Assembly: GCF_900114675.1 (NCBI RefSeq)
Contig: NZ_FOZM01000001.1
Coordinates: 1,860,001 to 1,924,000 of the forward strand
DNA length: 64,000 nt
Reading direction: 5' to 3'
DNA from: Yoonia litorea
GTDB lineage: Bacteria; Pseudomonadota; Alphaproteobacteria; Rhodobacterales; Rhodobacteraceae
Numbering within the stretch: position 1 is the stretch's first letter; each line of letters opens with the position of its first letter. Below are positions 1-64,000 of this stretch, in pieces. A program made the translations under genes and the position numbers. Under the pieces are notes generated by a model. It saw nothing but the letters and a program-made list of their open reading frames with translations, made no database searches and was not told where the DNA came from.

Positions 1-120
1 ATCAATAAAGAGGATGCCGCCGTGGTCACGCACCCGATTGACCCATCCCGACAGGCGAACGGTCTCACCGACGTTGGCAGAAGTCAGAGCGGCACAAGTA
101 TGGCTGCGATAGGCGTGCAT
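1..120 (-). CDS. aspS: Aspartyl-tRNA synthetase, N-terminal fragment
   Basis: Only the first 40 codons lie in the window; the gene runs off the left edge. The reverse strand reads [20 protein letters not shown] from an ATG at 118-120, followed by [18 protein letters not shown]. This is the typical start of bacterial AspRS, the OB-fold anticodon-binding domain that precedes the class II catalytic core. The enzyme charges tRNA-Asp in the cytoplasm. Non-discriminating forms that also charge tRNA-Asn exist in bacteria lacking AsnRS, and this fragment cannot show which form it is. The upstream 117 bp separate it from bchJ, which is read in the same direction. Confidence 0.93.
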
Positions 121-197
121 GGGTTGGGTCCTCAAAGGGGTTATTCCGGTCGGCCCGATACATCCCTTTGACTGCGCGATGTCAACCGTCCGGCTTA

Positions 198-228
198 TCA
201 TTTTGCCCCAAATACTCCCGCCGGAGGC
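198..228 (-). terminator. Repeated stem-loop element, copy 1 (downstream of bchJ)
   Basis: On the minus strand, 10 nt after the bchJ stop, the sequence reads GCCTCCGGCGGGAGTATTT and then GGGGCAAAATGA. CTCC and GGAG pair around a GGCG tetraloop, followed by a short T run. The same 31-bp element recurs at 10041, 19171 and 41161, always just downstream of a minus-strand gene. It is probably a compact transcription terminator or 3'-end processing signal; the T run is short, so rho-independent function is inferred. Confidence 0.6.
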
Positions 229-237
229 CTCAAGTTT

Positions 238-786
238 CTAGAAACTTAGGTTGCGCGCGAGCGCAAAGCGGCATGCGTCATGCCCCGTCGCGCAGCATTC
301 CGTTTCCTGACAGCGCAAGCGCGCGTCCACCAGCGTCCGGAAAAGGGTCTCGAAGACCGCCCTGTGCCAGTGGCAAAGCGGCACCTCGCTGACCTCGCCG
401 CGCACGATCGGATTGTCCACAATCGCAAAGCGCAAAGCGCCCTCGCGTGCAAAGCGCCCTGAGCCCGCAAAGGTCCAGGCATGTTTTGCAATCGCCTTTG
501 ACAGAAGCGGCGCTGCCAAAGCCGACGGCAAGGCCTTTAACACGGTCTGGGCCGGTGACGGAATGCGGTGCGCCATGATGTAATAGGCGGTCCGCACGCC
601 CGCTTCCCATGCAAGTGACGGCGCCATTTCCGGCTCAAGCGTGCGCAGCGCCTGATGCATCCGCGCCGCAGGCCCCTCTGGCATCATGCCCTGATCTGAT
701 GGGGGCGCGAAAACCCCCGCCATCGCCATCACCTGATCGCGAAATCGCCTGCCGCCGGCTTGTTCCAAGACCGGTAAAAGCTGCAA
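238..786 (-). CDS. bchJ: BchJ, bacteriochlorophyll biosynthesis 4-vinyl reductase-type (V4R) protein
   Basis: The protein of about 182 residues has a C-terminal V4R domain with the conserved cysteine-rich ending (CQETECCATGHDACRFAL), typical of BchJ. BchJ was first linked to 8-vinyl reduction of chlorophyllide and is now thought to assist substrate supply around the cyclase or Mg-chelatase steps. It lies directly downstream of bchE, as in other purple bacteria. The start is a problem: the open frame begins only at a TTG (784-786), while the upstream in-frame codons still encode the family-like GQIGPNAILQ. The ideal AGGAGG (835-840) plus ATG (825-827) sits in another frame. A single-base frameshift near the start, a non-standard start or a sequence error is possible. 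Confidence 0.85.
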   Translation of the reverse strand: MQLLPVLEQAGGRRFRDQVMAMAGVFAPPSDQGMMPEGPAARMHQALRTLEPEMAPSLAWEAGVRTAYYIMAHRIPSPAQTVLKALPSALAAPLLSKAIAKHAWTFAGSGRFAREGALRFAIVDNPIVRGEVSEVPLCHWHRAVFETLFRTLVDARLRCQETECCATGHDACRFALARNLSF

Positions 787-829
787 AATGGCATTCGGCC
801 CGATCTGTCCCTGCCCCGCACGAACATCC

Positions 830-2494
830 CTAGGCCTCCTCCATTTGGCCAGATCCCCCGCCGCAGGCTTTCACCGCGGCACCGTTTGGCATCTTGAAAT
901 CGGCATTGCGCTGCACGGCGCGCTCCTTGCCTTGGGCACGGATCGCTGCGCGGCGCTCTGCGGCCTTTGCAGCCTTGTCGGCGCTGGCCTCCCAATCCTC
1001 CATCTGCGCCTCGGCGATGGTGCGGGTGTCGTCAAACTGGAAGTCGAGCCGCCCTTTTGACTGTGGCCCCGTATAGCCCACCTTGCCAAGGTCGTAGAAT
1101 GTCCGTGCAAACCCCGCCTTCATAAAGGCCTTGAGGCAGCCCAAGAGATACCGCCTGCGGAACCCTGTCCCGCGCCATGGATAATGGAACAGCGCCTTTT
1201 TCATGTAGAACCGGCGGTAGTTATTCATCACACCGTCCAGCAATTCGCCCCGCTCCATCGCTTTTGGTTTCATGATAGGCGTCACGAAGTTGTAACGGCT
1301 GAAGTCGAAGACCTCGACCTTGTCTTTCAGTTCCTGAAACAGCGGCGTGAAAGGCCAGGGTGTATACATCGCCCAATTCGCCAGATCAGGCTGCCAGTCC
1401 CACGCCATCTTGTAGGTCTCGTTCAGGGTTTCCGGTGTTTCATTGTCGAGCCCCACGATAAACTGCGCCTCGACCAGAATATCCGCCTCGCGCAACAGGC
1501 GAATGGCGGTCTTGTTCTCTTCGACTTTGGTTTCCTTGTTGAACTGGTCAAGCTTCATCTGGGCGGCGGCCTCTGTCCCCAGACTGACATGCACCAGCCC
1601 CGCCTTGCGATAAAACTTCAGCAATTCGCGGTCGCGGTAGATATCCGTCACCCGCGTGTTGATCCCCCATTTAACGCGATCGGGCAGGCCGCGGGCGATC
1701 AGCTCCTCGCAGAACTGCACAAACTTCTTGCGGTTAATGGTCGGCTCTTCGTCAGCAAGAATGAAGAACCCGACACCTTGTTCATTCACAAGACGTTCGA
1801 TCTCATCCACGACCTTTTTGGGATCACGCACGCGGTAGTCGCGCCAGAACTTCCACTGGCTACAGAAGGAACAGGTGAACGGACAACCGCGCGCCATATT
1901 TGGAATGGCCACACGGGTGTTAAGCGGGATGTAGATGTATTTCTCCCACTCCAGGATCGTCCAATCAGGGTCGATGCCATCGAGGTCTTTGACTGTGCTG
2001 GCCGCTTGCGTCGCGACAATCTCGTCCCCGTCGATAAAGGCAAGGCCGTGGATCTTGCGCTTGTCCGCCGGCCAGCTGCCATCGCGGACGGCCGTCATCA
2101 GCTCTGTGACGATCTCCTCGCCTTCACCGCGCACGATCACATCGACCCAAGGGGCCTCGGAGAGCACCTGTTTGTACATAAAGGTCGCATGAACTCCGCC
2201 CAGCACGCGCAAGGCGTCAGGCGCATGCTCCTTGGCCAGTCGCAGGACCTCTTCTGCTTTGTAGATGGACGGGGTGATTGCCGTGACGCCGACCACATCG
2301 GGTTGCAAGGCCGCGATCTTCTCGGCCACAACTTCGTCAGAATAATCATTCGTCATAGCGTCGATGAAATGGATATCTTCAAAACCCGCACGGCGCAGCG
2401 AGCCTGAGAGATAGGCCACCCATGCCGGAGGCCAGTTGCCTGCGATTTCCGCGCCACCGGATCTGTAATTTGGGTGGACAAATAGAATACGCAT
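830..2494 (-). CDS. bchE: BchE, anaerobic Mg-protoporphyrin IX monomethyl ester oxidative cyclase
   Basis: The 554-residue protein has an N-terminal cobalamin-binding (B12) domain ([14 protein letters not shown]) and a central radical SAM domain with the CxxxCxxC motif at C204, C208 and C211 (CPFTCSFC). It forms the isocyclic ring of bacteriochlorophyll without O2, using water-derived oxygen, SAM and B12. I chose the ATG at 2492-2494 rather than upstream in-frame starts because AGAGGAG lies 8 nt before it and the protein then starts at the conserved MRILFVHP. Tandem TGT-N12-ACA palindromes and an FNR-like site lie 18-68 bp upstream, indicating repression by PpsR under oxygen/light and activation by FnrL when oxygen is low. 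It is cotranscribed with bchJ. Confidence 0.96.
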
Positions 2495-2511
2495 GGGGCA
2501 ACTCCTCTTTG

Positions 2512-2529
2512 TGTAAATCAAAACTGACA
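2512..2529. promoter_or_regulatory. PpsR/CrtJ operator, proximal palindrome
   Basis: The sequence TGT, 12 bases, ACA matches the PpsR/CrtJ consensus TGT-N12-ACA. It lies 18 bp upstream of the bchE start codon, where it would cover the core promoter. It is paired with a second identical-class palindrome 7 bp further upstream, the close tandem arrangement known for cooperative binding of this tetrameric repressor. Confidence 0.8.
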
Positions 2530-2536
2530 CATTAGC

Positions 2537-2554
2537 TGTCAATCTTGATTGACA
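2537..2554. promoter_or_regulatory. PpsR/CrtJ operator, distal palindrome
   Basis: TGTCAATCTTGATTGACA is both a TGT-N12-ACA match and a near-perfect dyad. Its right end overlaps the FnrL-like site at 2549-2562 by 6 bp, so repressor and activator could exclude each other. Confidence 0.82.
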
Positions 2555-2562
2555 CAGATCAA
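2549..2562. promoter_or_regulatory. FnrL-type (FNR/CRP family) binding site upstream of bchE
   Basis: TTGACACAGATCAA fits the FNR half-site pattern TTGAC/T-N4-A/GTCAA with both half-sites intact. FnrL is known to activate bchE in Rhodobacter under low oxygen. The centre is about 62 bp upstream of the start codon, compatible with class II activation if the transcript starts about 20 nt before the ATG. The transcription start itself is not visible from sequence. Confidence 0.7.
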
Positions 2563-2684
2563 ACGGCCTTTGCTTTATTGCTTGATTTTTTCTGCGATAC
2601 GCCGATTCAAGCGCCCGCACCCTCTTGCGCTGCGGCCCGCCATCCCTATAACCCACGACAATTTGGATAACTGGGGGCACTGCC

Positions 2685-5600
2685 ATGCCAAAGCGTACCG
2701 ACATTCAGTCGATTATGATCATCGGCGCGGGCCCCATTATTATCGGACAGGCCTGCGAGTTTGACTACTCCGGCGCACAAGCCTGCAAGGCGCTGCGCGA
2801 GGAAGGCTACCGCGTCATTCTGGTCAACTCGAACCCGGCCACCATCATGACAGACCCCGGTCTGGCCGACGCAACCTATATCGAGCCGATCACCCCCGAA
2901 ATTGTGGCCAAAATTATCGAGAAAGAGCGCCCCGACGCGCTCTTGCCGACGATGGGTGGACAGACAGGGCTGAACACCTCTCTGGCGCTGGCCGATATGG
3001 GTGTGCTGGAAAAATTCGGCGTGGAGATGATCGGTGCCAAGCGCGAGGCCATCGAAATGGCCGAAGACCGCAAGCTTTTCCGCGAAGCCATGGACCGTCT
3101 GGGTATCGAGAACCCCAAGGCCACCATCGTCACCGCGCCCAAAGGTGATCTGAATGCGGGCGTGAAACTGGCCATGGACGCGCTGGAAGATATCGGTTTG
3201 CCAGCCATCATCCGCCCTGCCTTTACCCTTGGCGGCACAGGCGGCGGCGTGGCTTACAACCGCGAGGAATATGAATTCTATTGCCGCTCCGGCATGGACG
3301 CCTCTCCGGTCGGGCAGATCCTGATTGATGAGTCACTTCTGGGCTGGAAAGAATACGAGATGGAGGTCGTGCGCGACAAAGCCGACAACGCCATCATCGT
3401 CTGCTCCATCGAAAACGTCGATCCCATGGGCGTGCATACGGGCGACTCGATCACTGTCGCCCCCGCCCTGACGCTGACCGACAAGGAATACCAGTTGATG
3501 CGCACGCATAGCATCAACGTGCTGCGCGAAATCGGCGTGGAAACCGGCGGATCCAACGTGCAATGGGCGGTGAACCCTGACGATGGCCGTATGGTCGTGA
3601 TCGAGATGAACCCGCGCGTGTCGCGGTCGTCTGCGCTGGCGTCCAAGGCCACAGGTTTCCCGATTGCCAAGATCGCCGCGAAACTGGCCGTTGGCTATAC
3701 GCTCGACGAACTCGACAACGACATCACCGGCGTCACACCTGCGTCATTCGAGCCGACAATTGACTATGTCGTCACCAAAATCCCGCGCTTTGCCTTCGAG
3801 AAATTCGCAGGCTCCGAACCCTACCTGACCACGGCCATGAAATCCGTGGGCGAGGCCATGGCGATCGGCCGCACGATCCACGAATCCATGCAAAAGGCGC
3901 TGGCGTCGATGGAAACCGGCCTGACCGGCTTTGACGAAATCGACATTCCAGGCGCCCCTGATCAGGCCGCCATCACCAAGGCGCTGGCCAAACAGACCCC
4001 CGACCGTATCCGTGTGATCGCGCAGGCCATGCGGCACGGGCTGTCTGACGACGAGATCTTCGCCGTGACGAAATTCGATCCGTGGTTCCTCGCCCGAATC
4101 CGCGAGATCATCCAGAAAGAGGCCGAACTGAAGGTCAACGGTCTGCCGGTCTCCGAAGAGGGGCTGCGCCGCGTCAAGATGATGGGTTTCACCGATGCCC
4201 GTCTGGCCAAGCTGACGGGCCGCGACGAAGATCAGGTACGCCGCGCGCGTCAGAACCTCGGCGTGAATGCAGTTTTCAAGCGGATCGACACCTGCGCTGC
4301 CGAATTCGAGGCCCAGACGCCTTACATGTATTCCACCTATGAAACGCCGGTGATGGATGACGCCGAATGCGAGGCGCGCCCGTCAGACCGCAAGAAGGTT
4401 GTGATCCTTGGTGGTGGCCCGAACCGGATCGGACAGGGGATCGAGTTCGATTACTGCTGTTGTCACGCCTGTTTCGCCCTGACCGATCAGGGCTACGAGA
4501 CGATCATGATCAACTGCAACCCCGAGACGGTTTCCACCGATTATGACACCTCTGACCGGCTTTACTTCGAACCGCTGACCTTTGAACACGTCATGGAAAT
4601 CCTGCGGGTCGAACAGGAAAACGGCACTTTGCACGGTGTTATCGTGCAGTTCGGCGGACAGACCCCGCTGAAGCTTGCCAATGCGCTCAATGATGCCGGC
4701 ATCCCGATCCTTGGCACAACGCCTGATGCGATCGACCTCGCCGAAGACCGCGAAAGGTTCCAGGACCTTGTGAACCGCCTCGGCCTCAAGCAGCCCAAGA
4801 ACGGCATCGCCCATTCCGATGCCGAAGCGCTTGAGATCGCCGATGGCATCGGCTTCCCGCTGGTCATCCGGCCCTCTTACGTGCTGGGCGGACGCGCAAT
4901 GGAAATCGTCCGCGATCAGGCACAGCTTGAACGCTATATCTCTGACGCCGTTGTCGTCTCGGGCGACAGCCCCGTGTTGCTCGACAGCTATCTTTCGGGT
5001 GCGGTCGAGGTGGACGTGGACTGCCTGTCAGACGGCACAAACACGCATGTTGCGGGCATCATGCAGCACATCGAAGAGGCCGGCGTCCACTCGGGCGACA
5101 GCGCCTGCTCCTTGCCGCCCTATTCGCTGTCTGACGCGATGATCGCCGAAATCCGCCGCCAGACCGAAGCGCTGGCAAAGGCCCTCAACGTTGTCGGCCT
5201 GATGAACGTGCAATTTGCCGTCAAGGACGAAGAAGTCTACCTCATCGAGGTCAACCCCCGCGCCTCGCGCACCGTGCCATTTGTCGCCAAAGCGACCGAT
5301 TCAGCCATTGCGTCGATTGCCGCACGCCTGATGGCTGGCGAACCGCTGACGAACTTCCCGCTGCGCGAGCCTTATCCGCCAGCGGACAACCCGATGGATG
5401 TGCTGCCACTTGGCGATCCGTTCCAACTGGCCGACCCGCATACACCGTGGTTCAGCGTGAAAGAGGCCGTGTTGCCATTCGCCCGCTTCCCCGGCGTCGA
5501 TACGATCCTTGGCCCCGAAATGCGGTCAACCGGAGAGGTCATGGGCTGGGACCGGTCCTTCCCGCGCGCATTCCTTAAGGCGCAACTTGGCGCAGGGACC

Positions 5601-6002
5601 AACCTGCCAGAGGAAGGCACCGTGTTCATTTCGATCAGGGACGCCGACAAGACGGCAGATATGATTGAAGCTGCGCAAATCCTCCTCAAGCTGGGTTTCG
5701 AAATCGTGGCCACACGGGGCACCGCCCGCTGGCTCACTGAAAACCAAATTGATTGCGAAGTGGTGAACAAGGTCTATGAAGGTGGTCTGACCATCGTTGA
5801 TCGTCTCAAAGACGGCCATATCGCACTGGTCTTCAACACCACCGAGGGCGCACAAGCCGTCGAGGACAGCCGCGATATCCGCGCCGTCACCCTTTACGGC
5901 AAAATCCCCTACTTCACGACCGCCGCCGCCGCTCACGCCGCAGCACTTGCCATGCAAGCCGGCTTCGAAGGCGACGTCGGCGTCAGGGCGTTGCAGGGCT
6001 AA
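2685..6002 (+). CDS. carB: Carbamoyl-phosphate synthase large subunit
   Basis: The 1105-residue protein has the classical tandem layout: two homologous carboxyphosphate/carbamate synthase halves, each with a pre-ATP-grasp and an ATP-grasp domain. Signatures include [20 protein letters not shown] near the N terminus, [20 protein letters not shown] at the second half, and glycine-rich ATP loops ([16 protein letters not shown]). The C-terminal allosteric MGS-like domain ends near residue 1100. With CarA, not in this window, it makes carbamoyl phosphate from glutamine, bicarbonate and two ATP for arginine and pyrimidine synthesis. The length is usual for Rhodobacterales. It is transcribed divergently from bchE across a 190-bp intergenic region and appears monocistronic. 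Confidence 0.98.
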
Positions 6003-6020
6003 TCAACCGGCAAGTTCAGT

Positions 6021-6052
6021 CGGGGGGCAACCGTCACAACAGTCGCCCCCCG
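6021..6052. terminator. Bidirectional stem-loop between carB and the BrnA-like gene
   Basis: CGGGGGGC (6021-6028) pairs perfectly with GCCCCCCG (6045-6052) around a 16-nt loop. It sits between the convergent stops of carB and the BrnA-like gene, so it can stop transcription from both sides. There is no clear T run on either side. Confidence 0.6.
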
Positions 6053-6053
6053 C

Positions 6054-6554
6054 TCACCAGCCGGCGTCTTGCCCGTTCGCCCAGCGCAGCGGGTCGTCGT
6101 CTTCGCACTCTTGCGCTTCTCTGATCCGGTCAAGCCGCGCACCGATCTCTGCACGGATCTGGTCGAAATCGAGCTCTTTTTCCTCTGCCTTGGCTGCCGC
6201 ATCCTCAGCCCCCTCGCGGAAAAATCTGGCGGTCGCGGTGCCTGTCTCCGGTCCTTCCACCACACCGGCCAGCCGGAAATACATGAACGCCCGCAATGCC
6301 GCGTTGATCCGCGGCTGATAGCCCTCCCCCATCGCCTTGAAGAACTTGACCACATCCGCATCCAGCCGGATTGTCACACGCTCCGTGCGGGTGTCGCGAT
6401 GGGCGCGGGTTTTCCAGATGTCATCCCAGCCTGCAGGCAATCCGCCTGCCGCGATAAGCGTCGCGTGCTGGTCCCATTCGATCCGGCGCATCGCATCGAC
6501 AGCATAGCCCCATTGCGTGCGTTCGGTCTTGGTCATTGGCTTGGGCTTGGTCAT
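6054..6554 (-). CDS. BrnA-like ribbon-helix-helix DNA-binding protein (orphan antitoxin-type)
   Basis: The 166-residue protein contains a BrnA-antitoxin-like segment: RVTIRLDADVVKFFKAMG followed by GYQPRINAALRAFM. This is the pattern of the ribbon-helix-helix fold in BrnA, where the beta strand (VTIRLD) reads DNA. The start is ATG 6552-6554 with AAGGAGG upstream. The N-terminal part is an extra basic region, and the C-terminal part is an acidic, probably helical tail (FDQIRAEIGARLDRIREAQE). No BrnT toxin gene is adjacent, so it is either an orphan antitoxin or a regulator that reuses the fold. A five-unit 11-bp iteron array lies 72 bp upstream of its start, between it and the divergent ketoacyl synthase gene, and is a likely operator. 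Confidence 0.75.
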   Translation of the reverse strand: MTKPKPMTKTERTQWGYAVDAMRRIEWDQHATLIAAGGLPAGWDDIWKTRAHRDTRTERVTIRLDADVVKFFKAMGEGYQPRINAALRAFMYFRLAGVVEGPETGTATARFFREGAEDAAAKAEEKELDFDQIRAEIGARLDRIREAQECEDDDPLRWANGQDAGW

Positions 6555-6626
6555 AGTGGCCTCCTTGCTGGGACCAGACTGCCTCAAAGGGTTAAAAACC
6601 CGGTAACACCAGCGTACGCACAGGCT

Positions 6627-6681
6627 GTGTACAGTTGGTGCACGGCCTGTGTACGCGTAGTGTACGCTTGGTGCAGCCACT
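6627..6681. repeat. 11-bp iteron array between brnA-like and fabH-like genes
   Basis: Five consecutive 11-bp units start at 6627, 6638, 6649, 6660 and 6671: GTGTACAGTTG, GTGCACGGCCT, GTGTACGCGTA, GTGTACGCTTG, GTGCAGCCACT. A degenerate sixth unit may precede them at 6616. The consensus is GTGYACGSYTN. The period is close to one helical turn, so every unit faces the same side of the DNA. It lies in the divergent promoter region of the RHH gene (6554) and the ketoacyl synthase gene (6776). Confidence 0.75.
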
Positions 6682-6775
6682 GTTCCCCTACGTCACTCTT
6701 GCACCTCACGCCCCCTTCTGGACATGACCTCATGACCGGAATTAGGCTTTGGCCCAGCGCACGGGGGAACGGTTT

Positions 6776-7894
6776 ATGCATAATGTCGCCATCACAGGAA
6801 CAGGGGTTTTCACGCCCAGCCAGGTCATCACCAATGACGAACTGGTTGCCGCCTTCAACGCCTATGCCGACCGCTGGAACGCCGAGAATGCCGATGCGAT
6901 CGCCGCAGGAGAGGTCGAGGCCAAACAGCATTCCTCATCCGAATTTATCGTCGCGGCCTCAGGCATCGAGAACCGCTATGTTCTTGATAAAGAAGGCGTT
7001 CTCGACCCGTCCCGCATGCACCCCCGCCTTGATCCGCGCCCCGATGACCAGCCGGGCTACATGGCCGAGATCGGCGTAGACGCCGCAACGAAAGCGCTGG
7101 CGGCTGCCGGTGTTGAGGCTTCAGAGGTTGACCTGATCTTATGTGCCGCCTCCAACATGGAGCGCGCCTACCCGGCCATTGCCGTGGAAATTCAGGCACT
7201 TCTCGGCGCTGGCGGCTTTGCCTATGATATGAACGTCGCCTGTTCCAGCGCCACATTTGGCATCCAGACGGCAGCGGATATGATCCGCGCAGGCTCCATC
7301 CGCCGCGCCCTCGTCATCAACCCGGAAATCTGTTCCGCCCATCTGGAATGGCGCGACCGCGACTGCCATTTCATCTTCGGCGATGTGGCAACTGCGACGT
7401 TGCTGGAACGTGACGAAGACCTCGACAAACCGAAATTCAAAGTCCTCTCGACCCGCTGCGCGACCCAGTTCAGCAACAATATCCGCAACAATAACGGGTA
7501 CTTGCGCCGCACACAGGACCAGATGGAAGACCGCCGTGACATGCAGTTCATGCAAAACGGGCGCAAGGTGTTCAAAGAGGTCTTGCCGCTCGTCAGCAAG
7601 CACATTCTCAGCCATCTGCAAGAGACTGGCGTTGCCGCCGGCGACCTGCGTCGCCTCTGGTTGCATCAGGCCAACAAGACGATGAACGACTATATCGGCA
7701 AAAAGGTTCTCGGCCGTACGCCCGCGCCACACGCACAACCCAATATCCTGCAAGACTACGCCAACACCTCCTCCGCTGGCTCGATCATCGCCTTCTCGCA
7801 AAACTCGTCTGATCTTGCACCGGGCGACAAAGGGCTGATTTGTTCTTTCGGGGCGGGGTATTCTGTGGGATCAGTGGTTGTCGAGCGCGCCTGA
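6776..7894 (+). CDS. Beta-ketoacyl-ACP synthase III (FabH-like thiolase-fold enzyme)
   Basis: The 372-residue thiolase-fold condensing enzyme has the Cys-His-Asn triad: C156 in NVACSSATFG, H297 in WLHQANKTMND and N330 in QDYANTSSAGS. KAS III enzymes condense an acyl-CoA starter with malonyl-ACP. The protein is longer than E. coli FabH (317 aa) because of an N-terminal insertion (about residues 28-60) seen in a FabH-like subfamily of unclear starter specificity. It is probably not the main FabH, which normally lies next to plsX and ihfA. I prefer the start at MHNVAITGTG (ATG 6776), which follows a GGGGGAA ribosome-binding site and fits the family. An in-frame start 27 nt upstream is less likely. 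Confidence 0.9.
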   Translation: MHNVAITGTGVFTPSQVITNDELVAAFNAYADRWNAENADAIAAGEVEAKQHSSSEFIVAASGIENRYVLDKEGVLDPSRMHPRLDPRPDDQPGYMAEIGVDAATKALAAAGVEASEVDLILCAASNMERAYPAIAVEIQALLGAGGFAYDMNVACSSATFGIQTAADMIRAGSIRRALVINPEICSAHLEWRDRDCHFIFGDVATATLLERDEDLDKPKFKVLSTRCATQFSNNIRNNNGYLRRTQDQMEDRRDMQFMQNGRKVFKEVLPLVSKHILSHLQETGVAAGDLRRLWLHQANKTMNDYIGKKVLGRTPAPHAQPNILQDYANTSSAGSIIAFSQNSSDLAPGDKGLICSFGAGYSVGSVVVERA

Positions 7895-7921
7895 GCGCCC
7901 GCAATCACGGAGGAACTGACG

Positions 7922-7996
7922 ATGAAGGTTATCTTTACCTTTTCCGCGCTAGTCTTGCTGGCAGCCTGCGGTGTGCCATTCGTGCCGTTTGTCTAG
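7922..7996 (+). CDS. Very small lipoprotein (24 residues)
   Basis: The open frame reads [20 protein letters not shown] and ends VPFV. It has a lysine, a hydrophobic core and a textbook lipobox LAAC (cleavage before C16), leaving a mature lipopeptide of only nine residues. GGAGGA lies 8 nt before the ATG, so translation is credible. It starts 27 nt after the ketoacyl synthase stop and is probably cotranscribed. Its stop codon overlaps the stop of the convergent arsH by 2 nt. Tiny lipoproteins of this form are widespread and poorly characterised. Confidence 0.7.
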
Positions 7997-8706
7997 CTGC
8001 TGACGCGCTTGTGCACAGCGGCAAGTGTTTCAACCTGCTCTGAATAGCGGTCGGTCAACATCTCAGTCCGCCCGCGCGTCATCACGGTAAAGCGGGCCAG
8101 CTCCTGCATCACATCGACGATGCGGTTGTAGTAGGGTGACGGCTTCATCCGGCCGCCCTCGAACTCTTGCCAGGCTTTCGCAACGGAAGACTGGTTGGGG
8201 ATCGTCACCAGACGCATCCAGCGCCCCAGAATGCGTAACTGGTTGACAACATTGAAGGATTGCGAACCCCCGCAAACCTGCATGACGGCGAGTGTCTTGC
8301 CCTGCGTGGGCCTGATCCCGCCAATCGGCGAAAGCGGGATCCAGTCGATCTGGGTTTTCATGATCCCCGTCATGGCCCCGTGACGTTCCGGGCTGGACCA
8401 GACCATGCCCTCGCTCCACATCACCAGATCACGCAGCTCTGCGACTTTGGGATGTGTGGCCTCTGCATCATCAGGCAAAGGCAAGCCGGATGGGTTGAAA
8501 AACCGCGTCTCGCAGCCGAGCGCCCGCAGAACCCGCGCACCTTCTTCGGCAGCAAGTCGCGAATAGCTGGTCTCGCGCAACGACCCGTAGAGCAACAGGA
8601 TACGTGGCGGATGGTGCGGGCCGTCAGGTCCCGCCAGGCCCTCGATATCCAGCGGTGACAAAGCCTCTGGCTGGATGTGCGGCAGATCGGACAGATCACG
8701 CGCCAT
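7993..8706 (-). CDS. arsH: ArsH, NADPH-dependent FMN reductase / organoarsenical oxidase
   Basis: The 237-residue flavodoxin-like protein starts at [10 protein letters not shown]. The family-specific run [18 protein letters not shown] holds the FMN phosphate-binding loop (GSLRETSYS), followed by [11 protein letters not shown] and [15 protein letters not shown]. ArsH uses NADPH and FMN to oxidise trivalent methylarsenicals and also reduces quinones and azo dyes. It lies 2 nt after the CII-like regulator gene and converges on the small lipoprotein gene. No arsR, arsB or arsC adjoins it. An ArsR-ArsP operon is present 48 kb away in the same window. Confidence 0.92.
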
Positions 8707-8708
8707 CG

Positions 8709-9158
8709 CTAGGTCTCTTCCAGATGCAACTTCATATCCAGAAGCACCTGCTGCAAGGCAACCGTTTCCCGCAGAAGCCGCTTTGCCTCGTTGATGGAAA
8801 TAACACCATCAGCGATTGACTGATTGTATTCTGCCATCAACAGCGCAAAGCGCTGGCTGAGCTTGATCACATCGGAATTGATCTCGCCTTCGTCGGTGTT
8901 AGCCCTTGCGCGGTCATAGGAAATCGAAACGCCCCGCAATTCGGCGAGCGCAGCCGTGACATGGGGAAAGCCTGATTTCGCCTCAAGGGCTGCAACGACA
9001 TCAACCGGCATGAACCGGTCGGCATGTTCATCGCGGTCAGAATAGTACCGGCCCAGCGTCGCCTTCGACTTGCCCGACAGCACACAGGCCGTTTTGATGC
9101 CCACGTCTTTGACAAGGGCCTCAGTGTGTTTTTTGAGGTATCTGGCAGGCAAGGCCAT
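8709..9158 (-). CDS. Putative helix-turn-helix regulator, phage CII/Cp76-like
   Basis: The 149-residue basic protein's N-terminal 90 residues look like a DNA-binding domain ([20 protein letters not shown]), resembling the phage regulatory CII/Cp76 family. The C-terminal part ([20 protein letters not shown] and [10 protein letters not shown]) appears helical and may mediate oligomerisation. I see no integrase or phage structural genes nearby, so it is probably a domesticated regulator. It sits 2 nt upstream of arsH and may be translated with it. The family assignment is by pattern only and is uncertain. Confidence 0.55.
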
Positions 9159-9425
9159 CGGCGGTCATCCTTTTCGGGCGCGTCAAGATATTGCGGGGAA
9201 ACCGCAGGTCACATTCCCATTAAAGCGCCCGCGCGCTGATGTCATTCTTTTCCCGTCCTCGTGTGGTGAGGATGCTTGTAACGAGTGTCACGAAATTAGG
9301 CGTGAGGGGTGTTGGTGGCGATCAACCACTTCAGCAGGGCTATTGCGCCCTGCGTTCCCTCAACGTGGGGTCGCCACCTTTCCTTTGGCTTGCACCGCTT
9401 CAGGCAAGCGGCGATATAGCGCGGT

Positions 9426-10022
9426 ATGGCCAAGCTCTATTTCAATTACTCCACAATGAATGCCGGTAAATCGACCGTGCTGCTGCAAGCTTCACACAAT
9501 TACATCGAGCGCGGCATGCAGACCTATCTGATGACAGCGCAATTCGACAATCGCGCAGGCGAAGGCCGGATCGGCAGCCGCATCGGGATCGGCGCTGATG
9601 CGGATACATTCACCGCTGGCGAGGACCTCTTTGCCAAGATCGCGGCACGCCTGGAGGCTGGCCCTTGTGCCTGCGTCTTTATCGACGAAGCACAGTTTCT
9701 GGAACGCGAACAGGTCTGGCAACTTGCGCGTGCTGTCGATGATCTCAAAGTGCCCGTCATGGCCTTCGGTTTGCGTGTCGATTTTATGGGCGAGCTGTTC
9801 CCGGGCTCTGCGGCCCTGCTCGCTCTTGCCGATGAAATGCGCGAGGTCCGCACCATCTGCCATTGCGGGAAGAAGGCGACGATGGTTGTGCGCAAGGATG
9901 ATCAGGGCAATGTGCTGACCTCAGGCGATCAGGTCGCGATTGGTGGAAATGACCGCTACGTCTCGCTTTGTCGCAAACACTGGCGCGAAGAAACAGGCAC
10001 GCGTCAACCTGACGGCCAATAG
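9426..10022 (+). CDS. tdk: Thymidine kinase
   Basis: The 198-residue type II thymidine kinase has a P-loop (MNAGKST, residues 11-17), the catalytic/Mg motif FIDEAQFL, a lasso-like region with a zinc-ribbon CHCGKK pair and a later cysteine (SLCRKHW). It phosphorylates thymidine for dTTP salvage in the cytoplasm. Length and motifs match the bacterial family fully. The 267 bp upstream hold no recognisable gene. Its 3' end converges on priA, with the stem-loop element at 10041 between them. Confidence 0.97.
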   Translation: MAKLYFNYSTMNAGKSTVLLQASHNYIERGMQTYLMTAQFDNRAGEGRIGSRIGIGADADTFTAGEDLFAKIAARLEAGPCACVFIDEAQFLEREQVWQLARAVDDLKVPVMAFGLRVDFMGELFPGSAALLALADEMREVRTICHCGKKATMVVRKDDQGNVLTSGDQVAIGGNDRYVSLCRKHWREETGTRQPDGQ

Positions 10023-10040
10023 CCGGATTTCTTGTTATTG

Positions 10041-10068
10041 CTGGCCGATAAATATCCCCGCCGGAGGC
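10041..10068 (-). terminator. Repeated stem-loop element, copy 2 (downstream of priA)
   Basis: The minus strand reads GCCTCCGGCGGGGATATTT followed by ATCGGCCAG, 29 nt after the priA stop. It is the most divergent of the four copies (GGGGATATTT instead of GGGAGTATTT). Confidence 0.55.
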
Positions 10069-10096
10069 ATCTGCCTGCCGGGTTTGGCGGGCGGTC

Positions 10097-12289
10097 TCAG
10101 TAAAAGCTCTGCGGGTCGATATCGATGGCCATCCGCAAGTTCGACGATAGCCGGAACTGTCCCACCCATTCCGACAGGGCGGCCTGCAGTGGTGCGCCTT
10201 TCTCGGCCTTGACCAAAAGCCTCACACGGTGACGCCCCCGCACCCTGGCAATCGGTGCCGGGGCGGGGCCAAAGACCTGTGCCCCGATCTGCCGCAGCGG
10301 CGCATCACGGCGCGCCATTTCACCGCCCAGATCAAAGACCTCCTGGACATTCGTGCTCGACAGGATGATGCCCGCCATACGGCCATAGGGCGGGACACCG
10401 GCACCGCGCCGCTCTGCGGCTTCCGCGGCCCAGAACCCTTCTTCATCACCGGCAAGTATAGCGCGGATCACAGGGTGCTCCGGCTGATAGGTCTGCAACA
10501 GCGCTTCTCCCGGCACCTCGGCGCGGCCAGCACGACCAGCCACCTGCCGCATCAACTGGAACGTCCGCTCAGCGGCGCGCAGGTCAGACCCTTGCAGGCC
10601 GAGATCGGCATCAATGACGCCCACCAGTGTCAGATTGGGAAAATTGTGCCCCTTTGCGACAATCTGCGTGCCGATGATGATGTCGGCACCACCCTTTGCG
10701 ATGTCCTCGATATGAGCCTTCATGGCGCGCGCCGACCCGTAAAGATCGGATGACAGCACGGCGATTCGCGCCTCGGGAAAGAGACCTGCGACCTCCTCAC
10801 CCATCCGCTCAACGCCGGGCCCCACCGCATTCAGCTTTCCTTCCACCTCGCAAGACGGGCAGACGGTGGGCATGGGTTTCGTCTCGCCGCATTGGTGGCA
10901 CATCAGCCGTTTGAGAAAGCGGTGCTCGACCATGCGTGCATCGCATTGATCGCAGCCGATCTGGTGACCGCAGGCCCGACAGATCGTCACCGGCGCGTAA
11001 CCGCGGCGATTGAGAAAGATCAGTGATTGCTCACCTTTCTCCAGCCTGTCGGTGATCTTGGCGCGCAGGCTTGGCGAGACCCACTCACCTGACGACAACG
11101 CCTCGGCACGCATATCGATTGCGGTCATGTCAGGCAGCACTGCCGCGCCGAACCGTGAGGTCAGCTCAAGGCGTTGATACTTGCCGCTTTCCACATTCGC
11201 CCAGCTTTCCAGAGACGGTGTGGCCGAGGCCAGCACAACCTGCGCCCCGTTGATCGCCGCACGCAGCACGGCCATATCGCGGGCGTTGTAAAGCACGCCG
11301 TCCTCTTGCTTGTACGAGGTGTCGTGTTCTTCATCGACGACGATCAGCCCAAGGTTCTGGTAAGGTAGAAACAGCGCCGAGCGCGCGCCCACGACAAGCT
11401 GCGCATCCCCCTGTCCGACCATCCGCCAGCAGCGCCGCCGTTCGGTCATCGTGACACCTGAATGCCATTCCGCAGGACGCATCCCGAAGCGTTCTTCGAC
11501 ACGGGCAATAAATTCGCCTGACAGCGCAATCTCGGGCAAAAGCACAAGGGCCTGACGCCCCATGCGCAAAGCCTCCGCGACTGCCTCAAGGTAGACTTCC
11601 GTCTTTCCTGACCCTGTCACGCCTTTCAGCAACGTTGTACCATAGTGATCACTGCGCAGCGCCTGACGCAGCATCTCTGCCCCTTTCGCCTGATCGGCAC
11701 TCAACGCCTTGCCGCCGTAGTCCGGGTCAAGCCGTGGATAGGGCGTGTCGCGCGGGGCTTCTTCCTCTGATACAGCACCGAGCTTGACCAGACCTTTCAC
11801 GACAGAGGTACCGACGCCTGCCATCTCTGCCACTTCGCCCAGCGTGAACGAAAGGCCGCCATAGTCGCGCAATACGTCAAGCACCTTGGTGCGCGCCTCC
11901 GTCATGCGGTCCGGCACGGCCCCGCCGAGCCGGTAAACCTTGCGCATCGAAACAGCATCACCCAGCCCCGGCGCACGGGTCGCCAGCCGCAACATCGCCG
12001 AAAGCGGCGTGAGCGTGTATTCAGCCGCCCTTTGCAGAAACACGCGCATTTCCTCGCGCATCGGGGCAACATCGAGAACACGCACAACACTGCGGATCTT
12101 TGAGATATCGTAATCGCCCTTGCCAGCGCCCCAGACAACACCAAGCACCTTGCGCGGCCCCAAGGGGACCTCAACGAAATCACCGATGCGACACCCGCCC
12201 TCAGGGGCCTTGTAGTCCAGCACGCGGTTGATGGGTTGCGTTGTCAGCACGCCCACCAAGTCACCTGTCTGGAAAAAGCTGTCAGTCAT
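10097..12289 (-). CDS. priA: Primosomal replication-restart helicase PriA
   Basis: The 730-residue protein has an N-terminal 3'-DNA-binding domain, a helicase core with Walker A (GVTGSGKTEVYL) and DEEH box, and eight zinc-binding cysteines (CRACGHQIGCDQC, then CHQCGETKPMPTVCPSC) inserted in the helicase lobe. A C-terminal domain follows. It reloads the replisome at collapsed forks and D-loops. The gene appears to stand alone on the minus strand, with its stop followed by a copy of the repeated stem-loop. Confidence 0.97.
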   Translation of the reverse strand: MTDSFFQTGDLVGVLTTQPINRVLDYKAPEGGCRIGDFVEVPLGPRKVLGVVWGAGKGDYDISKIRSVVRVLDVAPMREEMRVFLQRAAEYTLTPLSAMLRLATRAPGLGDAVSMRKVYRLGGAVPDRMTEARTKVLDVLRDYGGLSFTLGEVAEMAGVGTSVVKGLVKLGAVSEEEAPRDTPYPRLDPDYGGKALSADQAKGAEMLRQALRSDHYGTTLLKGVTGSGKTEVYLEAVAEALRMGRQALVLLPEIALSGEFIARVEERFGMRPAEWHSGVTMTERRRCWRMVGQGDAQLVVGARSALFLPYQNLGLIVVDEEHDTSYKQEDGVLYNARDMAVLRAAINGAQVVLASATPSLESWANVESGKYQRLELTSRFGAAVLPDMTAIDMRAEALSSGEWVSPSLRAKITDRLEKGEQSLIFLNRRGYAPVTICRACGHQIGCDQCDARMVEHRFLKRLMCHQCGETKPMPTVCPSCEVEGKLNAVGPGVERMGEEVAGLFPEARIAVLSSDLYGSARAMKAHIEDIAKGGADIIIGTQIVAKGHNFPNLTLVGVIDADLGLQGSDLRAAERTFQLMRQVAGRAGRAEVPGEALLQTYQPEHPVIRAILAGDEEGFWAAEAAERRGAGVPPYGRMAGIILSSTNVQEVFDLGGEMARRDAPLRQIGAQVFGPAPAPIARVRGRHRVRLLVKAEKGAPLQAALSEWVGQFRLSSNLRMAIDIDPQSFY

Positions 12290-12370
12290 CTTTGCCTAAG
12301 GGTTTTCGCCACCTGCGCTTTGAGGTAAACGCTCACTGAGCAAACACCAACCCACCTTCGGAGAGAAGAG

Positions 12371-13024
12371 ATGAAGTTTTTTGTGGATACAGCCGAGATC
12401 GACCAAATCAAGGAACTCAATGACCTTGGGATGGTCGATGGTGTGACAACCAACCCGTCCCTGATCGCGAAATCTGGTCGTGACATCCTCGAAGTGACCA
12501 AAGAAATCTGCGATATCGTGTCAGGCCCCGTCTCTGCCGAAGTCGTGGCACTTGATGCCGACACGATGCTTGCCGAAGGGCGCAAGCTTGCGAAAATCGC
12601 TGACAACATTGCTGTGAAAGTGCCTTTGACATGGGCTGGTCTGAAAACCTGCAAGGCGCTCAGTGACGACGGGATCATGGTCAACGTGACACTGTGCTTC
12701 TCGGCCAACCAGGCCATTCTGGCCGCAAAGGCCGGTGCGACATTCATCAGTCCGTTCATCGGTCGTCTTGATGATCTGAACATGGATGGCCTCGACCTGA
12801 TCGAAGATATCCGCACCATCTACGACAACTACGGTTTCGAGACGAATATTCTGGCCGCATCAATCCGCTCGGCCAATCACATGAGCGAATGCGCCAAGAT
12901 CGGCGCCGATGTGGCGACGGCTCCTCCCGCCGTTATCAAGGCAATGGCAAACCACGTCCTGACCGACAAGGGCCTTGCCGGCTTCATGGCTGATGTCGAG
13001 AAGGCCGGGATCAAAATCCTTTAA
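12371..13024 (+). CDS. fsa: Fructose-6-phosphate aldolase / small transaldolase
   Basis: The 217-residue (beta/alpha)8 class I aldolase is of the TalC/FSA subfamily. The Schiff-base lysine is K83 in [12 protein letters not shown], and DTAEI, TTNPSLI and NVTLCFS are typical family motifs. It either cleaves fructose 6-phosphate to dihydroxyacetone and glyceraldehyde 3-phosphate or works as a transaldolase in the pentose phosphate pathway; the two activities cannot be told apart reliably by eye. GGAGAGAAG precedes the ATG. Two small hairpins follow the stop (13034-13070). Confidence 0.93.
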
Positions 13025-13033
13025 AACGCTGAT

Positions 13034-13070
13034 GGGCAGGCCAAGGGTCTGCCCTACGCCCCTCTGGGGC
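13034..13070 (+). terminator. Tandem hairpins downstream of fsa
   Basis: GGGCAG (13034-13039) pairs with CTGCCC (13049-13054), and GCCCC (13058-13062) pairs with GGGGC (13066-13070). They lie 10-46 nt after the stop codon. There is no T run, so a terminator role is only probable. Confidence 0.4.
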
Positions 13071-13165
13071 AAATGTGCCACGCCAATAGGCGCAATGGGA
13101 CAAAAGGGCAGGACAAACCCTGCACGACCCTGCTAGTTTGCAAAAAAACAAATGAGAGCAGGCCC

Positions 13166-13861
13166 ATGACCGAGACAGCTATGGCCGATGATCTTCGCGA
13201 AAAGATCATCGCAAATCCCGATGTATTGTTGGAAGACGCAGACGTAATGCGTGCGCTCGTCGGCGCGAATGACGAAGCCCAAGGCGGCAATGTCGTCGAT
13301 CTGCGCGCCATTGCGATGGACCGGCTTGAGGCACGTTTGGACCGCCTTGAGGATACCCACCGGACCGTAATCGCCGCAGCCTATGAAAATCTCGCTGGCA
13401 CCAATCAGGTCCACCGCGCGATCCTGCGGATGATGGACGCCAGCACCTTTCCGCAGTTCTTGGATGATCTGCACGGCGATGTTGCCGATATCCTGCGCGT
13501 CGATGCCCTGCGACTGGTCGTTGAAAGCGACGACCCCGACAAGGCAGGGGTGAGCGACACACATGTTTCGGTCATGCCTGAGGGTTTCGTTGACGGCTAC
13601 ATCACACTCGGGCGCAATATGCCGGCCCGTCAGGTCACATTGCGTCCATTCCACAAAGCCGGAAGCGCGCTCTATGGCGAACGGGGTGGCTACATCAAGT
13701 CAGAGGCCTGCCTGAAGATTGATCTCGGCCCCGGCAAGATGCCGGCGATGCTCGTGATGGGAAGCGAGGATGAGACCCTCTTTACTCCGCAGCAAGGGAC
13801 CGACCTCTTGGCCTTTTTTGCGGGTGTATTTGAACGGGTAGTGCGCCGCTGGATGGCCTGA
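13166..13861 (+). CDS. DUF484 family protein
   Basis: The 231-residue protein from MTETAMADDLRE contains the DUF484 pattern: an N-terminal helical part (IIANPDVLLEDADVMRAL), a coiled-coil-like arginine/leucine segment (MDRLEARLDRLEDTH) and a GAF-like C-terminal domain (GERGGYIKSEACLKIDLG, LVMGSEDETLFTP). Its biochemical role is unknown. Its position 4 nt upstream of xerC is conserved across proteobacteria, where DUF484 and XerC are commonly adjacent. ATG 13166 was chosen over upstream in-frame starts because it fits the family N terminus. Confidence 0.88.
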   Translation: MTETAMADDLREKIIANPDVLLEDADVMRALVGANDEAQGGNVVDLRAIAMDRLEARLDRLEDTHRTVIAAAYENLAGTNQVHRAILRMMDASTFPQFLDDLHGDVADILRVDALRLVVESDDPDKAGVSDTHVSVMPEGFVDGYITLGRNMPARQVTLRPFHKAGSALYGERGGYIKSEACLKIDLGPGKMPAMLVMGSEDETLFTPQQGTDLLAFFAGVFERVVRRWMA

Positions 13862-13865
13862 TCCG

Positions 13866-14780
13866 ATGATCTCTCCCGCCCTGACCGATGCTTTGGACCG
13901 CTGGCTTGATCACCAACGCGGGCTGGCCGGTGCAGCGGAGAACACACTGAAAGCCTACCATACGGATGTGCTGGGGTTCCTTTGCTTCATGGGGCAACAC
14001 CATGGCGGCGCGCAGGGGCTTGCGGCAATTGCTGATATTTCGGTCCGCGATATGCGGTCTTGGATGGCACACGAACGCGGGCGCGGCATTGGGGCGCGGT
14101 CTCTGGCGCGCAGCCTTTCCGCTGTCAAATCCTTCTATCGCTGGCTGGCAGACCGCGAAGGGTTCGAACCGACGGCCGTGCTGTCTGTCCGCGCACCAAA
14201 GTTTCAACGCAAACTGCCCCGCCCTCTCGAAGAAGGCGCAGCAGCCGCCATGATCGAACGCGTCGGCCTGCAGGCGTCAGAGCCTTGGGTCGCGGCGCGT
14301 GATATTGCGGTCGTCACACTGCTTTATGGGTGCGGGCTGCGTATCTCGGAAGCCTTGGGGCTGACCGGCAAGGATGTCCCGTTGCCGGAGGTGCTGCGCA
14401 TCAAGGGCAAAGGTGATAAGGAACGGCTTGTCCCGGTTATTCCTGCCGCGCGTGATGCCGTGGCCGAATACCTGCAACTTTGCCCTTATCCGGTATCAGA
14501 TGATGCGCCGATTTTCCGCAGCCTGCGCAGCAAACCCCTCTCAGCGCGCGCCATTCAAAAAGTGATGGAACAAGCGCGTTTGCAACTGGGCCTGCCAGCG
14601 ACGGCCACACCGCATGCGATGCGTCATTCTTTTGCCACACACCTTCTGGCCGCCGGGGGAGATCTGCGGAGCATTCAGGAATTGCTCGGTCATGCCTCGC
14701 TCTCGACGACGCAAGCCTATACCGCGGTCGATGCAGCACATCTCATGGCGGTTTACGACAAGGCACATCCGAAAGCCTGA
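13866..14780 (+). CDS. xerC: Tyrosine recombinase XerC
   Basis: The 304-residue site-specific recombinase has an N-terminal SAM-like core-binding domain and a catalytic domain carrying all the active-site residues: R159 (GCGLRISEALG), K182 (KGKGDKER), H250 and R253 (PHAMRHSF), H276 (LLGHASLS) and nucleophile Y285 (TQAYTAV). XerC with XerD resolves chromosome dimers at dif with FtsK. The DUF484-xerC order and its length identify a chromosomal housekeeping recombinase rather than a phage integrase. Confidence 0.95.
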   Translation: MISPALTDALDRWLDHQRGLAGAAENTLKAYHTDVLGFLCFMGQHHGGAQGLAAIADISVRDMRSWMAHERGRGIGARSLARSLSAVKSFYRWLADREGFEPTAVLSVRAPKFQRKLPRPLEEGAAAAMIERVGLQASEPWVAARDIAVVTLLYGCGLRISEALGLTGKDVPLPEVLRIKGKGDKERLVPVIPAARDAVAEYLQLCPYPVSDDAPIFRSLRSKPLSARAIQKVMEQARLQLGLPATATPHAMRHSFATHLLAAGGDLRSIQELLGHASLSTTQAYTAVDAAHLMAVYDKAHPKA

Positions 14781-14812
14781 TTAACTGTTTGCCCTGAGTG
14801 GCATTTTCCAGC

Positions 14813-15520
14813 ATGACTGCGCGAATGAAGATCGAGACCAAAGCCCTGCTTGTTCACCTGCTCACCGCAACCGGTGCTGTTTTCGCAATGCTCGCCATGC
14901 TGGCCGCTGTGGAAGAACAATGGAGCCTGATGTTCCTCTGGCTGGTCGTCGCCTTCTTTGTTGATGGCATCGACGGTCCGCTTGCGCGGCGCTATCACGT
15001 CAAAAAGAATGCTCCTGAATTTGACGGTGTCTTGCTTGACCTCATCATCGACTACCTGACGTATGTCTTTGTGCCAGCCTATGCCCTGTTTAAGTCGGGG
15101 CTTTTGCCGGGCTGGACGGGGTGGATTGCTATCATCATCATCACATTCACCTCAGCGATGTATTTCGCTGACACGCGGATGAAGACCAAGGACAACTCCT
15201 TTTCCGGCTTCCCCGGGTGCTGGAATATGCTGGTTTTGGTGATCTTCGCCTTGCAACCGAATTTCTGGGTCTCGCTGGTTCTGGTTGCGGCCCTCGCGAT
15301 CACGATGTTCCTGCCTTTGAAGTTCGTCCATCCGGTGCGCACAGAGCGCTGGCGCGTCGTGACGCTTCCTATGGCATTGGCCTGGACGTTCTTTGCCGGC
15401 TGGGCCGCTTGGGTCGATTTCTATCCTGACAGCTGGGCGCATTGGGGATTGATCGTCACGTCAGTTTATCTGCTGCTTGCGGGCATTGCACAGCAGGCGA
15501 TCCCTCAACGCAACGCCTAA
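14813..15520 (+). CDS. pcs: Phosphatidylcholine synthase (CDP-alcohol phosphatidyltransferase family)
   Basis: The 235-residue membrane protein has about eight hydrophobic segments and the CDP-alcohol transferase signature spread over DGIDGPLARRYH and FDGVLLDLIIDYLTYV (DG..AR...G...D...D). The continuing VFVPAYALF and SGFPGCWNM resemble Pcs of Rhizobium. Pcs condenses choline directly with CDP-diacylglycerol to give phosphatidylcholine in the inner membrane, a route typical of Alphaproteobacteria. I took ATG 14813 over GTG 14798. The 3' end overlaps the stop of the convergent ogt by 4 nt. Confidence 0.92.
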   Translation: MTARMKIETKALLVHLLTATGAVFAMLAMLAAVEEQWSLMFLWLVVAFFVDGIDGPLARRYHVKKNAPEFDGVLLDLIIDYLTYVFVPAYALFKSGLLPGWTGWIAIIIITFTSAMYFADTRMKTKDNSFSGFPGCWNMLVLVIFALQPNFWVSLVLVAALAITMFLPLKFVHPVRTERWRVVTLPMALAWTFFAGWAAWVDFYPDSWAHWGLIVTSVYLLLAGIAQQAIPQRNA

Positions 15521-15969
15521 ATCAGCAGGCCTGCCGCACCTTCTAGCCGCAGCAATGCAACCTTGGCTTCAATGCCGCCTCGTCCCGAGTAGCCACCCAG
15601 ACCATTTGCCGCCAGGACACGGTGGCACGGGATCAAGACAGGGATCGGATTGGCACCGCAGGCCTGACCGATAGCTTGGGCCGTTACGCCAAGTGTTTTT
15701 GCAAGATCGCCGTAGGTCCGTGTCTCTCCATAAGGAATGGCGCAGAGTGCTTCGTAAAAACGCAACTGGAATGCGCTGCCGCGCGGGGCCAGTGGTACGG
15801 AAAACTCTGTGAGTTCCCCGCCAAAATAGCGGGCAATCTCGTCACTTAGCTGATTGAATAACTGTCCCTCAGTCAGGGTGCCTGCCCTGCCCCAAACGAG
15901 CGCGCTAATGGCCCCGTCAGATGCGTCGGCACCCAATGGACCGACGGGTGAGGACTGGCAGATCAACAT
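15517..15969 (-). CDS. ogt: Methylated-DNA--protein-cysteine methyltransferase
   Basis: The 150-residue O6-alkylguanine-DNA alkyltransferase has the acceptor cysteine C115 in IPCHRVLAANG, preceded by the helix-turn-helix DNA-binding part (YGDLAKTLG). A short N-terminal ribonuclease-like domain lacks the extra zinc domain of Ada. It repairs O6-methylguanine by irreversible transfer to the cysteine. It starts 19 nt after the ileS stop on the same strand and may be read through from it. Confidence 0.95.
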   Translation of the reverse strand: MLICQSSPVGPLGADASDGAISALVWGRAGTLTEGQLFNQLSDEIARYFGGELTEFSVPLAPRGSAFQLRFYEALCAIPYGETRTYGDLAKTLGVTAQAIGQACGANPIPVLIPCHRVLAANGLGGYSGRGGIEAKVALLRLEGAAGLLI

Positions 15970-15988
15970 ACGGCCAGCCCCCGAATGC

Positions 15989-18985
15989 TTAGCTCAGCGC
16001 TTCGTCGCAGCGGCCACAGACCCCGGCGTGGGCATGGCTGCCGACGTCAGGCAAGATCTTCCAGCAACGCTGGCATTTCTCGCCCTCGGCCTTGGCGAAA
16101 ACCACGGCAATACCGGCTACATCTTCGATTTTGAACGCATCAGCCGGTGCGGCGTCGGTCGACACATGGATGCCGGATGTGATGCAAAGATCGTCGAAGG
16201 CGACCGTTTCAAGCACTTTGGCGGTTTCAGCATCGACATAGACAGTCGGAGCCGCCTCAAGGGACGCACCGATCACTTTCGCAGTCCGCTGGACCTCCAA
16301 CGCGCCTGTCACGACACGACGCACCTTGCGTACGATAGCCCATTTGGCGGCAAGTGCCTCATCGCGCCAATCCGCTGGCGTCTCGACAAAGTCTTCAAGA
16401 TGGACGCTGCTGTCCTCCCCACCGAACCGCTCCAGCCAGACCTCTTCCATGGTGAAGGTCAGCATCGGCGCCAGCCATTTGGTCAAACGGTGGAACAGGA
16501 TATCGAGCACTGTCCTTGCAGAACGGCGGCGCAGTGTGTCGCCGTCGCAGTAAAGTGCATCCTTGCGAATGTCGAAATAGAACGCCGAAAGATCAACAGT
16601 GGCAAAGGTAAAGACTGCCTGAAATACACCCTGGAAGTCGTATTTGGCGTAACCCTCACGAACGGTTTGATCAAGCTCGGCCAACCGGTGCAGGACCCAG
16701 CGCTCAAGCTCTGGCATTTCGGCAGGCGCAACACGGTCGCTTTCGGTGAAATCAGCCAACGATCCCAGCATGTAACGCATTGTATTGCGCAGGCGGCGAT
16801 AGCTGTCGGCCACACCTTTAAGGATCTCATCACCGATGCGCAGGTCGACAGTGTAATCGGACTGCGCCACCCATAGCCGCAGGATATCAGCGCCATATTG
16901 CTGGACAACCTGTTCCGGTGCGACCGTGTTGCCGATGGATTTCGACATCTTCATGCCGTTCTGGTCCAGCGTGAACCCATGTGTCAGCACACCGCGATAA
17001 GGTGCGTGCCCTTTCGTGCCGCAGGCCTGCAACATGGATGAATGGAACCAGCCACGGTGCTGGTCTGTGCCCTCAAGGTAGAGATCAGCCATGCCGTCCT
17101 CGGACCCGTCCTCGCGGTCACGCAAGACAAAGGCGTGGGTTGAACCGCTATCAAACCAAACATCCAGAATGTCGAAGACCTGTTCATAGTCGTCGTGGTT
17201 GACTTCATTGCCAAGGAACCGCTCTTTCGCGCCTTCCTTGTACCACGCATCCGCGCCTTCGTTCTCGAATGCTTCGAGAATGCGGGCGTTGACAGCAGGA
17301 TCGCGCAGCAAGTAGTCGGGGTCGGTCGGCTTGGCCCCTTTCTTGGTAAAGCAGGTCAGCGGCACGCCCCAGGCGCGCTGTCGTGAAAGCACCCAATCAG
17401 GCCGCGCCTCGATCATGGAATAAAGCCGGTTCCGCCCTTTCTGGGGCGTCCATCTCACCAATTCGTCGATGGAGCGCAGCGCGCGCTCGCGGATGGTCGT
17501 GCCGTAGGTGTCCTGCCCGTCACCGACGGGCTTGTCGATGGCGGCAAACCATTGCGGTGTGTTGCGGTAGATCACCGGCGCTTTTGAGCGCCAGGAATGC
17601 GGGTAGGAATGCTTGATCTTGCCACGGGCCAGCAAACCGCCCACCTCGGCCAGTTTGGACATGATGGCAGCGTTTGCATCACCTTCCCAGTTACCCTTCT
17701 TGGCCTTCTCACGCAGGATGCGCTTGCCGCCAAAGAACGGCAGGTCCTCGCGGAAGGTCCCATCGTCCATGACGTTGTAGGTGATGACCTGCTGCAGCAT
17801 CCCCAGATCACGGTAAAGCTCGAATTCCTCCATTCCGTGAGAGGGCGCACAATGCACGAAACCTGTGCCTTCTTCGTCAGTCACGAAATCAGCGGCACGG
17901 AAGTCGCGTGGATCGTCCCACTCGCCTTGAGCACCTTCGGCGCCGGCCAATGGATGCTGCAAGGTCATCGCTTCAAGCTGTGCGTTGGTCACATCACGCA
18001 CGCGCCGCCATTGGCCTTCCTGCAGACGCGCCTTGGTAAAGACCTGAGCGGCCAGCTTGTCAGCGACGATGAACCGCTCACCTTTTGCCGCCCAGCACTC
18101 TTCTGGCGTGTCCGTCACTTCATAAAGGCCGTAAGAATAATCCGCGCCCCAGACGACAGCCTTGTTCGATGGGATTGTCCAAGGCGTCGTGGTCCAGATC
18201 ACGACCGAGGCCCCTTCAAAGTCCTGCGCGAGTTCGGCTTCGATCGAGGCGGTGCTCGTGCGATCATCCAGCGCCACCTCTTCACCCGCTACATCGAGAT
18301 CGGGCAAAGCGAATTTGGTGACTTTGAATTTCACCCAGATCGTGAAGCTTTCCTTGTCGTGGTATTCCACCTCGGCTTCTGCAAGTGCGGTCTTTTCGAC
18401 AGGTGACCACATGACCGGCTTGGACCCCTGATAGAGCGTCCCGGTCATGAGAAATTTCTGGAATTCCTCGGCGATCACGCGTTCGGCGTGGAAATTCATC
18501 GTCAGATAAGGGTCTTCCCAGTTGCCAGTGATGCCAAGACGCTTGAACTCATCGCGCTGGATATCAACCCAACCTTCGGCAAACTTGCGGCATTCCTGAC
18601 GGAAGTCGACGACGTTGATCTCGTCCTTGTTCTGGCCCAGCTCGCGGTATTTCTCTTCGATCTTCCATTCGATGGGCAGACCGTGGCAATCCCATCCCGG
18701 GATATAGCGGGCATCCTTGCCCATCATCTGCTGGGAGCGCACCACCATATCCTTGAGGATCTTGTTGAGCGCATGGCCGATGTGCAGGTGGCCGTTTGCA
18801 TAGGGCGGACCGTCATGCAACGTGAAGGGTTGGCGGCCGGTCTTTTCGCGCAGGCGGTCATAGACCCCGATCTTTTCCCAGCGGGCAAGCCATTCCGGCT
18901 CGCGCTTGGGAAGGCCCGCGCGCATCGGAAAATCGGTGCGAGGCAGGTTCAGGGTGTGTTTGTATTCAGGGGTGTCGGCGCACAT
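15989..18985 (-). CDS. ileS: Isoleucyl-tRNA synthetase
   Basis: The 998-residue class I aminoacyl-tRNA synthetase has HIGH (GHLHIGHALN), a CP1 editing domain with the TTPWT motif (IWTTTPWTIPSN), KMSKS (KMSKSIGN) and a C-terminal zinc-finger-like end (CQRCWKILPDVG, CGRCDEAL). It charges tRNA-Ile and hydrolyses mischarged valine. No T-box leader is seen upstream, as expected for this phylum. Confidence 0.98.
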   Translation of the reverse strand: MCADTPEYKHTLNLPRTDFPMRAGLPKREPEWLARWEKIGVYDRLREKTGRQPFTLHDGPPYANGHLHIGHALNKILKDMVVRSQQMMGKDARYIPGWDCHGLPIEWKIEEKYRELGQNKDEINVVDFRQECRKFAEGWVDIQRDEFKRLGITGNWEDPYLTMNFHAERVIAEEFQKFLMTGTLYQGSKPVMWSPVEKTALAEAEVEYHDKESFTIWVKFKVTKFALPDLDVAGEEVALDDRTSTASIEAELAQDFEGASVVIWTTTPWTIPSNKAVVWGADYSYGLYEVTDTPEECWAAKGERFIVADKLAAQVFTKARLQEGQWRRVRDVTNAQLEAMTLQHPLAGAEGAQGEWDDPRDFRAADFVTDEEGTGFVHCAPSHGMEEFELYRDLGMLQQVITYNVMDDGTFREDLPFFGGKRILREKAKKGNWEGDANAAIMSKLAEVGGLLARGKIKHSYPHSWRSKAPVIYRNTPQWFAAIDKPVGDGQDTYGTTIRERALRSIDELVRWTPQKGRNRLYSMIEARPDWVLSRQRAWGVPLTCFTKKGAKPTDPDYLLRDPAVNARILEAFENEGADAWYKEGAKERFLGNEVNHDDYEQVFDILDVWFDSGSTHAFVLRDREDGSEDGMADLYLEGTDQHRGWFHSSMLQACGTKGHAPYRGVLTHGFTLDQNGMKMSKSIGNTVAPEQVVQQYGADILRLWVAQSDYTVDLRIGDEILKGVADSYRRLRNTMRYMLGSLADFTESDRVAPAEMPELERWVLHRLAELDQTVREGYAKYDFQGVFQAVFTFATVDLSAFYFDIRKDALYCDGDTLRRRSARTVLDILFHRLTKWLAPMLTFTMEEVWLERFGGEDSSVHLEDFVETPADWRDEALAAKWAIVRKVRRVVTGALEVQRTAKVIGASLEAAPTVYVDAETAKVLETVAFDDLCITSGIHVSTDAAPADAFKIEDVAGIAVVFAKAEGEKCQRCWKILPDVGSHAHAGVCGRCDEALS

Positions 18986-19170
18986 GGGTGGCGTCCTTTA
19001 TTGCGGAATTCTCAAAAAAGCATGATTGGTCGGTGCGCCAAAGCTGACACCTTTTCCCGGCCGGTCGTCTGGAAGTCAGACCGCCGGGCAAATAATGCGA
19101 ATGATCATCTGCCACATCATGTGGCGGCTTATAGGATGCCGCCTCGACGGGGTAAAGACTGAGGCGTCTA

Positions 19171-19201
19171 TCATCTTGCCAAAAATACTCCCGCCGGAGG
19201 C
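19171..19201 (-). terminator. Repeated stem-loop element, copy 3
   Basis: The minus strand reads GCCTCCGGCGGGAGTATTT and then TTGGCAAGATGA, 32 nt after the stop of the cNMP-binding oxidoreductase. It matches copy 1 closely and shares TCATCTTG at its left end with copy 4. Confidence 0.6.
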
Positions 19202-19232
19202 TCCGGCTTCTGCATCTTGCGGCACCGCGTGG

Positions 19233-20855
19233 TTAGTCACCTGAGCGGACGAAATCCCAGACCTTCGATATCGCAACCGATCCCTCACCCACGGCAGAGG
19301 CGACGCGCTTGACCGACCCTGCCCGCACATCCCCGACCGCGAAGATCCCGGGATGCGAGGTCTCATAAGGCGAATCCTTCTCGACCGCTGGTCCGGTCAG
19401 GACAAACCCCTTGTCATCAAGTGACACAAGCCCCGACAGCCACGCGGTATTGGGTGCGGCTCCCACCATGATAAAGGCCGCGCGCGCATCAATGGTCTGG
19501 CGTGTCCCGTCACCGCTGTTGCTCACGGTGACCTGCTCCAGATGCTTGTCTCCATGCAATTCTGCGATCTGGGTCTGATAGTGGATCGTGATCGCGGGAT
19601 CTGCCTCCAGCCGTGACACAAGATAGTCTGACATGGACGCCGCGAGGCTTTCGCCTCTGACGAGGACATGCACATGGCCTGCTGTGCGGGAGAGATACAT
19701 CGCCGCCTGTCCCGCAGAGTTGCCGCCGCCGACGACGACTGCGTCAGTGTTTCTGCAATAGCGGGCTTCGACGTCTGTTGCGGCATAGTAGATGCCGACC
19801 CCTTCAAAATCCTCCAGACGCGGGATGTCCAACCGCCGGTACTGCACACCGGTTGCGACAATCACAGCGCGGGCGCAGACCTCGACACCGTCATCAAGCG
19901 TGGCACAAAAGACCCCATCAGACCGCCGCTCCAACGCGCGCACACGGCGCGGGACGGCAAACTGTGTGCCGAACTTCAGGGCCTGCACCTCACCGCGCCA
20001 GACAAGATCGGCTCCTGAGATACCGGTCGGAAACCCCATATAGTTTTCAATGCGTGACGAGGTGCCGGCTTGCCCGCCAATCGTCAAATCCTCGACCACT
20101 AGCGCGCGCAGCCCTTCTGCCCCGGCATAGACACCGGCCGCCACACCAGCAGGGCCACCGCCAACGATCAGAACATCAAAGACCGTATCGGCATGCACCG
20201 CGAGGTCGAGGCCCAAAATTCGCGCAATTTTTGACGGAGTCGGATCGTCAACCACCAATGTCTTGCCGAAAATGACTGCGGGCTTGGCCGCACCGATATT
20301 GCACGAATGCGCCACCGCCTCTGCCTCATGTTCGCCAAGGGTCAAGCTACGGAACGGGATCCGGTTGCGGGCTGCGAACGCTGCGATCTGGCGGATGGTC
20401 CGGTCCTCTTCTGCCCCGATAAGCGTCAGGCTGGCGTCACCGCTTTCAAGCAGACGACGCCGGCGGGCAGCAAACACCGTAATAATGATATCCGACATCT
20501 CGGGAATGCGGGACATCAGATCGAGCATGTCGCCACGATCAAGGGTCAGGATTTCGGATGGTTCCAGACAACGTGCGCCCAGCATCGCCGTGCCACCTGT
20601 CAGAAAGCTGATCTCTCCGTAAAACTGCGTCGGGCCCAGGTGACCGGTGCCGTATTGACCGCCTGTCCGCGGGTCGATTGCGGCAACAGCACCGTCGATG
20701 ACGTAGTGGAAGCTGTCGATCTGATCGCCAGCTTTGACAACGTCCTGACCTTTGTCGAAGTGCGTAACCCGCCCGATTTTGCGCATCTCTGCGACATGCT
20801 CGTCATGCAGAGGTGTGCGCACCATCGTCGCGAGATCTTGGGCAAGGGATTCCAT
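19233..20855 (-). CDS. Cyclic nucleotide-binding domain fused to a thioredoxin-reductase-like flavoprotein
   Basis: The 540-residue protein's residues 1-130 form a cNMP/Crp-type sensor domain (FHYVIDGAVAAI, FYGEISFLTGGTAML). After a linker, residues 220-540 form a thioredoxin-reductase-like flavoprotein with an FAD motif GGGPAGVAAGVYAG, GGQAGTSSRIENYMGFP, an NADPH motif VVVGGGNSAGQAAMY and the C-terminal FAD site GIFAVGDVR. Where classical TrxR has the redox-active CxxC, this protein reads YYAATDVEARYC, so the disulfide pair is missing. It may be a nucleotide-gated NAD(P)H-dependent ferredoxin/flavodoxin or quinone reductase. Relatives are common in Actinobacteria and Proteobacteria, but the substrate is unknown. 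Confidence 0.88.
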   Translation of the reverse strand: MESLAQDLATMVRTPLHDEHVAEMRKIGRVTHFDKGQDVVKAGDQIDSFHYVIDGAVAAIDPRTGGQYGTGHLGPTQFYGEISFLTGGTAMLGARCLEPSEILTLDRGDMLDLMSRIPEMSDIIITVFAARRRRLLESGDASLTLIGAEEDRTIRQIAAFAARNRIPFRSLTLGEHEAEAVAHSCNIGAAKPAVIFGKTLVVDDPTPSKIARILGLDLAVHADTVFDVLIVGGGPAGVAAGVYAGAEGLRALVVEDLTIGGQAGTSSRIENYMGFPTGISGADLVWRGEVQALKFGTQFAVPRRVRALERRSDGVFCATLDDGVEVCARAVIVATGVQYRRLDIPRLEDFEGVGIYYAATDVEARYCRNTDAVVVGGGNSAGQAAMYLSRTAGHVHVLVRGESLAASMSDYLVSRLEADPAITIHYQTQIAELHGDKHLEQVTVSNSGDGTRQTIDARAAFIMVGAAPNTAWLSGLVSLDDKGFVLTGPAVEKDSPYETSHPGIFAVGDVRAGSVKRVASAVGEGSVAISKVWDFVRSGD

Positions 20856-20913
20856 GAACGGCTCCTGTTGGTTCGCGCCAGCTTAGACCATCGATTGCCA
20901 AAGGTAAGCCCTT

Positions 20914-21729
20914 TCAGCGGCAGTACCGCCCACTGCGATAGCGCGCTGTATCAAAGTGGAAATGGTCCCGGTGGAAGCGGTTTGCATCAGGCCCCAGAAC
21001 AGTGCCGAAAGGACCGCAGGCCGCCCGCCACATCTGCCGCAAGCGTGCTGCATGCTGGCTCGAATTCCAGTCAGTGAGAAGCGTGATCTCGGACCCGTCG
21101 CGCAGGCGAATCCCCGCGATATCGATCGCCCGTCCAAAAGCGTGTTCCGACAATCGTGCCCCTGACTGATTGTTTCGGGTGCGGCAAGCGTAATCGGAAA
21201 CCACACGCAGCGATGAGACGCCGCCACCTTCAGCCCCGACGGCTGGCAGCACACCGTTTTCCACCCAGGTCTTGAGCGCCTGAGCGGTCGGGCAGTCGAT
21301 TGTCGCGCGCGGGCTGAGCGTGACGCCTGCAACAGCGCGCACCTTCACCGCGTCTTCGATCCCGCAAGCCCCCGCGCCGTTGATGCGCCCCATGCGCTGC
21401 CCTTGGATTGCGGGGTCCCCACAGACCTGCCCTCGCACCCTCGCTAGGCGTCGCGCGGCGGCAGCCTCTTCGATGACACGTGGCCTGCGTTCCGGCCGCA
21501 TTGATGTCGCGGTTGCAGACGGACTGAATGCAAAAAGGTCTTGCTCAGCGCGCAGTTGCGGGTCCCGTTGCGCGGCAACACTCAGGTCCGGACGTTGAAA
21601 AGGCCTAATTTCGGGACGCACCGTGTAACGCGGCTCTGCCGCCTCGATCTGACGCGGGATGGGTCTGACATCCTGTGCAGCCAACGGCAAGGCCAGCAGC
21701 GCGGCGACGCTGAAAGCCGCCCAGCGCAT
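20914..21729 (-). CDS. Extensin-like family protein, exported
   Basis: The 271-residue protein has a signal peptide (MRWAAFSVAALLALPLAAQD), a proline/arginine-rich linker, and an extensin-like C-terminal domain with four cysteines (GACGIEDAV, DCPTAQAL, YACRTRNN, AACGPFG). A peptidase M15-like His/Asp pattern is present (LSEHAFGRAIDI, HRDHFHFD). The fold suggests a periplasmic zinc-dependent cell-wall-active enzyme, but no reaction has been assigned to this family with confidence. Its start overlaps the tyrA stop by 1 nt, so it is in the hisC-tyrA operon. Confidence 0.85.
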   Translation of the reverse strand: MRWAAFSVAALLALPLAAQDVRPIPRQIEAAEPRYTVRPEIRPFQRPDLSVAAQRDPQLRAEQDLFAFSPSATATSMRPERRPRVIEEAAAARRLARVRGQVCGDPAIQGQRMGRINGAGACGIEDAVKVRAVAGVTLSPRATIDCPTAQALKTWVENGVLPAVGAEGGGVSSLRVVSDYACRTRNNQSGARLSEHAFGRAIDIAGIRLRDGSEITLLTDWNSSQHAARLRQMWRAACGPFGTVLGPDANRFHRDHFHFDTARYRSGRYCR

Positions 21730-22652
21730 CAGTCCTTGCGGCCCGGTGCACGCCCGAAATTCGGCGCATCGGTGTCCTGCCCGGCCTCGATAATGCCACG
21801 GCGGATCGCGCGGGTGCGGGTGAAATAATCATGCAGATGATCGCCGTCACCGCGGCGGATGGCACGTTGCAAGGCAAACAACTCTTCGGTGAAGCGACCG
21901 AGGATTTCCAGCGTCGCTTCCTTGTTGTTAAGAAACACATCGCGCCACATCGTCGGGTCGGAGGCCGCGATGCGCGTAAAGTCACGGAAACCCGTGGCCG
22001 AGTATTTGATGACTTCGCTTTCACTGACACGTCCCAGATCGTCGGCAACGCCAACCATCGTATAGGCAATCAGATGCGGAGTATGACTTGTCACTGCAAG
22101 TACGCGGTCATGCCGTTCGGCATCCATGATTTCGGTCAAGGCGCCCATGCCTTGCCAAAGCGCATCAAGCTGCGCGACCGCGACAGGATCGCTGTCCTTG
22201 ACCGGTGTGATGATGGTGTAACGGTTGTCGAAAAGCTCGGCAAAACCGGAACGCGGGCCGGAGTGTTCGGTCCCCGCCAGCGGGTGCGCGGGGACAAAAT
22301 GCACGCCTTCGGGAAGGTGCGGACCAACTGCGTCAATCACAGCGCATTTGACGGAGCCGACGTCACTGACTGTAGCACCGGCTTTCAGAGCGGGGCCGAT
22401 TTCGCGTGCGACCGCCTCCATCGCACCAACTGGCACGCACAGAACAACCAGATCTGCATCGGCCACCGCGTCACTGGCACTGTCAACCACACGATCACAG
22501 AGCCCTATTGCGCTCGCGATCTCGCGGGTTTCGGCGGATCGCGCATAGCCCACAATCTCGCCCACCATCCCAGCGCGTCGCATGGCATGGCTCATGGAGG
22601 AGGCAATGTGTCCCAAGCCGATCAGCGCGACGCGATCATAGATCTGTGCCAT
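21729..22652 (-). CDS. tyrA: Prephenate/arogenate dehydrogenase (cyclohexadienyl dehydrogenase)
   Basis: The 307-residue protein has an N-terminal Rossmann fold (VALIGLGHIASSMSHAM), the family's SDVGSVK motif, the substrate-binding HPLAGTEHSGP and a helical C-terminal dimerisation domain. It oxidatively decarboxylates prephenate or arogenate on the way to tyrosine. There is no fused chorismate mutase. It follows hisC with a 1-nt stop/start overlap, and HisC-type aminotransferases in such operons can also act on aromatic keto acids. Confidence 0.93.
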   Translation of the reverse strand: MAQIYDRVALIGLGHIASSMSHAMRRAGMVGEIVGYARSAETREIASAIGLCDRVVDSASDAVADADLVVLCVPVGAMEAVAREIGPALKAGATVSDVGSVKCAVIDAVGPHLPEGVHFVPAHPLAGTEHSGPRSGFAELFDNRYTIITPVKDSDPVAVAQLDALWQGMGALTEIMDAERHDRVLAVTSHTPHLIAYTMVGVADDLGRVSESEVIKYSATGFRDFTRIAASDPTMWRDVFLNNKEATLEILGRFTEELFALQRAIRRGDGDHLHDYFTRTRAIRRGIIEAGQDTDAPNFGRAPGRKD

Positions 22653-23737
22653 TATTTGACCCCTTTGAACTTGCCGACAGCATGGGCCACGCGGCGACAG
22701 GCGGCTTCATCGCCTACGGTGATCCGCAAGCAGTTTGGCAACCCATATCCGGCTACGCGGCGGACGATGATGCCTTCGGATTTCAGGTGATCGTCGCAGG
22801 CGTTCGCCTCGTCTTCCGACCCGAAACGCGCGAGAATGAAATTCGCGGTCGATGTGTCGGACGGCACGCCATGGGCGGCCAAAGCATTCGCCAGCCATTC
22901 GCGCCATTTGGCGTTCTCGGTCCGGCATTTTTCAGTGTGAGAGGTATCACGCACCGCGGCCTCAGCCGCCGCGAGAGCCGCAGTGGAAAGGTTGAATGGG
23001 CCGCGAATGCGGTTCAACACGTCAATGATCGCCTGTGGGCCGTAACCCCAGCCGACACGCATCCCGCCCAATCCGTAGATCTTGGAAAACGTGCGGGTCA
23101 TCACAACGTTATCGCGGGCTTCGACCAGCGCCTTGCCTGCATCATAACCATCGACAAACTCGGCATAGGCCCCGTCCAGCACCAGCAGCGCCTGCGGCGG
23201 GATGCCTTCGGCCAGTCGCTGCAACTCGCCGCTGCCAATCATCGTGCCAGTCGGGTTGGCGGGGTTGGCGATCAGGATGAGCTTGGTCTTCTTGGTGCAG
23301 GCCGCAAGGATCGCGTCCACATCGACCACGCGTTCCTTCTCAGGCACCACGACAGGCGTCGCTCCGCAGGCATGGGCATAGATTGGATACATCGAGAACC
23401 CGTGCTCGGTGAATAGCACCTGGTCGCCCTTTCCGGCGTAGGCTTCGGACAAAAGCTTCAACACCTCGCCCGAACCGACACCGCAGAAAACGCGGGCCGG
23501 ATCAACGTCCCAGACCTCGGCAATCGCCTCGCGCAAGGCGGCGTGATCAGTGGACGGATAACGATGCAGATCATGGCTGGCACGCACAACCGCTTCTTTC
23601 GCGGCGTCGCTGGGGCCAAGCGGGTTTTCGTTGGAGGACAGCTTCAGCACATTGCTGATCCCGTCCAGCTTGGAGGCGCCGCCTTGGTAGAGCGCGATCT
23701 CCATGATCCCTTTTTGTGGGGTGATACCTTTGGCCAT
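22652..23737 (-). CDS. hisC: Histidinol-phosphate aminotransferase
   Basis: The 361-residue fold-type I PLP enzyme starts at [20 protein letters not shown]. Signatures are [21 protein letters not shown], the Schiff-base lysine in [18 protein letters not shown], and NCLRITVG at the C terminus. It converts imidazole-acetol phosphate to histidinol phosphate and, with tyrA directly behind it, may also serve tyrosine/phenylalanine synthesis. The start was set at 23737 because the 36 upstream residues are not part of the family, although the ribosome-binding site there (CCGGAA) is weak. Confidence 0.94.
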
Positions 23738-23851
23738 TTCCGGTCGTCCAATTCGCTGTCGGCCCGTTCTATGCGGGTGAGCGGACATTGGGCAACCCAA
23801 ATCGCGGACCTGCGGCAAAGGATTCTGCCGCAGGCGGTTTTGCAATGACGA

Positions 23852-25270
23852 TCAGGTCGCCAACACGTTGCGGAACTGCCAGGGGTCGCTTTCGTCGATG
23901 TCCTCGGGGAACAGCTCCCACCGATCCTGCAATGGCGTCCAGTCGGTGTAATGCGCCTCAACGGGGCCAAGGTAAGGACGCTGCACTTCCAGACACCGGA
24001 CGTGGTCCATCTCGTCAGTCTCGACGATCCCTGCCTCCGGGTTTTCCAATGCCCAGACCATGCCGGCCAGCACAGCCGAGGTCACCTGAAGGCCGGTCGC
24101 ATTCTGATATGGCGCGAGGCCCTTTGCCTCTTCATTCGACAAGCGCGATCCGAACCAGAGCGCGTTCTTTTCGTGTCCGAAAAGCAGCACGCCCAGCTCG
24201 TCAATGCCGGTGACAATCTCGTCGGGTTCGAGGATTTCATGGACGGTCTGCTGCTGGCCCGAGCCGAACATCTCGTGCAGCGACAGCACCGCGTCGTCAG
24301 AGGGGTGATAGGCGTAATGGCAGGTGGGACGGAACTCAGGGTTCGCCGCATCACCGACGGTGTAATAATCCGAGATGCTGATCGCCTCGTTATGGGTCAC
24401 AAGGAAGCCGAACTGCGGTCCCGGTGTCGGGCACCATGTGTGCACGCGGGTGATCGCACCGGGGCGCTCGAACCAGATGCCTGCCTGACAGCCCGTGTCA
24501 TAGGAGTGTGCGGTTTCAGGCATCCATTTCTCGTGCGTGCCCCAGCCAAGCTCGGCGGGCTGGAACCCTTCCGAGATGAAGCCTTCAACCGACCATGTGT
24601 TCACAAAGGTCCCGCGCGGTTTTGGTTTGGCGCGGGCCTGCGTGTCGCGTTCGGCGATATGGACGCCCTTGATGCCCAAGGATTGCATCAGCTTGGCCCA
24701 ACCTGTCCGGTCTGTTGGCATCGCGTCATCGCGGCCAAGGTCCGCAACAAGCGTCATCATCGCCTCTTTCACGAACCAGCTGACCATGCCGGGATTCGCC
24801 CCGCAGCACGAAACCGCCGTCGTGCCGCCGGGGTTGGCGGCTTTTTCGTCGCGCACTTTCTGGCGCAGGGCATAGTTGGTGCGATCGGCGTTCTCGGTTG
24901 TCTCGAAATAGAAACCGGCCCACGGCTCGACCACCGTGTCGATGTAGAGCACACCCAATTCGCGGCAGAGCTTGAGGATATCAAGCGAAGAAGTATCGAC
25001 GGAGAGGTTCACGCAGAAGCCTTTGCCTTCGGGGAACATACCCGTCAGCACGTCGCGATAGTTCTCTGGTGTCAGGGCGATCTGGTGGTGGGTGATACCC
25101 TGTTCAGCCAGAAACTCAGCGGCGGCAGGATTGGGTTCAATCACGCTCAGCTTATCGGCGTCATAATCAAAATGGCGCTGGATCAGCGGCAAGGTTCCCT
25201 TCCCGATCGAGCCGAGTCCGATGATGACAATATGTCCGTCGATACGGCCATAGTTTGCATGCTGTGACAT
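23852..25270 (-). CDS. hss: Homospermidine synthase
   Basis: The 472-residue NAD-dependent enzyme has a Rossmann motif (HIVIIGLGSIGKGTLPLI), the saccharopine-dehydrogenase-like fold and conserved CCGANPGMVSWFVKEAM. It makes sym-homospermidine from putrescine (and spermidine), the main polyamine in many Alphaproteobacteria. ATG 25270 is preceded by AAAGGA, so the 36-residue upstream extension is not used. It is monocistronic, with rpsD upstream on the same strand. Confidence 0.94.
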   Translation of the reverse strand: MSQHANYGRIDGHIVIIGLGSIGKGTLPLIQRHFDYDADKLSVIEPNPAAAEFLAEQGITHHQIALTPENYRDVLTGMFPEGKGFCVNLSVDTSSLDILKLCRELGVLYIDTVVEPWAGFYFETTENADRTNYALRQKVRDEKAANPGGTTAVSCCGANPGMVSWFVKEAMMTLVADLGRDDAMPTDRTGWAKLMQSLGIKGVHIAERDTQARAKPKPRGTFVNTWSVEGFISEGFQPAELGWGTHEKWMPETAHSYDTGCQAGIWFERPGAITRVHTWCPTPGPQFGFLVTHNEAISISDYYTVGDAANPEFRPTCHYAYHPSDDAVLSLHEMFGSGQQQTVHEILEPDEIVTGIDELGVLLFGHEKNALWFGSRLSNEEAKGLAPYQNATGLQVTSAVLAGMVWALENPEAGIVETDEMDHVRCLEVQRPYLGPVEAHYTDWTPLQDRWELFPEDIDESDPWQFRNVLAT

Positions 25271-25348
25271 AGCGGTCCTTTCCTTTGACTTAAGCCGACA
25301 CCTAGCTTTTCGCAGCGCGAAAGCCAATTGCGCAGCACGTGCAACGAC

Positions 25349-25374
25349 AAAGGCCGCCCCATTGGACGGCCCTT
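25349..25374 (-). terminator. Terminator downstream of rpsD
   Basis: Read on the minus strand, AAGGGCCG and CGGCCTTT form an 8-bp stem (one G-U pair) around a 10-nt loop, ending in TTTG, 22 nt after the rpsD stop. This is a convincing short factor-independent terminator. Confidence 0.65.
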
Positions 25375-25396
25375 GCAAATAACGGTGAAGAACCGA

Positions 25397-26017
25397 TTAG
25401 TTCTTCGCGTAGAATTCGACCACGAGGTTTGGTTCCATTGTGACAGGATATGGCACATCGCCCAGACCAGGGGTCCGTGTGAATGTGGCTGTCATCTTGG
25501 AGTGATCAACGTCCATGTAATCAGGCACGTCACGCTCTGGCAGTTGCGCAGCGACCAGAACCATTTCCATCTGCTTGGACTTCTGACGCACTTCGATCAC
25601 ATCGCCTTCCTTCACGCGATAGGAAGGGATGTTCACTTTCTTGCCGTTTACGGTGACGTGGCCGTGGTTGACGAACTGGCGTGCGGCGAAAACGGTCGGC
25701 ACGAACTTGGCGCGGTAAACAACGGCGTCCAGACGGCGCTCCAGCAGACCGATGAGGTTTTCACCGGTGTCGCCCTTGACGCGCTCGGCTTCGGCGTAGA
25801 TGCGGCGGAACTGCTTTTCTGTCAGGTCGCCGTAGTAGCCCTTCAGCTTCTGCTTTGCGCGGAGCTGCGTGCCGAAGTCGGACAGCTTGCCCTTGCGGCG
25901 CTGACCGTGCTGGCCGGGGCCATATTCACGACGGTTGACTGGTGACTTTGGACGACCCCAGATGTTTTCGCCCATCCGGCGGTCAATTTTGTACTTGGCA
26001 GCGGTGCGTTTGGTCAC
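25397..26017 (-). CDS. rpsD: 30S ribosomal protein S4
   Basis: The 206-residue protein is S4 over its full length: [40 protein letters not shown] and the S4 RNA-binding domain ([37 protein letters not shown]). It nucleates 30S assembly on 16S rRNA. As usual in Rhodobacterales it stands outside the large ribosomal protein operons. It has AAGGAGAT upstream of the ATG and its own terminator. Confidence 0.98.
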
Positions 26018-26196
26018 GGCTGATCTCCTTCTGTATGTTACGAAGGGCGTTGTCCTTTCTCCGGATTTTGCCAGAGCGACAGGGTTCCGCTTGCGCGGTC
26101 CACCAACACCAATGAATGCGCGGCTTATAGACAGGATTCGCCAGGTGTCAACGCCCCTGTCTGCAGTGGTTTGCCATTGCGCTGCCCCGCAAAACC

Positions 26197-26673
26197 ATGA
26201 CAGTGCGCCACATGCAAGACCGCCCTGCCAATAGCATTCATTTCGTGGCTGCCTTCCTGACAGGCGGGCTCTTGTCGCTGATGGTTCTGTTCAATGGTAC
26301 GCTGGCCACCTATGGCTCATTGTTCTTTGCGTCTTGGGTGCCGCATCTGACAGGCACAGTCGCTGCTTTGCTCTTTCTGGCCGTCATGCGTCCCAAACGG
26401 GCCGAGGCCGCGCGCCCGCCGCTCTGGGTCTATCTGGGCGGTGTTTCAGGCGCGATTACGGTGATGCTGACCTCCGCCACTTTGAATTCTGCCCTCGCCC
26501 TTTCAGGAACCATTGCCTTGGGGCTCGCGGGGCAGATGATCTTCAGCCTGATTGCGGACATGCGCGGTATGTTCGGCCTGCCGCAGCGGATGCCCGTGAG
26601 TCGCGATTTTGTCGCCGTCGCCCTTGTGATCGGCGGAAGTCTGATCCTGATCTTCTTCGGGGGTGCGCCATGA
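26197..26673 (+). CDS. DUF606/DMT-type membrane protein, first of a pair
   Basis: The 158-residue protein has five predicted membrane helices and the DUF606 pattern ([33 protein letters not shown]). DUF606 proteins are half-size relatives of drug/metabolite transporters and often occur as adjacent pairs that probably form a heterodimer. The stop overlaps the next gene's ATG by 4 nt (ATGA). MTVRHM and a second ATG five codons later are both possible starts. The substrate is unknown. Confidence 0.82.
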
Positions 26674-27128
26674 TTTTCTACGCAGCGCTTGCGGTGCTGG
26701 CAGGCGTGCTGGTTTCGCTCTCGCGCCAGATCAACGGACGGTTGGCCCTCTCGACCTCGGCGATGGAGTCCTCTTTCTGGAACCACCTTGTCGGATTGGT
26801 CTTCATCACGGCCGTGGCTCTTCTGATCGGTGGGCTATTCGCAGGCGATCCACTCGCCTCGCCATGGTGGGCCTATCTGGGCGGGACCGTGGGTGTGATC
26901 TTCATCGCGATGGGCAGTTGGCTGATCCAGCGGATCGGGGCGGCGCAGACGGCGCTGATGATTATCGCGGGGCAGATGGTGTCAGGCGTGGTGCTGGATG
27001 TGGTGATGGGCGCGCCGGGAAATGTCTGGGCGCGGATTGCAGGTGTTGGCTTGATCCTTGCAGGGATGCTTGTGGCGCAGACGGGGAAGCGCAAAATCAG
27101 GCAGGTGCCAGCCGGGGCGAAACGCTAG
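26670..27128 (+). CDS. DUF606/DMT-type membrane protein, second of a pair
   Basis: The 152-residue protein starts [20 protein letters not shown]. It has five membrane helices and the sequence pattern of its upstream partner (INGRLALSTSAMESSFWNH, YLGGTVGVIFIAMGSWLI). It is translationally coupled to the first gene by ATGA. The basic tail (GKRKIRQVPAGAKR) suggests a cytoplasmic C terminus. A heterodimeric small-molecule exporter is inferred; the substrate is unknown. Confidence 0.85.
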   Translation: MIFYAALAVLAGVLVSLSRQINGRLALSTSAMESSFWNHLVGLVFITAVALLIGGLFAGDPLASPWWAYLGGTVGVIFIAMGSWLIQRIGAAQTALMIIAGQMVSGVVLDVVMGAPGNVWARIAGVGLILAGMLVAQTGKRKIRQVPAGAKR

Positions 27129-27134
27129 GCCGCC

Positions 27135-27971
27135 TCAGGTTTTCTTCCTGTCATCGACGATGCCCATACTGGCCGTCCCGGAATTCCCTAACTCAACCGT
27201 CGCAAACGGCCCACCAATACACAGGTTCGCAAGGTCTTTGTTATCGAGCGGCGGGGTCTTGGCAAAAACCTCTTTCGCGTAAACCTCGGCGTTGTCCTTG
27301 GGCCGGTAGCCCAGATGCCCCGCCTTGGTGTTGTCGACGACCGCGCGGTCATTGTTCGAGATGCCATAGACAATCGTGAACCCCACCACGGGGCTGTCGA
27401 TCGAGCGTTCCACCAGATGGATCAGGTCATCATAGGACAGCCACGTCCCGATGCTGCGGGAATTCGTTGCCTGCGCACATGAGAATATCCGCATACAAAC
27501 CGCTTCAACCCCGCGCTTGTCCCAGTAAAGGCTCGCCAGATCCTCGGCAAAGCACTTGGCGAGGCCATAATAGGTGTCTGGGCGATGCGGCGCATCCAGA
27601 CCGATGGTGTCGGTCTTCTTGTGCATCCCCACCGCATGGACCGAGCTGGCATAGACCACGCGTTTCACGCCGTGGCGATAGGCGGCCTCCCAGACGTTGT
27701 AGGCACCGATGATGTTGGATTGCAGGATATTGTCCCAAGGGGCCTCGTCCCCGATGGCCCCGAAATGAACAACCATGTCCGCACCGGCGATCACTTCCAT
27801 CATCGCATCAAGGCTTGCCAGATCAGCTTTCACATAGCTCTCGCCCTCGTAAAGCGCGCCGATGTCATCGACGATATCGGTCGAGACCAGTTCGTCACAC
27901 ATCTTGGTCAGCGGCTCGCGCAGGTAAGACCCCAGACGGCCCGCAGCCCCTGTCAGCACCAGTTTCTTCAT
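27135..27971 (-). CDS. NAD-dependent epimerase/dehydratase, uronate dehydrogenase-like
   Basis: The 278-residue extended SDR has the NAD motif LTGAAGRLGSYL and the active-site Ser-Tyr-Lys (YASSVHAVG, YYGLAKCFAEDL). The overall pattern, including CMRIFSCAQATNSRSIGTWLSY, resembles uronate dehydrogenases, which oxidise the C1 of hexuronates to aldarolactones. It is the last gene of a five-gene operon with hyuA, hyuB, an FAD oxidase and an HpcH aldolase, starting 3 nt after the aldolase stop. In that setting it may act on another polyol or sugar acid. Confidence 0.82.
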   Translation of the reverse strand: MKKLVLTGAAGRLGSYLREPLTKMCDELVSTDIVDDIGALYEGESYVKADLASLDAMMEVIAGADMVVHFGAIGDEAPWDNILQSNIIGAYNVWEAAYRHGVKRVVYASSVHAVGMHKKTDTIGLDAPHRPDTYYGLAKCFAEDLASLYWDKRGVEAVCMRIFSCAQATNSRSIGTWLSYDDLIHLVERSIDSPVVGFTIVYGISNNDRAVVDNTKAGHLGYRPKDNAEVYAKEVFAKTPPLDNKDLANLCIGGPFATVELGNSGTASMGIVDDRKKT

Positions 27972-27974
27972 TGC

Positions 27975-28754
27975 TCAGTCCTTTCCCATCGCTTTGCGCA
28001 TTTTGGCCGCGAGCGCATCGGCTCCCTTGGCCAGCACATCTGAATCGAGCCCGCAGGCCACAAAGTCGAACCCCTCTTCCAGCAGGCTTGCCGCATGATC
28101 GGGGTTAGTCGAAAGCGTGCCTGTGCGGATGCCATCCGCACGCAGTTTGGCGGCCGTTTCGCGGATCAGGTCCCAAACGGCTGTTGTGTCAGCGGCACCC
28201 AACAGGCCCATGTCGGCCCCGATATCAGCAGGGCCGAAGAACACACCATCCACACCATCAACCGCTGCCATTTCGTGCGCGATGGAGACGGCGTGCTGTG
28301 TTTCAGCCTGAATGATCACACCGATATTGGCATTGGCCTGCCGGTGGTAATCCTTGATGCGCCCGAACTGTGTGGCGCGGATCGAACCAGCGACGCCTCG
28401 GATGCCCTCTGGCGGATAGCGGGTCGCGGCGACGGCGGCTTTTGCCTCTTCCACTGATTGCACCATTGGGAACAGCAGGTTCTGAGCCCCTGAATCCAGC
28501 AACCTCTTGACCATCACCGCATCATTCCACGGCGGGCGCACGATGGCCGAAGACCCATGTGGCGCGATGGCCTGCAACTGACCCACGACCGTCATCACAT
28601 CAGTCGGTGCATGTTCCATATCGACAAGCAGCCAGTCGAAACCGGAAGAGGCGACCACCTCAGCCGAAAGGTTATTGGCAAGGCTGACCCAGAAGCCGCT
28701 TTGCTGGCGGCCTGCGCGCAGGTTCTCAAGAAAGGGATTGGGGGGCATGTTCAT
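27975..28754 (-). CDS. HpcH/HpaI-type class II aldolase
   Basis: The 259-residue TIM-barrel aldolase has the family signatures FDWLLVDMEHAPTD, SAIVRPPWND, NLLFPMVQSVEEAKAAV and YPPEGIRGVAGSIRA, plus GVFFGPADIGADMGL. The E/D metal ligands and the catalytic arginine are in place. Relatives cleave 4-hydroxy-2-oxo acids, such as 2-keto-3-deoxy-L-rhamnonate, to pyruvate and an aldehyde. Its ATG overlaps the stop of the FAD oxidase gene by 4 nt, so it belongs to the same transcript. Confidence 0.9.
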   Translation of the reverse strand: MNMPPNPFLENLRAGRQQSGFWVSLANNLSAEVVASSGFDWLLVDMEHAPTDVMTVVGQLQAIAPHGSSAIVRPPWNDAVMVKRLLDSGAQNLLFPMVQSVEEAKAAVAATRYPPEGIRGVAGSIRATQFGRIKDYHRQANANIGVIIQAETQHAVSIAHEMAAVDGVDGVFFGPADIGADMGLLGAADTTAVWDLIRETAAKLRADGIRTGTLSTNPDHAASLLEEGFDFVACGLDSDVLAKGADALAAKMRKAMGKD

Positions 28755-29953
28755 ATGACGGCCTTTTCAACAAAGGGGCGGTTTTCCAGCACACGCTCAT
28801 AGCCGAAGGGGGAAAGGTCAAGGGTGCGATATTCGCCGTGGGTAATCAATTCAGCCAGCCCGCGCCCGATTGCTGGGGATTGCTGCAGACCATGCCCCGA
28901 GAACCCATTGCAGAAGACGAAGTTCTGCGTCTGCGGATGCCGCCCCAAAATCGTGTTCTGATCAAGCGTATTGTAGGCATAGTGTCCGACCCAGCTTTGG
29001 CGCAGCTTGATGGCTTCAAACTGTGGCACACGCGTCGCGAGGATCGGCCAGACCTTGTCTTCCCAGATCGCATGATCCTCGACGAAGTCGGTGTAATCCA
29101 CAGGCCCGTCATCGTCAGGCGGGCATCCGGCCATGTAGTATTTCCCGTCCGTCCGCATATGCACGCCAGATGGATCAATCGTCAGCGGCAAATCGCGGTC
29201 GAGCGGCTGGGCTGCCTCGAAGACAAAGGTAAAGCGCTTGCGCGGCTCCACCGGTATCTCGATCCCCGCCATGCGTGCGGTCAGGGCCGCGCGCGGGCCC
29301 GCGCAGTTGACGACCGTGCCGCAGGACACAACCTCACCCGAGGCGAGGATGACGCTTTCCACTTCTGTTTCGGCCGCATTGCGGTTCATGGCGATAACTT
29401 CGTTGGTCAGAAATTCGACGCCCTTTTGCTTCGCCTTCCGCTTCCACCAGTCAAAGAGGCTGTTACCATCGAAATAGCCCTCGTCGGTCAGATTATGGTT
29501 GCCTGCAATGATGCCGTCGAGATTGTAGAAGGGATAAGCGGCGGCGATCTCATCCGCCGTCATGTGCTTGGTGCCCGCACCAAGGGATGCCTGAATCCGC
29601 TGGTTTTCACGCAGGACCGCAGCGAACCCTTCGTTATCCGCCAGATAGAGGTAGCCGAAGGAATGTAGCCGCAAAGCGGGCACCTCAGGGTCATTACCCA
29701 TGAAGCTGCGAAAGTTTTTCACATATTCCGCTCCGAACTGCGAAATCTGCACGTTGATCGGCTCGCTGAACTGCTGGCGGATGCAGGAATTTGTGTGGCT
29801 GGTCGACGCGAACGCGTAGGTCGGGTCGCGTTCGACCACCAGAATGCGGCCCTGAAAGTCAGGGTTGCTGACCAGAAACCACGCAACGGCAGAGCCATAG
29901 ATGGCCCCGCCCACAATCACCACATCATAGCTGTCGTGGCTTGGTGCCTGCAT
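28751..29953 (-). CDS. FAD-dependent oxidoreductase, DAO/sarcosine oxidase-like
   Basis: The 400-residue protein has an N-terminal FAD-binding motif (DVVIVGGAIYGSAVAWFLV), followed by GTVVNCAGPRAALTARMAGI and a C-terminal FAD contact (FVFCNGFSGHGLQQSPAIG). It matches the amine/amino-acid oxidase group that includes sarcosine and dimethylglycine oxidases. Its neighbours, hydantoinase-type HyuA/HyuB and a 4-hydroxy-2-oxo acid aldolase, suggest oxidation of an N-substituted amino or hydroxy acid released by HyuAB. ATG 29951-29953 overlaps the hyuB stop; a TTG one codon upstream is less likely. Confidence 0.87.
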   Translation of the reverse strand: MQAPSHDSYDVVIVGGAIYGSAVAWFLVSNPDFQGRILVVERDPTYAFASTSHTNSCIRQQFSEPINVQISQFGAEYVKNFRSFMGNDPEVPALRLHSFGYLYLADNEGFAAVLRENQRIQASLGAGTKHMTADEIAAAYPFYNLDGIIAGNHNLTDEGYFDGNSLFDWWKRKAKQKGVEFLTNEVIAMNRNAAETEVESVILASGEVVSCGTVVNCAGPRAALTARMAGIEIPVEPRKRFTFVFEAAQPLDRDLPLTIDPSGVHMRTDGKYYMAGCPPDDDGPVDYTDFVEDHAIWEDKVWPILATRVPQFEAIKLRQSWVGHYAYNTLDQNTILGRHPQTQNFVFCNGFSGHGLQQSPAIGRGLAELITHGEYRTLDLSPFGYERVLENRPFVEKAVI

Positions 29954-31638
29954 CAACCGGTTTCCCCCCTCGCGACGGCGGCTCCCACGGCAGCGATGTC
30001 ATCCGCGCTGAGGCCATAGTCCTCTGCCGCAGCTTTGGCGGAAATGTAGCCGCGTGCAAGGTCGCGTTTGATAAGATCGGGGTCGCGGTCAGCAGGATTG
30101 CCGTAGCCCGCACCACCCGGCAGCCCCAGCATCACGCGCCGGCCTTCGGGCACATATTGCTTACCCTTGCCTTGCATCGGCGTTCCGTCATCCTGCACAA
30201 TCGTGGTTGCCCCGCCGTCGCGTCCGCCCTGCCGCCCGCGCGCGGGGTGGTTCACGCGGTCAAACATGGCGGAAAAGTCGAACTCGTGCCCTTCAGTCGC
30301 GCCTACTTCCATATATTGCCCAAGGCCGCCGCGCATTGCACCGGCCCCACCACTGTCAGGCCGCAGCTCTTTGCGCCAGATGATCACCGGCCCTGTATGC
30401 TCGGTCGCCTCGACCGGCATCGTCATCACGCCTGACGGAAAGGCCGTGGCGTTCAGCCCATCCACCGTAGGCCGCGCGCCCGCGCCGCCAGAGTTAAAGG
30501 CCAGCACCTCGGCCCGCCGCCCTGCCCCGTGGGTGGTGGGCCTGAGCGAGACCTGAAAGTTGCACAGACAGCCCGCGCCCTCGGCAGGCACCGTCGCGGG
30601 CAGGATTTTGTCGAGCGCGTCATAGACCGTGTCGGGGATCATATGTCCGATCACATGGCGCAAGGCGACAGGCGCCGGATGGGTCGCGTTGACGATACTG
30701 CCTTCAGGCGCGGTGATACGGAACGGCTCAAGCGAGGCCGCGTTGTTCGGGATTTCCGGCGCAATCGCGCATTTGAGCGCATAGCAGGCATAGGCCTTGG
30801 TATAGACCAGCGGCACGTTGATACCCTTTTTGTCGATGCCCGATGTGCCCGCAAAATCACAAAGCAGGTGATCCTCGGCAATCGCAAGGCGGACCTTGAG
30901 GTCAATCGGCGTCGCAAACCCGTCGATCCGCATCGCACCATTGGCCGTCTGACGTGGCAGGGCTGCGATTTTCTCCAGCGTGGCACGGCGCGAGTTTTCG
31001 AGGATGAACTTACCGATCCCTTCCAGATCACCGAGCGCAAATTCCGCCATCATCTCGGTCAGGCGGCGGTGGCCGATCTCGTTGCAGGTGGCCAGCGCGT
31101 AAATATCGCCCACCACCTGATCGGGTTCGCGCACATTGCCACGCACGATCCGCACCAGCGTTTCGTCAACGCGGCCCTGATCAGCGAACTTCATGATGGG
31201 GATATAGAGACCCTCTTCATAGACGCTCGCCGCATCGGCCCCGAACCCACGCCCGCCGATATCGACCACATGGGCGGTGCAGGCAAAAAAGCCGACGTGA
31301 CGGCCCTTGTGAAACGAAGGGCTGACGACGGTGATGTCATGCAGATGCCCGGTGCCCTCCCACGGGTCGTTTGTGATGTAGACGTCACCCTCGCGGATAT
31401 TCTCCCGCCCGATACGGCGGATGAAATGCGGGACAGCATCAGCCATGGCGTTCACATGACCGGGGGTTCCTGTGACGGCTTGCGCCAGCATCTGACCTGC
31501 CGCGTTATAGACACCAGCCGATAGATCACCCGCCTCGCGCACGGAGGTGGAAAACGCGGTTCGGACCAGCGCCTGTGCCTGTTCCTCGACCACCGAGATC
31601 AGGCGGTTCCACATGACCTGATAGGCAACGCTGCTCAT
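29953..31638 (-). CDS. hyuB: Hydantoinase B/oxoprolinase family subunit
   Basis: The 561-residue protein is of the HyuB/AcxA-like family: MSSVAYQVMWNRLISVVEEQ, VREAGDLSAGVYNAAGQMLAQ, TNDPWEGTGHLHDITVVSP and LPGGAGYGNPADRDP at the C terminus. HyuA and HyuB together form ATP-dependent N-methylhydantoinases, 5-oxoprolinases or acetone/acetophenone carboxylases. Sequence alone does not distinguish them. The start overlaps the hyuA stop by 4 nt, so the two subunits are translationally coupled. Confidence 0.92.
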   Translation of the reverse strand: MSSVAYQVMWNRLISVVEEQAQALVRTAFSTSVREAGDLSAGVYNAAGQMLAQAVTGTPGHVNAMADAVPHFIRRIGRENIREGDVYITNDPWEGTGHLHDITVVSPSFHKGRHVGFFACTAHVVDIGGRGFGADAASVYEEGLYIPIMKFADQGRVDETLVRIVRGNVREPDQVVGDIYALATCNEIGHRRLTEMMAEFALGDLEGIGKFILENSRRATLEKIAALPRQTANGAMRIDGFATPIDLKVRLAIAEDHLLCDFAGTSGIDKKGINVPLVYTKAYACYALKCAIAPEIPNNAASLEPFRITAPEGSIVNATHPAPVALRHVIGHMIPDTVYDALDKILPATVPAEGAGCLCNFQVSLRPTTHGAGRRAEVLAFNSGGAGARPTVDGLNATAFPSGVMTMPVEATEHTGPVIIWRKELRPDSGGAGAMRGGLGQYMEVGATEGHEFDFSAMFDRVNHPARGRQGGRDGGATTIVQDDGTPMQGKGKQYVPEGRRVMLGLPGGAGYGNPADRDPDLIKRDLARGYISAKAAAEDYGLSADDIAAVGAAVARGETG

Positions 31639-33710
31639 GGGGTGACCTCCGTGATATCAATGGTGCCGTCGGGGCGGGCGATGGCGTGGCGGCTGGCGGG
31701 GACGACGATTGTGGTCTTATCCTCGGTGATCAGGGCGGGGCCAGCGACGGTATCGCCTGCGGCCAGACTGTTCCGCGGGACGACGGCGGCATCGGTCAGG
31801 GTTTCTGAGCCCGGATCGAAAAGCGGGCGCGTGGACTTGCGCGGGGCTTCGCTCCCTGCGGGTGTCTTGCTCAATGGGGTCGCTGCGGCGGCTTCGGTCG
31901 TGGCGTTCACGGCCCAGACGGTGATTTCGATATCCATGCCCGCAACTGTGCGCCCGAATAGCGTGGTGTAATCGGCCTCGAAAAGCTGCTGGAAGGTCTC
32001 TGCATCGGGGTTGGCGGCCTGTTCGGCCGTCAGCATCACGGGGATTTCCCAACCCTGCCCCGTATAGCGCATATAGACCTTGAACTCCGCATGGATCGGC
32101 GCCGTGGCGTCGCAGGTGCGCACAAAGCCTGTGGCCTCATCCTGCAAGGTGGCAAGCAGGTCTTTCACGGCATCCGCATCAAAATCTGAGAGCTTCATGT
32201 AGACGCTGCGTGTCGCCTCGAAACTGAACGGCGCACGCAGGAACCCAATGGCAGAGCCGACGCCCGCGCCCGTTGGCACCAGCAGGCGTTTGACGCCCAG
32301 TTTCTCGCAAAGGCGACCAGCGTGGAGGGGGGCCGCACCGCCGAAAGCGATCATGGTGTAATCGGCGAGGTCCTCGCCATTCTCGACCGCATGAACGCGG
32401 GCGGCGTTGGCCATGTTTTCATCCACGACTTCGGCCACGCCGAAAGCGGCTGTCAGGGCATCCATCTGCAGCGGTGCGCCAAGCGCATCCAGCGCAGATT
32501 CTGAGCGGTCCACGTGCAGTTTGATCGACCCGCCCGCGAAGCTGTCAGGATCTAGCTTACCCAAGGTCAGATCCGCATCGGTCACCGCAGGGCGTTCTCC
32601 GCCCCGCCCGTAGCAGGCTGGCCCTGGTTCTGACCCTGCACTTTCCGGCCCGACCCTGATCTGCAGCATCCCATCCACATGGGCGATACTGCCGCCCCCT
32701 GCCCCGATCTCGACCATGTCGATGACGGGGATCGAGATGGGCATGCCTGAGCCCTTCTTGAACCGATAGGTCCGCGCGACCTCGAAGACACGTGCGGTTT
32801 TGGGGGTCTGGTCCTTGATCAAGCAGATTTTCGCGGTGGTGCCGCCCATGTCGAAGGACAGCACCTTGTCCAACCCATAGCGTGCCGCGATGTTGGCGGC
32901 GAAAACGGCACCCCCTGCGGGGCCGGATTCCACCAGACGCACGGGGAATTCGGCGGCACTCTCCAGACTGATGATGCCGCCGCCAGAGTGCATCAGGTAA
33001 ATCGGGCAATCCGCGCCCTCATCCGCCAGCCGCCCCTTCAGACGACCCAGATAGGATTTCATCAACGGCTTGATATAGGCGTTGGCGACGGTGGTGTTGA
33101 ACCTTTCGTATTCGCGCATCTGCGGCGAGACCTCGGAAGAGATCGAGACCATGACATCGGGCAGCGCCTCGGCCAGCACCTCGCGGATCATCTGCTCATG
33201 TGCGGGGTTGAGGTAGGCATGCATGAGGCCGATGGCGATGCTCTCGAACCCGTAGGAGCGGATGTGGTCGGCAAGGGCCGCGACCTCGGAACGCTCAAGC
33301 GGGATCAGCACCTCACCGCCGGCCCCGACACGCTCTTTCACGGTGAAGCGATGCTGGCGCGGCAGGAGCGGTTCAGGCAGGACAAGGTTCAGGTCGTATT
33401 GCTCAAAGCGGCTCTCGGTGCGCATCTCAATCACATCGCGAAAACCTTCGGTCGTGATCAGCGCGGTCTTGGCCCCGCGCCGTTCGATCAGCGCATTGGT
33501 GGCAAGCGTCGTGCCGTGGATGATCTGGTCGATCTGCGCAGGTTTGATCCCTGCCTTGTCACAGACCTGATGCATCCCGTCGATGATCGCGTCCTCGGGT
33601 GCGGCATAGGTCGTCAGCACTTTGGTCGAGAATTGATCGCCCCCGACCTCCAGCACCACGTCGGTGAAGGTGCCGCCGATATCAACGCCAAGACGGATGT
33701 GATGGGCCAT
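31635..33710 (-). CDS. hyuA: Hydantoinase A/oxoprolinase family subunit
   Basis: The 691-residue ATP-grasp-free, actin-fold ATPase subunit has the N-terminal phosphate loop GVDIGGTFTDVVLE, IHGTTLATNALIERRGAKTA and the second ATP loop LSFDMGGTTAKICLI; EVGPESAGSEPGPACYGRGG-like residues follow (VGPESAGSEPGPACYG). It activates a cyclic amide or ketone by phosphorylation with HyuB. It opens the operon hyuA-hyuB-DAO-aldolase-SDR, with the LysR gene 63 bp upstream on the same strand as a likely regulator. Confidence 0.93.
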   Translation of the reverse strand: MAHHIRLGVDIGGTFTDVVLEVGGDQFSTKVLTTYAAPEDAIIDGMHQVCDKAGIKPAQIDQIIHGTTLATNALIERRGAKTALITTEGFRDVIEMRTESRFEQYDLNLVLPEPLLPRQHRFTVKERVGAGGEVLIPLERSEVAALADHIRSYGFESIAIGLMHAYLNPAHEQMIREVLAEALPDVMVSISSEVSPQMREYERFNTTVANAYIKPLMKSYLGRLKGRLADEGADCPIYLMHSGGGIISLESAAEFPVRLVESGPAGGAVFAANIAARYGLDKVLSFDMGGTTAKICLIKDQTPKTARVFEVARTYRFKKGSGMPISIPVIDMVEIGAGGGSIAHVDGMLQIRVGPESAGSEPGPACYGRGGERPAVTDADLTLGKLDPDSFAGGSIKLHVDRSESALDALGAPLQMDALTAAFGVAEVVDENMANAARVHAVENGEDLADYTMIAFGGAAPLHAGRLCEKLGVKRLLVPTGAGVGSAIGFLRAPFSFEATRSVYMKLSDFDADAVKDLLATLQDEATGFVRTCDATAPIHAEFKVYMRYTGQGWEIPVMLTAEQAANPDAETFQQLFEADYTTLFGRTVAGMDIEITVWAVNATTEAAAATPLSKTPAGSEAPRKSTRPLFDPGSETLTDAAVVPRNSLAAGDTVAGPALITEDKTTIVVPASRHAIARPDGTIDITEVTP

Positions 33711-33773
33711 GCTGCCTCTCCCTGATTGCGGTCAGGCTAGACGGATCAATACATCACTTCCAATTATTTGATT

Positions 33774-34682
33774 TTATATATTCGATTGAATTTTGTGATC
33801 TTTTGCCTGAGCCACCTCAGCCGCGAGCGCTGCCGCGTCGGCCACAACACGCGGCGTGCGGTCGGCGTCATAGCGGGCAAAGAAATGTAGTGGCTCGGGC
33901 GTCCAAGGATAGGCGAGTGTCACCAACCGCCCCTCGGCCACATCCTCGGCCACCATCGCCTCGGGTAGCGCGGTGATCCCCAGCCCGTCGAGCGCCATGG
34001 TCTGACAAAGCGCGAGGTTGGTGGATGGCACAAGGCGCGGCGTGATCTGGTGGCGCGTCGCCAGATGGGCGGCGATTTCGTCATAAAGGCGCGTGTCGCG
34101 GGCGTGGGTCAGGATCGCGTGGTGGGATAGCAACCTGTCCGACAGTGCGCGCTCTGCCGTCAGGCCGGGGGCCGCGACCCAGACCAGCGGATAGGCCCCG
34201 ATCTCCACCACGCCGCTAAAGGCCCGCGCAAAGGGCTCGTTCTGCAGGGCAAGGTCCAGCGTCCTGTCGGCCAGCGCCTTTTCCAGATGGACCGAGAAAT
34301 CAACTGTTACCTCAACGGTCAGACGCGGGAATTTGTGGTTGAGCGCGCGCAGGTAGGCCCGCAGCCATGTGTGCACGATCATCTCGGTCACACCGAGCCT
34401 GAGCGTGCCTGTCGTCAGCGCCTTCTGATCCGCCGCCGCCGCAAGCCCGTCAGTTGCATCAAGCACGCGGCGCGCGTGGGCGAGCAGTTCCTGCCCCTTG
34501 GCCGTCAACCGCACGGCACCCGCATCGCGGGTCATCAGTTCCGCGCCCAACGCCTCTTCCAGTTTGGCGATCCGGGCCGAGATATTCGGCTGTGTCGTGT
34601 TCAGCCGCTCTGCTGCGCCGCGAAAGCTTTGCAGATCAGCGACCCAGACAAAGGCTTCGAGTTGTTTGAGGTTGAATTGCAT
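33774..34682 (-). CDS. LysR-family transcriptional regulator of the hyu operon
   Basis: The 302-residue LysR protein starts MQFNLKQLEAFVWVADLQSF with the usual N-terminal winged HTH (FRGAAERLNTTQPNISARIA) and a C-terminal periplasmic-binding-like effector domain. It is read in the same direction as, and 63 bp before, hyuA, so it is a probable local regulator rather than a divergent one. The start was set at 34682 because the preceding 14 residues do not belong to the family. The effector is unknown. Confidence 0.92.
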   Translation of the reverse strand: MQFNLKQLEAFVWVADLQSFRGAAERLNTTQPNISARIAKLEEALGAELMTRDAGAVRLTAKGQELLAHARRVLDATDGLAAAADQKALTTGTLRLGVTEMIVHTWLRAYLRALNHKFPRLTVEVTVDFSVHLEKALADRTLDLALQNEPFARAFSGVVEIGAYPLVWVAAPGLTAERALSDRLLSHHAILTHARDTRLYDEIAAHLATRHQITPRLVPSTNLALCQTMALDGLGITALPEAMVAEDVAEGRLVTLAYPWTPEPLHFFARYDADRTPRVVADAAALAAEVAQAKDHKIQSNI

Positions 34683-34768
34683 CGCTGAGGCCAGACGGAA
34701 AGTGATTTCCCCCCAAAGTGACAAGCACGCGACCGTGAAACCAGCGATTTCTGCTGAGCTGTTGCATT

Positions 34769-34807
34769 TAGTACGATATCGTACTACTTAGTTCGATATC
34801 GTACTAA
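34769..34807. promoter_or_regulatory. Twin palindromic operator for the MarR-nitroreductase operon
   Basis: TAGTACGATATCGTACTA (34769-34786) is a perfect 18-bp palindrome. TTAGTTCGATATCGTACTAA (34788-34807) is a 20-bp palindrome with one mismatched pair. Their centres are 20 bp apart, about two helical turns. They lie just upstream of the nitroreductase start (34821), ending 13 bp before it, so bound protein would block transcription. The MarR protein encoded two genes down is the obvious candidate. Confidence 0.75.
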
Positions 34808-34820
34808 ATGGAGAGCCCTG

Positions 34821-35960
34821 ATGAATCGTCGTAAATTTCTTTCTCTGACTAGTGGTGGTGTCATTCTTGCCGCGACGGCCAGCGTCGCGACCGTTGCCAC
34901 GCGGTCCCCTGCTGCGGCCTTGGCGCCCTGGGATCAGGCCGGTGTCGGCTATGCAGACCCACGCATGCGCGCCCTGTCCTATGCAATTCTCGCGCCCAAC
35001 CCGCACAATCGGCAGCCCTGGATGGTTGACCTGTCGCAGCCGGACACCGTTGTCCTGCTGGCAGACACGGACCGGCTTCTGCCACATACCGATCCTTTCA
35101 ACCGGCAGATCATCATTGGACTTGGCTGTTTTCTTGAAATCATGGTCATGGCCGCTGCCGAGGATGGTCTTGCGGTTGATCCGGATGTGTTTCCTGAGGG
35201 CGCGGATGCTGCGGCATTGGATGGCCGTCCGGTCGCCATCGCACGGTTCCGCGCGGATGCGCGTGTTCGCCCTGATCCGCTGTTTCGGCATGTTATGGAC
35301 CGTCGTTCCAACAAGGAACCATTTGACGTGGACCGCACAGTCTCTGCAGATGCAGTCACGCAAATCGCCATGGCCGCCGAAAACCGCACCCGCGTGGACG
35401 GCAGTGTCACACCAGAGAGTATCGCGAGCTTGCGGCAATTAACGACCGAGGCGCTGATGATCGAGATTGAAACGCCGCACACCTATAAGGAAAGCGTGGA
35501 CCTCTTTCGGATCGGCAAAGCCGAGATTGAAGCAAACCCTGACGGCATCGACTTTAGCGGCCCGATGTTTGAAACGCTGGGTGCCGCAGGGTTGATGACG
35601 CGCGACGCGGCATTGGACACCTCTTCCACAATCTACAAGCAAGGCATTGCTGCCGTCGTCGAGAACACCGATACGGCCATGGGGCATCTTTGGTTGACGA
35701 CGCCCGGAAACACGCGCGCAGACCAAATCAACGCGGGCCGCGACTGGGTGCGGCTGAACCTCGCCGCCACATCCCTTGGCGTTGCGATGCAGCCCCTTAG
35801 TCAGGCGTTGCAGGAATACCCGGAAATGTCTGACCACTATCAGTTGGTGCATGAAATGCTCGCGCATGACGGGGAAACCGTGCAAATGCTGTGCCGTCTG
35901 GGTTATGGTATCAGAATTGACCGCAGTCCGCGCTGGCCGTTGGAGGCGAAACTGATCTGA
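34821..35960 (+). CDS. Tat-exported nitroreductase of the Acg/FMN-binding family
   Basis: The 379-residue protein has a twin-arginine signal MNRRKFLSLTSGGVILAATA (RRKFL, then a hydrophobic stretch and AxA). The mature part has the nitroreductase-like pattern APNPHNRQPWMVDL, FNRQIIIGLGCFLEIMVMAA and a second domain with NLAATSLGVAMQPLSQALQE. Acg-type proteins are degenerate FMN proteins whose enzymatic role is unclear. Tat export implies folding with flavin in the cytoplasm before secretion to the periplasm. It is followed 7 nt later by the MarR gene. GGAGAG is the ribosome-binding site. Confidence 0.85.
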   Translation: MNRRKFLSLTSGGVILAATASVATVATRSPAAALAPWDQAGVGYADPRMRALSYAILAPNPHNRQPWMVDLSQPDTVVLLADTDRLLPHTDPFNRQIIIGLGCFLEIMVMAAAEDGLAVDPDVFPEGADAAALDGRPVAIARFRADARVRPDPLFRHVMDRRSNKEPFDVDRTVSADAVTQIAMAAENRTRVDGSVTPESIASLRQLTTEALMIEIETPHTYKESVDLFRIGKAEIEANPDGIDFSGPMFETLGAAGLMTRDAALDTSSTIYKQGIAAVVENTDTAMGHLWLTTPGNTRADQINAGRDWVRLNLAATSLGVAMQPLSQALQEYPEMSDHYQLVHEMLAHDGETVQMLCRLGYGIRIDRSPRWPLEAKLI

Positions 35961-35967
35961 GGGGAAA

Positions 35968-36414
35968 ATGGACGACAACGACCTCGCACTCTTTGCGGTC
36001 TTTAACGAGATCGGGATCATCAACCAGCTGAGCAGCACCGTCTTTCAGTCTCGGTTGCCTGATGGGCTGCTTGTTTCCCATTTCAGTGTCTTGAACCATC
36101 TGGCGCGACTGGGCGATGGACGCACACCTTTGTCCATCGCCAATGCCTTTCAGGTGCCAAAGACAACGATGACCCACACACTTGGAGCGCTGGAAAAGCG
36201 CCGTCTGATCAAGATGGCCCCAAATCCTGCAGACGGCCGCAGCAAAGTGGTGGTTTTGACGGAAGCCGGACAAAAGGCGCGAGAAGATGCCATCGCGGCT
36301 ATGACCGGCCCGCTTCACCGCTTGGCCGAAGGGGTTGGGCGCGACGCCTTGATGGACCTGTTGCCCCGCCTTGCTGCTTTGCGTGAATTTCTGGATGACA
36401 ATCGGAATATCTGA
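35968..36414 (+). CDS. MarR-family transcriptional regulator
   Basis: The 148-residue winged-helix protein has a recognition region TPLSIANAFQVPKTTMTHTL and a wing with NPADGRSKVVVLTEAG, flanked by dimerisation helices. It lies between the nitroreductase and a small membrane protein gene, with 7 nt and 1 nt spacing. The twin palindromes at 34769-34807 probably are its own operator, which would make the operon self-controlled and inducible by a small ligand. Confidence 0.92.
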   Translation: MDDNDLALFAVFNEIGIINQLSSTVFQSRLPDGLLVSHFSVLNHLARLGDGRTPLSIANAFQVPKTTMTHTLGALEKRRLIKMAPNPADGRSKVVVLTEAGQKAREDAIAAMTGPLHRLAEGVGRDALMDLLPRLAALREFLDDNRNI

Positions 36415-36758
36415 TGCGCAAGCCACTGTCGGCATATTCTGGTGACGAACGCCGACAGATCGCAGCGCTGGCCAAACGCAACCTGAAAGCGGAGGTGCGG
36501 CTGATCCTCGGCGGTGGGTTTGCGCTCGTCATGATCGCGATGTCCTTTGTGGCCGAGCAAACGTTTTTGCCGCTCTCGTTCGCCTTGGGGCTGCGCCCGA
36601 CTGTGGTCTGGGTGGGTCTATCCTTTGGCTGCGCGGTCGTTTGGGCATGGTGGCACCACAGCCAGGCCAAGCCGCGCATCATGGCAGCACAAGTTCTGGA
36701 TGCAGCGTTCCTGCATGACTATCAGGCACAACGGCGTCGCGAACATCGCAAGAAATGA
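36414..36758 (+). CDS. Small two-helix membrane protein
   Basis: The 114-residue protein has two predicted membrane helices (LILGGGFALVMIAMSFVA and VWVGLSFGCAVVWAWW) between a basic N terminus and a basic, helical C-terminal tail (HDYQAQRRREHRKK). I do not recognise the family. Its ATG overlaps the MarR stop by 1 nt, so it is cotranscribed and may be part of the same response. Confidence 0.8.
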   Translation: MRKPLSAYSGDERRQIAALAKRNLKAEVRLILGGGFALVMIAMSFVAEQTFLPLSFALGLRPTVVWVGLSFGCAVVWAWWHHSQAKPRIMAAQVLDAAFLHDYQAQRRREHRKK

Positions 36759-36880
36759 GTGCATGAGCACAAAGGGTGTGACCGCGTCTTGCCCGCTTTC
36801 GCTACACCACTGGATACTACCCATCGGCCCCATCATTTGGTAAGTATAGCCTGTAAACTTGTTGGTGTTATTCGTTCAAA

Positions 36881-37831
36881 ATGTCCTTGTTAACACTTAC
36901 ATTTCCGATCGGAACAGTTGCGACAGTCAGCAAGATCCGCGGGCGCTGGGTTGTTACTTCCGTCAATCAAGAACCGGTCACGCTGACGATCAACGATTTC
37001 GACGGTGACGGTTTCATCTCGAACAACGAATGGGACCCCGTGGCAGGCGGTGGTGGCGGGAACGATCGCGGTCAGACGAACTATCTTTACGCCGGCGGCG
37101 GTAGCGCTGGCACGCTTTACTTCACGACAGGCGGAACATTCTCGGTCGGTCAGAACGTCTCTGGCATTATGTCGAGCCTTTCCAACTTCTTTGAGGCTGA
37201 TGTCAGCGGACTGATCTGTTTTGCGAACGGAACTGTGATCGAAACCGCGAACGGTCCACTGGCAATCGAGCACCTGAGTGTTGGCGATCTTGTCGTCACG
37301 CGCGACAGAGGGTTGCAACCCATTCGCTGGATCGGCCAAAGACAGGTGACGGCCTCGGATATGGCAAGCAACGCAAAGCTGGCTCCGGTGCGCATTGTTG
37401 CAGGTGCTTTGGGTGAAGGAATCCCAAAGCGCGATCTATGTGTGTCACGGCAACACCGGATCATGCTTGCATCACCGATTGCCGAACGCATGTTCGGGCG
37501 GCGCGAAATTCTGGTGGCAGCCATCAAACTCACCGACTGGCCAGGCATATTTCTTGATGGTCAGCTGTCCGGCGTGACCTACTACCATATGCTTTTTGAT
37601 CGCCACGAGGTGGTGATGGCTGAAGGCGCATGGACCGAGAGCCTGTTCACTGGTCCCGAAGCCCTCCGTAGCTTGCCTCCGGCAGCACGCGAAGAGATTG
37701 ACCTGCTGTTTCCCGATCTGATCTCAGGGGAGCCGCTGACTGAACCTGCGCGTCCGATTGCTGAGAATGGCGCGCGTCTGCGCAGGTTGGTTGCGCGCCA
37801 CATGGCAAACCAGAAGCCTCTTTTCTCTTAG
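36881..37831 (+). CDS. Hint-domain (hedgehog/intein-like) protein with an EF-hand loop
   Basis: The 316-residue protein starts with a beta-rich region containing the calcium-binding EF-hand-type loop DFDGDGFISNNE (residues 39-50) and glycine-rich turns. The Hint domain begins at C113 (ICFANGTVIETANGPLAIEH), continues with VGDLVVTRDRGLQPIRWIGQ, and has the terminal histidine pattern (VSRQHRIMLAS). Hint domains cleave themselves at the first cysteine. Proteins of this type are abundant in Rhodobacterales, are often secreted by type I systems, and their role is poorly known. The 3' end overlaps the dnaE2 stop by 4 nt in convergent orientation. Confidence 0.88.
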   Translation: MSLLTLTFPIGTVATVSKIRGRWVVTSVNQEPVTLTINDFDGDGFISNNEWDPVAGGGGGNDRGQTNYLYAGGGSAGTLYFTTGGTFSVGQNVSGIMSSLSNFFEADVSGLICFANGTVIETANGPLAIEHLSVGDLVVTRDRGLQPIRWIGQRQVTASDMASNAKLAPVRIVAGALGEGIPKRDLCVSRQHRIMLASPIAERMFGRREILVAAIKLTDWPGIFLDGQLSGVTYYHMLFDRHEVVMAEGAWTESLFTGPEALRSLPPAAREEIDLLFPDLISGEPLTEPARPIAENGARLRRLVARHMANQKPLFS

Positions 37832-40800
37832 TGGAAGTCCCGTGACTTCGGAATCACCCGCGCGTCGCGTGGGTGCCCGCTCCGGCGGTCTTGCGGGATG
37901 GGTTTGCGCACCTCGTCCGCATGCGCAAGAGGGGCCGTCATACGCAGATCCGTGTTCAGCCGTTCCAGCGCGTCAGTGCGGTTTTCCAGATGGGTGGCGA
38001 CCACGTGGATCACGTCCTGATCCTTTTGCAGATAGCCGCGCACATCGATCAGATGGGCGCGCATGATCACCTTGCGGTAGGCCTCCATCACCTTGGGCCA
38101 GACCACAAGGTTGGCCACCCCCGTTTCATCCTCAAGCGTGATGAAGCACACACCCTTGGCGCTGCCGGGGCGCTGGCGGATCAGGACGATGCCCGCCAGT
38201 TTGACCCGCTGGCCGTTCGCCATGTTGTCGAGCGCCCGCGTTGTGGCGTAGCCCTGTCTGGCCATGCTCCGCCGCAGGAATGACATCGGGTGTGCCTTCA
38301 ACGACAGCCGTGTCGTCTGATAATCCGCCACCACATGTTCGCACACGGGCATCTGCGGCAGCTCGAAGCGCACCTCTGCCCCCTCATCCCGCGTGTCTTG
38401 GAACAGCGGCAGGTCAGGCGCATCGCGCAGCGCGCGCGCATCCCAAAGCGCCTGTCGCCGGTCAAGTCCCATCGAGCGCGCTGCATCGGCTGCCGCCAAT
38501 CGCCGAATGGTGCCCGCGTCAAGTTTCGCCTGTTCTTTCAGGTCCTTGAGGTCAGTAAACGGTCCCGCCCGCGCAGCCATGATGCGCTGCCCCATCTCGG
38601 CCCGCATCCCGTCGATCTGGCGCAAGCCAAGGCGCACCGCAAAGACCCCTGCCCCGACCGGTTCCAGCGTATTGTCCCAGTCGGAATAGTTCACATCCGG
38701 CGCGCGCACGATCACCTGATGCTCGCGCGCGTCGCGGACAATCTGGGCGGGCGCATAAAACCCCATGGGCTGTGAATTGAGCAAGGCCGCGCAAAACACA
38801 TCCGGATAATGCCGTTTGATCCAGCAGGAAACATAGACCAGATGCGCGAAACTGGCCGCATGGCTTTCAGGAAAGCCGTAATCGCCAAACCCCTTGATCT
38901 GGTTGAAACAGCGGTGCGCGAATTCGGGATCATAGCCGCGGTTGATCATGCGGCTGACCATCTTGTCCTCAAGCTTGCCGATTGTCCCGCGTGAGCGGAA
39001 GGTGGCCATCGCCTTGCGCAGCTGGTTGGCCTCTTTGGTGGAAAATTCGGCGGCGACCATGGCGATTTTCATGGCCTGCTCCTGAAAGATCGGCACGCCG
39101 AGGGTCCGGCCCAGCACTTTGCGCAATTCATCAGGGTCATGGGGTGGCGCGGGGGACGGGTATTCGGTGGGCTCGGTCCCGTTGCGGCGGCGCAGGTAGG
39201 GGTGGACCATATCGCCCTGAATGGGACCGGGGCGGACGATAGCGACCTGAATGACGAGATCATAAAAGGTACGCGGCTTCATGCGCGGCAGCATGTTCAT
39301 CTGCGCGCGGCTTTCGACCTGAAAGGTGCCAAGGCTGTCACCACGGCAAAGCATGTCGTAGACGGCCGGGTCCTCTTGCGGGATGGTCGCAAGGCTAAAC
39401 CGCTTGCCATAATGCGCATCTATCAGATCAAAGGCCTTGCGGATGCAGGTGAGCATGCCCAGTGCGAGCACATCGACCTTGAGGATGCGCAATTCATCAA
39501 TGTCATCCTTGTCCCATTCGATGAAGCTGCGGTCGGGCATGGCGCCGTTGCCGACGGGCACGGTCTCGATCAGTTTCTTCTCGGTCAGGATGAAGCCACC
39601 CACATGTTGACCCAAGTGGCGCGGCATCCCGATCATCTGGTCGGCCAGTTTGATCGTGCGCGCCATGAGCGGATCGGAGAGGTCCAGCCCCGCCTCTGCC
39701 GCCTCTTTCGCGCCGATCTCGCGCCCCCAAGAGCCCCAGATGGTTTTGGCGAGCGCGCTGGTGATATCCTCGGACAGGCCCATGACCTTGCCCACCTCGC
39801 GCACCGCCATGCGCGGGCGGTAGTGGATGACGGTGGCACAAAGGGCCGCACGGTCGCGACCGTATTTGTCGTAGATGTGCTGGATCACCTCCTCGCGCCG
39901 TTCGTGTTCGAAATCGACGTCGATATCGGGGGGTTCTTTACGTTCCTCACTGATGAACCGCTCAAACAGCAGGTCGTTCTTGCTCGGATCGACCGAGGTG
40001 ATACCCAGCACATAGCACACTGCCGAGTTCGCCGCGGACCCCCTGCCCTGACAGAGGATTTCAGGTGTGGCCTCGTAGCGTGCGAAATTGACGATCTGGT
40101 GGATGGTCAGGAAATACTGCGCGATATCGAGTTTCTCGATCAGCGCGAGTTCCTTGCCAAGGACCGCCTTGATATCACTTGGCACGCCTTCGGGATACCG
40201 GTTGGCCGCCCCCTTCCATGTGATCAGTTCAAGGTATTCCTGCGGGGTGTAGCCACCGGGGACGGTTTCCTTGGGGTATTCATAGGCAAGTTCCGTGAGA
40301 TTGAAATTGCAGGCATCCGCCACCTGACGGCTGGCACGGATCGCATGGGGCCATTCGGCAAAAAGGGCCACCATCTGCGCAGGCGATTTCAGATGCCGCT
40401 CGGCATTAGCCTCCAGAAGATAACCCGCTTTGTGGATCGTCGTCTTGTGCAGGATGCAGGTCATCACATCCTGCAGGGGCCGCCGTTCGGGGGCGTGGTA
40501 ATGGACATCATTGGTGGCAAGGATCGACAGCCCATGCGCCTTGGCAAGCGCATCAAGGCGGTTGATCCGCGCGCGGTCATCGCCACGATAGAGGTAACTG
40601 GCAGCGATATGCTTCATGCCGGGCAATGCACGGCGCAAGCGGCGGAAACCGGCCTCGAAATGGGCAAGATCGTCACCGGGCACGGCGATCAATTGCACGC
40701 CTTCGCTCTGGCGTGCCAGATCATCAAGGGTGATATCGCAGGCCCCTTTGGCCTGCCATGCCCCGTCCACATCATGCATCTTGCCTTTGGAGAGCAGCGT

Positions 40801-41136
40801 GCATAACCGCCCATAGGCCGCACGGTCGCGGGGGTAGGCCAGAAACGCCTCGCCCGTGACCAGTTGCAAACGGCACCCGATGACAGGGCGCATTTTGGCC
40901 TTGGTCGCCTCGCTGTGGAGACGCACGACACCCGCCATGGTGTTCAGATCGGCACAACCCAGCGCGTCGTATCCTAGCGCATGGGCGGTTACTGCGAGAT
41001 CCACCGCGTCAGAGGCCCCGCGCAGGAAGGAAAAACAGGTGGTCAGCCCCAGCTCGACAAATGGTGCGCGGGGGTTGGCGGGGAAGTCCTCGTCCTCAAG
41101 CGTGCGACGGGGGTGCTGGTGATCGTTCTCAGGCAT
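37828..41136 (-). CDS. dnaE2: Error-prone DNA polymerase DnaE2
   Basis: The 1102-residue protein is a C-family polymerase subunit with an N-terminal PHP domain (FVELGLTTCFSFLRGASDAV), the catalytic PDIDVDFEHERR motif, the finger region and a C-terminal OB domain (VKLAGIVLIRQRPGSAKGVC), but no tau-binding tail as in DnaE1. With ImuA and ImuB it makes the SOS mutasome for damage tolerance and induced mutagenesis. It follows imuB after 156 bp that hold a repeated stem-loop and two overlapping hairpins, so its level may be lowered relative to imuAB. Confidence 0.96.
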   Translation of the reverse strand: MPENDHQHPRRTLEDEDFPANPRAPFVELGLTTCFSFLRGASDAVDLAVTAHALGYDALGCADLNTMAGVVRLHSEATKAKMRPVIGCRLQLVTGEAFLAYPRDRAAYGRLCTLLSKGKMHDVDGAWQAKGACDITLDDLARQSEGVQLIAVPGDDLAHFEAGFRRLRRALPGMKHIAASYLYRGDDRARINRLDALAKAHGLSILATNDVHYHAPERRPLQDVMTCILHKTTIHKAGYLLEANAERHLKSPAQMVALFAEWPHAIRASRQVADACNFNLTELAYEYPKETVPGGYTPQEYLELITWKGAANRYPEGVPSDIKAVLGKELALIEKLDIAQYFLTIHQIVNFARYEATPEILCQGRGSAANSAVCYVLGITSVDPSKNDLLFERFISEERKEPPDIDVDFEHERREEVIQHIYDKYGRDRAALCATVIHYRPRMAVREVGKVMGLSEDITSALAKTIWGSWGREIGAKEAAEAGLDLSDPLMARTIKLADQMIGMPRHLGQHVGGFILTEKKLIETVPVGNGAMPDRSFIEWDKDDIDELRILKVDVLALGMLTCIRKAFDLIDAHYGKRFSLATIPQEDPAVYDMLCRGDSLGTFQVESRAQMNMLPRMKPRTFYDLVIQVAIVRPGPIQGDMVHPYLRRRNGTEPTEYPSPAPPHDPDELRKVLGRTLGVPIFQEQAMKIAMVAAEFSTKEANQLRKAMATFRSRGTIGKLEDKMVSRMINRGYDPEFAHRCFNQIKGFGDYGFPESHAASFAHLVYVSCWIKRHYPDVFCAALLNSQPMGFYAPAQIVRDAREHQVIVRAPDVNYSDWDNTLEPVGAGVFAVRLGLRQIDGMRAEMGQRIMAARAGPFTDLKDLKEQAKLDAGTIRRLAAADAARSMGLDRRQALWDARALRDAPDLPLFQDTRDEGAEVRFELPQMPVCEHVVADYQTTRLSLKAHPMSFLRRSMARQGYATTRALDNMANGQRVKLAGIVLIRQRPGSAKGVCFITLEDETGVANLVVWPKVMEAYRKVIMRAHLIDVRGYLQKDQDVIHVVATHLENRTDALERLNTDLRMTAPLAHADEVRKPIPQDRRSGHPRDARVIPKSRDFH

Positions 41137-41160
41137 GATCCAGCTCCCACAGGCCCATCT

Positions 41161-41191
41161 TCATCTTGGCCCAAAAACTCCCGCCGGAGGC
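41161..41191 (-). terminator. Repeated stem-loop element, copy 4, inside the imu-dnaE2 operon
   Basis: The minus strand reads GCCTCCGGCGGGAGTTTTT and then GGGCCAAGATGA, between imuB (stop at 41293) and dnaE2 (start at 41136). The T run is the longest of the four copies. Here the element sits within a presumed operon rather than at its end. Confidence 0.55.
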
Positions 41192-41236
41192 TCCCCAACT
41201 CTCACCCCACGCCTTAGAGACGATCAAACGCCCCGC

Positions 41237-41264
41237 CCGGCAACGCCGGACATCGCCTGTCCGG
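41237..41264. other. Overlapping alternative hairpins between imuB and dnaE2
   Basis: CCGGACA (41246-41252) pairs perfectly with TGTCCGG (41258-41264). CCGG (41237-41240) can alternatively pair with CCGG at 41246-41249. The two structures exclude each other, as in attenuators, but no leader peptide is seen. Confidence 0.35.
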
Positions 41265-41292
41265 AGTGCCGTCCTTTGTTGCTTCACCCCAA

Positions 41293-42825
41293 TCACCCGA
41301 AAAACCCATGCACAAACCAGCGCGGCTCCGCCCCGCGCCCGTCACCCAGAACACCTTCGCGATAAAGCCAGAGCCTGCGCCCCGAAGCATCCTCGACCTT
41401 GAAATAATCCCGCAGCCGTGTGCCGGGGCGGTCTTTCCACCACTCTGGCGCGATCCGCTCGGGTCCCGCATAGCGCGCCACGCGACAGGTCTGCCGCCGC
41501 CAGATGAACTGCGCAGGCGGGCCTTCGGGAACGGCGTAAAGCACGCGCACCTCTTCGGGATGATCCAGCAGGCGCAAGGGGCGTTCCTTGGTCACCTCTG
41601 TCTGATCGGCGGGCGCTTTGGCCAATGCAGCCAACGCACCTTCAGCCCGTTCGGGCACATGGCTTTGGTGCAAAACGGGGTGCGTCACGGAGCGGGGTCC
41701 GAATTTGGCGCTGAGGCGGTCGATCAGCCGGGACAGATGCAGGTCATCGTCGCTGTCGCCATCCAGACGGGTCTGGCGCTCTTCCACCTCCTCCACCCCG
41801 CCGGCGGCAAGGGTGATCAGATCAAAGCCAAATCCAGGGTTGATCCGTTCGAGCTTGTCACGAAAGAGGCTATGCAGATGCGCCGGATCACGGGTCGGGG
41901 CGGATGTCCTGACCGTCACCTCGGCCACATCGCCATCAGTGCGGTAGACCACGAGATGCAAGGCGCGGCAGCCCAGACCCGCCACCTTGAGCTGCTCGCA
42001 AAGATCTTCGCACAGCTCCGGCAGATGCGGGCTGGGGTCAAAGATCGGCTCGGCCAGACGGGCGGTCGCGCGAATGGGCGGGCGGGCCTCGACGCTGGCC
42101 ACAGGCTCGGCCAGCTTGCCCAACGCCTGATCGAGGCGCATGAGCGGGTTCGCCTCCAACCCCGCTTTCACAAAACGGCGGGTGAGCGACAGGCGCGGCA
42201 CATCCATCACCGCGCCGATGGTTTTCAGCCCCAGACGGCGCAGCAAAAGCACCGTGTCAGCATTCAGCCGCAGCCCCGCCACAGGCAAGGGGCCGAGTTT
42301 GAAAAACGCCTCGTCTTCCTTGCAAATACTGCGCACCGGCCCGAACCGCGCCAGCGCCCATGCCGCCCCCCATGTAGGGGCAACCGCCAGCCGTGCGCTC
42401 AGGCCCAGCAAGGCAAGCTGGGTTTCGATTTCGACCAGCATCGCAGCCTCGCCGCCCCAAAGATGATCAGATCCGGTGGTGTCGAGAATGATCCCGTCGT
42501 CCCCGTCACGCACGGTCCATGGACAGAACCGCCGCGCCCAGAGGACCAGCCGATCCAGCACTGCACGATCCCCCGCAGGATCGGCATATTCCACCTGCAA
42601 TTCCGGACAGATCGCGCGCATATCCACAACGCGCGCGCCTGGGTTCACCCCGTCCATCCGCGCCTTGCGGTTGGCGGCGTGGATCACAGGGCCATGATGC
42701 CCCTCACGCGCCAGCACAACGGGAATATCATCCGGCGGCGCGTTGCCTTGCCGCTCCATCACCTTTGTCCACCGCTCGATCGCCAGTTGCGGCAGCGAGA
42801 TGGAGACGATCCGCCGCCCGCTCAT
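41293..42825 (-). CDS. imuB: ImuB, Y-family polymerase-like protein of the SOS mutasome
   Basis: The 510-residue protein starts MSGRRIVSISLPQLAIERWT; the LPQLAIERW motif is the hallmark of ImuB. It has a Y-family polymerase fold but lacks the acidic catalytic residues of DinB in the first motif (SLPQLAIERW instead of a DxD). It binds the beta clamp and links ImuA to DnaE2. The start at 42825 is favoured over upstream in-frame ATGs because the family begins there. It overlaps the end of imuA by 98 bp. Confidence 0.93.
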   Translation of the reverse strand: MSGRRIVSISLPQLAIERWTKVMERQGNAPPDDIPVVLAREGHHGPVIHAANRKARMDGVNPGARVVDMRAICPELQVEYADPAGDRAVLDRLVLWARRFCPWTVRDGDDGIILDTTGSDHLWGGEAAMLVEIETQLALLGLSARLAVAPTWGAAWALARFGPVRSICKEDEAFFKLGPLPVAGLRLNADTVLLLRRLGLKTIGAVMDVPRLSLTRRFVKAGLEANPLMRLDQALGKLAEPVASVEARPPIRATARLAEPIFDPSPHLPELCEDLCEQLKVAGLGCRALHLVVYRTDGDVAEVTVRTSAPTRDPAHLHSLFRDKLERINPGFGFDLITLAAGGVEEVEERQTRLDGDSDDDLHLSRLIDRLSAKFGPRSVTHPVLHQSHVPERAEGALAALAKAPADQTEVTKERPLRLLDHPEEVRVLYAVPEGPPAQFIWRRQTCRVARYAGPERIAPEWWKDRPGTRLRDYFKVEDASGRRLWLYREGVLGDGRGAEPRWFVHGFFG

Positions 42826-43405
42826 AAGTCGCCACCCATTGCCCGGGTTTGGAGCGGCGCGAGCGGAAGAGGTCGAGCGCCCAGCGCGGATCGCCGGGGG
42901 CTTGGGCATCGTGCGGATGCGTGGCCGAGGGCAGGCTGGCAATGCGCCAGCGGTCGCGCGCCGCGCTGAGGTCCGGTGAGGCCGCCCGCCGGATCAGCCA
43001 ACAGGAGACATCCGCGGCCTCGGCTCGCATCGCAAGGCGCTTGGTCGCAGTGAAATCCAAGGCCGGCGGATCGCCCCAGACCTCGCCCACAACGGCGGCG
43101 AGGGCGCGGCAGCGCAATCCATCCTCCATCGCCCAGAGCACATCTGATGCGCGCGACAGATCGACCATGATGATCGGGTGCTGCAGTCCAATCCCGGCCA
43201 GCGAGGGATACCCCGCCTCTTTGCGCGAGAGCCTGTCTTGCACCCAAAGGATCGGGGCGTTTGTCTTTGGCAGGCGTGAAAGCATGAAGGCCGTGGCACT
43301 GGCATCCGCAGGGGCGGCAGGAAACACTTCGGCCAGCGTATGAGGCATTGCGGCAGGGCGTATCCCCTGCCCCGCCAACCCTTGCTGCATCCGAAGCACA
43401 CCCAT
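42728..43405 (-). CDS. imuA: ImuA, RecA/SulA-like mutasome protein
   Basis: The 225-residue protein includes ILWVQDRLSRKEAGYPSL, IIMVDLSRASDVLWAMEDGL and LAAVVGEVWGDPPALDFTAT, the family pattern of ImuA, a RecA-like fold without a working Walker A. It recruits ImuB and RecA-family factors in induced mutagenesis. The ATG at 43405 has AGGTGA almost directly before it; the ATG at 43390 is an alternative. A LexA box lies 26 nt upstream, so the operon is a direct SOS target. Confidence 0.9.
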   Translation of the reverse strand: MGVLRMQQGLAGQGIRPAAMPHTLAEVFPAAPADASATAFMLSRLPKTNAPILWVQDRLSRKEAGYPSLAGIGLQHPIIMVDLSRASDVLWAMEDGLRCRALAAVVGEVWGDPPALDFTATKRLAMRAEAADVSCWLIRRAASPDLSAARDRWRIASLPSATHPHDAQAPGDPRWALDLFRSRRSKPGQWVATYERAADRLHLAAATGDRAVDKGDGAARQRAAG

Positions 43406-43430
43406 TCACCTGACACCGAATCCGCTATTT

Positions 43431-43445
43431 GTTCCTGTTTTGTTC
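43431..43445. promoter_or_regulatory. LexA box (alphaproteobacterial type)
   Basis: The sequence GTTCCTGTTTTGTTC matches GTTC-N7-GTTC exactly, the LexA-binding motif of Alphaproteobacteria. On the minus strand it reads GAAC-N7-GAAC, 26 bp before the imuA start codon and therefore overlapping its promoter. Confidence 0.88.
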
Positions 43446-43578
43446 TAATTCATTTTGACCGTTTTCGCAACGGCGTGAGACAGGCGAAAATGCGGGTTTT
43501 GCATGGCGCGGCAACAAACACCCCCAAAGGGCAGATTCCGCTTGTGATCCCAAGAAGGTTCCTGCTAGACCCGCCAGC

Positions 43579-43668
43579 GGAGACGTGGCCGAGTGGTCGA
43601 AGGCGCTCCCCTGCTAAGGGAGTAGGCGGGAAACCGTCTCGAGGGTTCGAATCCCTTCGTCTCCGCCA
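43579..43668 (+). tRNA. tRNA-Ser(GCU)
   Basis: The 90-nt class II tRNA has an acceptor stem GGAGACG/CGTCTCC, D-loop with GGCCGAGTGGTCGAAGGC, anticodon GCT at 43613-43615 in a CTGCTAA loop, a long variable arm (TAGGCGGGAAACCGTC), the TTCGAAT T-loop and an encoded CCA end. It reads AGC and AGU codons. tRNA 3' ends are common integration sites; the catabolic island starts 470 bp downstream, but no duplicated tRNA 3' end was found in this window. Confidence 0.97.
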
Positions 43669-44140
43669 CAATGGCGAATGCACCATAAGACACTGTTATT
43701 TATACATTTTAGTTATAACTTGGAGGCGCAACCATATACGCTTACCACACACGTCACCCCCACCTCTGAAGTCGTATCTTAAACAAACGCAGTCTTCGGT
43801 CTCATCACCGCCCACACCTTCCTGTAGGAAGAATTGAACCAGCGACTTACACCTCGATCAAGCACGAGTTCTTTAACGAAATAGGTCCATGACCGACTTT
43901 CAGCTTCTGAATCTGGTGTTCCAGTCGAAGCCAGCATGACCGACACTCACCGAGAGCACGGAATGGGGCGTTCGACGAAGCTGCAGCTCGCCAACTTAGC
44001 ATTTCCTAATTCGCTTCGGCAGAATAATAGCTCCGGCTTGAGGTTGTGCTGTCTGACAAACTGTCAATCACAAGGCCACAGCTGCGACGATCAAACGTCG
44101 TCTTGAACTCGGAACGGGCGTTTCGATATCGGCAATCTTG
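43669..44140. other. Gene-poor stretch after tRNA-Ser
   Basis: These 472 bp hold no frame with a recognisable protein and have mixed AT/GC content, with AT-rich patches such as TTATTTATACATTTTAG near 43695. They separate the imu/tRNA block from the catabolic island. They may be remnants of an insertion, but no IS ends or transposase pieces are recognisable. Confidence 0.5.
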
Positions 44141-44968
44141 CTACACGATCCCCAATATTTCCCGTGCTTGCATATGGTTCGCAACAGGTCTTCCGTGCTG
44201 TGCACAAATTTCGGCCAACCGCTTCACGAGGGCTGCGTTGGAAGGCGCCAAAGTGTGTTTGTCGAGCCTGATGTTGTCCTCAAGCCCGGTCCGGGCGTGG
44301 CCGCCTGCGGAGACCGACCACGCGTTTAGAAGAGACTGGTTTGCCCCGATTCCTGCCGCACACCACGGCGCGTCATCGCCGAACAAACGCTTCACTGTCT
44401 TCACATAAAAATCAAACACATCTCGATCAGCAGGCATGGCGTTTTTTACACCCATCACGAATTGGACATAGGGAGTGGCTTCGATCTGGCCGTTCCTGTG
44501 CATCTCGGCTGCCTTGAGAATGTGCGACAAATCGAAAGCTTCGATTTCGGGTTTCACGCCATAGGTGCGCATCTCGGACGCGAGCCAGTCGACGAGGTCA
44601 GGCGGGTTTTCGTAGACCCGCGTCGGGAAGTTGTTGGACCCGACGGACAGCGATGCCATGTCTGGTTTCAACTTCAGCGCGCCGCCACGCTCTTTGCCTG
44701 CTCCGGACCGCCCGCCGGTCGAAAACTGGATAATCATCCCTGGGCAGTGTTTTTCTACACCTTCTTTGAGCGCTGCAAACTTGTCAGGGTCGCTTGATGG
44801 GCTCTCATCATCGTTGCGCACGTGGGCGTGGACAATGGTGGCCCCTGCCTCGAACGCGGCATGGGTGCTTTCGATTTGCTCGCTGACCGTGATGGGCACC
44901 GCGGGGTTGTCGGACTTGCGTGGCAGGCTGCCCGTGATGGCCACGCAGATGATGCAAGGTGTCGTCAT
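44141..44968 (-). CDS. BKACE-family beta-keto acid cleavage enzyme (DUF849)
   Basis: The 275-residue TIM-barrel protein has the metal histidines H47 and H49 (VHAHVRNDDESP), FSTGGRSGAG, an EAFDLSH acidic residue and the ending R..E pattern HARTGLEDNIRL, all typical of BKACE enzymes. BKACEs condense a beta-keto acid with acetyl-CoA to give acetoacetate and a new acyl-CoA. The N terminus reads TGSLPRKSDNPAVPIT, typical of a different subgroup from the lysine-fermentation enzyme Kce. It overlaps the hydroxyquinol dioxygenase stop by 4 nt and follows maleylacetate reductase in the pathway, so 3-oxoadipate is the predicted substrate. Confidence 0.9.
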   Translation of the reverse strand: MTTPCIICVAITGSLPRKSDNPAVPITVSEQIESTHAAFEAGATIVHAHVRNDDESPSSDPDKFAALKEGVEKHCPGMIIQFSTGGRSGAGKERGGALKLKPDMASLSVGSNNFPTRVYENPPDLVDWLASEMRTYGVKPEIEAFDLSHILKAAEMHRNGQIEATPYVQFVMGVKNAMPADRDVFDFYVKTVKRLFGDDAPWCAAGIGANQSLLNAWSVSAGGHARTGLEDNIRLDKHTLAPSNAALVKRLAEICAQHGRPVANHMQAREILGIV

Positions 44969-45846
44969 GATGCAGGCGCCAGCACGAAGTCGTGAATCAC
45001 TTCGTAGTATGGTCCATCAAAGCCAGCGTCTGCGATTTTCGCCGGATCTTCGATCAGGTCAAACTTCGCCAAAAGGCTTTCCTTGACGCCGAAAACAGCG
45101 TCCGAGTGGATGTAGGGATCGTCAGGGTCGAAGATGTGCGTAATGAGAGTCTCATAGCCTTCAGCTTCAAGAATGTAGTGCAGATGTGCGGGCCGGAAGG
45201 GATGCCGCCCAAGCTTTTCAAGCAATTGACCAACCGGACCATCATCCGGGATCGGATAGAATTTCGGCTTCACACCCTTGAAGTGATAGGTGCCATCAGC
45301 GCCAGTACGAAACACGCCCCGCAGATTGAAATCGGGCTGCAGACCCTTTTGCTGCACGTCATAGAAGCCTTCGTCGTTGGCCTGCCAGACGTCGATCTTG
45401 GCAGCGTCTATGGGTTGCCCGTCTGTGCCAAGGATCCGGCCCTTGACCAGCATCGGATCCCCCTTTTGATCAAGGCAGATGTCCGATCCCATGGGCAGTT
45501 CCGGTGCGTCTGGCACGTGGAACGGCCCGAGCACCGTGGATTCCGAAGCACCGGAAGGTTTGCGATTATTGATCGCGTCTACCAGCATCGACACCCCGAG
45601 GCTGTCGCTCAGCAAAATGAATTCCTGCCGCCAGTCATTACACATATGACCGACCTTGGTGAGAAACTGGATCGCCTCGAACCATTCCTCTTGGGTAGGC
45701 TCGATCTCTTTGACGGCGGCGTGCAGATGTCTGGTAATGGCCTCCATCACTTCGGCCAAGCGTGCGTCCTTGGCGTTTGCATTGCGGCTGATGACAACCT
45801 CGGCGGAGTTGGCTTCGGTAAAATACCCTTGTTCCTGTGCTGACAT
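44965..45846 (-). CDS. Hydroxyquinol 1,2-dioxygenase
   Basis: The 293-residue intradiol ring-cleavage enzyme has an N-terminal dimerisation helix domain followed by the Fe(III) ligands Y162 (GFYDVQQ), Y197 (PKFYPIPDDG) and H221/H223 (RPAHLHY). Length, the VPDAPELPMG motif and NLRGVFRTGADG fit hydroxyquinol rather than catechol dioxygenases. It cleaves hydroxyquinol (1,2,4-trihydroxybenzene) to maleylacetate. It lies between the FAD hydroxylase (10-nt gap) and BKACE (4-nt overlap). Confidence 0.9.
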   Translation of the reverse strand: MSAQEQGYFTEANSAEVVISRNANAKDARLAEVMEAITRHLHAAVKEIEPTQEEWFEAIQFLTKVGHMCNDWRQEFILLSDSLGVSMLVDAINNRKPSGASESTVLGPFHVPDAPELPMGSDICLDQKGDPMLVKGRILGTDGQPIDAAKIDVWQANDEGFYDVQQKGLQPDFNLRGVFRTGADGTYHFKGVKPKFYPIPDDGPVGQLLEKLGRHPFRPAHLHYILEAEGYETLITHIFDPDDPYIHSDAVFGVKESLLAKFDLIEDPAKIADAGFDGPYYEVIHDFVLAPAS

Positions 45847-45856
45847 GGGTGACCTC

Positions 45857-47617
45857 CTAGCGTGCGAGGATGTGTGTGAGAACGCGGGTCAATTCTGCCG
45901 TCGGATCATCCGGCATAGCGTCATTTCGCCAGCAGACGTGCTGGTCGGGGCGCGTGAGGATACAGCCGGCGTCACCGATTTCGCGCGCGCGAGCCCAGTC
46001 GCCTGTGTGGTCGATGTATTCCTGACGCGGACCGATCACGTGTGTCCGCAGCTTGATGCCGAAGTCCTCGGCTACTTTTTCGGCCGCATCAGCCCACGCC
46101 TTGCCACCCAAACCGGTAAACAAGGTGAACGCACCGCCACCGGCCAAGTCCAGCGTCGAATGTTTGCCACCCTCGGCGTCAAAGAGCCACGCATGTGGAA
46201 TGCGCGCGCCCGGCCAAGTCGTCGGCTGATAGTGAAGGTCGGCGTCGAGGGCAAAGTCAGGCTCGATCTGGCCGTCCGTGACGATGGCGTCCGATTTGTA
46301 GCGCTGGTTCATCTCGACACCGTGGGCGTCAAACTCGTACTTCTTGAACGCAATTGCAGCGTTCAGCGCATCCCGTTGCGCCTCTGCCTCAGGCGTGGTG
46401 CCACAACGGGCGTCCATGTTGGCCTTGATCTTTTCGATATCGGTGCCGCCGGTCATGCCCAACGCCTCAAAGATCGGGCCAAATTCGCCAATTGACTGGT
46501 TGGCACGGGTAACGATCTGCTTGGCAACCGGCGCGCGTTCTTCGTTGTAGCTTTCGAGGAGTTTCTCTCCAGCCTGTCCTTTCACCACAGCAGCAAGCTT
46601 CCACGCCAGATTGTAGGCGTCCTGAATCGACGTGTTCGATCCAAGCCCGTTAGAAGGCGGGTGGCGGTGTGCCGCGTCACCCATGATAAAGACACGGCCC
46701 CTGGACATTTGCGTGGCGTAGGCATCGTTGACCGTCCAGGTGTTTGCGCTGATCAGGTCGATCTCCAGTTCAGGATCCCCCACCAACTGACGGGCCACTT
46801 CCGTTGCCATCTTTTGATCCACGTCGGGCGCAGGTTCGTTGATGTCGTATCCCCAGACGATCAGCCACTCGTTCCACGGGCGAATACAGCGCACTAGACC
46901 CATTCCAATGCCGCCCACATCTGCGCCGGGCTGCATTACCCAATAAAGTACCGATGGCCTGTGTGCCACGTATTTGGACAGGTCCGCGCGGAAGTAAATG
47001 TTCATCGACCCGCCGACGCCCATCTTGCCTTCGATCGGCAGGTCCTCGTTCTCGGCCACCAGCGAGTTACCGCCATCGGCACCGATCAGATACTTTGAGC
47101 GGATGGTAATTTCCTGGCCTGTCATCCGGTCCAGACAGGTCGTCGTGACCCCGTCGGCATCTTGCACGTGGCTTTTGTATTCAGTGCTCATCCGCGCCCT
47201 GGTCCCACGTTTGCAGGCGGTCTTGAACAGGATCGGTTCCATAAATGTTTGCGGCAGATCGTTCATGAAAGATGGTGAAGACAGCAGATGCTCGGCCTTG
47301 GACAGAGGGTGCGTGCCCCATGACTTCATCCGACCGATTTCTTCTCCGGCAAGGCTTTCGCAGAAGACATTCTCACCCATGATACTTTGGTCCATGGCGT
47401 TAAGATAAACCTCGTCCTCCACCTCGCGGCCCAGATCGCGCAGCACTTCCATTGTCCTCTGGTTCGTGATGTGCGCGCGCGGCGTGTTGGCCAACCAGTG
47501 ATAGCGGTTGATCACTATGTTTTCGACGCCATAGGTCGATAGCAAGGCAGCAGCCGTTGAACCGGCCGGTCCGGTTCCGATCACCAGGACCTCAGTCGTT
47601 ATATCAGCCATGTTCAT
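45857..47617 (-). CDS. FAD-dependent aromatic monooxygenase (phenol hydroxylase/TfdB-like)
   Basis: The 586-residue group A flavin monooxygenase has the FAD motif EVLVIGTGPAGSTAAALL, the DG region (LIGADGGNS), the GD motif GRVFIMGDAAHRHPPSNGLG and a C-terminal thioredoxin-like domain. It resembles 2,4-dichlorophenol 6-monooxygenase and resorcinol/hydroxybenzoate hydroxylases. Together with the downstream dioxygenase it probably makes hydroxyquinol from a resorcinol-type or hydroxybenzoate substrate. ATG 47617 overlaps the livM stop by 4 nt. The substrate cannot be read from sequence. Confidence 0.88.
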   Translation of the reverse strand: MNMADITTEVLVIGTGPAGSTAAALLSTYGVENIVINRYHWLANTPRAHITNQRTMEVLRDLGREVEDEVYLNAMDQSIMGENVFCESLAGEEIGRMKSWGTHPLSKAEHLLSSPSFMNDLPQTFMEPILFKTACKRGTRARMSTEYKSHVQDADGVTTTCLDRMTGQEITIRSKYLIGADGGNSLVAENEDLPIEGKMGVGGSMNIYFRADLSKYVAHRPSVLYWVMQPGADVGGIGMGLVRCIRPWNEWLIVWGYDINEPAPDVDQKMATEVARQLVGDPELEIDLISANTWTVNDAYATQMSRGRVFIMGDAAHRHPPSNGLGSNTSIQDAYNLAWKLAAVVKGQAGEKLLESYNEERAPVAKQIVTRANQSIGEFGPIFEALGMTGGTDIEKIKANMDARCGTTPEAEAQRDALNAAIAFKKYEFDAHGVEMNQRYKSDAIVTDGQIEPDFALDADLHYQPTTWPGARIPHAWLFDAEGGKHSTLDLAGGGAFTLFTGLGGKAWADAAEKVAEDFGIKLRTHVIGPRQEYIDHTGDWARAREIGDAGCILTRPDQHVCWRNDAMPDDPTAELTRVLTHILAR

Positions 47618-48669
47618 TCCTCCGAAGTTGTGAGTTGTCCACCGGACAAGCGGCGGCGAATTGGGAAAAGGTGCAGACCCGTGCGTTCAGACAAGAGCCC
47701 CCACAGACCGCGGGGTGCGATCAGCATGATCACGATGGCCAAGACGCCGAGTGTCATCAGGTACCAGCTGCCGAAGTCAGCAAGCAGCGCCTGCAAGGCA
47801 AAGAACACCAGCACGCCGATGATCGGGCCTTCGATGGTGCCAATACCGCCAATCACGACGATAAAGATGACGTATGCCGTCCAGTCGGTGACACTGAATG
47901 CGGCATCGGGGCTGATCCGCGCCTTTTGCATGTAGATAAGTCCACCTGCGAGGCCGGTGCCGAACGCTGAGGTGAGAAATACGGTCCATTTCATGCGTGC
48001 GGCGTCAACACCCACCGATTTCGCAGCTTCCGTGTTGTCGCGCACAGCAGCCAAAGCGAGCCCGCGCCGTGTCCGCAGCAGCCAGTAGATACCACCGATT
48101 GTTGCCAAGGCGAGGGCCAGTGCCAGCCAATAGGCGAGGATATCACGGGCGGCTGCAGATCGCACGCCGAGCATCTCCTCAATCCCCTCGACGAACCACA
48201 TATCGCGGGTTGCATCGCGCGGCAGCGACGTGCCTGTGCCGCCGCCCAGGGTTTTCCATTGGGCGACCAGCAACCGGACAACCTCGGCAATGACCCAAGT
48301 GCCGATGGCGAAGTATGCTCCGTTCAGTCGGAACGCAAAGAAGGCCGTTGGCACCGCGATCACAAGGGCCGCGACACCGGCGAGCAGGATGGATGGAACC
48401 GGATCAAGGCCCAACAGGATCACAGCGCCGAAAAGCGCATACGCCCCCATACCCACAAACGCCTGCTGCCCAATGCTCACCAGTCCGCCATAGCCTGCCA
48501 GCAGGTTCCAGAACTGCGCCAGAACCAGCATCGTGAGGATAAAGAACATATCCTGGATCGTCCCGCGCCCGGCAAAGAATGGGAGCACGATCAGAACAAC
48601 GACTAAAATGGCGCCAAGGATCGTTGCAATGCGCGATGCGGGCGTTTGGGTGGTAACAGTGTAAGCCAT
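47614..48669 (-). CDS. Branched-chain-type ABC importer permease LivM
   Basis: The 351-residue inner-membrane permease has about ten hydrophobic segments and the LivM patterns YGGLVSIGQQAFVGMGAYAL and RGLALAAVRDNTEAAKSVGV (the EAA-like loop that contacts the ATPases). In this cluster it likely imports an aromatic acid rather than an amino acid. It begins 1 nt into the livH stop and is followed by the monooxygenase gene. Confidence 0.92.
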   Translation of the reverse strand: MAYTVTTQTPASRIATILGAILVVVLIVLPFFAGRGTIQDMFFILTMLVLAQFWNLLAGYGGLVSIGQQAFVGMGAYALFGAVILLGLDPVPSILLAGVAALVIAVPTAFFAFRLNGAYFAIGTWVIAEVVRLLVAQWKTLGGGTGTSLPRDATRDMWFVEGIEEMLGVRSAAARDILAYWLALALALATIGGIYWLLRTRRGLALAAVRDNTEAAKSVGVDAARMKWTVFLTSAFGTGLAGGLIYMQKARISPDAAFSVTDWTAYVIFIVVIGGIGTIEGPIIGVLVFFALQALLADFGSWYLMTLGVLAIVIMLIAPRGLWGLLSERTGLHLFPIRRRLSGGQLTTSEE

Positions 48670-49532
48670 CAGTCATTCGCTCTTGGGAAAAGGCCGCGCG
48701 GGCGGACAAGAAGGACAACCAGAAATGCGACATGTCCCGCAAGGATTTGCCATTCGGGGTTGACCGCGGCGCCTACGGTCTGCGCGACCCCAATGATGAT
48801 GCCGCCCAACAGCGTGCCCCAAAGCGATCCAAGCCCGCCGATGATGACCGCTTCAAAGGCATAGATCAGCCGCGCCGGACCGATGTTGGGATCGAAATTT
48901 GCCCGCAGCCCAAGATACAGCGCAGCGATCGTGACAATCACGAGCGCGATACCGGTCGCGGTCGCAAAGATGTTGGCGGGTTTGATGCCCATGAGGCTGG
49001 CCGTGGTTGCGTCGTCAGATGTTGCGCGGAAAGCCCGGCCAAGCTCGGTCCGGTAGAATAACTGGTTCAGACCGATGATGACCAGAACGGCAGAGGCAAA
49101 AGTCAACAACGGCATGACACCGAGCGTGATCGGGCCAACATCCACAGATGCCGTCGTTAAGGCATTGGTCGGCAGACGTTGGCTGTCAGCAGAGAACCCT
49201 TCTAACAGAGCATTTTGTAGCGCAATCGATAGACCGAACGTCACCAGCAGCGGCGGAAGGATGTCGTCGCCAAGCGTTCGGTTCAGCAGAAACTTCTGCA
49301 AAACCCATCCCAATACGAACATCAATGGCATTGCTATGAACACTGCCAAGAACGGCGACAGACCCAGCAAGGTCACCAACACAAGCATCAGGTAGGCGCC
49401 CATTACGATCAGATCGCCGTGGGCAAGGTTCACCAGCCGCATGATCCCGAAGACGAGGCTCAATCCTGCGGCAAACAGCGCGTAAAGTCCGCCCAGCAGA
49501 ATGCCCTGAATGATTGTATCGACCCAGATCAA
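48669..49532 (-). CDS. Branched-chain-type ABC importer permease LivH
   Basis: The 287-residue permease has the LivH pattern: GLYALFAAGLSLVFGIMRLVNLAHGD at the N terminus (shown in pieces: GLYALFAAG, VFGIMRLVNLAHGD), LGRAFRATSDDATTASLMGI and IGGLGSLWGTLLGGIIIG. It pairs with LivM to form the membrane channel. It overlaps livF by 4 nt and livM by 1 nt. Confidence 0.93.
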   Translation of the reverse strand: MIWVDTIIQGILLGGLYALFAAGLSLVFGIMRLVNLAHGDLIVMGAYLMLVLVTLLGLSPFLAVFIAMPLMFVLGWVLQKFLLNRTLGDDILPPLLVTFGLSIALQNALLEGFSADSQRLPTNALTTASVDVGPITLGVMPLLTFASAVLVIIGLNQLFYRTELGRAFRATSDDATTASLMGIKPANIFATATGIALVIVTIAALYLGLRANFDPNIGPARLIYAFEAVIIGGLGSLWGTLLGGIIIGVAQTVGAAVNPEWQILAGHVAFLVVLLVRPRGLFPRAND

Positions 49533-50236
49533 TGGTTTGCTCCGAAATAGGCGTTGTGAATATCATCGCGCGACAGGCTGTCGGGGGTGCCGGAAAGCGT
49601 CACGCGGCCCTCCATCATGCAGTACACGCGATCTGCGACGGCCATGGCCTGCGCGATGTCCTGTTCAACCACGATCATGGAGGCGCCCGCTGCCTTGATC
49701 TGTGGAATGGCCTTGTAGATGTCCTTGATCACCACAGGTGCGAGGCCGAGGCTGATCTCATCGCATAGCAGAACGCGTGGATTGCTCATCAGCGCGCGCC
49801 CGATGGCCACCATTTGTTGCTGTCCGCCGCTGAGGGCCGTGCCGGGGTTGTGACGTCGCTCGGCAAGGATCGGGAACAGGTCATAAACGGTCTTCAGGTT
49901 CCAATGGCCATCGGTTTTACGGCCATAGGTCCCGATCAACAGGTTTTCCTCGACCGTAAGCGATGGGAAGAGTTTCCGTCCTTCAGGCACCATTGCAACA
50001 CCCTGCGCCATGATCTCATCTGCTGCTAGCGCACCGATGTTTTTGTTGTCGAAAGAGACTGCACGGGGATCATTCTGCAAAACGCCTGCGATCGAGCGCA
50101 TGAGCGTCGTTTTCCCAGCTCCATTCGCGCCGATGATGGCGACCGTTTCGGCCTTGCCCAGTTCGATATCCACACCAAATAGCGCCTGAAAGTCGCCGTA
50201 GTGCGCGGTGAGGTTCTGAGTTTGTAAAAGGGCCAT
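49529..50236 (-). CDS. ABC importer ATP-binding protein LivF
   Basis: The 235-residue ABC ATPase has Walker A (GANGAGKTTLMR), signature LSGGQQQMVAIGRALM, Walker B (VLLCDEISLGLAP) and the H-loop. LivF and LivG together energise the LivHM channel. It overlaps both its neighbours. Confidence 0.94.
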   Translation of the reverse strand: MALLQTQNLTAHYGDFQALFGVDIELGKAETVAIIGANGAGKTTLMRSIAGVLQNDPRAVSFDNKNIGALAADEIMAQGVAMVPEGRKLFPSLTVEENLLIGTYGRKTDGHWNLKTVYDLFPILAERRHNPGTALSGGQQQMVAIGRALMSNPRVLLCDEISLGLAPVVIKDIYKAIPQIKAAGASMIVVEQDIAQAMAVADRVYCMMEGRVTLSGTPDSLSRDDIHNAYFGANH

Positions 50237-50955
50237 CAGACTTCTATCCCCAGATAGATTTCCTGAACCTCTTTGCTGGCCATGATTTCATCTGGATCGC
50301 CAAGCCCGATCACCTTGCCGAAGTCTAGAACCAGCAGACGCTCGACGACCGAGGTCAGCGCGTGCAACACATGTTCGATCCAGATGATCGTGACGCCCTG
50401 CGCATGAATGTCCTTGATGGTGCGGATGAGCGCCTGACACTCGCCCTCAGTCAAACCGCCCGCAATCTCGTCGAGCAGAAGCAGTTTGGGCTGCGTCGCC
50501 ATGGCCCGCGACAATTCTAACCGTTTGCGTTCCAGTAACGAAAGCTGCCCCGCTGGCGTATTTGCCCGTTTGATCAGTTCCGTCCGCTCCAGCACCTCTG
50601 CACAGTCATCGCGCACATCGCGCTCGGACAGATTGCGCCCGTGGGTCGCGGCGACAAGGAGGTTTTCGTAAACGGTCAGCTTTTCAAACGGTTGCGGGAT
50701 CTGGAAAGATCGTCCAATGCCGGTCAGGCACCGCTCCATTGCGGAAACCTTGGTCACGTCGCGCTCTTGAAAGTGGATACTTCCCTCGTCGGGTCGTAGG
50801 TTTCCGGTGATCAGATTGAACAGCGTTGATTTGCCGGCGCCGTTGGGTCCGATGATGCCAAGCGCCTGCCCCTCGGGCACCTCGAAGCTGGCGTCATCGG
50901 TCACGGTCAACGCGCCAAAGCTCTTTGAGACATTCTTCAGTGCAAGCATCGTCAT
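50236..50955 (-). CDS. ABC importer ATP-binding protein LivG
   Basis: The 239-residue ABC ATPase has Walker A (GPNGAGKSTLFNL), signature QLSLLERKRLELSRAMATQ (the variant LSLLERKRLE of the LivG group) and Walker B (KLLLLDEIAGGL). ATG 50955 is chosen; another ATG lies two codons on. A perfect 8-bp hairpin lies just upstream, after the substrate-binding protein gene. Confidence 0.93.
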   Translation of the reverse strand: MTMLALKNVSKSFGALTVTDDASFEVPEGQALGIIGPNGAGKSTLFNLITGNLRPDEGSIHFQERDVTKVSAMERCLTGIGRSFQIPQPFEKLTVYENLLVAATHGRNLSERDVRDDCAEVLERTELIKRANTPAGQLSLLERKRLELSRAMATQPKLLLLDEIAGGLTEGECQALIRTIKDIHAQGVTIIWIEHVLHALTSVVERLLVLDFGKVIGLGDPDEIMASKEVQEIYLGIEV

Positions 50956-51009
50956 CAAGCGTTACCCGCCCCGCGTTTACGCCGGGCTCAGTCAGAAAGT
51001 AGTGGTGGA

Positions 51010-51032
51010 GGCCCCGGTCAGCAGCCGGGGCC
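51010..51032. terminator. Strong hairpin between the binding-protein gene and livG
   Basis: GGCCCCGG (51010-51017) pairs perfectly with CCGGGGCC (51025-51032) around a 7-nt loop, without a T run. It lies 13 nt after the binding-protein stop (51045). Such hairpins in ABC operons often limit read-through and stabilise upstream mRNA, giving more binding protein than permease. Confidence 0.55.
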
Positions 51033-51044
51033 CGGTTTATTGGC

Positions 51045-52322
51045 TTAAGAAGGGATTTCTTCCATTGACCCACCCGTCGGAATGTCGGGGTGGACGGAAT
51101 TGTCAACGATTACCAAATCGTAGCCGCCTCCGTCCTTCAGGCGCCATTGGCCGCCGACAAGTGGCGTCTTGGCGACGTTCTGGGTCGCAAAGGGCGGAAG
51201 CCCAGCGCCATCGAAAGCAATCCGTCCAACAATGGAAGAGAGCTGTGTTGCCGCAATCGCGGCTGTGACTTCATCGGGATCGCGGCTGTCTTCAACACGG
51301 CCCATAACGTTAGCTGCCATTTCAAAGAGCGCGTGAACAAAGCCAATGGGTTGGGTCCACTGCTTGCCTGTTGCGGCCTCATAGCCAGCGGCCAGATCGC
51401 CTGCCGATTGACCGGTCAGCGAGGAAGCAAACGGGTGGGATGGTGACCACCAAACCTCGGAGCTGAGGTTATGTCCCTGATCGCCTAGTGCTTCTACAGC
51501 CTGCGGGAAGAGGATCGCCTTGCCAATGCTGGCGGCTTTGGGGTTGAACCCCTGCTGTTTGGCTTGCGTCCAGAAGGTCGTGAAATCCGGTGGGATTGGC
51601 ACGCCGGTGACGATTTCGCAGTTCGCGGCCTTGAAGGCATTGATTTGGGCGCTGAAATCATCCGTGAGGTTCTGATAGCGCCCCGTGTCAGTCAGCGTAT
51701 AACCCTGCGCATCCAGCACTGGCGGGAAACCCACGACTGGGTCGCCCCATGCGTTGCCGTCCCCGTCGTTGGGGAAGATCGCGCCAACCGATTTGTTCGT
51801 ATCGAGCTGGTTCCACATTGCCGTAAAGACGGAAATCACATCCTCGAGCCCCCAGAAGAAATGGAAGCTGAAATCAAAGGGCTGCCAACTTCCGGGGTCG
51901 CCTGGGTTGCCCTGCTGGCCGATGAAATAGGGCTGCCACGGAGCGACGGTCGAGATCACGGGAATTTCTTCTGCCTCACAGGTCGTGGCGACCGGGTTGG
52001 TGGTTTCGGGGGTGGACGCAACAAGCATCATGTCGATCTCATCGTCGATGATCAGTTCCTTGGCGACTTCGGCAGCGCGGTTCGGATTCGATTGGCTGTC
52101 CTTGACGATGACCTCGAAGTTGGACCCCGCATCAGAGGCGAGAAACCCGTCGATGATGAACTGGTCTGCTTCTGAGAACGCCGCCAGCGGTCCCGATTGC
52201 GGGCTGACATAGCCCAGCCGGATTTTCGCCCCTTGAGCCAAGGCCGGAGCAGAAAGACCGCCTGCCGCCAGTGTAAGCCCCGTTGCTGCAGTGGATTTCA
52301 GTAGTCTACGGCGTGTGATCAT
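51045..52322 (-). CDS. ABC substrate-binding protein, Tat-exported (LivK-like)
   Basis: The 425-residue periplasmic protein has a Tat signal (MITRRRLLKSTAATGLTLAA, then SAPALAQG). The mature part follows the type I periplasmic-binding fold of the Leu/Ile/Val family (KIRLGYVSPQSGPLAAFSEA, VEALGDQGHNLSSEVWWSPS). It likely captures the aromatic substrate of the downstream hydroxyquinol pathway. It follows macA after 25 bp. The Tat route is less usual than Sec for this family but common in Rhodobacterales. Confidence 0.9.
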   Translation of the reverse strand: MITRRRLLKSTAATGLTLAAGGLSAPALAQGAKIRLGYVSPQSGPLAAFSEADQFIIDGFLASDAGSNFEVIVKDSQSNPNRAAEVAKELIIDDEIDMMLVASTPETTNPVATTCEAEEIPVISTVAPWQPYFIGQQGNPGDPGSWQPFDFSFHFFWGLEDVISVFTAMWNQLDTNKSVGAIFPNDGDGNAWGDPVVGFPPVLDAQGYTLTDTGRYQNLTDDFSAQINAFKAANCEIVTGVPIPPDFTTFWTQAKQQGFNPKAASIGKAILFPQAVEALGDQGHNLSSEVWWSPSHPFASSLTGQSAGDLAAGYEAATGKQWTQPIGFVHALFEMAANVMGRVEDSRDPDEVTAAIAATQLSSIVGRIAFDGAGLPPFATQNVAKTPLVGGQWRLKDGGGYDLVIVDNSVHPDIPTGGSMEEIPS

Positions 52323-52347
52323 GATGTCCTCCCAAACGTCGTCTCAA

Positions 52348-53412
52348 TTATTCGATAGGTGTGTCGCCCGCCCAGGCCGCCTGCAAAAGCGCGCGGATGT
52401 CGTCGCGCGTCACAGGTTGCGGGTTGGGGTAAGGTTTCGTGGTGGCCAGATCGGCGGCGCGATCAAGATCGGCTTCCGCCATTCCCAGGTCGCGCAATGC
52501 TGTTGGTGCGTTCATGGATGTCGCGAAGTTGTGCAAGGCCGTTCCTGCATTATCTCCGCCCAACAGATCGCAAATCGGTCGCAGGTCCTTGGCAACTGCA
52601 CGGGCATTGTAGGCAATGGCGTGAGGCAAAATGATCGCGTGGGTTTCGGCATGAGGCAGGTCGAACGAGCCGCCCAGTGTGTGGCAAAGTTTATGATGAA
52701 GCGCCATGCCGACTTGCCCAAGAACAGTGCCGCAGGCCCAGGCTCCGCGTTGTGTCGCCTCGCGCGCGGCAAGGTCGGATGGGTCGTCCAGAACCTTCGG
52801 CAACCCATTTACAAAAGCCTTCAAGCCGTCAACGGCCATCGCTGTCGTCCCGGCTGTACGGTCGGTGGCGTAGAGCGCTTCTGCCGCATGTGCCATCGCA
52901 TTCAGGGCAGACGTCACAGTCATCGCGACGGGAAGCGTTTTGACGAGTTCTGAGTCGTAGATAATGACTTCAGGCAACACCTTCGGGTCACTCAACGTTG
53001 TTTTCACACCATTTTCTGTCTGACCAAGAATGGGCGTGCATTCGCTGCCAGCATAGGTCGTTGGAATGACAATCTGCGGCAGGTCGGTCCGGTAGGCGAT
53101 GGCCTTCCCGAGGCCGGTTGTCGAACCACCCCCGATCGCCACAACACAGTCGGCCTGGGTTTCTGCCACATGGCTCATCGCAACTTCGGTGACCTCTACC
53201 GGTGTGTGCATCGCCGCTTTGCAAAAGACACCCGCCGCCAGTTCTCCAAGATATTCAGCGATTTCCAAAGCCGCGTCACCTTGTTGCGGTGTCGCGAGGA
53301 TCAACGCTTTCGACAGGTTCAGCCTGCGAAGCTCGGCGGCGATATTGCTCCGCGTGTTGGCTCCGAACACGACTCTGACGTCTGAACTGATATCTTGGGC
53401 AGCGTGTCCCAC
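52348..53412 (-). CDS. macA: Maleylacetate reductase
   Basis: The 354-residue iron-containing alcohol-dehydrogenase-type enzyme has VVAIGGGSTTGLGKAIAY, IPTTYAGSECTPILGQTENG, and the metal/nucleotide region HHKLCHTLGGSFDLPHAETH. It reduces maleylacetate to 3-oxoadipate with NAD(P)H. I prefer the GTG at 53412 (preceded by GGTGGAG) because it gives the usual family length. An ATG at 53487 would add 25 residues that look non-conserved and would leave only 14 bp to the divergent LysR gene. Confidence 0.9.
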   Translation of the reverse strand: MGHAAQDISSDVRVVFGANTRSNIAAELRRLNLSKALILATPQQGDAALEIAEYLGELAAGVFCKAAMHTPVEVTEVAMSHVAETQADCVVAIGGGSTTGLGKAIAYRTDLPQIVIPTTYAGSECTPILGQTENGVKTTLSDPKVLPEVIIYDSELVKTLPVAMTVTSALNAMAHAAEALYATDRTAGTTAMAVDGLKAFVNGLPKVLDDPSDLAAREATQRGAWACGTVLGQVGMALHHKLCHTLGGSFDLPHAETHAIILPHAIAYNARAVAKDLRPICDLLGGDNAGTALHNFATSMNAPTALRDLGMAEADLDRAADLATTKPYPNPQPVTRDDIRALLQAAWAGDTPIE

Positions 53413-53501
53413 TATACTGATCTCCACCTCATTCGCGCCCAGATTAGCAGCAGAATTTGATGTGTTGATCGAATGTATGGCAAACAATATATCATGATGT
53501 T

Positions 53502-54452
53502 ATGAAAATTGATCCTAATCACCTTCAGATGCTCGCAGCGATCATCGACTCGGGCGGCCTCAGCGAAGGCGCTGCCCAACTGAACAAATCGCAGCCCAGC
53601 GTCTCGAGGTCTCTGGCCATGCTTGAAAAGCGCCTCGGGTCGCGACTGTTCGAGAAGGGAAAGAGGCCGCTCAGGCCAACTGAACTCTGTCAGACATTGG
53701 CAGAGCAAGGTCGTGTCATTGGGGCGGCAAGCGCCGCCGCGCAGACGGCTGTAGAGCTTTATTCAGGCGGCAAGGCGGGGACGGCGCGCATTGCCGGCAC
53801 GCCAATTTTCATGGATGGCGTCATCTCGAACATGATGGCCTCATTTCAGAGCGCCTTTCCGGAGGTCGCAATCCATCAGACCTACGGCTACCTGGCTGAC
53901 TTGTCCGATCAGTTGAGCGTCGGCAACATCGATCTCGCAATTTGCCCTGTCAGCCCAGAAGGGGTTCCGCCGCCTTTGAAATTCAGGCCTATCCTACGTG
54001 GCCGCAACGTTATCGCTTGTGCTTCATCGCATCCGCTCGCACGGCAATCGGCGGTCAAGCTGGAAGACATTGCCGCCTATCCATGGATCGCTCCGCCCGC
54101 AGGCAGCCCCTTGTATTCTGATTTGAAGGCAGCTCTGGACAGTATCGGGATCACCGATTTTCGTGTCAGCTTTACCGGGGGATCCCTCGCATCGATCTTA
54201 AGCGTCATGGCGGGGTCCGACGCTTTGACTGTTTTGCCATATTCAGTCGTGTTCATGCAAAGGGCGGCTAAAACGATCACCGCGCTTCCGGTGCGGCTCG
54301 AACACCCCGATCGTGAGTTGGGCCTGCTGTGGCACGAAGACCGGCCCATGCGACCGGCTGTTCGGAGGTTTCAAAAGTTTCTCGAAGCCGAATTCAAGGG
54401 TCTCGCGGACCGAATTGATGAACGCGGCCGCGAAAACGTATGGCGTCGGTGA
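53502..54452 (+). CDS. LysR-family regulator of the hydroxyquinol cluster
   Basis: The 316-residue LysR protein starts MKIDPNHLQMLAAIIDSGGL with HTH GLSEGAAQLNKSQPSVSRSL and a C-terminal effector domain (ICPVSPEGVPPPLKFRPILR). It is divergent from macA with 89 bp between if macA starts at 53412, the usual set-up for LysR control of aromatic degradation genes. The inducer is likely a pathway intermediate, but this is inferred. The intergenic DNA is AT-rich (AACAATATATCATGATG). Confidence 0.92.
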   Translation: MKIDPNHLQMLAAIIDSGGLSEGAAQLNKSQPSVSRSLAMLEKRLGSRLFEKGKRPLRPTELCQTLAEQGRVIGAASAAAQTAVELYSGGKAGTARIAGTPIFMDGVISNMMASFQSAFPEVAIHQTYGYLADLSDQLSVGNIDLAICPVSPEGVPPPLKFRPILRGRNVIACASSHPLARQSAVKLEDIAAYPWIAPPAGSPLYSDLKAALDSIGITDFRVSFTGGSLASILSVMAGSDALTVLPYSVVFMQRAAKTITALPVRLEHPDRELGLLWHEDRPMRPAVRRFQKFLEAEFKGLADRIDERGRENVWRR

Positions 54453-54730
54453 AATTCAGACATGACTGCCAGACCACATTTGGCAGCAGTCCCAAAACCG
54501 ACTTCTTGTCCAACGCGGAGGTCCCTAATCTATCATCCCTCGCTTTGTAACGCAGTGCGCTTCGGTCCAACAAACCTGCCTTTTCGTTGGGCTTGAGGGA
54601 CCAATGCCTCCTGAATTGTCAGCAATACGGGACTTAGCCGCCCAATGACATTCCGAACTGTCAGTCCGCTTTGGAGCGGGTCCGGTTCGATCATATCCTT
54701 TGGGCAAGTTCCACCAGCGAGCTGGCGCGC
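54453..54730. other. Intergenic remnant between LysR and aldo/keto reductase
   Basis: These 278 bp have no recognisable gene. They include CCGCTTTGGAGC at 54666-54677, which recurs at 55924-55935 in the next gene-poor stretch. Both may be decayed copies of the same element. Confidence 0.4.
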
Positions 54731-55717
54731 CTACCGTGCCTGATCTTCCGGCATGTCTTCACGCTCCATGACGGCCTCGACCTCTGCCATCGTGGCGTTT
54801 GACAAAGGACCAAACCGCAGAGCTCCCGCGAGCTCCTCAATCTGCTCGACCGTCCTTGCGCCCGGAATTGGCAGGTTCATCGCCCCACGCGCCCAGAGCC
54901 AGCATATTGCCCCCTGCGCAAGGGTGCGGCCGTCCACCATAAGAAGTTCGCGAACCGTATCGAGCATGCGCAGATAGTCCGCTCCAGGTTTTGCGTCCGT
55001 AAAGTAGGGCGTCTTCGCCTTGCCTGTGCTGCGAATATCGGTCGAGGGCATAACGCTCGACGCGTCGTATCTCCCGCCCAAGAGACCCATGGCGAGGGGT
55101 GACCGGATCAGGGCGATCAATCCTGCGTCAGACGCAGCACGCTGCACCCGCGGAACGTCGAGGAACACGTTCATGGCGTGCTCGACGATCGCAAAGCCCG
55201 CGCGCGGCGCGGCCGCGGCTACAGACTGCGAAAAGTCCGTGCTCCAGCCATATGTGCGGATTTTACCAGCGTCGCGGGCACGCTCCATCTGGTCGAAGAT
55301 GGGTGCAGCCTCGTCAACAGATAGGCCGTTCTGGTGCAACAATACGGCGTCGATCCGGTCCCGGTCCAGCCGCGCAAGGCAGCGGTCGATCGCGAGAAGG
55401 ACGTTCGCCGGATCAATGTCGTCACCGGTAAGTTGCTTGCTCTCCTCGTCGATGGCGATGCCGATCTTGGTGACGATGATTGCCTCGGGCCGGTCCTTAA
55501 GCGCTTTCCCAAGCAGGCGTTCAGCATGGCCCGCCCCGTAGGCGGCAGCGGTGTCGAAGAGCGTGATGCCACAGTCTAGCGCGGCATGGATCGAACGGAT
55601 CGATTCTCTATCGTCCGCACCGGCATAGCCGACGGGCTCCTCGCCCGCGAACATGGGTCCACCGATGGGCCAGCACCCCATGCCGAGCGGTTCGATCGTC
55701 CGGTCCAGAAATTGCAT
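54731..55717 (-). CDS. Aldo/keto reductase
   Basis: The 328-residue (beta/alpha)8 oxidoreductase starts MQFLDRTIEPLGMGCWPIGG. AKR patterns are FDTAAAYGAGHAERLLGKAL (catalytic D and Y), IVTKIG (lysine), LLHQNGL (histidine) and a C-terminal NADPH-binding end (PIPGARTVEQIEELAGAL). It reduces an aldehyde or ketone with NADPH, or acts as a sugar dehydrogenase; the substrate is unknown. The start at 55717 follows AGGAGG with ideal spacing. No cotranscribed partners are seen. Confidence 0.9.
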   Translation of the reverse strand: MQFLDRTIEPLGMGCWPIGGPMFAGEEPVGYAGADDRESIRSIHAALDCGITLFDTAAAYGAGHAERLLGKALKDRPEAIIVTKIGIAIDEESKQLTGDDIDPANVLLAIDRCLARLDRDRIDAVLLHQNGLSVDEAAPIFDQMERARDAGKIRTYGWSTDFSQSVAAAAPRAGFAIVEHAMNVFLDVPRVQRAASDAGLIALIRSPLAMGLLGGRYDASSVMPSTDIRSTGKAKTPYFTDAKPGADYLRMLDTVRELLMVDGRTLAQGAICWLWARGAMNLPIPGARTVEQIEELAGALRFGPLSNATMAEVEAVMEREDMPEDQAR

Positions 55718-56476
55718 GGTGGGCCTCCTCATAGGTTCGCCACAGAGGATAGCCCACGTGCGGTGGCTACATCCATGCAACAATCTGAAACGGTCATTTC
55801 ATGAGTGACACTAATTTCATTTTAAATGATCTGCGTCCAAAGCTTGCTATTACCCGACAAGACGGGCTCGCAGCGGCGGCCTCAACCACCGGAACAGCTC
55901 TCGCACGCTCAGCCGTCGCATGCCCGCTTTGGAGCAGCGTTGAAAGCGCAAATTGCTCCGCCCACTGCCGCGTAGCCGAGATCGCGCGGCAAAAGGCGCT
56001 GATCGGTGTGCGCATCGAGCCGATAGCCGCAAGAAACGTGGAACTTCTTGAGCAGCCCAAGCAGAGGTTTCTTTGTTGTGCATAAGCGTTGCCAGGGAGT
56101 GTTCGGTGCTTCAGCCACTGACCTGCCGACGATATGCAAAAAGTCGGAAACTATCATTCCTGCTCTGTGCTGCATTGTTCAAGATGGGGTCTTGGTCGTC
56201 GCCAGACCAATCGCAGCACATCCGCAGTGCAAATCGTGTACCGAACTCGGGGCCACGTCCAAACAACCGACTGCTGGTTATTACACAAATGGTTGCTTCC
56301 ACCGACCTGCGCGCCCCTACCCCTCCAAGGTTGGCTTCGAGCCCATGCTCGACGGCAAGTCGAGTTGATCAATAATGCTGTTTCAGTCGGGTTTTCTGAT
56401 GGGTTACCCTTCGGTGGCGTAGTCGCCCGTGAGATTTCGGTTGATTATAACTATAATGTTGGTTATGTAGTGGGCT
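55718..56476. other. Gene-poor stretch between aldo/keto reductase and arsR
   Basis: About 760 bp without a recognisable gene. A frame at 55801-56085 (94 codons, starting MSDTNFILNDLRPKLAITRQ) follows no known family; its first 25 residues could be the remnant of a regulator. CCGCTTTGGAGC occurs at 55924-55935. Likely degraded DNA plus the promoter region of arsR at the right end. Confidence 0.5.
56447..56466. promoter_or_regulatory. Candidate ArsR operator
   Basis: ATAAC (56447-56451), 10 bp, GTTAT (56462-56466) make an imperfect AT-rich dyad 10 bp before the arsR start codon. ArsR/SmtB repressors bind AT-rich inverted repeats next to their own start. The arms are short, so this is weakly supported. 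Confidence 0.35.
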
Positions 56477-56788
56477 ATGAACCAGACAGCCGCCACCGCC
56501 CGCGCTCTCGCCGCACTCGGCCATGAAGCGCGACTTGACGTCTACCGCCTCCTCGTGCGCGCGGGTGAAAACGGATTGATTATCGGCGACATAGCGAACC
56601 ATACCGGCCTGCCGCTCTCGACGCTCGCGCATCACCTTCGTCAGCTCGTTTCCGCAGGTCTCATCGTTCAGGAAAAACAGGGCCGGCAGGTGATCAACAG
56701 AATCGACTTTGCGGTGATGAACCGGACGTTACGCTTCTTGACTGAGGAATGCTGCAATGGCGTCAGCCTTCGGGAAGACGCGGCGTAA
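56477..56788 (+). CDS. ArsR-family repressor with C-terminal vicinal cysteines
   Basis: The 103-residue winged-helix protein has ALAALGHEARLDVYRLLVRA, the recognition region TGLPLSTLAHHLRQLVSAGL and an adjacent cysteine pair C92-C93 (TEECCNGV). It lacks the ELCVC motif of E. coli-type ArsR. A C-terminal vicinal pair is reminiscent of ArsR proteins that sense trivalent or organic arsenicals. It lies 54 bp upstream of the arsP-like permease gene and is likely its autogenous repressor. Confidence 0.88.
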   Translation: MNQTAATARALAALGHEARLDVYRLLVRAGENGLIIGDIANHTGLPLSTLAHHLRQLVSAGLIVQEKQGRQVINRIDFAVMNRTLRFLTEECCNGVSLREDAA

Positions 56789-56842
56789 TGACTGTTCGCG
56801 TTTTTTTCGACCCAATATACCTATAAAACTAGGACTATTTAT

Positions 56843-57895
56843 ATGACAGATGCCTCTCTACACCTCACCGATCGCGGCCGCGCGGCACTCAGCCATGTAT
56901 GGCAGAGCGGGCGGATCTGGATTGCAATCATGATGATCCTTTTCGTGACAGCGCTGTTCGATCCTGCACAAGGTCGTGAGAGCTTGGCCTTTACGGCACG
57001 CGCCCTCTTGGAAACCGCGCCCTACCTGTTGCTGTCCATCGGCCTCGCCGCCTATGCAGGAGCCACAGGGGCTGACGGGCTTATCGCGCGTGCCTTTACG
57101 GGAGCTCCTGTTCTCATGATCGCGCTGGCGGCGGCTCTAGGGGGCCTGTCACCTTTCTGTTCTTGCGGGGTCATTCCGCTGATCGCCGCGCTCCTCGCTA
57201 TGGGCGTGCCGCTCTCGGCGGTGATGGCCTTCTGGCTTGCGTCACCTGTCATCGACCCGTCTATGTATGCTTTGACCGTTGGGGTTCTTGGTTTCGAGTT
57301 CGCCACAGCCAAGACGCTGGCGGCAATCGGTCTCGGCCTGTTTGGAGGTTATATCACGCTGATCCTGACCCGAGCGGGAGCCCTATCCACCCCCTTGAGA
57401 GAGGGTGTCGGGAACGGAGGCTGCGGCGCGTCCTCGATCCGCGACCCCAAGCCGCCAGTCTGGGCCTTCTGGCAAGACGACGCCCGGCGCGTGAAGTTCG
57501 CCCGAGAGGGTCTGACGACCACGCTGTTCCTTGCGAAGTGGCTTACGCTCGCCTTCGTCCTCGAAAGCCTGATGGTCGCCTATGTTCCTGCCGATTGGGT
57601 TGCCTCCGCAGTTGGCGGCGAGGGGATCGGATCCGTACTGGTGGCCACCCTTGTGGGTGTGCCGGCCTATCTCAACGGCTATGCGGCGCTGCCACTCGTG
57701 TCCGGCCTGATCGAGCAAGGCATGGCGCCGGGCGCCGGGCTGGCCTTTCTGGTGGCCGGCGGAGTGACGTCGCTGCCTGCAGCTATCGCGGTCTGGGCGC
57801 TGGCACGCCCGCAAGTCTTTGCCCTTTATGTCGGATTGGCGCTGACCGGCTCGCTGACCGCTGGGCTCCTGTTCCAAGCTTGGATTGGCGCATGA
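56843..57895 (+). CDS. ArsP-type permease (DUF318/PF03773 family)
   Basis: The 350-residue membrane protein has eight or more helices and the family motif SPFCSCGVIPLIAALLAMGV with two cysteines, followed by a duplicate-like second half (GVPAYLNGYAALPLVSGL). ArsP exports trivalent organoarsenicals such as methylarsenite and roxarsone. Other members of the family are uncharacterised permeases. Context (arsR upstream) favours an arsenical role. Its stop overlaps the PhzF gene start (ATGA). Confidence 0.85.
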   Translation: MTDASLHLTDRGRAALSHVWQSGRIWIAIMMILFVTALFDPAQGRESLAFTARALLETAPYLLLSIGLAAYAGATGADGLIARAFTGAPVLMIALAAALGGLSPFCSCGVIPLIAALLAMGVPLSAVMAFWLASPVIDPSMYALTVGVLGFEFATAKTLAAIGLGLFGGYITLILTRAGALSTPLREGVGNGGCGASSIRDPKPPVWAFWQDDARRVKFAREGLTTTLFLAKWLTLAFVLESLMVAYVPADWVASAVGGEGIGSVLVATLVGVPAYLNGYAALPLVSGLIEQGMAPGAGLAFLVAGGVTSLPAAIAVWALARPQVFALYVGLALTGSLTAGLLFQAWIGA

Positions 57896-58809
57896 GACCG
57901 GCACTGCGGTCAAAGGTGGACGTCCACGTCGTGGACGCCTTCACCACCACGCCGGGGCATGGAAACCGTGCTGGCGTCGTCCTTGATGCTGGAGGTCTGG
58001 ACAGAGGCGCTATGCAGGCTGTCGCTGCCTTCGCGGGCTATTCAGAGACAGCCTTCGTGCTCGCACCCGAAGACGCAACTCATCGCCTACGCGTGCGATA
58101 TTTCACGCCGACCGCCGAGGTACCGATCTGCGGGCACGCAACAGTTGCGGCCCACTTTTTGAGGGCATCTTTGGGCCATGCGGCAGATTACCCGTTGATT
58201 GCAAGGACTGGCGCAGGCGACCTGTCGGTCGGGCTGGAACAGGCCGACGGACGCATCCGCGTCTCGATGATGCAGGGGACACCGCATTTTGAGGACCCGC
58301 TTGAACCAGCGGTTTGCGCTGCGCTGACGGAGGCACTCAGGATTGCGCCGGATGAGATCGGTAGCTCGCCGATCCAGATCGTCTCGACCGGGCATTCGAA
58401 GGTTTTGGTGCCCGTGAGGCGGCGTGCGGTTCTTGATGCCTTGCAGCCGGACATGCCACGGCTGAGCGCGGTCAGCGCGCAGATCGGGTGCAACGGATTC
58501 TTCCCTTTCGTATTGGAAGGGAGCGCGCGCAAACCGTTGACCTACGGGCGGATGTTCGCACCTGCCATCGGCATTGATGAGGATCCCGTGACCGGGAACG
58601 CAAACGGCCCTCTTGGGGCGTATCTCGTCCACCATGGTCTTGTCGAAACCCTCGGCAAGCTGACCTACCCCGGCCATCAGGGCATCGCGATGGGAAGGCC
58701 CGGCGTTGTCCATGTGACAGTAGACCGGCGAGGCACAGATGGGCGGATGAGCGTCTCGATCGCAGGCGATGCCGTTGTCGCTGGTATCAGGACCTATGCG
58801 AAACCCTGA
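57892..58809 (+). CDS. PhzF-family isomerase
   Basis: The 305-residue protein is of the diaminopimelate-epimerase-like fold. Motifs are TTTPGHGNRAGVVL, the catalytic glutamate E52 (GYSETAFV), PICGHATVAAHF and DEDPVTGNANGPLGAYL. PhzF isomerises a dihydroxyanthranilate in phenazine synthesis, but most homologues act on unknown small molecules. Translational coupling to an ArsP-like permease is unusual and suggests a joint role, for example conversion or export of a toxic compound. Confidence 0.9.
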   Translation: MRPALRSKVDVHVVDAFTTTPGHGNRAGVVLDAGGLDRGAMQAVAAFAGYSETAFVLAPEDATHRLRVRYFTPTAEVPICGHATVAAHFLRASLGHAADYPLIARTGAGDLSVGLEQADGRIRVSMMQGTPHFEDPLEPAVCAALTEALRIAPDEIGSSPIQIVSTGHSKVLVPVRRRAVLDALQPDMPRLSAVSAQIGCNGFFPFVLEGSARKPLTYGRMFAPAIGIDEDPVTGNANGPLGAYLVHHGLVETLGKLTYPGHQGIAMGRPGVVHVTVDRRGTDGRMSVSIAGDAVVAGIRTYAKP

Positions 58810-59189
58810 ATCGCGGCACCGCCAAGTCAGCTTGGTCCTTAGGGCGATGTGATCTGCGTCAGTCCGGCAATTGCCAATGGCCGATGATTGGCTGGAACGT
58901 CCTGCGATCAACGCAACGGCCAGATGAAGATGGTCGTCAGAGGTTCTTCGGGCTGTCTGAAAACCAATCCAAGCCAGTGTGCGGCAGATCGCAGCCCCCA
59001 CATGCCGCGACCCATTGGAGGGCGAGGGGCGACATTGAAATATGTGGACGTGACACATTGCCTACTCCGATGCGCCGTGGTTGCCAAAAACATATCTGTA
59101 GCACTGGGTGTCCGCAGCCTTTGACCCACTTTGCGGATTGGATTTTCGCTATTGAGCCATGCAGCAATGGCAACGGGCATGGTTGTTTA
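58810..59189. other. Gene-poor stretch after phzF
   Basis: These 380 bp lie between the convergent PhzF-like and amino-acid-synthesis genes. Frames here (about 120 codons at most) resemble nothing known. CCAAGTCAGCTTGG near 58823 forms a 5-bp hairpin that could end phzF transcription. Confidence 0.45.
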
Positions 59190-59735
59190 TCATTTGCCCT
59201 TTGGCCCTGCGCCTACTCTCGGGTGCACGCGGGTGCCATCGGATAGCGCGACGCCGAAAACCAATTCATCTGCGCGAGGCGCGTCCGCGATGCTCAGCGT
59301 CATCGTGTCTATAAAGTCGAACGCCCATGGGGCGTCTTTATGCCCGAGCGGCAGGTCGATCCGGTCGCCCATAACCCCAACCTTGTGATTAGAGGGCATT
59401 AAAGCTTGACCACCCCCAATTGCCGCCCGCACAGGTGCGCCCAGTTTGGGGTGCAGTACCGCTGCGCCATGCTCCATCGCACCAGCTGCGCCGACCAGCG
59501 CTGCCTTTCCATAGCTCACGGCTGGACCTGACAACATCTCGACCAGTTCGGACATCATTCTTGGGCCAAGCTCTGTCGCCAACTCGAACAGTTCAGAGAG
59601 ATCCTCCTGATCCTGTCCGGCGAAAGGGTTTCGCACCACTGACATAGCCGCAACCCGGGTTATCGGTTGACAGGATTTGCCGAACTCATCCGAGGTGATG
59701 ACTTCTTTGGTGAAAACGGTCTTGCGAACAATCAT
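59190..59735 (-). CDS. Amino acid synthesis family protein (DUF1185)
   Basis: The 181-residue protein matches the AA_synth pattern: MIVRKTVFTKEVITSDEFG, VVRNPFAGQDQEDL, SYGKAALVGAAGAMEHGAAV and AIGGGQALMPSNHKVG. Members are linked to amino acid or lactam metabolism only by neighbourhood; no reaction is established. The gene is translationally coupled (4-nt overlap) to the MFS transporter, as in other genomes where this family sits with transport genes. Confidence 0.85.
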   Translation of the reverse strand: MIVRKTVFTKEVITSDEFGKSCQPITRVAAMSVVRNPFAGQDQEDLSELFELATELGPRMMSELVEMLSGPAVSYGKAALVGAAGAMEHGAAVLHPKLGAPVRAAIGGGQALMPSNHKVGVMGDRIDLPLGHKDAPWAFDFIDTMTLSIADAPRADELVFGVALSDGTRVHPRVGAGPKGK

Positions 59736-60913
59736 GCAGTTTGCTCCGTGTGGTGCACATCTTTGGCACGCGTCTTCAAAAGGGTGAATGTGAGCGCCAG
59801 AGGCACAACACTTGCGAAAAGAACCATAGCCAACAGGATCGGTCCCTTGGGTTGGCCCGTTGCATCGAGTATCGCGCCAGCGACTGGAGGCGTGGCCAAC
59901 ATTATTGCGTAGTAGACCGTGAAAAACACACCCATTCCAAAGGCGCGGGTCTCCGGTCTAAGCGCCAATCCTGCAAGGGAGATAATCACGCCAGCCGGGG
60001 CCATGCCCACCAGACCAAAGAGCAGACTGGCGGCGACACCTGCGTTAGGCAGATTCAGCATCCAAAGTGCGACCACAGCGCCTGACATGCAAATTGCTAA
60101 GGCCAGATCCCGGCGGCCAAAGCGATCGACGATCTGGCCACAAAGCGCCCCGGAAACGATCATCAACCAACTACCGATACTGATGATCCCCGCTGCCGTC
60201 ACAGCGGAGGTGCCGGATGTTTCAAGCACCTTTGGCCCGAAGGTCAGGTAGATGACATAGCCCGCATTAAATACGCCCCAGGCCCCAGCCGCGCAGATCA
60301 CCAGTCGCCATTCCTGTGTGGTCAGTCGGGACGCAGTCTTGAAGCCGATTGCACTCTGATCCTGCGGCGCGCGGTACAAAGCAAACATAGCCGCAGCCGC
60401 CAGCAGGCAATAAACGGAAGCCACCTGGAAGGGCGCGCGCCAGTCAAAGGCGTGCTCCAACCAAACATGGCCAATTTGCCCCATGGCAATTCCGAAGGGC
60501 CAAGACATGACCAGGATGCTCATCGCCGTGGCAATCTCCCGGCCCTCAAACCAGTCAGCAACCATCTTGGTGAAATAAAGGGTCGTGAACAGAAACCCTG
60601 CGCCAGCGATCACGCGGCCAATACCGATGCCGCTGCTGCTTTCGGCCATAGACGAAATCAGCCCTCCAATCGCAAGGGCAACCAAGCCCAAAACCACCAT
60701 GTCACGGTCGGCAATAAGACGCCCCAGGTAGCCCGCCGGGAGGGCAAGTAAGAGACCTGGCGCCATAAAGAGGCCTACCAATAGCCCCACCCCCGCATAG
60801 TCGAGCCCAAAGGCGACCACCAATCCGTCGCCTACCGAAGACACGGTTTGAAACTGAAACCCTAACCCGGTCCGGGCAAAGAACAAAAGTGCGAGAATTT
60901 TCCAGCGCATCAC
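59732..60913 (-). CDS. MFS transporter
   Basis: The 393-residue protein has twelve predicted membrane helices. The loop between helices 2 and 3 has GYLGRLIADRDMV, and the matching region in the second half has CGQIVDRFGRRDLAL, both typical of the major facilitator superfamily. The substrate is unknown. In this operon it may move the compound handled by the NTF2-like and AA_synth proteins. Confidence 0.9.
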   Translation of the reverse strand: MMRWKILALLFFARTGLGFQFQTVSSVGDGLVVAFGLDYAGVGLLVGLFMAPGLLLALPAGYLGRLIADRDMVVLGLVALAIGGLISSMAESSSGIGIGRVIAGAGFLFTTLYFTKMVADWFEGREIATAMSILVMSWPFGIAMGQIGHVWLEHAFDWRAPFQVASVYCLLAAAAMFALYRAPQDQSAIGFKTASRLTTQEWRLVICAAGAWGVFNAGYVIYLTFGPKVLETSGTSAVTAAGIISIGSWLMIVSGALCGQIVDRFGRRDLALAICMSGAVVALWMLNLPNAGVAASLLFGLVGMAPAGVIISLAGLALRPETRAFGMGVFFTVYYAIMLATPPVAGAILDATGQPKGPILLAMVLFASVVPLALTFTLLKTRAKDVHHTEQTA

Positions 60914-61323
60914 GACCAGCCCAAACTGCGGAGCGCGAGGACGTCATTCCAGATTTTCGTCATGTGGGCGATCCTGTCGCCTTCAAAGTGCATCACGTAT
61001 GCGTAGTCAGAGGCCACAGCCTTGCCAGTTGGCGCCACAGGTCCTCCTTCACCCGTTTGCGTCCCGTGAAATTTGGCTGCTGCCACAGCAGTCTGGCGCA
61101 CTTCGTCCCATGCAAAGGCAGTCAATTCGTATCGCCCATCTGGCACCGGTGTCAGGAGACCCTTCATCCAATCGCAATAGGCGGCGAGTGTCTTGGTCTC
61201 AGCAAGGGCATCCGCCTGGCAGGCAAATGTCGCATCCGCATTGCACCAAGCCTTGCAGGTGTCCCAGCCCCGCCCTGTCTCACAGGCTTCGAAGAAAGCT
61301 TTGGCGGTTTCAGAGTGTTGCAT
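60910..61323 (-). CDS. NTF2-like/SnoaL-type protein
   Basis: The 137-residue protein has the cone-shaped alpha+beta fold pattern of SnoaL-like polyketide cyclases or small-molecule-binding proteins (CKAWCNADATFACQADAL, YCDWMKGLLTPVPDGRYELT, YAYVMHFEGDRIAHMTKIWN). The precise function is unknown. It is the first gene of the operon with MFS and AA_synth (4-nt overlap) and is divergent from the LuxR-type regulators. Confidence 0.85.
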   Translation of the reverse strand: MQHSETAKAFFEACETGRGWDTCKAWCNADATFACQADALAETKTLAAYCDWMKGLLTPVPDGRYELTAFAWDEVRQTAVAAAKFHGTQTGEGGPVAPTGKAVASDYAYVMHFEGDRIAHMTKIWNDVLALRSLGWS

Positions 61324-61417
61324 GACGATTTCCCATAGCTGTCATCAATTGCTTGGAAGCTATCCGGCCGGAACCAAACGCCCTATCCGGCAGATGCTGT
61401 AAATCTGGCTTGGGTGC

Positions 61418-61437
61418 TGCAGTATTTAACTACTGCA
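61418..61437. promoter_or_regulatory. Palindromic operator between the NTF2 operon and LuxR-type genes
   Basis: TGCAGTA, 6 bp, TACTGCA is a 20-bp inverted repeat with perfect 7-bp arms. It lies 94 bp upstream of the NTF2-like gene and 68 bp upstream of the LuxR-GAF gene, so it could control both. Half of it with its right flank recurs at the end of the window (63946-63960). Confidence 0.55.
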
Positions 61438-61505
61438 TCTGCAGGATTGTTCGGCCTGACGCATTTTGCTTAGCTCGGAGGTGGATAGGAGGCGGACATC
61501 ACATC

Positions 61506-62303
61506 ATGCAAGACAGCAATGACCTGAGCCGAAGGGAAAACCAGATCGCAGAGAGCTATGCTGCCGGCTGTAGCTACCAGGAAATCGCAGCTAACCTGCA
61601 TATTGCACCTTCTACCGTGCGGACGCACTTGGCGACGATCTACCGAAAGCTTGAAGTCTCATCCAAAGTTGAGTTGGCCAGCCGACTGGCTGGAACCAGT
61701 CCAATGCCACGCGACACTGTGGATAATGCGGCCATTATCTCTGAACTCGCACTCAGCCTGGAAGAAGCACTCAGCCGGGAGAAAGCGCTTACCGAGGTCC
61801 TGCGTATCATCGGTGCTTCACATGGCGATCTGAATTTGGTGATGCCCGCGATCTTGCGCTATACGTTGGACCTTTGCGATGCGGAGTTCGGCATCCTTTT
61901 TGAGTACCGCGACAAGAGGCAATTTTGCGCCAGCTTTACTCTTGGCATCCCAGAGGCTTTTCAAATCTGGCTGGACGACAGCGGAACCTTCGCCGTGGGC
62001 AGTCAGACGGGCCTCGGTCGCATGACCGCGCAGCGCGAGGTCATACATATCATCGACGTGAAATCCGAAGCGATTTACCGATCCGATGATCCGCTACGGT
62101 TCGCCACTGCTGATCTGGGAGGTGCACGGTCATTTGTGGCGATCCCCATGCTTGCCGCAGACCGCCTGGTTGGCGCATTCACCATCTATCGCCAGTCAGT
62201 ACGTCCATTCTCTGATGACGCGCTGCGGTTGGCCCAAATCTTCGCCGCGCAAAGTGTCATCGCACTTGAAAATGCGCGTCTGCTCGGTGGGGCGAGACCG
62301 TGA
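61506..62303 (+). CDS. LuxR-type HTH regulator with C-terminal GAF domain
   Basis: The 265-residue protein starts MQDSNDLSRRENQIAESYAA. The LuxR-type HTH comes first (SYQEIAANLHIAPSTVRTHL, IYRKLEVSSKVELASRL), followed by a linker helix and a GAF domain (LDLCDAEFGILFEYRDKRQF to AAQSVIALENARLL). LuxR-HTH regulators normally carry the HTH at the C terminus. Ligands of the GAF domain are unknown. The stop overlaps the next GTG start by 3 nt, coupling the two regulators. The start at 61506 is preferred because the upstream residues are low in similarity. Confidence 0.88.
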   Translation: MQDSNDLSRRENQIAESYAAGCSYQEIAANLHIAPSTVRTHLATIYRKLEVSSKVELASRLAGTSPMPRDTVDNAAIISELALSLEEALSREKALTEVLRIIGASHGDLNLVMPAILRYTLDLCDAEFGILFEYRDKRQFCASFTLGIPEAFQIWLDDSGTFAVGSQTGLGRMTAQREVIHIIDVKSEAIYRSDDPLRFATADLGGARSFVAIPMLAADRLVGAFTIYRQSVRPFSDDALRLAQIFAAQSVIALENARLLGGARP

Positions 62304-63730
62304 CCGATGTCCTAACAGGTCGCGAGGCGCAAATTGCCAGGCATTATGCGGCAGGTCAGAACTACCAGCAAATTGCTGATGAACTTTGCCTTGCACCGTC
62401 CACGGTGCGTACCCATTTGGCCGCGATCTACCGCAAACTTGAGGTCTCGTCGAAGCTAGAACTACGTGACGTGATGCGTGACAAGATCGACAACGGGCAA
62501 CCGGCTACACATGTAGCCATCCCAGTCCCGCGATTGCCTGAACGGCCCTCAATCGCTGTTCTTGCTTTTGAGAATATGTCGCGAGATCCCGATCAGGATT
62601 ATTTGTCAGATGGCATTGCCGATGACATCATCACCGCACTCTCCCGCTCGCCGTGGCTCTTCGTAATCGCGCGCAACACCACGTTCACCTATCGCGGCAC
62701 AAACGTCGACCTCAGAAAGGTCGCAAATCAACTTGGCGTCCGATTTGTTCTGGAAGGCAGCGTGCAACGTGCAGCAAACCGCGTACGTGTCTCGGCTCAG
62801 TTAATCGATGGCGCAACTGGAGGCCATCTCTGGTCAGAACGCTATGATGGACGGATCGAGGATGTCTTTGATTTGCAGGATGAGATCACACGCAAGGTCG
62901 TCGCATCCATCCAAACCGTTGTTCAGCTCAACACAATCTCAGAACCCGTGGAACGCACGGCGCGTCCTGAACTGACCGTTTGGGAACTCACGATGCGTTC
63001 TTGGCGGCTGCTATATGAGTTTTCTCCCGAGGCTTACGCCCATGCCAAAGCGCTGCTTGAGCGCGCCTTGGCCCTGGATCCTGAAAGTGCCGAGGCGAAT
63101 ATGATGCTATCCTTGATCAATCATCATATTGCCTTGCTCGGGTTTGCGCCTGATCCGCGTCCGTCGGTCGAGGCCGCTTATGCTTTGGCCCGGCGCGCTG
63201 TCACGCTGGACGCCCGCAATGAGTATGCCCATTGGGCCTTAGGGATTAGTTGCTGGGGGCTCGAACGATTTGACGAGTCTCTTGCTGCGCTTGATCGGGC
63301 CGTCGCGCTCAATCCAAACTGTTCGCTCGCCTATGGCAGTCGAGGCACGCTGCTCGCCATCTTGGGGCAATCGGATGCAGCCATCGAAGACCAAGAGATT
63401 GCGATCAGATCCAATCCACTGGACCCCAGCATATTTTTTCGTTTTTCCGGCGTGGCTATGGCGCATTACGTGGCAAACCGTTTCGATCAGGCTATCGAGT
63501 GGTCAGACAAAGCGCTCCATCGCAATGATGAATGGTATCTCGCGCATTTCCTGAAAATAGCGTCATACGCAGCCATGGAAGACATGCCGAAAGCGCAGGG
63601 CGCAAGACGTGTCTGCCAAAAGTCACTCCCCGAGGTCAGCGCCGGGTTGTTGGAGAGAATGCCTTTGCAAAACAAAGCTGCGATGAACGAATTTCGGTCC
63701 AGACTGGCAAGCGCAGGCATGCCGAAGTAG
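62300..63730 (+). CDS. LuxR-type HTH regulator with TolB-like domain and TPR repeats
   Basis: The 476-residue protein starts at GTG 62300. It has an N-terminal LuxR-type HTH (NYQQIADELCLAPSTVRTHL, IYRKLEVSSKLEL) almost identical to its upstream partner. Next comes the adenylate-cyclase-associated TolB-like region (PSIAVLAFENMSRDPDQDYL to VFDLQDEITRKVVASI), and then about five TPR-like repeats (AKALLERALALDPESAEANM). There is no cyclase catalytic domain. Such proteins replace the cyclase with an HTH and are probably sensory regulators. Confidence 0.88.
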   Translation: MTDVLTGREAQIARHYAAGQNYQQIADELCLAPSTVRTHLAAIYRKLEVSSKLELRDVMRDKIDNGQPATHVAIPVPRLPERPSIAVLAFENMSRDPDQDYLSDGIADDIITALSRSPWLFVIARNTTFTYRGTNVDLRKVANQLGVRFVLEGSVQRAANRVRVSAQLIDGATGGHLWSERYDGRIEDVFDLQDEITRKVVASIQTVVQLNTISEPVERTARPELTVWELTMRSWRLLYEFSPEAYAHAKALLERALALDPESAEANMMLSLINHHIALLGFAPDPRPSVEAAYALARRAVTLDARNEYAHWALGISCWGLERFDESLAALDRAVALNPNCSLAYGSRGTLLAILGQSDAAIEDQEIAIRSNPLDPSIFFRFSGVAMAHYVANRFDQAIEWSDKALHRNDEWYLAHFLKIASYAAMEDMPKAQGARRVCQKSLPEVSAGLLERMPLQNKAAMNEFRSRLASAGMPK

Positions 63731-64000
63731 GGCCAAACCGCAAGACTGTCTCGATACACCGAATAGTTGGGATCGGGGATGACTGGCACAGATCAACTGG
63801 TATCGCACTGCGCGCATTGATCATTGGTGTGAAACGTCAATTTGGTCGAGATCCGCTGTCTAGGCGCGAATTGAATGGTATTTCGGATCGACGTTCCTGA
63901 TCTTGCGAAATACGCCGCAAGCCGAGTCGCATTTGCTGCAGTGCGGCAATATTTGACTACCTTATTGACATGTCTCGTTTTGTTCAGGCGATCACTTTTT
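63731..64000. other. Right-edge intergenic region
   Basis: The last 270 bp contain no supported gene. GCAATATTTGACTAC (63946-63960) resembles GCAGTATTTAACTAC at 61419-61433. TTGACT and TTGACA at 63954 and 63965 could be promoter parts for a gene beyond the window. Confidence 0.45.

Follow-up and report, generated by a model that had tools for sequence, protein, structure and literature searches.

A BKACE gene ends a predicted hydroxyquinol operon of Yoonia litorea and most likely stands in for pcaIJ and pcaF

The genome of Yoonia litorea carries an operon that, judged from its genes, probably serves the uptake of a resorcinol-type phenol and its aerobic degradation via the hydroxyquinol branch of the 3-oxoadipate pathway, and that ends in a gene for a BKACE, a predicted 3-oxoadipate:acetyl-CoA acetyltransferase. 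The sequence data indicate that BKACE most likely stands in for pcaIJ and pcaF. The basis of this pathway is gene order, family membership, the genome-wide absence of recognisable pcaIJF, and recurrence in relatives. The BKACE ending recurs in the hydroxyquinol branch and, as far as our literature searches reach, seems to be undescribed there.

Within the 64,000-nucleotide stretch analysed (the window, whose numbering is used throughout), the genes for MacA, a binding protein, LivGFHM, FMO, HQD and BKACE lie contiguously on the minus strand at 44141-53412, and the operon was confirmed as real. The maleylacetate reductase MacA (52348..53412) has an Fe-ADH domain and the maleylacetate reductases 3w5s and 3hl0 as its closest solved relatives; its open frame extends to 53487, and its start was set at the GTG at 53412 because similarity starts at residue 35 of the longer frame. 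A LysR-type gene (53502..54452, plus strand; PF00126, PF03466), divergent to MacA here and in many relatives, is likely the regulator of the operon. The transporter is made up of a periplasmic binding protein (51045..52322; Peripla_BP_6), LivG-type (50236..50958) and LivF-type (49529..50236) ATPases, each with an ABC_tran domain (PF00005), and LivH-type (48669..49532) and LivM-type (47614..48669) permeases, each with a BPD_transp_2 domain (PF02653). The top NCBIfam match of the LivF-type ATPase was the LivF model, under its cut-off, and none of the five transporter proteins reached an NCBIfam equivalog cut-off; therefore, "Liv-type" is a family name and not a substrate.

The FAD-dependent, phenol-type hydroxylase FMO (45857..47617, 586 aa; PF01494, PF21274; closest solved structures 4cy6 and 6u0p) is nearest to 2-hydroxybiphenyl 3-monooxygenase and 2,4-dichlorophenol 6-monooxygenase among solved relatives, indicating that ring hydroxylation is the right assignment, but not telling its substrate. 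The hydroxyquinol 1,2-dioxygenase HQD (44965..45846, 293 aa) carries Dioxygenase_N and Dioxygenase_C domains, and its five best solved relatives, namely 8r2x (6-chlorohydroxyquinol dioxygenase), 3n9t (PnpC), 8r2v (named merely as an intradiol-dioxygenase-domain protein), and 1tmx and 8r2w (hydroxyquinol dioxygenases), all rank above catechol enzymes. No second intradiol dioxygenase was found in the genome. The presence of both HQD and MacA points to the hydroxyquinol branch, and domains and solved relatives agree with the earlier note, which had placed genes for uptake, ring hydroxylation, hydroxyquinol cleavage and maleylacetate reduction in one cluster.

BKACE (44141..44968, 275 aa) overlaps HQD by 4 bp, which bears out its claimed coupling to the cluster. 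It scored 496.5 bits against NF053568, the curated NCBIfam model for 3-oxoadipate:acetyl-CoA acetyltransferase, passing the cut-off of 350, and 307 bits against PF05853, with 3fa5, 3chv and 3no5 as solved relatives. Residues H47, H49, E230, R226, D231, S83 and E143 align with Kce 2y7d and are invariant in 53 orthologues; from the Kce literature, we take them to be the metal ligands and catalytic residues. Two other BKACE-like sequences in the genome were set aside as alternative copies: a 74% identical piece, which is fragmented, has an internal stop and lies among unrelated genes, and a 36% identical protein near a 3-hydroxyacyl-CoA dehydrogenase/thioesterase fusion gene, which we took as another type.

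Given that FMO is closest to substituted-phenol hydroxylases and the best solved relative of HQD is a 6-chlorohydroxyquinol dioxygenase, the main substrate of BKACE might be another beta-keto acid, for example a substituted 3-oxoadipate from methylated or halogenated hydroxyquinol, with plain 3-oxoadipate a minor one. Moreover, aminotransferase genes also adjoin some BKACE orthologues of the NF053568 equivalog, and the subfamily may therefore take other substrates. However, when nine positions were compared by genomic context, S14, P16, V109, G110, S111 and F145 were identical in 53/53 orthologues and K18 in 52/53, and the variable positions 15 and 17 did not split the copies, so that no residue among the nine separated HQD-linked from pca-linked BKACE. 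We regard this alternative as improbable, and plain 3-oxoadipate as the more likely substrate.

Recurrence, which the earlier note had framed as BKACE-macA pairs, was counted as BKACE directly after HQD. Of the 80 named relatives fetched, 68 have the gene order SBP-LivG-F-H-M-FMO-HQD, and in 20 HQD is followed directly by BKACE on the same strand, with spacing from a 1-base overlap to 35 bases apart in the matched segments. Two of the coupled loci are included in this count but not in the BKACE tree: L079, which has an in-frame stop, and L112, whose BKACE runs off the end of the contig and is 44% covered. If BKACE were a chance neighbour that adjoins the operon without a part in it, the 60/80 relatives in which it is not the next gene would be as expected. 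Against this stand the 4-bp overlap, the close same-strand spacing in the 20 relatives and more than one origin of the coupling; because the order is kept in 68/80 relatives and BKACE comes next in 20/80, chance is a highly improbable explanation.

In the BKACE tree, at least two changes of context are forced, and the HQD-linked copies are distributed over two or more strongly supported clades, each shared with pca-linked copies. Among the fetched same-genus loci with full-length BKACE, pcaG or pcaH neighbours BKACE in 9/15. These neighbours represent another route that forms 3-oxoadipate. A Rhodobacterales pca operon on the Phaeobacter inhibens plasmid pP88_d has an 81% identical BKACE after pcaG, adjoining CoA-transferase subunits that are 91% identical to the ScoAB of Y. 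litorea (91% for the A subunit), but it belongs to the protocatechuate branch and holds ScoAB inside the operon. The same BKACE/ScoAB-type neighbours occur in locus L250 and, with scoA split in two, in L061, while between pcaG and pcaB a CoA-transferase pair and thiolase lie in L241 and L242, and BKACE in L247. The rhizobial operon of Rhizobium lentis p1 (LysR/dioxygenase-MacA-SBP-LivGFHM-FMO-HQD) is the same up to HQD, but is without BKACE and has an additional dioxygenase gene before MacA. Likewise, L066 and L067 from the same genus and L149 from Mesorhizobium share HQD and MacA leading to 3-oxoadipate, yet end in the textbook two-enzyme manner, with a CoA-transferase pair and thiolase instead of BKACE.

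The absence of pcaIJF was assessed across the whole Y. litorea genome, which is 99.94% complete. A single, ScoAB-like CoA-transferase pair was found, on a different contig from the hydroxyquinol operon, and no thiolase genome-wide reached the pcaF threshold of 597 bits, the highest score being 376, so the absence that the earlier note had seen in the cluster appears to extend to the genome. The pair falls under models that combine pcaJ with scoB and pcaI with scoA. Its A subunit scored 234 bits and shares 41% identity with a PcaI-type protein that sits beside a pcaF-type thiolase. For the split within TIGR02429, chosen after viewing the scores, the PcaI type covers 304-375 bits and the ScoA type 216-244 bits (full length); more distant genomes gave in-between values of 265-279 bits, so the split may not apply beyond these genomes. 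Of 24 same-genus genomes, 21 had a ScoA-type gene above the cut-off, whether BKACE was present or absent.

These mixed families leave room for canonical chemistry by non-canonical genes, in which ScoAB would activate 3-oxoadipate and a general thiolase would cleave 3-oxoadipyl-CoA, with BKACE auxiliary or redundant. ScoAB-type subunits within a pca operon would fit this too, pcaF-related thiolases are present in the genome (best 376 bits), and general thiolases of Roseovarius nubinhibens are reported, in the part of the source available, to compensate for pcaF (PMC12442348). However, it leaves the repeated BKACE-HQD coupling unexplained, ScoA shares 41% identity with the PcaI-type protein, and its occurrence with or without BKACE is that expected of a housekeeping gene. 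We consider such a route unlikely. Replacement of pcaIJ and pcaF by a BKACE reaction yielding succinyl-CoA and acetoacetate, as the earlier note proposed, is the best explanation on present sequence evidence, considering the NF053568 match, the lack of a recognisable pcaIJF and the recurrence.

In the pathway we propose, the Liv-type ABC transporter would import the substrate, FMO would hydroxylate it to hydroxyquinol, HQD would convert hydroxyquinol to maleylacetate by intradiol cleavage, and MacA would reduce maleylacetate to 3-oxoadipate. BKACE would then convert 3-oxoadipate and acetyl-CoA to succinyl-CoA and acetoacetate, the single ScoAB pair would turn acetoacetate and succinyl-CoA into acetoacetyl-CoA and succinate, and a housekeeping thiolase would split acetoacetyl-CoA into two acetyl-CoA. 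The net conversion, 3-oxoadipate and CoA to succinate and acetyl-CoA, would equal the balance of pcaIJ and pcaF, with CoA transfer shifted from 3-oxoadipate to acetoacetate, where a housekeeping enzyme could manage it. Acetoacetyl-CoA synthetase was rejected as the activator, since the best score in the genome, 257 bits, stays below the cut-off of 520.9 bits, and by genome content ScoAB appears to be the only candidate acetoacetate activator over a curated cut-off. The claim of a "CoA-transferase-free" route is thus not supported, because acetoacetate needs activation and ScoAB is the one activator identified.

We further compared genome content in 44 of the 80 HQD genomes, a set without 32 genomes of rhizobial type and four MAGs (L081, L108, L132 and L136); the omission of L132 and L136, which are uncoupled and come from a Planktomarina and a Rhodobacterales MAG, was unintended. 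Dedicated 3-oxoadipate CoA-transferases occurred in 8/35 genomes with BKACE vs 8/10 without, the former being eight genomes that hold both. For a Fisher test on the Rhodobacterales-titled genomes, eight rows were dropped (G050-G054, G069, G076, G084). When relatedness was controlled for, the association between BKACE and dedicated CoA-transferases did not stand (median p 1), the 4 independent pairs available on starred branches being too few to reach 0.05. Mutual exclusion of BKACE and pcaF was rejected, with thiolases over the pcaF cut-off in 23/35 genomes with BKACE vs 8/10 without, and, among 15 same-genus relatives, in 5/11 with a close BKACE and 0/4 without. Some of these thiolases are phenylacetate-pathway genes: relatives of paaA, paaC, paaZ or paaK lie in 10 of the 20 fetched regions, which were hand-chosen, mainly from BKACE-positive genomes without a dedicated transferase. 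Of the 44 relatives, 10 have BKACE but lack both a dedicated CoA-transferase and a thiolase above the pcaF cut-off. Phycocomes zhengii (L096), a cultured relative with the coupled operon, has this gene content.

The chemistry itself is known, and the claim of a new ending for aromatic catabolism did not hold, as NCBIfam names the activity, its protocatechuate use is in print and it has been proposed for catechol. The available parts of two reports describe pca operons of Methylobacterium in which DUF849 takes the place of pcaIJF, along with growth on protocatechuate (PMC8963497), and growth of M. extorquens on protocatechuate after transfer of pcaHGBL and kce (PMC12379598); like ours, these are ortho-cleavage operons with BKACE and without pcaIJF, with succinyl-CoA and acetoacetate as proposed products, but they serve the protocatechuate branch with different upstream enzymes and uptake. 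For the catechol regulon of Ralstonia eutropha H16, the accessible text of PMC6449761 proposes that the same enzyme, a COG3246 BKACE-family protein often linked to protocatechuate dioxygenase genes, cleaves 3-oxoadipate, which is likewise an aromatic regulon but the catechol branch, and a prediction. What seems to be new, within the reach of our searches, is recurrent use in the hydroxyquinol branch.

We therefore lean, with some confidence, towards an ortho-cleavage ending that is a swappable cassette, in which BKACE and housekeeping ScoAB replace pcaIJF in the protocatechuate, catechol and hydroxyquinol branches, Rhodobacterales hydroxyquinol operons having acquired BKACE repeatedly, with pca operons as the probable source, and BKACE being the sole dedicated 3-oxoadipate exit in some genomes. 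Pathway reconstructions that demand pcaIJ and pcaF would score Y. litorea and 10/44 relatives as incomplete, probably wrongly, and the equivalence of BKACE plus ScoAB to pcaIJF is offered as a testable rule. If this is true, BKACE lets an aromatic operon spread without a CoA-transferase and thiolase of its own.

Gene calls and family searches over 44141-54452 agreed with the gene content described in the earlier note. The operon (44141-53412) lies on the minus strand in the order maleylacetate reductase (MacA), binding protein, LivG, LivF, LivH, LivM, flavin phenol-type hydroxylase (FMO), hydroxyquinol 1,2-dioxygenase (HQD) and BKACE. Neighbouring frames are separated or overlapped by no more than 86 bases, those of BKACE and HQD have 4 bp in common, and a LysR gene is divergent from the operon. 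The closest solved proteins were hydroxyquinol-type dioxygenases for HQD, maleylacetate reductases for MacA, and 2-hydroxybiphenyl and 2,4-dichlorophenol hydroxylases for FMO, whose substrate we infer to be resorcinol-like. The scanned flanking genes include one DNA polymerase III alpha-like gene and one aldo/keto reductase, and two others matched no Pfam family.

The BKACE protein scored 496.5 bits, against a cut-off of 350, with the curated NCBIfam equivalog '3-oxoadipate:acetyl-CoA acetyltransferase'. Residues H47, H49, E230, R226 and D231, which we take to be the metal-binding and catalytic positions after Kce, align with Kce (2y7d) and are invariant in 53 orthologues. The amino-binding glutamate of Kce is replaced by leucine. 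Arg87, likewise invariant in the 53 orthologues, stands at an alanine position of Kce, and our guess is that it binds the distal carboxylate of the substrate.

We then considered the route out of 3-oxoadipate in the genome of the window (3.32 Mb, 99.94% complete). Its single CoA-transferase pair comes from the mixed pcaJ/scoB and pcaI/scoA families (ScoAB), no thiolase reached the pcaF cut-off (best 376 of 597 bits), no acetoacetyl-CoA synthetase reached its own, and an HQD query that picked up distant intradiol dioxygenases in relatives found no second one here. A broken BKACE (C5:122668-123488; locus L014, 8669-9489), whose longer piece is 74% identical to the window BKACE, sits among unrelated genes and may be what is left of a former pca cluster. 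A third, distant BKACE (36% identical) lies near a 3-hydroxyacyl-CoA dehydrogenase/thioesterase fusion gene (contig C8, locus L013, 9291-12479), in an arrangement that presumably resembles carnitine degradation. Because a pcaF-level thiolase, a second CoA-transferase pair and an acetoacetyl-CoA synthetase were not found in this genome, and its other BKACEs are broken or distant, BKACE would, judging from sequence, be the only dedicated 3-oxoadipate consumer among the recognised genes and ScoAB the only acetoacetate activator. BKACE would consume 3-oxoadipate and ScoAB would then activate the acetoacetate; by arithmetic on established reactions, the net conversion (3-oxoadipate + CoA -> succinate + acetyl-CoA) would equal that of pcaIJF.

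ScoAB may, however, activate 3-oxoadipate rather than acetoacetate, and the gene neighbourhoods bear on its partnership with BKACE. A CoA-transferase pair and a thiolase stand between pcaG and pcaB in L241 (same genome as the Hoeflea locus L082) and L242, and BKACE occupies this slot in L247. Phaeobacter inhibens plasmid pP88_d has the order pcaC-pcaH-pcaG-BKACE-CoA-transferase A-B-pcaD-3-carboxy-cis,cis-muconate cycloisomerase; its A subunit (236.6 bits) falls in the low, ScoA-like TIGR02429 group, and both subunits are 91% identical to ScoA and ScoB of the window's genome. The neighbours are the same in L061, with scoA in two pieces, and ScoAB follows BKACE in L250. Of the evidence here, these loci hint most clearly that BKACE and ScoAB act together. 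Genetic data in PMC6365646 support the role of another BKACE and, in one bacterium, a need for acetoacetate-activating genes alongside it.

The earlier note had suggested checking whether BKACE-macA pairs recur; BKACE does recur in hydroxyquinol operons. We searched with four aligned HQDs and retained the 80 top-scoring of at least 513 loci. Among these 80, the nearest HQD by sequence was from a Litoreibacter MAG (96%), the complete binding protein-LivG-F-H-M-FMO-HQD order was present in 68, and BKACE was the next gene after HQD, on the same strand (coupled), in 20. By title, these 20 are Rhodobacterales-type or unspecified except for a Cohaesibacteraceae MAG (L085), and none is rhizobial; two annotated rhizobial plasmid copies of the operon have no BKACE. 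Both have an additional dioxygenase gene preceding MacA (L069, 559-1422; L070, 517-1392). A relative of this gene occurs in 38 of the 80 loci, yet just one of the 20 loci with BKACE has it. In a Roseobacter MAG (L079), the coupled BKACE has an in-frame stop, through decay or sequencing error. Placing the HQD-linked copies on the BKACE tree (53 rows) takes 6 label changes, of which strongly supported branches force 2 or more; these copies fall into two strongly supported clades of 13 and 26 rows that both also hold pca-linked copies. Coupling mapped on the HQD tree takes 13 changes, with 5 or more forced. These forced changes indicate that coupling was gained or lost repeatedly. Pca operons are the probable source of the HQD-linked copies, although the BKACE tree was given a midpoint root.

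To compare endings, 44 genomes of unstated completeness from the 80 top-scoring loci (at least 513 matched), many of them MAGs, and the window's genome were scored for BKACE, pcaF, TIGR02429 and CatIJ-type CoA-transferase. Full-length TIGR02429 matches formed two groups (304-375 and 216-244 bits), and a dedicated transferase was defined as the high group or the CatIJ type; all 11 high scorers were fetched, and a pcaF-type thiolase adjoins 8. A dedicated transferase was present in 8/35 genomes with BKACE versus 8/10 without (Fisher p 0.0017, kinship ignored), in 8/33 versus 4/4 of the Rhodobacterales-titled subset (Fisher p 0.0075, kinship ignored), and in 3/21 HQD-coupled versus 13/24 uncoupled genomes (p 0.011, kinship ignored); a relatedness-controlled version had too few independent pairs to settle the association. 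In all three genomes combining a coupled BKACE with PcaI (G062, G063, G068), PcaI lies no more than a few kb from a second HQD (56-59% identity), thus in a cluster other than the coupled one. Eleven BKACE-carrying genomes, the window's included, had neither a dedicated transferase nor a pcaF-cut-off thiolase, and two genomes (G054, G076) had neither BKACE nor a dedicated transferase. Across the 45 genomes, pcaF-cut-off thiolases were not associated with BKACE (23/35 with, 8/10 without).

Of the 24 same-genus genomes, 16 have a close BKACE (at least 67%) and 21 have ScoA-type genes over the cut-off. When 15 same-genus relatives were scored for thiolases over the pcaF cut-off, 5 proved positive and each of these 5 also has a close BKACE, which argues against simple pcaF replacement. 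In the 15 fetched same-genus loci with full-length BKACE (L049-L063), pcaG or pcaH stands beside BKACE in 9 and a class-III aminotransferase-like gene in 5; L054 has neither, its pca cluster being about 14 kb off. Four genomes (L049, 6186-9390; L050; L052; L053) carry a 75-80% identical BKACE by the aminotransferase, with carbon-nitrogen hydrolase-like genes nearby, and perhaps a beta-amino acid route feeds the same BKACE there. The textbook CoA-transferase pair and thiolase are at another hydroxyquinol locus in G011 and G017 (L066, L067). In a same-genus operon copy (L064, 6822-9190; G020, C31), FMO is immediately followed by BKACE (85% identical), and HQD is absent from the position between them. 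Some 600 bases of this BKACE are present before the contig breaks off, and elsewhere in G020 HQD gave only a weak match.

The earlier note put BKACE forward as a new ending for aromatic catabolism, which is too broad: PMC8963497, PMC12379598 and PMC4922564, building on Bastard et al. 2014, already describe the BKACE reaction and its role in the protocatechuate branch, and PMC6449761 proposes it for catechol. In our literature search, with most subscription journals outside its scope, no paper paired hydroxyquinol with beta-keto acid cleavage, DUF849 or 3-keto-5-aminohexanoate. Hydroxyquinol is therefore, new within the literature searched, a third branch with a probable BKACE ending, and one that is recurrent in Rhodobacterales.
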